DNA from: Bacteroidota bacterium
GTDB taxonomy: Bacteria; Bacteroidota; Bacteroidia; Chitinophagales; Chitinophagaceae
Length of the DNA stretch: 32,737 bases
Assembly (NCBI GenBank): GCA_947461595.1
Contig: CANHLZ010000005.1
Span: 1-32,737, forward strand
Reading direction: 5' to 3'
Shown here in pieces: positions 1 through 32,737 of this stretch. The first letter of the stretch is position 1, and the number at the start of each line of letters is the position of its first letter. Under the pieces are notes generated by a model. That model made no database searches. It was not told where the DNA came from and was given only the letters and a program-made list of their open reading frames with translations. Both the position numbers and the translations under genes were made by a program.

Positions 1-52
1 TAAAACTTGCAGCAACTAGCAATAGCCCAAAAACAATTTTTTTATATTTCAT
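1..52 (-). CDS. N-terminus of a SusD/RagB-like outer-membrane lipoprotein (truncated by window start)
   Basis: Reverse strand reads ATG AAA TAT AAA AAA ATT GTT TTT GGG CTA... = MKYKKIVFGLLLVAASF, a signal-peptide-like start immediately downstream of a SusC gene, the usual susCD order. The SusD identity is from context only. Confidence 0.55.
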   Translation of the reverse strand, partial: MKYKKIVFGLLLVAASF

Positions 53-71
53 AATATATCTTTTAAAATTT

Positions 72-3000
72 TTAGAATGTTACTTTTATGCTTACACCAT
101 AACGACGACTAGATGGACCTGTAATTGCTTCATATCCACGACCATTACCAACCCCTGTAGCAGAAGCTTCAGGATCAAAATGGACATATTTAGGAAAGTT
201 AGGCGCAAGGTACCATAAATTGGTTCCTGATAAGCTCAATGATAAGGATCCAAAAGGAGTTGTTGTCAAATATTTTGCTGGCAAATTATAAGACAAAGCA
301 GCTTCTCTAAGTTTTACAAAAGTAGCATCGTAGATAGCACTTTCATTGGGTGCACCGTTGGTGATACTATTACCATAAAATGCTTGAGAGGCAGAAATTT
401 GAACATTATTAGGTTGTCCATTTTCAAATACTCCAGGAAGTATTAATGGTAAATAACGATCAAATTGAGTATCTCTTGTTACACCACGACCAATTAAGGC
501 AGCAGCTGTACCAGAGTACATTTCTCCACCCACTGAATAATCCCATTGCATTTTAAAGCTAAAGGCTTTATAAGATACCGTGTTAATATTGGTTAAACGA
601 TATAAAGCATTTGGATCGCCAATTACTTTAATATCGCTACTAGCGATGTAGTTTCCATCAGCACCCACCAATCGAGTTCCATTGGCATCTTTTTCAAAAT
701 AGTCTGCCACAATTACACCATAAGGTTGGCCATTTTCAGCAAAAGTACCTTGGTTAGAATAACCGGATATATTAATACGAGTAATATCAGAAGGTATACC
801 TGAAACCATACTTCTATTAAGTGTATAAAGAACATCTGTATGCCATCTCCAATTTTTGCTTTTAATTACATCATAACCCAAAGCCATCTCAATACCTTTG
901 TTTTCTACATTACCAGCATTTATTTGAGTAGATGTAAAACCTGTAGATGGATCTAAGTCACGTCTTAAGATTTGATCATTCGCCACTTTTTGATAGAAAG
1001 TCAAATCTAAACTTAAGCGACTATTAAAGAACTTACCCTCCACACCAATTTCTTTCTCATTCAATAACTCTGGCTTTAAATTAGGATTAGGTAAGAAACT
1101 AGATAATGAATTATAATTAACATTGGTTCCACCTGCAGTGGTAAATATCTTAGTTCCAATAACCAACGCATTACGAGTTGAATAAGGATCAGGGAAATTC
1201 GCACTCGTTGAATAACCAACTCTTAATTTTAAGTAGTTGATGTATTTATTATTTTTCAAAGCTTCAATGGCTGAAGTAGGAATGTAAGACAAACTAGCAG
1301 AAGGATAAAAGATGCTTCTATTAGCAGATTCTACAGTTGAAGCCCAGCTATTACGACCACCAATGGTTAAATAAGAATAGTCTTTATATCCAACAGTACC
1401 TTGAGCAAAAATACCCAAACTTAAGTTAGAGCTTTTGTAGTTTATTTCTCCGCCATCTTCACCAGTTGTAAGGTGAGAAACGAAGTTATTATGACTCATT
1501 AATCCATATACTAATTGTTCTGTACTTCTTAAACCATTTTGAGAGAAATCACGACTTCTTGAATTAGCTCCCGCATCCACATTCACTGTGAAATCTTCGT
1601 TTAATCTTTTGTCATAATTTAAAATCACACTATGGTCCCAAATCATATTAGAAGCTGTACTTGTACGCAACACCCCTAATGGTTGGTAAACCCCTCCTTT
1701 ATTAGAAGAGTAGAAGTTAAACTCAGAGTATCCGTCAAAACCAGTTCTGTAGGTTAAATTTAAACCTTTAAGAATTTCATATTTTGCTGATACTTGACCA
1801 TAAGTTCTGTTGGTTTTATCTCCAGTAAATGTATTGTACAAATTCCAACGAGGATTTTGCATACCATTATCATTTCTATAGTAGATAGAACCATGTGTAG
1901 AAGGTAATTCATAAGGTAAACCCATTAAATCCATAGATGTTGGTGTAAACATTGTATTACCAAATACAGAAGCATTTGTCGGGTTATTACCGTAACCATC
2001 TGCAGTAGGAGGAGAAACTTGGTCTGTAATAGCAAAATTCACAGTACCGCTTACTGTAATTTTATTGGTTAATCTTGCATTACCTCCCATTCCAAATACA
2101 TTCTTAGTAAGGCCGTTACCTATTACATAACCTTTATCATCCGTATAACTATAACTTACATTGTAATTAGCGTTGTCAGTAGAACCCGCTAAGTTAATAG
2201 AGGTATTGTTCATAGATCCTTTTCTGAAAAATTCAGGTACACTATTATAATAGTGTACATAGTAAGGGGCAGCCTTATATTCAGGATACTCAACATTCCA
2301 AGGGGATCTATCATAAGGATGTTTTACAACTTGATTCTGCATCAAACCTCCCCAGTTACTAAAAAACGCAATACCCACTGAGTTATCAAAACCACCACCA
2401 TACATTGTATTGTATTCTGGTAATATTGCTTGAGTAGTAAACATAGACTGAGAAACAGTCACTTCTGTTTTCTTCTTTATTTTTTGAGTAGAACCATTCT
2501 TAGTAGTAATTAAGATTACACCATTACGACCTGCCTCACCATAAAGTGTAGTCGCACTCAAACCTTTTAATACGTTTAAGTTTTCAATAGTGTTAGGATC
2601 TAAATCTAAGAAACGGCTTGGTGTTTGGTTACCAAAAGTAAAATTAGAAGTAGCATTAGTACTTGCATCAAAAGGAACTCCATCCACAATAAACAATGGT
2701 TGAGAACCTCCTGTGATGGTACTGATACCTCTAATATTAATATTTGTACCAGATCCACTAAGACCACTTGTACTTAAGATATTTAAACCCGGTGCTTTAC
2801 CGCTTAATATTCTAGCAACATCTGTTTCGGCACTTAACTCTAATTGTTCTTTACCTACAGAAGATACAGCGTATCCTAAGGCCTTTTTTTCACGCTTGAT
2901 ACCAAGTGCTGTTACAACCACCTCACCTAATTCCTGGCTAAGATTTTTTAATGAAAAGTTAGTTACCGATTTTGCAGGTGCTTCTAGTTTTTGAAATCCT

Positions 3001-3227
3001 ACGCTCGAAACTTGCAAAATTGCACCACTTTTAACACTGATCTTGTACACACCATTTGCGTCAGTTAGTGTTTTGTTTTTTGTAGAACCTTTCTCTGATA
3101 CGAGTGCGCCTTCAACAGCAGCTCCCTTGTCGTCTGACACTTTTCCAGTTACAGTTGCGTTTTGTGCAATTGCAGCTTTAAAAGAGAAAAATGCAACAAA
3201 CAAACACCATAGTAGTTTTTTTCTCAT
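72..3227 (-). CDS. SusC/RagA family TonB-linked outer membrane protein
   Basis: 1051 aa; signal peptide, carboxypeptidase-like regulatory domain (ATVTGKVSDDKGAAVEGALV), plug motif (LDPNTIENLNVLKGLSATTLYGEAGRNGVILITTK), beta-barrel-type C-terminus ending in aromatic-rich VTF. Confidence 0.95.
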   Translation of the reverse strand: MRKKLLWCLFVAFFSFKAAIAQNATVTGKVSDDKGAAVEGALVSEKGSTKNKTLTDANGVYKISVKSGAILQVSSVGFQKLEAPAKSVTNFSLKNLSQELGEVVVTALGIKREKKALGYAVSSVGKEQLELSAETDVARILSGKAPGLNILSTSGLSGSGTNINIRGISTITGGSQPLFIVDGVPFDASTNATSNFTFGNQTPSRFLDLDPNTIENLNVLKGLSATTLYGEAGRNGVILITTKNGSTQKIKKKTEVTVSQSMFTTQAILPEYNTMYGGGFDNSVGIAFFSNWGGLMQNQVVKHPYDRSPWNVEYPEYKAAPYYVHYYNSVPEFFRKGSMNNTSINLAGSTDNANYNVSYSYTDDKGYVIGNGLTKNVFGMGGNARLTNKITVSGTVNFAITDQVSPPTADGYGNNPTNASVFGNTMFTPTSMDLMGLPYELPSTHGSIYYRNDNGMQNPRWNLYNTFTGDKTNRTYGQVSAKYEILKGLNLTYRTGFDGYSEFNFYSSNKGGVYQPLGVLRTSTASNMIWDHSVILNYDKRLNEDFTVNVDAGANSRSRDFSQNGLRSTEQLVYGLMSHNNFVSHLTTGEDGGEINYKSSNLSLGIFAQGTVGYKDYSYLTIGGRNSWASTVESANRSIFYPSASLSYIPTSAIEALKNNKYINYLKLRVGYSTSANFPDPYSTRNALVIGTKIFTTAGGTNVNYNSLSSFLPNPNLKPELLNEKEIGVEGKFFNSRLSLDLTFYQKVANDQILRRDLDPSTGFTSTQINAGNVENKGIEMALGYDVIKSKNWRWHTDVLYTLNRSMVSGIPSDITRINISGYSNQGTFAENGQPYGVIVADYFEKDANGTRLVGADGNYIASSDIKVIGDPNALYRLTNINTVSYKAFSFKMQWDYSVGGEMYSGTAAALIGRGVTRDTQFDRYLPLILPGVFENGQPNNVQISASQAFYGNSITNGAPNESAIYDATFVKLREAALSYNLPAKYLTTTPFGSLSLSLSGTNLWYLAPNFPKYVHFDPEASATGVGNGRGYEAITGPSSRRYGVSIKVTF

Positions 3228-3284
3228 GTTGTTGTTTTAAGTTTAATGTTATGAAAACCTAAGACCAAAAGGACTTAAGATTTT

Positions 3285-3292
3285 CAAATTTA
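3285..3292 (-). promoter_or_regulatory. Candidate Bacteroidetes -7 box (TAAATTTG) for the susC gene
   Basis: Minus strand TAAATTTG matches TAnnTTTG about 58 nt upstream of the susC ATG; no convincing -33 element seen. Confidence 0.3.
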
Positions 3293-3520
3293 TTAAACAA
3301 ATGTTAAAATGAAAAATTTTTTTTACCACTTTGTACGGTTTTATTAAACATAAACATTAAAAATTATATAAATTTATATATATTATATAATTATTTTATA
3401 TATAATAAACATTAATTAAACATATTAAGGTTAAAAAAATATAAATGTATAATTTATTATAAATAAATAAATTACGATTAATACTCAAATTTAAATATCC
3501 AATCTCATTATATTTACACC

Positions 3521-4891
3521 ATGAGCAAGTCTAAATCGGCTTTTTTTTGCAATAACTGCGGTTATGAATCCACCAAATGGGTGGGCAAATGCCCTTCCTG
3601 TAATGAGTGGAATACGTTTACCGAAGAACTCATTGATAGTGGCAAAGAAAAATTAGATAGTTGGGAAGGTTACCACAATAACCAAAAAGGTACCCAGGTT
3701 ATTTCCATCAACGAAGTAAACAGTTTAACAGAGAAAAGAATTGACAGTTCTGACCCTGAATTAAATCGTGTTTTAGGCGGAGGAATTGTACTTGGTTCTA
3801 TCGTACTTGTAGCAGGCGAACCTGGCATAGGAAAAAGTACTTTATTCTTGCAACAAGGGTTGATGATGAAAGATCAAATTGTTTTGTACATCAGTGGAGA
3901 AGAAAGTATTCAACAAATAAAAATGCGCGCCGATAGATTAAATTTGAAAAACGAAAACTTTTTCTTACTTACGGAAACGCATACTGGGCCTATATTTAAA
4001 GCCATCAAAAAATTAAAACCCACCGTAGTCATTGTCGATTCTATACAAACATTGGAATCCAATTTAATTGAAGCGGCTGCTGGAAGTGTTTCTCAAATAA
4101 AACAAACTGCTTCTGAATTTCAACGCTTTGCTAAAGAAACAGGCACCCCTGTTTTTTTAATTGGACACATCACCAAAGAAGGAACGATTGCTGGTCCAAA
4201 AATTTTAGAACACATGGTGGATACGGTGTTGCAATTTGAAGGAGATCGTCATTATGCTTATCGTATGTTAAGGACCTTGAAAAATCGTTTTGGAGGCACC
4301 AGCGAATTGGGAATATACGAAATGACTGGAGAAGGTATGAAAGTGGTTACCAATCCTTCTGCCTTCTTAATCGCTCAAAGAAATGAATCCCTTAGTGGTA
4401 GCACCATTGCCGCTTCCATGGAAGGAATGCGTCCCTTACTAATTGAAGTTCAAGCACTTGTAACACAAAGCGTGTACGGCACCCCACAAAGAACCGTTAC
4501 TGGTTTTGATTTAAGACGCTTACAATTACTATTAGCTGTACTAGAAAAACGAGGTGGTTTTGCCTTTGGTATGAAAGATGTTTTTGTAAATATTGCAGGG
4601 GGCTTAAAAATCGAAGACCCTTCCTTGGACTTGGCAATTATATTATCCTTGCTTTCTTCTTATGAAGACATACCATTGCCACAAGGGATTTGTTTTGCTG
4701 GCGAAGTGGGATTGAATGGAGAAATTAGAGCCGTCAATAGAATTCAACAGAGAATTGCAGAAGCAGAAAAATTAGGATTCGAAAAAATATATATCGCAGG
4801 ATTTAATAGCAAGGGACTGGACACCAAAAAAAATAACATTGAAATTGTAGCTATTGAAAGAGTGGATGAAGCGTATCAATTATTTTTCTAG
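3521..4891 (+). CDS. radA: DNA repair protein RadA
   Basis: 456 aa; N-terminal zinc finger CNNCGYESTKWVGKCPSC, Walker A GEPGIGKST, Lon-like C-terminal domain. Confidence 0.97.
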   Translation: MSKSKSAFFCNNCGYESTKWVGKCPSCNEWNTFTEELIDSGKEKLDSWEGYHNNQKGTQVISINEVNSLTEKRIDSSDPELNRVLGGGIVLGSIVLVAGEPGIGKSTLFLQQGLMMKDQIVLYISGEESIQQIKMRADRLNLKNENFFLLTETHTGPIFKAIKKLKPTVVIVDSIQTLESNLIEAAAGSVSQIKQTASEFQRFAKETGTPVFLIGHITKEGTIAGPKILEHMVDTVLQFEGDRHYAYRMLRTLKNRFGGTSELGIYEMTGEGMKVVTNPSAFLIAQRNESLSGSTIAASMEGMRPLLIEVQALVTQSVYGTPQRTVTGFDLRRLQLLLAVLEKRGGFAFGMKDVFVNIAGGLKIEDPSLDLAIILSLLSSYEDIPLPQGICFAGEVGLNGEIRAVNRIQQRIAEAEKLGFEKIYIAGFNSKGLDTKKNNIEIVAIERVDEAYQLFF

Positions 4892-5604
4892 TGCTGCTTT
4901 TTATTTACAATAAAGCAGTAGATTATACGCGGGCTTTTTTACATTTATTTTATCCGCATATTTGCTTAGAATGTGGTTCAGAGCAGCTTTCAAGTCATTC
5001 AGCTTTATGCACCGTCTGCGAAAATAATTTACCCTATACCAATTTTTTTACGATTGAAAATAATGTCATCGAAAAAGTTTTCTGGGGAAGATGTAAAATA
5101 AATGCAGCGGGTGCCGGTTTATTTTTTTCTAAAGATAGTATTGTGCAAATTTTAATTTTTGAATTAAAATACAAGCAAAATAAAAAAGCAGGTTGGTTCT
5201 TAGGTAGAATTATTGGTAGCTCCATTCAACAATTGAACCGTTTTAAAAAAATTGATCTGCTCATTCCTATTCCTATTTCTAGGAGAAAAGAAAGACAAAG
5301 AGGTTTTAATCAATCTATTATTATTTGTGAGGGCATACAAGAAATTTTACCTGCTTTAAAAATAGCTACCGTTTTAAAAAAGCCCAAATCCACCCGCAGC
5401 CAAACCTTTAAAGGAAGGTTGCAAAGAAGTAAACCATTAGCGCATTTATTTGAACTGACAGACCCCATTTCGCTTCAGGGAGCTAGCATTCTTCTTGTTG
5501 ACGACGTTATTACCACCGGGGCAACCATTGAAGCAGCTTGTCATTGCCTTTGGTTGGGCCAACCCCAATCAGTGTCCTTGGCCGCTGCCGCTTATACACT
5601 CTAG
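4891..5604 (+). CDS. ComF family phosphoribosyltransferase-like protein
   Basis: CxxC zinc-binding N-terminus (CLECGSE...CTVCENNLPY), PRPP motif ILLVDDVITTGAT; GTG start overlapping the radA stop by 1 nt. Confidence 0.9.
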   Translation: MLLFIYNKAVDYTRAFLHLFYPHICLECGSEQLSSHSALCTVCENNLPYTNFFTIENNVIEKVFWGRCKINAAGAGLFFSKDSIVQILIFELKYKQNKKAGWFLGRIIGSSIQQLNRFKKIDLLIPIPISRRKERQRGFNQSIIICEGIQEILPALKIATVLKKPKSTRSQTFKGRLQRSKPLAHLFELTDPISLQGASILLVDDVITTGATIEAACHCLWLGQPQSVSLAAAAYTL

Positions 5605-5653
5605 TCAACTTTTTAAAGGATAATTTGTTATTTTTAAAACTCAAAACCTACTT

Positions 5654-6178
5654 ATGAAATTTATTTTAAGCATTTTATTAATGGCCTTTAGCTTTAGCTT
5701 ATCAGCTCAAAGCATTCATACTTTTAATGTAAAAAGTATCGATGGTAGTACAATGAATTTAGCCAAGTATAAGGGCAAAAAAATACTCATTGTAAATACA
5801 GCATCTAAATGTGGCTATACACCACAATACGAAGCTTTGGAAAAAGTATATGAGCAATACAAAGACAAATTAGTAATTGTTGGATTCCCTTGTAATCAGT
5901 TTGGTGGACAAGAACCAGGTAGTAATGAAGACATTGTTGCCTTTTGTAAAAAAAATTATGGCGTCACTTTCCCATTGGCTGATAAGATAGATGTAAAAGG
6001 CGATAACACTGCCCCTATTTATCAATGGCTAACTCAAAAAGCAAAAAATGGCGTATTAGATGCAAGCATTGCTTGGAATTTTAATAAATTTTTAATTGAC
6101 GAAAATGGCAAAATGATTGCTTATTTTCCTAGCAATGTAAAACCAGACAGTGAGACTATTTTGTCTTATTTGAAATAA
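5654..6178 (+). CDS. Glutathione peroxidase family protein (Cys type, secreted/periplasmic)
   Basis: Signal peptide; NTASKCGYTPQYEALEKVYEQYKDK, FPCNQFGGQEPGSNEDI, and WNFNKFLID motifs. Confidence 0.93.
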   Translation: MKFILSILLMAFSFSLSAQSIHTFNVKSIDGSTMNLAKYKGKKILIVNTASKCGYTPQYEALEKVYEQYKDKLVIVGFPCNQFGGQEPGSNEDIVAFCKKNYGVTFPLADKIDVKGDNTAPIYQWLTQKAKNGVLDASIAWNFNKFLIDENGKMIAYFPSNVKPDSETILSYLK

Positions 6179-6221
6179 TTTTACAGGCCCCCTTTCATCA
6201 ACTATCCATTATCTTCGTTGC

Positions 6222-7424
6222 ATGTTATTAAGTGAAGTAATTGGACAAGAACCTTTAAAAAAACAATTGGTTCAAATGGTACAACAACAAAGGCTAAGTC
6301 ATGCCTTATTGTTTGTTGGGCCAGAAGGCTCAGGAGCGTTGCCTTTGGCCATTGCTTTTGCGCAATACATTGTCAGCATCCCTAATCCAAATAAATCAGA
6401 CGCAGCCGATTTATTTGGAGCCGCCGCCGATGTTGCTACCCCAGTAAAAAAATATAGCCCCGATGAAATTGCTGCCCTACCTGCTTATCACAGAGCGAGC
6501 AGTTTAATGCACCCCGATTTGCATTTTTCATTTCCTTCCATTACAGAAAAGCCAGGACAAAAAAATATTAGCGCCAATTTTATAGAAGAGTGGAGAGAGT
6601 TTATAAATATCTATCCTTACGGAAATGCTTTTGATTGGCTTCAATTTATTAAAGCCGAAAATAAGCAAGGGAATATTAGTGCCGACGAATGTGCAGAAAT
6701 TATTAAAAAACTTTCTTTTAAAAGTTTCGAAAGCGCGTATAAAGTTTTAGTACTTTGGATGCCAGAATATTTAGGCAAAGAAGGAAATAAATTATTAAAA
6801 TTAATTGAAGAGCCTCCAGACAATACTATTTTTTTATTAGTCGCCGCCAGTGAAGAAAATATTTTACCCACCATTTTAAGTAGATGTCAATTTATAAAAG
6901 TGCCCCGACTTTCCAAAGAAGCCATTGAGCAAGCTTTGATTTCAAAAGGAAAAATAGAGCCTGAAAAAGCAGGTCAAATAGCCTCCATGTCCGATGGAAA
7001 TTATCGAGAAGCTTTACACTTATTACAACATAGCGATGCCGACTTCTTAACTCAAATTAGAGAATGGCTCAATGCCATTCTAAAAAATGGTCCCGTTGCG
7101 CAGATGAAGTGGGTCGATGACATGAGCAAAATGGGGAGGGAGCCTCAAAAGCAGTTTTTGAAGTATTTTAACCATTTACTAGAACAAAGTATCCGTTTAA
7201 AAGTATTGGGTAATGACCTTCCAATGGACCCTGCTTTAAAGGATTTTGCCTTAAGGATCAATAAGATTGCGGGAGTGGGGCAAATGGAGGCCATTGTACA
7301 GGAAATAGACAAAGCCACCTATTATATTGAGCGCAATGCCAACGCAAAAATGCTATTTATGGCCTTGGGCATCAAGTTCTATCATATCATTCAGAACAAA
7401 ACCTTAATTTTGACAGAAGCATAG
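6222..7424 (+). CDS. holB: DNA polymerase III delta' subunit-like ATPase
   Basis: VIGQEPLKKQLVQMVQQQRLSHALLFVGPEGSG, KLLKLIEEPPDNTIFLLVA, ILSRCQ motifs. Confidence 0.85.
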   Translation: MLLSEVIGQEPLKKQLVQMVQQQRLSHALLFVGPEGSGALPLAIAFAQYIVSIPNPNKSDAADLFGAAADVATPVKKYSPDEIAALPAYHRASSLMHPDLHFSFPSITEKPGQKNISANFIEEWREFINIYPYGNAFDWLQFIKAENKQGNISADECAEIIKKLSFKSFESAYKVLVLWMPEYLGKEGNKLLKLIEEPPDNTIFLLVAASEENILPTILSRCQFIKVPRLSKEAIEQALISKGKIEPEKAGQIASMSDGNYREALHLLQHSDADFLTQIREWLNAILKNGPVAQMKWVDDMSKMGREPQKQFLKYFNHLLEQSIRLKVLGNDLPMDPALKDFALRINKIAGVGQMEAIVQEIDKATYYIERNANAKMLFMALGIKFYHIIQNKTLILTEA

Positions 7425-7496
7425 GTCGTGAAATGGAAAGAGAAGCTTAGCACCCATGCATGGTATTTTAATCATTAACAGTAGAATTTAGAATAT

Positions 7497-8873
7497 ATGG
7501 GATGTGGATCATGTGGAACAGGAACGCCTAACGGCTGTAAAAGCAATGGGGGTTGTAGTACTGGTGGCTGTAACAGACTAAACGTACATGATTGGCTTCG
7601 TGACCTGCCAATGGATGATGCAGCTACTCAATGCAAAGTAGTGGAGGTTAGTTTTAAACAAGGCAGTCGAAAAGAATTTTTCAAAAACACCACTTTACAA
7701 AACTTTGAGAAAGGCGACTATGTCACTGTGGAAGGTGTCAATGGATTTGACCTGGGCGAAATTGCCTTAACAGGCGAGTTAGTTAGATTACAATTAAAGA
7801 AAAGAGGGACGGATGAATTTAGTCCTGAGATGAAAAAAATTCTAAGACCTAGCAACGAAAGAGATTTAGAAACTTATCATATCAGTAAGAGTAGAGAAGC
7901 GGCCATGTTGGCTAGGAGCCGTGCCGCAGCCAGAGACCTTAGATTGGAGATGAAATTAAGTGAGGTGGAATTGCAAGCCGATGGTAAAAAAGGAACTTTC
8001 TTTTACACGGCAGATGACCGTATCGATTTTAGAGAATTAATCAGAACATTTGCGGGTGAGTTTAAAGTGAAAGTAGAGATGCGTCAAATTGGAATAAGAC
8101 AAGAAGCTGCAAAAGTAGGTGGCATAGGTAGTTGTGGTAGAGAATTATGTTGTAGTACTTGGTTGCACGATTTTAAAAGCGTCAACACCACAGCAGCACG
8201 TTATCAAAATTTATCCATCAATCAAACCAAATTAAGTGGCCAATGTGGTCGTTTAAAATGTTGTTTGAATTTTGAATTAGATACTTATTTAGATGCATTG
8301 CAGGCTTTCCCTGATTATGCCGATACTTTACAAACAGTGATGGGTCAAGCATTTTTAATTAAGAAAGATATTTTCAAAAATTTAATGTGGTACACTTTGC
8401 CTAATAACACAAAGCATTTCCCATTAACCATTGACCGTGTGGTAGAAATAAAACAATTAAACAAACAAGGTATTGCTGTTGAAGAATTACAAGCCATTGA
8501 GTTAATTGGTGGTAAACCAAAAGAAGTAGAACCTTCCTTTGTGGATGTAGTAGGTCAAATAAGCTTAAGAACATTAGAGAAAAATGATCGTCGTCGTAGA
8601 GATCAACAAAGAAATAACAACGATCGTAGACCCAACTTCAACGATAGGAATAATGATAGAGGTCAAGATCGCAACAACAATGCATCAGCAGGGCCTAGCA
8701 ATAGACCGAATAATGGGCCGAATAACAATAGACCCAATAGCCATTTCAACAGACCTAATCAAGGAGGCAACGGGCCAAGACCCAATATCAATAAAGGTCC
8801 AAGGCCTAATAATGGTCCTTCAAGACCCAATCAAGGTCCTTCTAATGCAACCTCCAATAATGAGCCAGCTTAA
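7497..8873 (+). CDS. PSP1-domain (RicT-like) protein with Cys-rich N-terminus and Asn/Pro/Arg-rich C-terminal tail
   Basis: GSCGRELCCSTWLHDF and GQCGRLKCCLNFE are typical PSP1/RicT cysteine motifs; tail is RPNNGPNNNRPN-like low complexity. Confidence 0.9.
   Translation: MGCGSCGTGTPNGCKSNGGCSTGGCNRLNVHDWLRDLPMDDAATQCKVVEVSFKQGSRKEFFKNTTLQNFEKGDYVTVEGVNGFDLGEIALTGELVRLQLKKRGTDEFSPEMKKILRPSNERDLETYHISKSREAAMLARSRAAARDLRLEMKLSEVELQADGKKGTFFYTADDRIDFRELIRTFAGEFKVKVEMRQIGIRQEAAKVGGIGSCGRELCCSTWLHDFKSVNTTAARYQNLSINQTKLSGQCGRLKCCLNFELDTYLDALQAFPDYADTLQTVMGQAFLIKKDIFKNLMWYTLPNNTKHFPLTIDRVVEIKQLNKQGIAVEELQAIELIGGKPKEVEPSFVDVVGQISLRTLEKNDRRRRDQQRNNNDRRPNFNDRNNDRGQDRNNNASAGPSNRPNNGPNNNRPNSHFNRPNQGGNGPRPNINKGPRPNNGPSRPNQGPSNATSNNEPA
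8590..8866 (+). repeat. Degenerate coding repeat region encoding an N/P/R/G-rich tail
   Basis: Recurrent AGACCCAAT / GGTCC-like units encode RPN/GPN/RPNNGP repeats at the C-terminus of the PSP1 protein. Confidence 0.7.
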
Positions 8874-8887
8874 TTAAAAAGCATTCA

Positions 8888-9160
8888 CTATTTTTTAGCT
8901 TTTTTTAATTTAATCAGCACCAAGCCATTTTTGTATTTAATTCCAAATTTTGCAACCGCATCTGGGCCTTTAAATACATTCATAGATTCAATCAAATTAG
9001 TATTTATTTTTATTACTTGATCGTATGGCATTTCTACACTATCTACTAAATAAGTACTTATACTCGGGTCATTTTTTGGTGTTTTGGCCTGTTGAGGTTC
9101 TTGTGCATTAAGTACCAAAATAGTCATCATCCCGATGGCTAAAATAAATGTCTTTTTCAT
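8888..9160 (-). CDS. Small secreted protein with a TonB-plug-like motif
   Basis: 90 aa; signal peptide MKKTFILAIGMMTILVLNAQ followed by KINTNLIESMNVFKGPDAVAKFGIKYKNGLVLIKLKK, resembling the plug segment of the SusC protein in this window. Confidence 0.75.
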   Translation of the reverse strand: MKKTFILAIGMMTILVLNAQEPQQAKTPKNDPSISTYLVDSVEMPYDQVIKINTNLIESMNVFKGPDAVAKFGIKYKNGLVLIKLKKAKK

Positions 9161-9178
9161 TACTTATTTTTTTATTGT

Positions 9179-10903
9179 TTAAACATATAATTTTTCTAAC
9201 TCCCTATTGGTAAAGTCCATTAATTTTTTTACATAATTAGGTGAGAAATTAAATTCAATCCCTGCTGCCTCATACAAAGCGGGCAATGTTTTTGTACCGC
9301 CTAAACTTAATGCAGTCATGTAATTTTCTATAGCACTAGTTGGATTATTTTGATATTGCATCCACATGCCTATAGCCCCTAATTGTGCAATGCCGTATTC
9401 AATATAATAAAAAGGCACTTCAAATAAATGTAATTGTCTTTGCCAAGAAATAGCTCTAAAAGCATCTAAGCCTATATAATCAATACTATCCGTAGAAAAT
9501 TCTTTGGTGATGGCATTCCAAGTGTTTGTTCTTTCTTGAATACTGTGATTTGGATTTTCATACACCCAATGTTGAAATTTATCTATAATAGCTATCCAAG
9601 GGAAAATAGTAATCGTACGTTCTAGCTGATGTTCTTTGGCTCGGTTTAAATCTGCCTCCTTATCAAAAAAAGATTGCCAATGATTCATGGTGAACAATTC
9701 CATAGACATACTTGCTACTTCGGCAATTTCCATAGGGTATTCTTTAAAACCACTTAGTGATAACGGATGCGCTAAAAAAGAATGTATGGCGTGTCCGCCT
9801 TCATGCACCATGGTGGTGACATCCCCCATTTGCCCTGCTGCATTCATGAAAATAAATGGTGCCCCCGATTCCGCCAATGGACAATTGTATCCGCCAGGCG
9901 CTTTTCCTTTTCTGCTTTCTAAATCAAAATGTTTTAGCTCATTCATTTTTTTCAAGCAGTCGGCAAAAAAAGGATTGAGTTGTTCGAAACAAGTCACCGA
10001 CTTTTCAAACAAATCTTTGCCATCGGTAAATGGCCTCAATGGCTGAGTGCCTGCAGGTTCTGCTTCTGTATCCCATGGCTTTAAGGTAGTTAAACCTAAT
10101 TTCTTTTTTTTACGCGCATAAATTTTATCAATCAATGGTAGTACATGTAACTTAATGGCTTCGTGAAACTGAAAACAATCTTCTTTCGAATAATCAAACC
10201 TACCCAATTCCACAAACTTGTAATCTCTATAATTGGCAAAGCCTGCATTCAATGCTATTTGATTTCTTTTTTGTACCAAGCTGGTAAATAAATCATGTAG
10301 ACTATCTTGATCTTGCAATCGACGCTCACACACTTTGCGATACACTTCTTCTCTCACTCCCCTGTCAGCATCTTCCAAAAATTGAGCCGCTTGTTGTAAA
10401 GTATATTCTTGCTCTCTAAAACTAATAGTCATCTTTCCTGCAATGGTTCCATACTGTTGTTGTAGCACACTTAATTCTGCCTGTATAGGAATATTTTCAT
10501 CTCTAAAAAGTTCTATGTTTTTTTTAACCGACCTTAAATAAGTAAAATACAATTCTTGATTAAGCTCTTTGGTAAAGGGGCAGTTAATTAATTTTTTATT
10601 GAGCGAGTCGGCATAAGGTTGCATTTTGGGTTGAATTTCCATGCAGAAATAATTAAATGCTTCTTCTAATGATTTATCGGTGGTGTCACAGGTCATTTTT
10701 ATTTGTCTCCAGCAGGCATCTTCACTTATAAAGGCCTCCAATTCACTCAAATCCAAAAGCCATTTTTCAAGTGTTTCCACCTGGGTAATAGGCCTTTCCA
10801 ATAACTCTTTAAAAAAGGACTCGATACTGGCCCAATCCGTTAAAACATAGTCTTGAGGTAAGTAATGATGGGGCAATTTTTGAATGTCGGCCGTTCTTGG
10901 CAT
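9179..10903 (-). CDS. M3 family oligoendopeptidase (PepF-like)
   Basis: 574 aa with zinc motif MVHEGGHAIHSF (HExxH) and downstream helical architecture typical of M3 peptidases. Confidence 0.93.
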   Translation of the reverse strand: MPRTADIQKLPHHYLPQDYVLTDWASIESFFKELLERPITQVETLEKWLLDLSELEAFISEDACWRQIKMTCDTTDKSLEEAFNYFCMEIQPKMQPYADSLNKKLINCPFTKELNQELYFTYLRSVKKNIELFRDENIPIQAELSVLQQQYGTIAGKMTISFREQEYTLQQAAQFLEDADRGVREEVYRKVCERRLQDQDSLHDLFTSLVQKRNQIALNAGFANYRDYKFVELGRFDYSKEDCFQFHEAIKLHVLPLIDKIYARKKKKLGLTTLKPWDTEAEPAGTQPLRPFTDGKDLFEKSVTCFEQLNPFFADCLKKMNELKHFDLESRKGKAPGGYNCPLAESGAPFIFMNAAGQMGDVTTMVHEGGHAIHSFLAHPLSLSGFKEYPMEIAEVASMSMELFTMNHWQSFFDKEADLNRAKEHQLERTITIFPWIAIIDKFQHWVYENPNHSIQERTNTWNAITKEFSTDSIDYIGLDAFRAISWQRQLHLFEVPFYYIEYGIAQLGAIGMWMQYQNNPTSAIENYMTALSLGGTKTLPALYEAAGIEFNFSPNYVKKLMDFTNRELEKLYV

Positions 10904-10960
10904 AAGATGAAATTTTAAGAGGCAAATTTACTACTTTTACACACTTCAAAAGCGATTAAA

Positions 10961-12823
10961 GTGTCCGATACCATTCACTTACTTCCAGACCACATTGCCA
11001 ATCAAATTGCTGCCGGGGAGGTCATTCAAAGACCTGCCAGTGCAGTGAAGGAATTATTGGAAAATGCAGTAGATGCAGGTGCCACTGAAATTCGTTTATT
11101 GGTGAACGATTCAGGCAAAGCCTTAATTCAAGTCATTGACAATGGGAAAGGCATGAGTCCAAAAGATGCACAAAATGCATTTGCCCGTCATGCTACGAGT
11201 AAAATAACCACCATAGAAGATTTATTTCAGATTAGGACAATGGGATTTCGTGGTGAAGCTTTGGCTTCAATTGCAGCTGTAGCACAAGTAAGTTTAAAAA
11301 CCCGAAGAGCCGAAGATGAATTAGGTACCAGTGTAGAAATTGAAAATAGCAAGGTGACCGAAACCAGTTCAGTGTCCTGTGCCGTAGGTACTACGATTAG
11401 TATGAAAAATTTATTTTTCAATGTGCCTGCTCGTCGAAATTTTTTAAAAAGCAATAGTGCCGAATTTAAACATATCATTGAAGAGTTTACTAGAGTTGCA
11501 TTGGCTTTTCCTGAAGTTCAGTTTAGTTTGACCAGCAATGGACAAGATGTGTATCATTGGGAAGGCGGTAGTTTTAAACAAAGGGCCATTCAGGTTTTGG
11601 GCAATAGTTATCAAACAAAATTAGTGACCGTAGGTGAGCAAACAGATTACTTGACCATTACCGGCTTTGTAGGAAAACCTGAGACCGCTAAAAAAACAAG
11701 AAGCGACCAATATTTTTTTGTAAACCGTCGCTATATTAAGAGCGCTTATTTACATCATGCAGTGGCCAACGCTTTTGATGGTTTAATTGCCAAAGAAAAT
11801 TTTCCTAGTTATCTTTTATACATTGATGTGGATCCCACGCAGGTAGATATCAATGTGCATCCCACCAAACAAGAAATTAAATTCGAGGACGATAAAATAA
11901 TTTACGCTTTTGTTCAGGCAGCGGTCAAACATGCTTTGGCGCAATTTAGTATTGCCCCTTCTTTAGATTTTTCCTTGGACGCCTCCATTCAACAATTGGA
12001 TGCCATTCAAAAACCTTTCACAGCAGAAAATGCCAATGCGACCGCAAGTCAATCTTTGTATGAAGGTTTTACGAAAAAAAATCAAGCGCATTTTATAGCC
12101 AAATCCGAAAATACTTCTAAGCAGGATTGGAAAAGTTTTTTCAGTACAATTCCTGGTTCAGAAAATAAGGTAGGTCAAGATGGCCTTGATACGGATTCTT
12201 ATATTGTAAAGCCCTCTTCCATGGGGTTTTATAAAGACGGAAGCCCATTACAAATTAGTCCCGAAGCAAGCTTACTACAATTGCATCAAACCTTTATTAT
12301 AGCCCCAAGTCATAGTGGTTGTATCATCATCCATCAGCAATTAGCGCATGAAAGAATTTTATATGAGAAATTTCAAAAAGCTAGCGCGCATCCCCACGCC
12401 ACTCAAAAAAGCTTATTCCCTGTTGTTTTAGAATTAAGTGTAAGCGACTCGATTTTATTGGAAGAAATCATAGAAGACCTTGCCTTAATTGGCTATGAAA
12501 TTGAAGCTTTTGGACCCAATAGTTTTATCATACAAGGCATACCGGCAGATGTGAATGCGGGTAATGAAAAAAATGCCATAGAATTATTATTAGAACAATT
12601 CAAACATTTTAGCGGAGAGGTTAAATATAGTAAAAGAGAAAAGTTAATACGTTGTATGGCTCGTCAAATGGCCATTAAATCGGGGCAATCTTTAACGCAA
12701 AAAGAAATGCATGTACTCATTGAAGGATTGAGTGAATGTGATATACCTAATATTACCGCATCAGGAGCACCCACTTTTGTAGAATTTAAAGAAGATTATT
12801 TAAACGGATTATTTAGCAAATAA
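10961..12823 (+). CDS. mutL: DNA mismatch repair protein MutL (GTG start)
   Basis: IAAGEVIQRPASAVKELLENAVDAGA, GFRGEALASIAAV, FVNRRYIKSA, VHPTKQEIKF, C-terminal dimerisation domain. Confidence 0.97.
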   Translation: MSDTIHLLPDHIANQIAAGEVIQRPASAVKELLENAVDAGATEIRLLVNDSGKALIQVIDNGKGMSPKDAQNAFARHATSKITTIEDLFQIRTMGFRGEALASIAAVAQVSLKTRRAEDELGTSVEIENSKVTETSSVSCAVGTTISMKNLFFNVPARRNFLKSNSAEFKHIIEEFTRVALAFPEVQFSLTSNGQDVYHWEGGSFKQRAIQVLGNSYQTKLVTVGEQTDYLTITGFVGKPETAKKTRSDQYFFVNRRYIKSAYLHHAVANAFDGLIAKENFPSYLLYIDVDPTQVDINVHPTKQEIKFEDDKIIYAFVQAAVKHALAQFSIAPSLDFSLDASIQQLDAIQKPFTAENANATASQSLYEGFTKKNQAHFIAKSENTSKQDWKSFFSTIPGSENKVGQDGLDTDSYIVKPSSMGFYKDGSPLQISPEASLLQLHQTFIIAPSHSGCIIIHQQLAHERILYEKFQKASAHPHATQKSLFPVVLELSVSDSILLEEIIEDLALIGYEIEAFGPNSFIIQGIPADVNAGNEKNAIELLLEQFKHFSGEVKYSKREKLIRCMARQMAIKSGQSLTQKEMHVLIEGLSECDIPNITASGAPTFVEFKEDYLNGLFSK

Positions 12824-12876
12824 CCATTTCGTCCTTATTCACCGGACCGTCCTTCGATAGCATCATCCTTGCATAA

Positions 12877-14193
12877 TTAATATTGACGCATCAAAGTAGT
12901 CAAATATTTTTCTACCGCCTTTCTAACCGAACTAGAGGAAGGGCTTACATGATTGGCCACCATTACAGAAAAAATAAGCTCAGTTCCTTTTTGGGTAACT
13001 ATGAACCCACTTAGTGCCACCTGATTGCCCAAAGTACCCGTTTTTGCATAAATAACTCCAGGGATATTTTTATAGTAACTACCTAAAGTTCCCTCACCAC
13101 CTTGAGCAAAAATATTTTTTATTCTATCCAACCCAAATTGAGCTTGCATTGTTTGCAGCAAGGCTACAAAATTTTCTGGGGTATTTAAATTAAATCTACT
13201 CAAGCCGCTTCCATCTGCCCATTCAGTTCTTTGCGGGGAAAGGTTTAAATCATTTTTTAATACCGCATCGATAGTGGCCGACTCATCTATTTTATTTAAT
13301 AATTGTGCGCTGGTCATTAATAATATTTGCTCTGCATAAAAATTATCGCTTCTGTTCATCATTATTTTTAACAAAGAATCAGTGGGTACCGTTTTTAAAA
13401 GACTTGCCGAATTGGCATCCCAACCCTTTTGGATAAGTAATGGATGCTTAGGATGTAAGGTGTCTTCGATCAATGCCTTGGTTAGGCTATAAGTAGGATC
13501 TGTTATAAATGGAATTTGCTGAAGAGATTCCTTACTGCCTTTGCCCGTTGCGTAAAAATGATTGCTATGTAAATCCCTTGACCAAATGCTATATTTTTCA
13601 GCTACCGATTGCCCTTGTACAAAATATTTTGGCTGAAAACTTATGCCATTTTGGGTATTGCTTATTGTAACCACATTCCCATAAATGGGAAGCCTACTTC
13701 TTTCTGGTTGATAATCGTCGGCATAATCATCCCAGGCCCAGCCCTTGCCATACATAGAGAAAGCATCGGGTGCAGTAGGCAAACACAATACCACTTGCTT
13801 GCTGGTATTTTTAATCATATCCGCAACAGGTTGATAAGGGAAATCGGGATGTAAAAAAGTGGGATCTCCCATGGGTAATAAAAAAATACTATCTACATTT
13901 TCTTTTATTTGCCAGCCTGCAATAGAATCATTTAAATATTTCATACCTACATAACAGGTAAGAATTTTAGTATTACTCGCCGGTGTAAAATATTTATTGC
14001 TTTGAAAACGATCTACCCAGGTTTGATCACTTTGATTGTACACTGCCGTACCAATATGTGCGCCTTGTATTGACGGATCCTGTAATAAGTGGTGTTGCGC
14101 TTTTTGAATCGAACAAGCACTTATTAAACTACAAAAAAGTATACTCGTAAAATAGGAGGAAATATTTATTCTCTTTCTAATGCTCTTAACCAT
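12877..14193 (-). CDS. dacB: D-alanyl-D-alanine carboxypeptidase/PBP4 (peptidase S13), lipoprotein
   Basis: SxxK (SNTK), SxN (SDN), KTG (AKTGTLGN) penicillin-binding motifs; lipobox-like LISAC. Confidence 0.9.
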   Translation of the reverse strand: MVKSIRKRINISSYFTSILFCSLISACSIQKAQHHLLQDPSIQGAHIGTAVYNQSDQTWVDRFQSNKYFTPASNTKILTCYVGMKYLNDSIAGWQIKENVDSIFLLPMGDPTFLHPDFPYQPVADMIKNTSKQVVLCLPTAPDAFSMYGKGWAWDDYADDYQPERSRLPIYGNVVTISNTQNGISFQPKYFVQGQSVAEKYSIWSRDLHSNHFYATGKGSKESLQQIPFITDPTYSLTKALIEDTLHPKHPLLIQKGWDANSASLLKTVPTDSLLKIMMNRSDNFYAEQILLMTSAQLLNKIDESATIDAVLKNDLNLSPQRTEWADGSGLSRFNLNTPENFVALLQTMQAQFGLDRIKNIFAQGGEGTLGSYYKNIPGVIYAKTGTLGNQVALSGFIVTQKGTELIFSVMVANHVSPSSSSVRKAVEKYLTTLMRQY

Positions 14194-15299
14194 CTTTCTG
14201 GAATTTCGTTATTGGAAGCTACTAAATAATCTTTGTAACTACAAGGCGCCCATTCATTATTATGCGTTTGCATCCACCATCTACCGGTGCTTTTGCTTTG
14301 TAAAAAATTGGTTTCAATATCAGCAAAGGCAATATGAAATTCTTTAAATCTTTCCGAATCAGACAAGGGAGATTCTTTTTTCCCCTTTTGCACTCCATCT
14401 ATAATATACCAAATCATTTGCGCCATTTGAATGGCGGTTAAATGATTCGTGTCTAGCTCGGCCTGATAGCCAAATAAACCAATAGTGCTTGTCTTCCAGC
14501 TCATTCCAGCATATTGCATCAATACACAAGCTTCTTCCCCATTAAATCCGTTGGGTGTAATTAAATTGGCAGGGGCATGCGCATTCTGAATAGCGCTAAT
14601 ATCAAAACTCATCATATGACTATCTCTAATCACTGGTTCCATTTCCTCTAAATCCTCCCTCACCTTACCCAATCTAAAACAATCAAATCTTAATTTATCA
14701 ATGGTCTCCAACATTTGAGGATGCATGAAATAACTTTGAAATCCAATATGTGCATAGTGATTTAAATGATTGGGCAAGCCTGTAAATAATTCTTCTAAAA
14801 AATGATCCGATGGCAATCTTGCTTCCAAGTCTAAATCAATCTTAGCGTCCACCAATACTGCATTGACCAAAGTTGGTACAGAGGTATAAGCATGGTATTG
14901 GGCCAAGGTTAAATCATGTGAACCACCTATTATAACTATTTTTTTATTTTGTAAAAGCAATTCTGAAATAACCGTTCTTAATGCTGCATAACTATCCTGT
15001 ATAGATTGACCCAGTTTCACATTGCCAATATCAACAATGTTTACTTGTGTATGCCAATAATAAAGCGAATACAACGCCGACCTAATGCCATCCGCAGCTT
15101 CAAATCCATTTAAAGCGTAGCCGCCGCCTCTAGATTCCCCAGCACCTATTATGACTAAATCGGCCAAAGCAATGTCTGGAATTTCCCCCTCATTTGCTTT
15201 AATATGCTTACCCAATTGGGTATCCCGATAGCCTTCATCCTTGGACAGCAGGTCCAGATTGATGGGTTCAAGATAGTCTTTGATAGAAGTTAAGGACAT
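14166..15299 (-). CDS. Arginase/formimidoylglutamase (ureohydrolase) superfamily protein, degenerate active site
   Basis: GGSHDLTLAQ, VDAKIDLD and SFDISAIQNAHAPA align with ureohydrolase metal motifs (GGDHS, DAHxD, SxDxDxxDP) but with substitutions. Family-typical C-terminus TGRWWMQ...PCSYKDYLVA.NNEIPERWLRA. Confidence 0.85.
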   Translation of the reverse strand: MSLTSIKDYLEPINLDLLSKDEGYRDTQLGKHIKANEGEIPDIALADLVIIGAGESRGGGYALNGFEAADGIRSALYSLYYWHTQVNIVDIGNVKLGQSIQDSYAALRTVISELLLQNKKIVIIGGSHDLTLAQYHAYTSVPTLVNAVLVDAKIDLDLEARLPSDHFLEELFTGLPNHLNHYAHIGFQSYFMHPQMLETIDKLRFDCFRLGKVREDLEEMEPVIRDSHMMSFDISAIQNAHAPANLITPNGFNGEEACVLMQYAGMSWKTSTIGLFGYQAELDTNHLTAIQMAQMIWYIIDGVQKGKKESPLSDSERFKEFHIAFADIETNFLQSKSTGRWWMQTHNNEWAPCSYKDYLVASNNEIPERWLRALERE

Positions 15300-15359
15300 G
15301 TGTTGGTATTAACTACTAGAATTAACGCTTAAAGCATCAAAAGATTGTATAAAAAGGGG

Positions 15360-16055
15360 CTAATCTTGAAATTTATACCCCACCCCTCTAATAGAAATAA
15401 AATGAGCAGGGTTTTTAGGATCTAGCTCGAAATATTTTCTAAAACTTAGAATAAAATTATCGATCGTTCTCGTATTAGGAAAAACATGATAGCCCCAAAC
15501 AGTTTGTAAAATTCTTTCCCTTGTAATAACCGTATTTTTATTTTCAATCAATAACTTCAAAAGCATGGTTTCTTTTTTTGTTAAAGTTATTTTCTCCCCA
15601 ATTTTGTTAACGGCTGTTAAAGATTTAAATTGAATGTTATTGCCAGCGAAAAGGTACTCTTCTATTTGAGCTGGTTGATGAATGGCAGTAGATTTTTGAA
15701 TGAGTTTTGATACTCTTAACAAGAGCTCCTCTAAATTAAATGGTTTCGTCAAATAATCATCGGCACCTAATTTTAAACCATGTACCCGGTTGGCACTTGA
15801 ATTTTTTGCACTAAGGATAAGAATAGGAGTAGTAATATTATTTAAACGAACCGTTTCGGTTATGGCAAAGCCATCTAATTCGGGCAACATGACATCTAAA
15901 ATAATTAAATCAAAATGCGCTTGTTGTATTTGCTTTAAAGCATTTGGACCGTCAAAGGCGGAGCTAACTATATAGCCTTCCATTTCAAGATTCAACTTTA
16001 GTGCATCATGCAAATGCTCTTCATCTTCCACTAATAATATTTCAAATTTTGCCAT
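15360..16055 (-). CDS. OmpR/PhoB-type response regulator
   Basis: Receiver domain (LVEDEEHLHDAL, LDVMLPELDGF, LTKPFN) plus winged-helix output domain (TLTKKETMLLKLL, VWGY...RTIDNFILSFRKYFE). Confidence 0.95.
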   Translation of the reverse strand: MAKFEILLVEDEEHLHDALKLNLEMEGYIVSSAFDGPNALKQIQQAHFDLIILDVMLPELDGFAITETVRLNNITTPILILSAKNSSANRVHGLKLGADDYLTKPFNLEELLLRVSKLIQKSTAIHQPAQIEEYLFAGNNIQFKSLTAVNKIGEKITLTKKETMLLKLLIENKNTVITRERILQTVWGYHVFPNTRTIDNFILSFRKYFELDPKNPAHFISIRGVGYKFQD

Positions 16056-16057
16056 AC

Positions 16058-17041
16058 TTATGAATTAGTAAAAGTAACAGTGAAAATACTTCCTTTTAAA
16101 TCATTGGGCTGTACTTGAAGGGTGGCATTGTGAAAAGCGGTGATTTTTTTACATAAGTAAAGACCTAAGCCAGTGCCTTTGCTTGCTCTGGTACTTTCAT
16201 CACCTACGCGGTAAAATTTTTCAAATATTTTATCTCGGTCCATTACTGGAATGCCAATACCTTGATCTTTTATAGCTAAAACAATTTTATGATCAATAGA
16301 TTGTAAGTGAATGGCTATGGGCGAATTAGAAGGTGCATATTTGTGCGCATTGTCCAACAAGTTATTTAATAGGATTTGTATTAACAAGGTTTCTCCCTGA
16401 ATAAAAATACCTTCCTCTATAAAAGCATTACAAGGGCTTAAAGGAAATCTTTCCTGAAAAGAATTAACTATTTCTTTAACCAGTATTGATAAATCAATTT
16501 CTTGTTGATTGGCTTCGTATTGCCCCATATCTAATTGAGATGCCAATAAAATATTATTAGAAAGCGCATCTAATCTTTTTGTTTCTTTAAGCGTGGCTTC
16601 TAATAACTTGTTTTGCTGAGCAGGCTCCAAGGTTCTTTTTAAAAGTGTTTCAATATTTAAATGAGAAATGGCTATAGGTGTTTTTAACTCATGTGTTACG
16701 GCCATCATAAAGTTTTGTTGTTGATTAGAATAACGCAATTGCTTTAACAAAGATCGATACACGTAAATTGCCCCTACTAAAAAAAGGAATAAAAACGTAA
16801 GCCCTTCTCCTATAAATTGTTTTGTTTTTCGTAGTTGAAAATTCTGAATGAACTTTACTTTTTGTTTCAGTGTTGCATCGTTTAACTGAATCGATTGAAA
16901 TTTGATAGCGGCAATTTCATCATTTTGCCTTTCTAATGCAACATACCACCAAATAAACGCAGCAATCATATAGGTTAAGAAAACCCAATAAATAAAGCTT
17001 ACTAATTTGAGTTTATTTATTTTTAATACTGGCCATTTCAT
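16058..17041 (-). CDS. Sensor histidine kinase, two TM segments
   Basis: H-box VTHELKTPIAISHL, N-box LLDNAHKYAP, G boxes DQGIGIP and GTGLGLYL. Confidence 0.95.
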   Translation of the reverse strand: MKWPVLKINKLKLVSFIYWVFLTYMIAAFIWWYVALERQNDEIAAIKFQSIQLNDATLKQKVKFIQNFQLRKTKQFIGEGLTFLFLFLVGAIYVYRSLLKQLRYSNQQQNFMMAVTHELKTPIAISHLNIETLLKRTLEPAQQNKLLEATLKETKRLDALSNNILLASQLDMGQYEANQQEIDLSILVKEIVNSFQERFPLSPCNAFIEEGIFIQGETLLIQILLNNLLDNAHKYAPSNSPIAIHLQSIDHKIVLAIKDQGIGIPVMDRDKIFEKFYRVGDESTRASKGTGLGLYLCKKITAFHNATLQVQPNDLKGSIFTVTFTNS

Positions 17042-17517
17042 AATTTTACCTTTTCAACTCTAATACCGGTGGATAAAATATTTTGTAGGGGATCTTCGCG
17101 CATGGTATGCTGTAGGGTAAAAGTAGTTATTCCCTTTTTAAAATGAATAGGCGTATTTATTAAAGGAATTCTTTGGTCAAATATATCATCCATACCCGTT
17201 CCCAGCCATCCTTTGGCTTCATCTGCCATATTTAAATTTAGATTTTGTAGCGTGGCAGAATCATTCGGCAATTGGATAGACAATTTGAGCCAAATGTTTT
17301 TATAATGATAGGCATTGTGATGCCTAATGACAAAATAGACTTTATACAAAGCACTGGTATCTGTAATATTAAATTGATACGTATCAACTTGCTTCGCAGA
17401 CCAATTGTGTTCTGGGAAAATAGTTGTTTGTTCGAAAAGAGGTATGGTTTGGCAACTTGTTAAAAACAATCCTATGGCCATATATATACCAATCCCTTTG
17501 TTGATTAACCCCTTCAT
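17038..17517 (-). CDS. gldH: Gliding motility lipoprotein GldH
   Basis: Lipobox LTSC; YFVIRHHNAYHYKNIWLKLSIQLP, LADEAKGWLGTGMDDIFDQRIPL-like and FTLQHTMREDPLQNILSTGIRVEK segments resemble GldH. Confidence 0.85.
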   Translation of the reverse strand: MKGLINKGIGIYMAIGLFLTSCQTIPLFEQTTIFPEHNWSAKQVDTYQFNITDTSALYKVYFVIRHHNAYHYKNIWLKLSIQLPNDSATLQNLNLNMADEAKGWLGTGMDDIFDQRIPLINTPIHFKKGITTFTLQHTMREDPLQNILSTGIRVEKVKL

Positions 17518-17518
17518 T

Positions 17519-18394
17519 TTACAACACGTTTAAAATTTGTTCTTTTGCTTTTTCTAATTCATCTTTCATTAGAATAACCGCTTTTTGTATATCTACATCA
17601 TTGGCTTTTGATCCAGTGGTATTAATTTCTCTGCCCATTTCTTGCAAAATAAAAGATAATTTTTTCCCTTTGGAGGCTTCCGCTTCTTTTAAAATACTTT
17701 TAAAATAAACACAATGATTGGTGAGCCTTACTCTTTCTTCAGAAATATCAATTTTTTCAATATAATAAATAAGCTCTTGCTCCAATCTATTGTTATCATA
17801 CTTATCCACCCCTACATATTGCTCAAGCAATTTTACTAACCCCTCTTTTATTTTTGTTCTACGATTAGGCTCAAATTGCTCCACTAGCGATTGTTGCTTT
17901 TCAATGGCTGCCACCCTTTCTAACAAATCTTTTTCAATACTCTTTCCTTCGTCTTGACGATGCTTAATTAAATTTATTATGGCTTGTTGAAGCAATTCGC
18001 TTAATGAGTTCCATTCCTCATCTGTTAACACTTCATTGCTAGAGGAAACTACATCAGGCATTTTCAACAAAGTACTTAATATATTTTCTTTTTCAATGCC
18101 TAACTCATTAGCCAATTCGATGATAGGCTGATAATAAGATTTGGCCAATTCTTTATTAATACTCACTGGCTTAGCCACTCCATTGGATTTAATAGAAATG
18201 GAACACTCCACACTACCACGAAATAAAGTTTCATTTAATTTATTTCTAATTTCAACTTCATAGGGCTTAAGCAAAGAAGGCATATTTAAACGCAAATCGA
18301 ATTGCTTGCCATTTAAGGACTTTACTTCCACTAAAAATGTTTTGTCTTTAAAAGTGGCTTCGGAACGGCCATATCCAGTCATGGAATGTAACAT
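17519..18394 (-). CDS. YicC/YloC family endoribonuclease
   Basis: Start MLHSMTGYGRSE and C-terminal LSFILQEMGREINTTGSKAND, hallmark motifs of YicC. Confidence 0.96.
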   Translation of the reverse strand: MLHSMTGYGRSEATFKDKTFLVEVKSLNGKQFDLRLNMPSLLKPYEVEIRNKLNETLFRGSVECSISIKSNGVAKPVSINKELAKSYYQPIIELANELGIEKENILSTLLKMPDVVSSSNEVLTDEEWNSLSELLQQAIINLIKHRQDEGKSIEKDLLERVAAIEKQQSLVEQFEPNRRTKIKEGLVKLLEQYVGVDKYDNNRLEQELIYYIEKIDISEERVRLTNHCVYFKSILKEAEASKGKKLSFILQEMGREINTTGSKANDVDIQKAVILMKDELEKAKEQILNVL

Positions 18395-18454
18395 AGTAAT
18401 ACCTGTTTAAATAGTGAATAAAGGTATTAAATAATAGGCAAGCAAAAGCATTTT

Positions 18455-19195
18455 TTAGAAATCGATTCCCACCCAATTCTTTTTACGGAGCTGGTATTGC
18501 TCAAAGTCAAAACTATATAACTTACCTGGGCGATGGTTTACCTGCTGTTCCATTTCATTGGTATCAATTAAAAAGCCCATACTGGCAAATTTTTTTCTAA
18601 AATTTCGACGATCTAATTTGGTGTCTAAAATAGCCTCATATACATTTTGCAATTGCCTTAATGAGAATTGCTCAGGCAATAAATTTAATGCCAAAGGATG
18701 CTCTTGTATACGCTTCTGCAACCAACTATAGCAGCATTCTAGTATTTCTTTATGGTCAAAAGCCATTTCCTTAATTTGTTGCAGCGGATACCACTTTAAT
18801 TCATTGTCTGTTATTTCTAAAGAGTGATGTTTACTATTTAAAAGCGATGCGTAGACCGTTGTAACTACCCTACCTCCAGGATGCCTATTGGGTTGACTAA
18901 AAGTTTGCACTTGTTCTAAATACACTTTTTTCATACCCGTTCTTTCCAGTAAGACCCTATTGGCTGCAGAAGGTAAATCTTCATTAGAATTTACCTTATC
19001 TCCTAATAAGGACAATTTACCTTTGAAATGGTCTAAATCGCTCTTAATTAACAAAACTTGTAAGGTATTTTCCTCAAAACCAAATAGGACACAATCTACA
19101 GTCAAAGGCACTTTTGGATAAGACTGTACCAATTGAACCGCATCTTTATTCCCTATGGGACTTATTGCAGAGATGGTTTTATTCGTATTGGGCAT
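18455..19195 (-). CDS. Nudix-domain/winged-helix transcriptional regulator (NrtR/AraR-like)
   Basis: N-terminal Nudix fold (VDCVLFGFEENTLQVLLIKS...) and C-terminal wHTH (FSLRQLQNVYEAILDTKLDRRNFRKKFASMGFL) typical of this family. Confidence 0.88.
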   Translation of the reverse strand: MPNTNKTISAISPIGNKDAVQLVQSYPKVPLTVDCVLFGFEENTLQVLLIKSDLDHFKGKLSLLGDKVNSNEDLPSAANRVLLERTGMKKVYLEQVQTFSQPNRHPGGRVVTTVYASLLNSKHHSLEITDNELKWYPLQQIKEMAFDHKEILECCYSWLQKRIQEHPLALNLLPEQFSLRQLQNVYEAILDTKLDRRNFRKKFASMGFLIDTNEMEQQVNHRPGKLYSFDFEQYQLRKKNWVGIDF

Positions 19196-19223
19196 AATAA
19201 TGGGGTCACCTAAATCGTGAGTA

Positions 19224-19258
19224 AGTTCTGGCTTTAGAAAAATAAAAAATTCAGAACT
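19224..19258. promoter_or_regulatory. Spaced inverted repeat AGTTCTG-N21-CAGAACT between the divergent Nudix regulator and ligA
   Basis: Perfect 7-bp inverted half-sites read directly in the sequence; operator function is inferred. Confidence 0.3.
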
Positions 19259-19298
19259 AAAAATACGAAATAAAAGAATAAAACAATTTGTATTTTAG

Positions 19299-21572
<2,274 letters not shown>

Positions 21573-21586
21573 ATAAACAACAAAAA

Positions 21587-22585
21587 CTAAATAATCCCCT
21601 TACTTGCTAGATATTCCGCAATCTGCACCGCATTGGTAGCAGCACCTTTACGTAAGTTATCGCTCACAATCCACATGTTTAAAGTTTTTGCTTGAGTTTC
21701 ATCGCGGCGTAAACGGCCCACAAAAACCTCGTCTTTTTCATGCGCCCATAAAGGCATTGGATAAAATTGTTCCGCATCATTTTGTTGAACTACTACCCCT
21801 GGTGCTGCTGCCAGTTCGGCGATCAATTCCTTCAAATCAAATTCATTTTCAAATTCTACATTCACACTCTCACTGTGCCCCCCCATCACCGGAATACGAA
21901 CAGTGGTCGCGGTTACTTTAATGCTATCATCTTGCATGATTTTGCAAGTTTCTTTGACCATTTTCATTTCTTCTTTGGTATAGCCGTTTTCTAAAAAAAC
22001 ATCAATTTGCGGTATCGCATTTAAATCAATAGCATATTTGTAAGCCATGTCTTCGGTTGCTACCTTAGCTCCTTTTCTTTCTTCCATTAATTGATCAACT
22101 GCTTTTTTACCGGTACCAGTGACACTTTGATAAGTACTTACTATCACTCTTTTAATTGTATATTTTGCGTGCAAAGGTTGCAAAGCCACTACCATTTGAA
22201 TGGTTGAACAATTCGGATTGGCAATAATTAAATCTTCGGCAGTTAATACATTTGCATTTACTTCTGGCACTACCAATTTTTTAGTAGGGTCCATTCGCCA
22301 TGCAGAAGAATTATCAATCACCCGAATACCTGCTGCTGCAAATTTTGGCGCCCACTCCAAGGAAGTGCTCCCACCTGCAGAAAAAATAGCCACTGCTGGT
22401 TTGGCCGCAATACCTTCCTCCATGCCTACTATTTTAAAGGACTTGCCTTTAAAGCTAACTTCCTTACCAACAGAACGGGCAGAAGCCACTGGAATTAACT
22501 CAGTTACTGGAAAATTCCTTTCAGCTAGTACTTGTAACATTTTTGTGCCCACTAGCCCAGTGGCACCAACTACTGCAACTTTCAT
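21587..22585 (-). CDS. asd: Aspartate-semialdehyde dehydrogenase
   Basis: VAVVGATGLVGTKMLQVL, catalytic NPNCSTIQM, VTGTGKKAVDQL, RIPVMGGHSESV. Confidence 0.97.
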   Translation of the reverse strand: MKVAVVGATGLVGTKMLQVLAERNFPVTELIPVASARSVGKEVSFKGKSFKIVGMEEGIAAKPAVAIFSAGGSTSLEWAPKFAAAGIRVIDNSSAWRMDPTKKLVVPEVNANVLTAEDLIIANPNCSTIQMVVALQPLHAKYTIKRVIVSTYQSVTGTGKKAVDQLMEERKGAKVATEDMAYKYAIDLNAIPQIDVFLENGYTKEEMKMVKETCKIMQDDSIKVTATTVRIPVMGGHSESVNVEFENEFDLKELIAELAAAPGVVVQQNDAEQFYPMPLWAHEKDEVFVGRLRRDETQAKTLNMWIVSDNLRKGAATNAVQIAEYLASKGII

Positions 22586-22605
22586 TTTGTTTATTTTATT
22601 AATTT

Positions 22606-22635
22606 AAAAAGCCTCCCAATTTCTTGGAAGGCTTT
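22606..22635 (-). terminator. Intrinsic terminator in the asd leader
   Basis: Minus strand AAAGCCTTCCAA-GAAA-TTGGGAGGCTTTTT: 12-bp stem with one G-U pair, GAAA tetraloop, U-tract; ends 20 nt before the asd ATG. Confidence 0.8.
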
Positions 22636-22664
22636 CTGAATATATTTTTAGCATACAAACAATC

Positions 22665-22675
22665 AGCACCTTCCT
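22665..22675 (-). promoter_or_regulatory. Candidate antiterminator strand (AGGAAGGTGCT)
   Basis: GGAAGG (22669-22674) is complementary to CCTTCC of the terminator 5' arm (22626-22631) and lies directly after the leader ORF stop. Confidence 0.5.
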
Positions 22676-22676
22676 A

Positions 22677-22721
22677 TTACAGGGGTTTCATAATTTGTTT
22701 TGTATGTTTATATTTTGTCAT
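22677..22721 (-). CDS. Candidate leader peptide MTKYKHTKQIMKPL of asd
   Basis: 14-codon ORF ATG ACA AAA TAT AAA CAT ACA AAA CAA ATT ATG AAA CCC CTG TAA between pfkB and the asd-proximal terminator; enriched in Lys, Thr, Met, Ile. Confidence 0.45.
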   Translation of the reverse strand: MTKYKHTKQIMKPL

Positions 22722-22757
22722 GTCGTGAACGAAATTAAATCGAATCCAATGAATCAC

Positions 22758-22765
22758 CAAATTTA
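22758..22765 (-). promoter_or_regulatory. Candidate -7 box TAAATTTG for the asd leader transcript
   Basis: Exact TAnnTTTG match overlapping the pfkB stop codon, 36 nt upstream of the leader ORF start; a second match TAATTTTG lies just upstream inside pfkB. Confidence 0.35.
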
Positions 22766-23683
22766 TACTAATTCAATATCAAAATTAACCAGCTGAACGA
22801 ACGATTGTATGCGTTCTTTAATATCCAATTCATTAATTTCAGTTAATCGTTGTGTTCCAAATTTTTCTACACAAAAACTTGCCAAAGCACTACCTACAAT
22901 GATAGCTGACTTCATATTATTGAAAGAGAAATCTTTAGTTTTTGCTAAATGTGCAACAAAGCCGCCCGCAAAGGTATCTCCAGCACCTGTAGGATCAAAT
23001 ACATCTTCTAATGGTAAGGCAGGTGCAAAAAATACTTCTGATTTATGAAATAAAAGCGCTCCATGTTCCCCTTTTTTTATAATTAAAAACTTAGGTCCCA
23101 TCGCCATAATTTTTTTGGCTGCTTTCACTAAGCTATACTCTCCACTTAATTGACGTGCTTCACTATCATTCACCATTAAAACATCTACCAAACTTATAGT
23201 ATGTAATAAGTCATCCATCATTACTTCCATCCAAAAATTCATCGTGTCCATTACGATTAATTTAGGACGATTTTTCATTTGCTTAATCACACTACTTTGT
23301 ACCCCTGGCACTAAATTACCCAACATTAAAATTTCACAGTCCTGGTAACTATCTGGCACAACAGGTTGAAAATTTTCCAATACATTTAATTGCGTCTCCA
23401 CGGTATCTCGGGTATTCATATCTAAATGATACTTCCCACTCCAGAAAAATGTTTTTTCATCTTTTTTTATTTGTACCCCTTCTAAATTTACACCTCGAGC
23501 AGCTAGCGCGTCTAATTCAGATTGAGGAAAATCACCTCCAACAATAGAAATTTGCTTCACCGTAGTGAAGTTGGAAGCGCACCATGCAATATAAGTAGCC
23601 GCTCCACCAATTATCTTATCGCTTTTCCCAAATGGGGTTTCAATGGCATCAAAGGCCATGGATCCTACAACTACTAATGACAT
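22763..23683 (-). CDS. PfkB-family sugar/nucleoside kinase
   Basis: N-terminal VVGSMAFDAIETPFGKSDKIIGGAATYIAW and C-terminal DPTGAGDTFAGGF motif. Confidence 0.93.
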   Translation of the reverse strand: MSLVVVGSMAFDAIETPFGKSDKIIGGAATYIAWCASNFTTVKQISIVGGDFPQSELDALAARGVNLEGVQIKKDEKTFFWSGKYHLDMNTRDTVETQLNVLENFQPVVPDSYQDCEILMLGNLVPGVQSSVIKQMKNRPKLIVMDTMNFWMEVMMDDLLHTISLVDVLMVNDSEARQLSGEYSLVKAAKKIMAMGPKFLIIKKGEHGALLFHKSEVFFAPALPLEDVFDPTGAGDTFAGGFVAHLAKTKDFSFNNMKSAIIVGSALASFCVEKFGTQRLTEINELDIKERIQSFVQLVNFDIELV

Positions 23684-23846
23684 GTTTTATAATTTAATTT
23701 TCAGCTGCGAAACTACGATTTTTACTGCTAAGTAGATTTTAGAATCAGAAACTAACCAGCATTTGTTCTAAGTGGTTGATAATCAAAAAACTAACAAAAT
23801 AGCTCCTTTTTTAAAATTAGTCCCCTTTTTTAAAGAAATAATTCTA

Positions 23847-23854
23847 TAATTTTG
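23847..23854 (+). promoter_or_regulatory. Candidate -7 box TAATTTTG for the TetR-family regulator
   Basis: Exact TAnnTTTG match 30 nt upstream of the ATG at 23884. Confidence 0.4.
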
Positions 23855-23883
23855 TACTAACAAATTACCAATTTTATAGTTAT

Positions 23884-24480
23884 ATGGCCAGAATTAAAAC
23901 GGAGAAAAACGGATCAAGAAAAGATGTAATTGTTAGTAAAGCAGCGACTCTTTTTAGAGAAAAAGGATATAAAGCAGCAAGTATGCGTGATTTAGCAGAG
24001 GCTGTAGGGGTAGAAGCCGCAAGCTTATACAATCATATCAAATCAAAAAGCGAATTACTCCATGAATTGGTTTTTAATGTAGCCAATAGATTTGTATTAA
24101 AGATGGATGAGATTGAATCAGAACCCATCAGCTCTCTTCAAAAAATGGAAAAATTATTACGCTTTCACATCAGCGAAATGATCAATAGTTACGAGGAAGT
24201 ATATGTAAGTGATAGAGAATGGAAACATTTGTCTGATCCGTATTTATCGAATTTTCAAAATCAACGAAGAGTATACCGCAAAAGGATTGCAGCGATTATT
24301 GAAGAAGGTATTAGAAATAAAGAAATCAAAGCCATTGACGCACCAACCGTTGTATTAATATTTTTACACGCAGTAAGTGGTATTGAAAGTTGGCATAGAT
24401 CTACCAAAAAAATAAGCGCTTCCGAATTAGAACAAAACATGGTCGCTATTTTAATTGATGGATTAAAAGCCAATAAATAA
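23884..24480 (+). CDS. TetR/AcrR family transcriptional regulator
   Basis: N-terminal HTH: IVSKAATLFREKGYKAASMRDLAEAVGVEAASLYNHIKSKSELL. Confidence 0.94.
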   Translation: MARIKTEKNGSRKDVIVSKAATLFREKGYKAASMRDLAEAVGVEAASLYNHIKSKSELLHELVFNVANRFVLKMDEIESEPISSLQKMEKLLRFHISEMINSYEEVYVSDREWKHLSDPYLSNFQNQRRVYRKRIAAIIEEGIRNKEIKAIDAPTVVLIFLHAVSGIESWHRSTKKISASELEQNMVAILIDGLKANK

Positions 24481-24604
24481 AATTTTCGCATTTTTTATTA
24501 CTTACCTACTTAGCAAGCAGTTTTTTAATTCAATTCAGCAAAGCTTTTGCAGATAGTGTTGAATGAGTTACTATAATAATCCTGCTTTAGCCACCAGATT
24601 TAGT

Positions 24605-24612
24605 TAACTTTG
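24605..24612 (+). promoter_or_regulatory. Candidate -7 box TAACTTTG for obg
   Basis: Exact TAnnTTTG match about 18 nt upstream of the GTG start. Confidence 0.4.
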
Positions 24613-24629
24613 CCATTCATTACAACAAA

Positions 24630-25631
24630 GTGTCAGAAAGAAACAATTTTATAGATTACATCCGTATTTTTTGCCATAGTGGACATGGGGGTGCAGGATG
24701 CAAGCACTTTTTACGCAATAAATTAACTGCCAAAGGAGGCCCAGATGGTGGGGATGGTGGCCGTGGAGGTCATATCATACTTAGAGGGAATGCTCAACTA
24801 TGGACCTTACTGCATCTACGCTATTATAAAAATGTAATCGCAGATGATGGTGAAAATGGAACAAAAAATAAGTGTACCGGCAAAGATGGTCAAGATATTA
24901 TCATAGAAGTACCTTTGGGGACCATAGCTAGAGATGAGCTTACAGGGAAAGTGGAAGCAGAAATTTTAAAGGACGGTCAAGAAGTGATATTGGTCAAAGG
25001 GGGTCGAGGGGGCTTAGGCAATAGCAATTTTGCTACCCCTACACAACAGGTACCCGAATATGCTCAACCTGGAGAAGATGGAGTAGAAGGCTGGAAAAAC
25101 ATTGAATTAAAAGTATTGGCCGATGTGGGATTGGTTGGATTTCCTAATGCAGGTAAATCGACTTTACTTTCGGTGATAACCGCCGCTAAACCTAAAATTG
25201 CCAATTACGCATTTACCACTTTAACGCCTCAATTAGGCATGGTAGAATACCGTAATAACCTATCTTTTTGTATTGCAGATTTGCCAGGTATTATCGAAGG
25301 TGCTGCAGAAGGCAAAGGTTTGGGACATCGATTTTTAAGACATATTGAACGCAATGCAGTTTTACTATTTTTAATTCCTGCAGATTCAAATGATCACAAA
25401 AAAGAATTTGAAATTTTAAAAAACGAATTAGAACAATTCAATCCAGAGTTGCTTCAAAAAGAATTTATCATTGCCATTAGCAAATCTGATTTGCTAGATC
25501 AAGAGTTAACGGATGCTATTACCAAAGAGCTTCCTAAAAACATTCCTCATATTTTTATTTCCTCTGCCACTCAAAAAAACTTAGTAGAACTAAAAGATAT
25601 TTTGTGGAAGGCCTTGAACAAGCCCATCTAA
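24630..25631 (+). CDS. obg: GTPase Obg/CgtA (GTG start)
   Basis: [39 protein letters not shown]1 [36 protein letters not shown]. Confidence 0.98.
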
Positions 25632-25681
25632 TTATTGCAAAGAAAAAAAATACTGAAAGAAAAATTAGACTAACATAATTT

Positions 25682-25713
25682 AAAAAGCCCCCCGATGTTT
25701 CGGGGGGCTTTTT
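25682..25713. terminator. Bidirectional intrinsic terminator between convergent obg and typA
   Basis: AAAAAGCCCCCCGATGTTTCGGGGGGCTTTTT: perfect GCCCCCCG/CGGGGGGC stem flanked by A-tract and U-tract. Confidence 0.95.
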
Positions 25714-25734
25714 AATAAGTCATCAGAAAAATAT

Positions 25735-27537
25735 TTAATTCGATGCCGCCTTAGTGGCTTTGCTTCGGTTGTTTTCGTCTAAAATAGATTTACGCATACG
25801 AACCGATTTTGGTGTTACTTCAATACACTCATCAAATTGAATGTATTCCATACACTCTTCTAAAGTGTATTGCACTTTAGGAGTAATACGTACGCTATCA
25901 TCAGAACCACTCGCACGGTGGTTGGTTAATTTTTTCATCTCCACAGCATTGATATTTAAATCACCTGGCTTAATATGCTCAGCCAATACTTGTCCTGCAT
26001 AAATTTCTTCACCTGGTTCTATAAAGAAACGACCTCTGTCTTGTAATTTATCAATAGAATAAGCAGTGGTTAATCCAGAAAACTTCGCCACCAATACGCC
26101 ATTGCTTCTTCCAGGAATAGGTCCTTTCCAAGGCTTGTATTCGCTAAAACGGTGGGCCATTACAGCTTCACCAGCAGTTTGGGTGAGCATTTGAGAACGT
26201 AGACCAATCAATCCTCTTGAAGGAATGTCAAATTCCAAATGTTGAATGGTTCCTTTGGTTTCCATAATTAACATCTCCCCTTTCTTTTGGGTAACCAAGT
26301 CAATTACTTTACCGCTATAATCTGATGGAACATCCACTACTAATATTTCAAATGGCTCATTTTTTCTGCCATCAATATCTTTTACCAATACTTGAGGATT
26401 ACCAACTGTTAATTCATATCCTTCGCGACGCATGGTTTCCACTAATACCCCTAAGTGTAAAATACCACGACCGAATACCAAGAAACTATCTGCACTATCT
26501 GTTTCTTCTACACGCAAAGCCAAATTCTTTTCTGTCTCTTTCATTAAACGATCACGTATGTGACGAGAAGTTACAAACTTACCTTCCTTACCGAAGAAAG
26601 GAGAGTTATTAATACTAAAGGTCATACTCATCGTAGGTTCATCAACACTAATTACGGGTAATGCTTCTGGATTTTCAGGATCAGCAATGGTATCACCAAT
26701 ACTAAAATCATCTAACCCTACCACAGCACATAAATCACCAGAAACGACTTCTGATACTTTACGCTTGCCCATTCCTTCAAAGACGTATAATTCTTTTACT
26801 TTATTTTTCTTTAAACTTCCGTCTGCTTTTACTAGTACAATATTTTGTCCTTCCTTAATAGTGCCTCTTTCTACTTTACCAATGGCAATACGACCTAAGA
26901 AAGATGAATAATCCAATGAAGTAATTTGCATTTGTGTATGCCCATCTTTTACATCTGGTCCTGGTACATATTTCAAGATACCATCCATTAAAGGAAATAT
27001 ATCTTCACATTGCGTTAAGCTATCATTGAACCAACCATTTTTTCCACTACCATAAAAAGTAGGGAAATTTAATTGTTCTTCGGTGGCATCTAAATTGAAA
27101 AATAATTCAAAAACTGCATCGTGCACTTCGTCAGGACGGCAGTTTTCTTTATCTACTTTATTGATAATTACAATTGGTTTCAAATTCAATTGCAATGCTT
27201 TTTGTAATACGAAACGAGTTTGAGGCATAGGGCCTTCAAAAGCGTCTACTAACAAACAAACCCCATCAGCCATTTTCAAAACACGTTCTACTTCACCACC
27301 AAAGTCAGAGTGACCCGGGGTGTCAATTACGTTAATTTTAACTCCGTTATAGGTAACAGATGCGTTCTTACTTAAAATGGTGATTCCTCTTTCACGTTCA
27401 AGCTCATTGCTATCCATGATCAAGTCTCCAGTTTCCTGGTTATCTCTGAATACTTTTGTAGCGTGTAAAATACGGTCTACCAGGGTGGTTTTGCCGTGGT
27501 CAACGTGAGCGATAATAGCGATGTTTCTAATTTCCAT
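25735..27537 (-). CDS. typA: Translational GTPase TypA/BipA
   Basis: MEIRNIAIIAHVDHGKTTLVDRILH, RERGITILSKNASV, DTPGHSDFGGEVERVL. ORF track starts at 27573, but the internal ATG at 27537 gives the canonical N-terminus. Confidence 0.97.
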   Translation of the reverse strand: MEIRNIAIIAHVDHGKTTLVDRILHATKVFRDNQETGDLIMDSNELERERGITILSKNASVTYNGVKINVIDTPGHSDFGGEVERVLKMADGVCLLVDAFEGPMPQTRFVLQKALQLNLKPIVIINKVDKENCRPDEVHDAVFELFFNLDATEEQLNFPTFYGSGKNGWFNDSLTQCEDIFPLMDGILKYVPGPDVKDGHTQMQITSLDYSSFLGRIAIGKVERGTIKEGQNIVLVKADGSLKKNKVKELYVFEGMGKRKVSEVVSGDLCAVVGLDDFSIGDTIADPENPEALPVISVDEPTMSMTFSINNSPFFGKEGKFVTSRHIRDRLMKETEKNLALRVEETDSADSFLVFGRGILHLGVLVETMRREGYELTVGNPQVLVKDIDGRKNEPFEILVVDVPSDYSGKVIDLVTQKKGEMLIMETKGTIQHLEFDIPSRGLIGLRSQMLTQTAGEAVMAHRFSEYKPWKGPIPGRSNGVLVAKFSGLTTAYSIDKLQDRGRFFIEPGEEIYAGQVLAEHIKPGDLNINAVEMKKLTNHRASGSDDSVRITPKVQYTLEECMEYIQFDECIEVTPKSVRMRKSILDENNRSKATKAASN

Positions 27538-27554
27538 GTACTGTTTTGAGGCTG

Positions 27555-27562
27555 CAAAGGTA
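27555..27562 (-). promoter_or_regulatory. Candidate -7 box TACCTTTG for typA
   Basis: Exact TAnnTTTG match upstream of the preferred ATG (27537) and downstream of the longer ORF-track start, supporting the shorter start. Confidence 0.5.
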
Positions 27563-27614
27563 CATTGTTTCAACTCCTAAAAAAAACAAAAGGGAGAAAT
27601 TGGAATAATAAGAT

Positions 27615-28703
27615 TTACACTCTAATATATATATTATATTTATTTAATACATAACCCAATAACCAGCAAACAAGCATATAAGAAAAAGCAAAGGCCAGGG
27701 AGGCCCAATAGGCGGCTAAATGAGCAAAGCTATTTTGATAAATCCAATCAAATAAGGACTGATTACCAATAGAAATAAGATGTAGGCAGATTAATAAGAT
27801 TTCAGAGAAAAGATAGATGACCAATGGATTTTTGCCAAAAACCTCAAAAAAGCTAGCAAACTGATGTTGATGATGCAATTCAATACGATAAATAATAGTG
27901 GCCAAAATAATCATATCTAAGCCCACCGTCAAAAGCACAAATGAACTTGACCATAATTTTTTATTAATGGGAAATTGATAATTCCACATGAACGCCAAAA
28001 AAACAAATCCAGCCCCCCACATTAATAAATGAGTAAGGCCTTCATAGGTTTTACCTTTTTCTTGTATAAATTTTCCTACAATATAACCAATGAGCACATT
28101 TACAATAGCAGGCAAAGTACTTATCCAACCTTCCGGATCAAAAGCAAATCCTTCCCCATGATACATATGACTTTCCCCCATTAGCCATTTATCAAATACA
28201 ATACCCACATTCCCATTAATACTTAAAGGATCGGCAGGAGACCCATAGGCCATACAAATATACCAGTAGGCAATTAATAGTAATGCAGATAATATCATCA
28301 CTACCCGCTCATGCATGTATAAAATAATGATAGAGGCAATTCCATAGCAAAGCGCAATTCTTTGCAGAACCCCTAATATACGGGTATCACTCATAGGACT
28401 GGTAAAAGGAAACCAATACATGAGGTAGCCTAGTAAAAATATAAGTAATGTTCTTTTTAAGATTTTGAGCATTACTGTTGAATTGCTTAATTTTTCCCAC
28501 TTAGGTAATACAAAACTCATCGAATTTCCGACCGCAAATAAAAAGGAAGGAAAGACTAAATCGGTGGGGGTGAATCCATTCCATTTAGCATGTAAAAAAG
28601 GAGCAAAAGTAACCGACCCATCACCTGGTGTATTAACAATAATCATTAAGCAAATGACCATGCCTCTAAATACGTCCAGGGAAAGAAATCTGTTTTGAAA
28701 CAT
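27615..28703 (-). CDS. HGSNAT/DUF5009-like membrane acyltransferase-family protein
   Basis: LSLDVFRGMVICLMIIVNTPGDG, FTPTDLVFPSFLFAVGNSMSF, multiple TM segments, GVLQRIALCYGIAS motif. Confidence 0.9.
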   Translation of the reverse strand: MFQNRFLSLDVFRGMVICLMIIVNTPGDGSVTFAPFLHAKWNGFTPTDLVFPSFLFAVGNSMSFVLPKWEKLSNSTVMLKILKRTLLIFLLGYLMYWFPFTSPMSDTRILGVLQRIALCYGIASIIILYMHERVVMILSALLLIAYWYICMAYGSPADPLSINGNVGIVFDKWLMGESHMYHGEGFAFDPEGWISTLPAIVNVLIGYIVGKFIQEKGKTYEGLTHLLMWGAGFVFLAFMWNYQFPINKKLWSSSFVLLTVGLDMIILATIIYRIELHHQHQFASFFEVFGKNPLVIYLFSEILLICLHLISIGNQSLFDWIYQNSFAHLAAYWASLAFAFSYMLVCWLLGYVLNKYNIYIRV

Positions 28704-28786
28704 ACTAACATTTTAGACATTTAAGGTACATAAAAAAAATTTTTAAAACAAGGCATTTCACCTAGTTTTAGCTGAAATGAATATAA

Positions 28787-29767
28787 ATGCGCAAGTTGGT
28801 TTTTAGTTTTAGAATTCTAATCAACCTTGTTGGCATTTTTTTACTGGGGCCGCACCCTGAAAAGCCCTATTTTGATGATGTACTTCCTGCTATTTCAGAT
28901 CAAATACCTATTGATGCTTATGTAAGTAGTATTGAAAGTAGTCAGAAAATAAAACCAAATAATCAAGCTAAAATTATTTGGGCGGACACAGCACAGCAGC
29001 CCACAGAATATGCCATTGTTTATTTACATGGATTTAGTGCTAGTCAAATGGAAGGCGATCCAGTACACCTTAATATTGCCAAACAGTTTCATTGTAATTT
29101 ATACTTATCAAGATTGGCAGAACATGGTATTGCTGGTAGCAATGTCATGCAAAATCTCACAGCCGAAAATTTTTGGGAATCTGCAAAAGAAGCCTATGCC
29201 ATTGGAAAAAAAATTGGAAAAAAAGTAATTTTAATGAGTACTTCCACTGGAGGCACTTTGTCTCTTCAATTGGCAGCAAGCTATCCAGAAATTGCAGGTC
29301 TTATTTTGTACTCACCCAATATAGAAATTAATAAACTAAGTGCCTCCTTATTAAACATACCATGGGGATTACAATTGGCGAGATTGGTTCAAAATGGAAA
29401 TTTTAACAATGTAAAATATACGAATAAGGATTACCCTAAATATTGGAGCCCCCATTATCGATTAGAAGCTACTGTAGAATTGCAGAATCTAATTAAGGCA
29501 ACCATGAATAAAAAATTGTTTGAAAAAGTACATCAACCTTGCTTAACCTTATTTTACTACAAAGACGAAAATCATCAAGACAATGTAGTTAAAGTAAGTG
29601 CCATCAAAAAGATGTTTTCAGAAATTAGCACACCCAATAACTTAAAAGTTATTAAAGCAATGCCCAATACAGGGAACCATGTAATTGCTTCTCCTATGGT
29701 ATCTAAAGATGTTGAAGGCGTTCAAAAAGAAACAGCAAAGTTTATTGCAGAAAAAATAATAAAGTAG
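28787..29767 (+). CDS. Alpha/beta hydrolase (esterase/lipase-like)
   Basis: IVYLHGFSASQMEG oxyanion region; nucleophile elbow MSTSTGGTLSLQLA; C-terminal NTGNHVIASP with candidate catalytic His. Confidence 0.85.
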   Translation: MRKLVFSFRILINLVGIFLLGPHPEKPYFDDVLPAISDQIPIDAYVSSIESSQKIKPNNQAKIIWADTAQQPTEYAIVYLHGFSASQMEGDPVHLNIAKQFHCNLYLSRLAEHGIAGSNVMQNLTAENFWESAKEAYAIGKKIGKKVILMSTSTGGTLSLQLAASYPEIAGLILYSPNIEINKLSASLLNIPWGLQLARLVQNGNFNNVKYTNKDYPKYWSPHYRLEATVELQNLIKATMNKKLFEKVHQPCLTLFYYKDENHQDNVVKVSAIKKMFSEISTPNNLKVIKAMPNTGNHVIASPMVSKDVEGVQKETAKFIAEKIIK

Positions 29768-29814
29768 TAGGACTTTATTTAAACCCCTTCTTTTAAAAAA
29801 TAATTTCTATTGCA

Positions 29815-32737
29815 TTATTCTATAGAATGGTCCTTCTTGCCTGATAAGTAAGTATACACTGCTGGAATAACAAATAAAGTGAGTACTAAAGAAAATATCA
29901 ATCCACCTACCACTACGGTACCTAAAGGCTTACGACTGGTTGCTGCCGCTCCTAAACTGATTGCAATAGGTAATGCGCCTAAGGCTGTTGCCAAGCTGGT
30001 CATTAAGATGGGTCTAAAACGCTGCACCGCTGCGTCTAACACGGCTGCCTTTAGGGTTAAGCCTGTTTCCCTTTTTTTGTTTGCAAACTCTACAATCAAG
30101 ATGCCGTTCTTTGTCACCAAACCAATTAACATGATGATTCCGATTTCAGAGAATATATTTAAGGTTTGTCCAAATAACCATAAGCACAATAAAGCGCCTG
30201 CTATAGCCAATGGTACTGTAAGCATAATTATAAATGGATCTTTAAAACTTTCAAATTGAGCAGCCAATACTAGATAAATTAAAATTAGCGCTAACAATAA
30301 TGCATAAGCAATGTTCGAAGAACTTTCAGCAAAATCTCTTGAAGGACCACTTAATGCAGTTTGAAAACTTTCGTCCAACAACTCTTTAGCAATATTGTTC
30401 ATTGCATTAACTCCATCGCCAATGGTCTTGCCTTCGGCTAGTGATGCTGAAATAGTTGCGGCATTAAACCTGTTGTAGTGATATAAATTGGGAGGATTAC
30501 TGTTTTCCACTACTTTCAAAACACTTGAAATAGGAATGCTTTCCCCTCTATTGTTTCTTAAATATATTTTATTAATATCAGTGGGGGAAGTTCTATCGGC
30601 TCTTACCACTTGGGTGACTACCTGGTATTGACGATCATTCATGATAAAATAAGCAGAGCGTGCCCCGCTAAATGCCGACTGTAAAGCTTGAGAAATATCA
30701 GCTGTTGTCAATCCCAAGTCTCTAGCGCGCATTCTATCAATATTTAAATCATATTCAGGTTTATTAAACTTTAAATTAACATCCACATTTTGGAATGTTT
30801 TATCTTTTCTGGCTACTTCTAAAAATTTAGGAATAATCGCTTGAATTTTTGAAAAATCTAAATTTTGAATAATGTACTGAACAGGCAAAGAACCTCTAGA
30901 CATCATACCCACGGAAATAGTTTGCTCTTCAATGGAAAATATTCTTACGTCTTTAAACTTTTTAAATTTCTTATTTAAATCGTTTACAATTTCAGTTTGA
31001 GTTCTAGTTCTGCTATCAATAGGAACAAATCCAATTCTTCCAGAAGCTGAACTATTACCACTTGAACCACCATATCCAGGTACACTACCCCATGTAAATG
31101 CATGTTCTGGTATAGAATCTTGCATCAATCGAATTGTTTTTATTAAGCTCCCCTTCATGTCCTCATAACTGGTACCTTCTTGGGCACTTAAAGTAACCCT
31201 TACCATTCCTTTGTCTTCGATGGGAGCTAATTCACTTTGTATATTCTTTCCAAGAAAAAATATTAAACCAATACATACTGTAATAATTACCCAGGCCATC
31301 CAACGCACATTCAAAAATTTATTTAATAAATTTTTATAGCCATTTTCCATTCCTTTGAAGAAAGGTTCAGTTTGCTCATAAAATTTACCATGCTTGCCAT
31401 CTTTCCTATTTAAATAAACATTTAATACTGGCGTAATGGTTAAGGATACAAAAGCAGATACCAAAACCGCACTGGCCACGACAACTCCAAATTCTTTAAA
31501 TAAAGAACCTACAAACCCTTGCAAAAAGATTACAGGCATAAATACAACCGCCAAAGTAATGGAGGTGGAAATAACCGCGAAGAAAATTTCTTTACTGCCT
31601 TCACGAGCCGCTTCTTTTAAAGGCAGGCCTTCTTCAATTTTTCTAAATATATTTTCCGTGACCACAATTCCATCATCCACCACTAGCCCAGTAGCTAGTA
31701 CAATAGCCAATAAGGTTAATACATTCACTGAGAATCCAGCAATGTACATAATAAAGAAAGTGGCAATCAATGAAATAGGAATATCAATTAATGGTCTAAT
31801 GGCAATTAACCAGTTTCTAAAAAAGAAAAATATAACCAATACGACTAAACTAAATGAAATAAAAATAGTTTCCTTTACTTCTAGCAAAGCTTGACGAACA
31901 CTTTTTGTATTGTCAATGGGAACTGCAAATTCAATATCTGATTTATTACTTTTCTTAACTTCTTCGAGACGCTTATAAAATTCATCAGCAATTTTAATAT
32001 AATTGGCGCCTGGCTGCGGCGACAAGGAAATCATTACTGCTTGTACCCCATTAAAATAAACACCTTGATCTTCCTCCTCAGGGCCTAATTCTACTTTAGC
32101 CACATCCCCTAATCTTACAATCCCAGTGGCCCCTTGTTTTAAAATAATAGTTCTAAAATCTGATTCAGTAGTTAACCTTCCTAAAGTCCTAATAATAAAC
32201 TCCGATTTTTGGCCGTAAATTTTACCAGCTGGTAACTCAACATTCTCTTTGTTTAATGCAGTTTGAATGTCATTGAATGCAATGCCATAAGCATTTAATA
32301 AATCAGGGTCTGGGAAAATGCGCATGGAGAAACGCTTTCCTCTAACGGAAACATTACTTACTTCATCAATGGTTTGAAAACGTTGTTGCAAAACATTCTC
32401 TGCGTATTCTGTTAATTCTAATGCACTTTTTGTTTTACTTCTCAAAGTCATCATTACAATAAAGTCGGCATTGGCGTCCGCTTTAGAAACAATAGGAGGT
32501 GCGTCAATATCCTGCGGTAAATTACGCAAGGCCTGACTTACTTTATCTCTCACATCATTGGTGGCAGTTTCTAAATTGACCCCTAAGTTAAATTCAACTG
32601 TAATATTAGAGGACCCTACCGAACTAGAAGAATTGATGGTTCTAATTCCTGGAATTCCATTAATAGATTTTTCAAGTGGCTCGGTAATTTGGCTTTGAAT
32701 TACTTCTGAATTGGCTCCAGTATAAGAAGTCCTTACA
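29815..32737 (-). CDS. RND efflux transporter, AcrB/HAE1-type permease (5' end outside window)
   Basis: Frame continues past the ORF-track Met at 32553 to the window edge (VRTSYTGANSEVIQSQITEPLEKSINGIPGIRTINSSSSVGSSNITVEFNLGVNLETATNDVRDKV). TM motifs GLVVDDGIVVTENIFR and LVTKNGILIVEFANK. Confidence 0.97.
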   Translation of the reverse strand, partial: VRTSYTGANSEVIQSQITEPLEKSINGIPGIRTINSSSSVGSSNITVEFNLGVNLETATNDVRDKVSQALRNLPQDIDAPPIVSKADANADFIVMMTLRSKTKSALELTEYAENVLQQRFQTIDEVSNVSVRGKRFSMRIFPDPDLLNAYGIAFNDIQTALNKENVELPAGKIYGQKSEFIIRTLGRLTTESDFRTIILKQGATGIVRLGDVAKVELGPEEEDQGVYFNGVQAVMISLSPQPGANYIKIADEFYKRLEEVKKSNKSDIEFAVPIDNTKSVRQALLEVKETIFISFSLVVLVIFFFFRNWLIAIRPLIDIPISLIATFFIMYIAGFSVNVLTLLAIVLATGLVVDDGIVVTENIFRKIEEGLPLKEAAREGSKEIFFAVISTSITLAVVFMPVIFLQGFVGSLFKEFGVVVASAVLVSAFVSLTITPVLNVYLNRKDGKHGKFYEQTEPFFKGMENGYKNLLNKFLNVRWMAWVIITVCIGLIFFLGKNIQSELAPIEDKGMVRVTLSAQEGTSYEDMKGSLIKTIRLMQDSIPEHAFTWGSVPGYGGSSGNSSASGRIGFVPIDSRTRTQTEIVNDLNKKFKKFKDVRIFSIEEQTISVGMMSRGSLPVQYIIQNLDFSKIQAIIPKFLEVARKDKTFQNVDVNLKFNKPEYDLNIDRMRARDLGLTTADISQALQSAFSGARSAYFIMNDRQYQVVTQVVRADRTSPTDINKIYLRNNRGESIPISSVLKVVENSNPPNLYHYNRFNAATISASLAEGKTIGDGVNAMNNIAKELLDESFQTALSGPSRDFAESSSNIAYALLLALILIYLVLAAQFESFKDPFIIMLTVPLAIAGALLCLWLFGQTLNIFSEIGIIMLIGLVTKNGILIVEFANKKRETGLTLKAAVLDAAVQRFRPILMTSLATALGALPIAISLGAAATSRKPLGTVVVGGLIFSLVLTLFVIPAVYTYLSGKKDHSIE

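Follow-up and report, generated by a model that had tools for sequence, protein, structure and literature searches.

The attenuators described in E. coli and Salmonella (thr, his, trp, leu and phe) are built from a short open reading frame (ORF) rich in codons for the amino acid of the pathway, a stop codon near an RNA segment that has two alternative partners, and an intrinsic terminator just before the first gene. The thr leader of E. coli senses Thr and Ile. The device that we analyzed upstream of asd is alike in each of these respects, whereas its ORF carries lysine codons, its target is asd (also dapA and lysA), its start is predicted to be near-leaderless, its promoter is of the Bacteroidetes kind and it matches no Rfam leader family. 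Lysine-responsive 5' control of lysine genes is also provided by the lysine riboswitch (L box), which is a ligand-binding aptamer without a leader ORF, unlike the asd device, and the Rfam aptamer model of the L box found no match in the window, by which we mean the whole analyzed stretch of 32,737 nucleotides. Across all Rfam families, including Thr_leader, His_leader, Phe_leader and Bacteroid-trp, nothing matched at the gathering score, either in the window or at ten additional loci. The Bacteroid-trp leader (RF01692) is a leader-peptide RNA from the same phylum but concerns tryptophan, and the window reaches 19.8 bits on it (E 7.4), whereas the gathering score is 49. Sub-threshold matches to ncr1575, Phe_leader and GibS were discarded because they rest on the terminator and on A/U-rich parts. 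Likewise, a likeness of AUGAAACC...GGUGCU to the core of the SAM-I riboswitch was dropped, as Rfam gave no match and the conservation is accounted for by the reading frame.

Outside the phylum, a close case is found in Sinorhizobium meliloti, where the passage on SEP5 describes a translated small ORF with six Thr and three Lys codons, suggested to be a leader peptide (PMC10117765). SEP5 resembles the asd leader in being a small ORF rich in pathway codons within the 5' UTR of an aspartate-pathway gene, but it is alphaproteobacterial and dominated by Thr, and that passage gives no attenuator structure; the target is written there as 'aspartate dehydrogenase', which in our reading means asd. The trpL leader of S. 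meliloti likewise has 14 residues and its AUG is the 5' end of the mRNA, although it serves tryptophan in the Alphaproteobacteria (PMC10117765). Within the phylum, leader-peptide attenuators at amino-acid biosynthesis operons, the same kind of target as here, were inferred from transcriptome and structure in Flavobacterium psychrophilum, and the main text of that paper names no lysine or asd leader (PMC9723704). Leader-peptide attenuation has also been suggested in Bacteroides. We found no lysine leader from Bacteroidetes in the open literature, most subscription papers and supplements lying beyond the search, and its novelty is therefore provisional.

In the window, asd (aspartate-semialdehyde dehydrogenase; TIGR01296 asd_B, 417.8 bits, above cut-off) occupies 21587..22585 on the minus strand, as do all features given below, with its ATG at 22585. 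The upstream neighbour, a PfkB-type sugar kinase gene (22763..23683), lies outside the device, which also occurs without the kinase. Between the two genes lies a leader ORF of 14 codons and a TAA stop, MTKYKHTKQIMKPL (22677..22721), followed after its stop by AGGAAGGTGCT (22675-22665), which contains GGAAGG (22669..22674), and by an intrinsic terminator (22606..22637; −18.9 kcal/mol), a GAAA-capped hairpin (22635-22606 as given in the note) with a U-tract that ends 20 nt upstream of the asd ATG. An earlier note, made from the letters of the window, had listed the elements of an attenuator here, and a sequence check located all of them on the minus strand at the coordinates it gave. We consider it highly probable that this region controls asd by ribosome-mediated transcription attenuation, with lysine, as charged tRNA-Lys, being the signal sensed. 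What the sequences offer for this reading is a conserved ORF that looks translated, three co-varying alternative pairings, a fitting promoter position and an association with lysine genes.

While ribosome-mediated attenuation itself is a known kind of mechanism, the lysine specificity, the asd, dapA and lysA targets and the spread within Bacteroidia appear to be new. We regard it as fairly probable, with rather less confidence than the attenuator itself, that part of the Bacteroidia has an established control of asd by lysine, extended in some lineages to dapA and lysA, in the form of a lysine-specific ribosome-mediated attenuator whose mRNA is nearly leaderless, and that the lysine version is so far undescribed there. 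If so, lysine synthesis in these bacteria would be regulated without a lysine riboswitch at asd, and lysine would join the amino acids that are read by leader peptides. The leader and terminator would make a ready-made reporter for charged tRNA-Lys, and the predicted near-leaderless start, in hosts that do not use Shine-Dalgarno sequences, would allow a clean test of how efficiently a leaderless small ORF is translated for attenuation.

With the asd protein as query, the corresponding loci were collected in relatives and in 80 genome records, and the 300 nt upstream of the gene were scanned for leader ORFs. The 14-codon mini-ORF proposed in the note proved to be conserved upstream of asd in the genus, in the family and in other families of the class. 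The hairpins and their spacing recur with it, well beyond what chance would give. One carrier of the element is the culturable Limnovirga soli KCS-6 (record NZ_WHPF01000007.1, locus L036). Within the genus, 55 of 73 genomes match covariance model R1 at E ≤ 1e-5; the 18 genomes without a match of that strength (E at most 1e-5) include many that are incomplete or small, while several of them have asd directly after the kinase gene, which counts against a lysine attenuator. With the wider model R2, matches were obtained in 185 of 299 genomes of the family, covering 74 of the 104 genera sampled, and a class-wide sample added 11 genomes of four other families at E ≤ 1e-4. For ten of these 11 a leader could be read before asd (families f43, f49 and f62), with peptides very different from those of the genus, such as MMIKKIKCAKKLFR, MKMICKNKKHDKKLFHSGKGN and MKNFKSVKQLDKPFL, each ending at a stop; at the match in f65 (L350) the ORF scan recovered no leader ORF. 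Simple scans found no Lys-rich leader in asd upstream regions of most other families or in 30 lysA upstream regions from the order, and the device is therefore patchy. Short weak model matches of about 65-100 nt (in G116 and G105, from other families of the order, and in contigs 99 and 120 of G000) were rejected as terminator-like sequences without a leader.

In the window and in many congeners, the gene immediately upstream on that strand encodes the kinase, and the hairpin might be a mere terminator of the kinase gene and the mini-ORF a product of chance. However, of the 37 leader loci for which 700 nt or more of upstream sequence was available, 17 have the kinase gene there on the same strand and 20 lack it; the element, which has a promoter box of its own and a conserved ORF, also stands before dapA. 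We therefore judge a kinase terminator to be extremely improbable and continue with the attenuator. As side observations, the leader has been lost at seven loci of congeners (L006, L007, L012, L026, L029, L031 and L151), where asd starts soon after the kinase stop. At L126 (G064 contig 4) the terminator is retained before asd whereas the leader ORF and promoter region seem to be missing, and this naturally occurring deletion should leave only a terminator in front of asd. In some congeners (L014, L020, L023 and L025) the leader stop is about 190-210 nt from asd, compared with 91 nt in the window, with extra sequence between terminator and asd.

Of 73 leaders, 60 carry a promoter box of the form TAHHTT[TC]G at a distance of 3-14 nt upstream of the ATG, while shuffling of the upstream sequence would yield 0.8. 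The distance from box to ATG has its mode at 7 nt among leaders and is 8 nt in the window, where the probable −7 box, TAATTTCG (22730..22737), is of the Bacteroidetes TAnnTTTG type. A TTTG occurs 18-22 nt upstream of the box in 49 of the 60 box-bearing leaders, most commonly at 20 nt; the window has it at 22758..22761, also 20 nt upstream, as a probable −33 element. This TTTG lies within TAAATTTG (22765-22758), the sequence that the note had named as a box at the kinase stop. Comparison with relatives retains that sequence for its TTTG, the −33 element, but assigns the −7 box to TAATTTCG at 22737-22730. Transcripts start 4-5 nt after the −7 box in Flavobacterium johnsoniae (PMC6847099), and this spacing, applied to the box positions, gives 5' UTRs of 2-4 nt among the leaders. 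For the window, transcription is predicted to start at about 22725-22724 with a 5' UTR of 3-4 nt, and the leader mRNA should be nearly leaderless. In the phylum only a minority of mRNAs is leaderless, the report on F. psychrophilum giving 5.5% for that species (PMC9723704).

In the genus, the leader nearly always has 14 codons and the build M-x-x-x-K-H-T-K-x-x-K-K-P-x-stop. We tabulated 41 distinct 14-codon leaders using a pattern that demanded Lys at position 11, and Lys5, Lys8, Lys11 and Lys12 are invariant in all 41. The window and L003 carry Met at position 11 and thus stand outside this table; this departure of the window's leader from the usual Lys11 is a point against the lysine attenuator. 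Both AAA and AAG occur at Lys8 and at Lys11, and Lys codons make up 27% of frame 0 compared with 6% and 12% in the other two frames. Pro13 (CCT, CCA or CCC) is present in 40 of 41 and Thr7 in 37 of 41, with Ile in the remainder, while Ile, Met and Thr are common at the variable positions. As such, the leader is a short ORF enriched in codons for the product of the regulated pathway, and its translation is predicted. In two loci, L222 (G045) and L027 (G009), the leader is kept but the usual first codon is AAC, not ATG; L027 has an in-frame start further upstream, and in L222 the start may be upstream or lost.

The K-H-T-K-x-x-K-K-P series is unusually constant in the genus, as might be expected from a specific nascent arrest peptide of the TnaC or SpeFL type, or from a lysine-binding RNA aptamer, acting in place of codon-dependent stalling. 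The constant stretch, however, is the part of the RNA that forms arm 1 and the partner of GGAAGG, and in leaders from outside the genus Lys stays whereas P, H and T are variable or missing. As for an aptamer, no Rfam riboswitch matches, and the stop codons (TAA in 30, TGA in 7 and TAG in 4 of the 41 leaders) are freely exchanged yet always present, although an aptamer would not need a stop. Both forms of this explanation thus seem very improbable, and codon-dependent stalling on lysine is preferred.

To describe the RNA, four arms are distinguished. Arm 1, CATACAAAACAA (22695..22706), corresponds to codons 6-9 and forms the leader hairpin (1:2) together with arm 2, as indicated by the duplex-swap test and a paired change. 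The core of arm 2 is GGAAGG, which according to folding and duplex swap has two alternative partners, the ORF end (1:2) and CCTTCC (2:3); the 3' part of arm 2, TTGTTTGTATG (22652..22662), is the partner of arm 1 by the same two lines of evidence. Arm 3, TCAG...GCCTTCC (22626..22639), is both the partner of GGAAGG...CTGA and the 5' arm of the terminator (3:4), both pairings being supported by duplex swap. The 173-nt region folds at −36.3 kcal/mol compared with −24.9 kcal/mol for shuffles (z −2.95).

In the duplex-swap test, the pairing energy of an arm with its own partner is compared with that for partners from other genomes. The first set gave z values of −5.5 for 1:2, −5.9 for 2:3 and −9.4 for 3:4. 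For 30 representatives drawn from the family and beyond, in most cases one from each genus, the values were −7.2, −6.7 and −9.3, respectively, and none of 5000 permutations matched the observed value for any of the three pairings. Since the covariance model that placed the segments holds 1:2 and 3:4 but no 2:3, the 2:3 signal is not a product of the model. The alternative GGAAGG/CCTTCC pairing, whose lack of conservation would have spoken against the note's proposal, is thus conserved and co-varies, being replaced by GGGGC/GCCCC in L035 and L128 and by GGAAAGG/CCTTTCC in other families. One pair between arms 1 and 2 changes from G-C to A-U in 9 of 25 sequences. The note had also suggested that the ORF end pairs with GGAAGG as the 1:2 hairpin; the whole 1:2 pairing co-varies, but this inner part is not significant in the first duplex-swap set (z −0.5).

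Counting pairs in fixed columns backs 1:2 and 3:4. By this count the antiterminator (2:3) alone is not significant, since its CUGA:UCAG / CUCU:AGAG extension shifts the register, and of the two tests only duplex swap supports it. RNAalifold predicted no pairs from a MAFFT alignment of 47 sequences, probably because variable loop lengths misalign, and that alignment was replaced by one of 25 sequences, the covariance model and the duplex-swap tests. From these pairings, the antiterminator is predicted to exclude the terminator, and the leader hairpin to exclude the antiterminator.

From this arrangement we infer ribosome stalling and a response to lysine. RNA polymerase would start 3-4 nt upstream of the leader ATG, and a ribosome would translate the 14-codon Lys-rich leader. 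When lysine is ample, the ribosome would reach the stop codon and cover GGAAGG, or it would be released there and the ORF end would pair with GGAAGG...TTGTTTGTATG; with GGAAGG occupied either way, the terminator would form and transcription would end before asd. Under lysine shortage, a ribosome would stall at the Lys codons, GGAAGG would pair with CCTTCC as the antiterminator, and asd would be transcribed.

The note had already proposed that a ribosome at the stop masks GGAAGG whereas stalling at a Lys codon frees it, and this behavior was reproduced by constrained folding, in which the nascent RNA extended as far as the loop of the terminator and the ribosome footprint was masked. With the A-site at a Lys codon the antiterminator is predicted (−15.2 kcal/mol in the window), while with the A-site at the stop it is gone (−3.8 kcal/mol). 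The other asd leaders examined show the same fold switch as the window; for two dapA leaders the minimum-energy structures agree but the pairing probabilities are less clear-cut. At equilibrium, the ribosome-free nascent RNA of the window also prefers the antiterminator, and basal termination would therefore depend on the 1:2 hairpin folding first.

Alternatively, a genuine attenuator might respond jointly to several amino acids of the aspartate family (Lys, Thr, Ile and Met), as the note had assumed and as the thr leader of E. coli does for Thr and Ile. Asd supplies all four, Thr7 is found in 37 of the 41 genus leaders, and Ile, Met and Thr are frequent at the variable positions. Nevertheless, Lys is the sole one of these in every leader; Thr is absent from some genus leaders, the dapA leaders of g152, the lysA leader and most of the distant asd leaders, and in the asd leaders of f43, f49 and f62 there are 4-7 Lys but 0-1 Thr residues, these distant peptides being hand-picked examples, not a census. 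The His-Thr-Lys-Arg/Gln stretch that includes Thr7 lies within arm 1, and RNA pairing alone can conserve it. Furthermore, homologous leaders precede dapA in genera g43, g54, g152 and g192 (for example MQLIKKHTKRVKKHSVYREG and MNSIKKYSSKKNISQREDA, each with a stop), the dapA identity resting on TIGR00674 above cut-off for L235, L237 and L240 and on matching N-terminal sequence for the others. In f15, a different family within the order, a Lys-rich leader, MMIYKHKSSKRFLPKW and a stop, precedes lysA (TIGR01048 above cut-off), and both dapA and lysA are lysine-specific genes.

The genome of the window also has a His-rich leader, MILRNHTHHFHLLYKG and a stop, with a terminator before hisG (L213; G000 contig 35, 2691-2805, minus strand), which is the model's second match in this genome. 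It is constructed like the asd leader, and its His content is what one would expect if the codons of a leader correspond to the pathway encoded downstream. In four members of the family, thrA has a Thr/Ile-rich run of its own upstream. Taken all together, the dapA and lysA leaders, the Thr-poor distant asd leaders, the hisG leader and the thrA run make lysine the likely signal; a joint Lys/Thr/Met/Ile signal is unlikely, and the amino acid sensed is most likely lysine alone, with a contribution of Thr possible inside the genus, where Thr7 is well conserved. The thrA runs (L282, L283, L284 and L289; for example ...STIITTTTTR and a stop) end at a short hairpin, AACCC-GCTAA-GGGTT, before the gene; an intrinsic terminator scan of these four upstream regions found none, so thrA control may be of another type. 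Related His-rich leaders stand before hisG in several congeners (L214-L221), and the terminator region of the lysA leader of f15 (L229; G139 contig 292) is closer to that of the His leader than to that of the asd leader.
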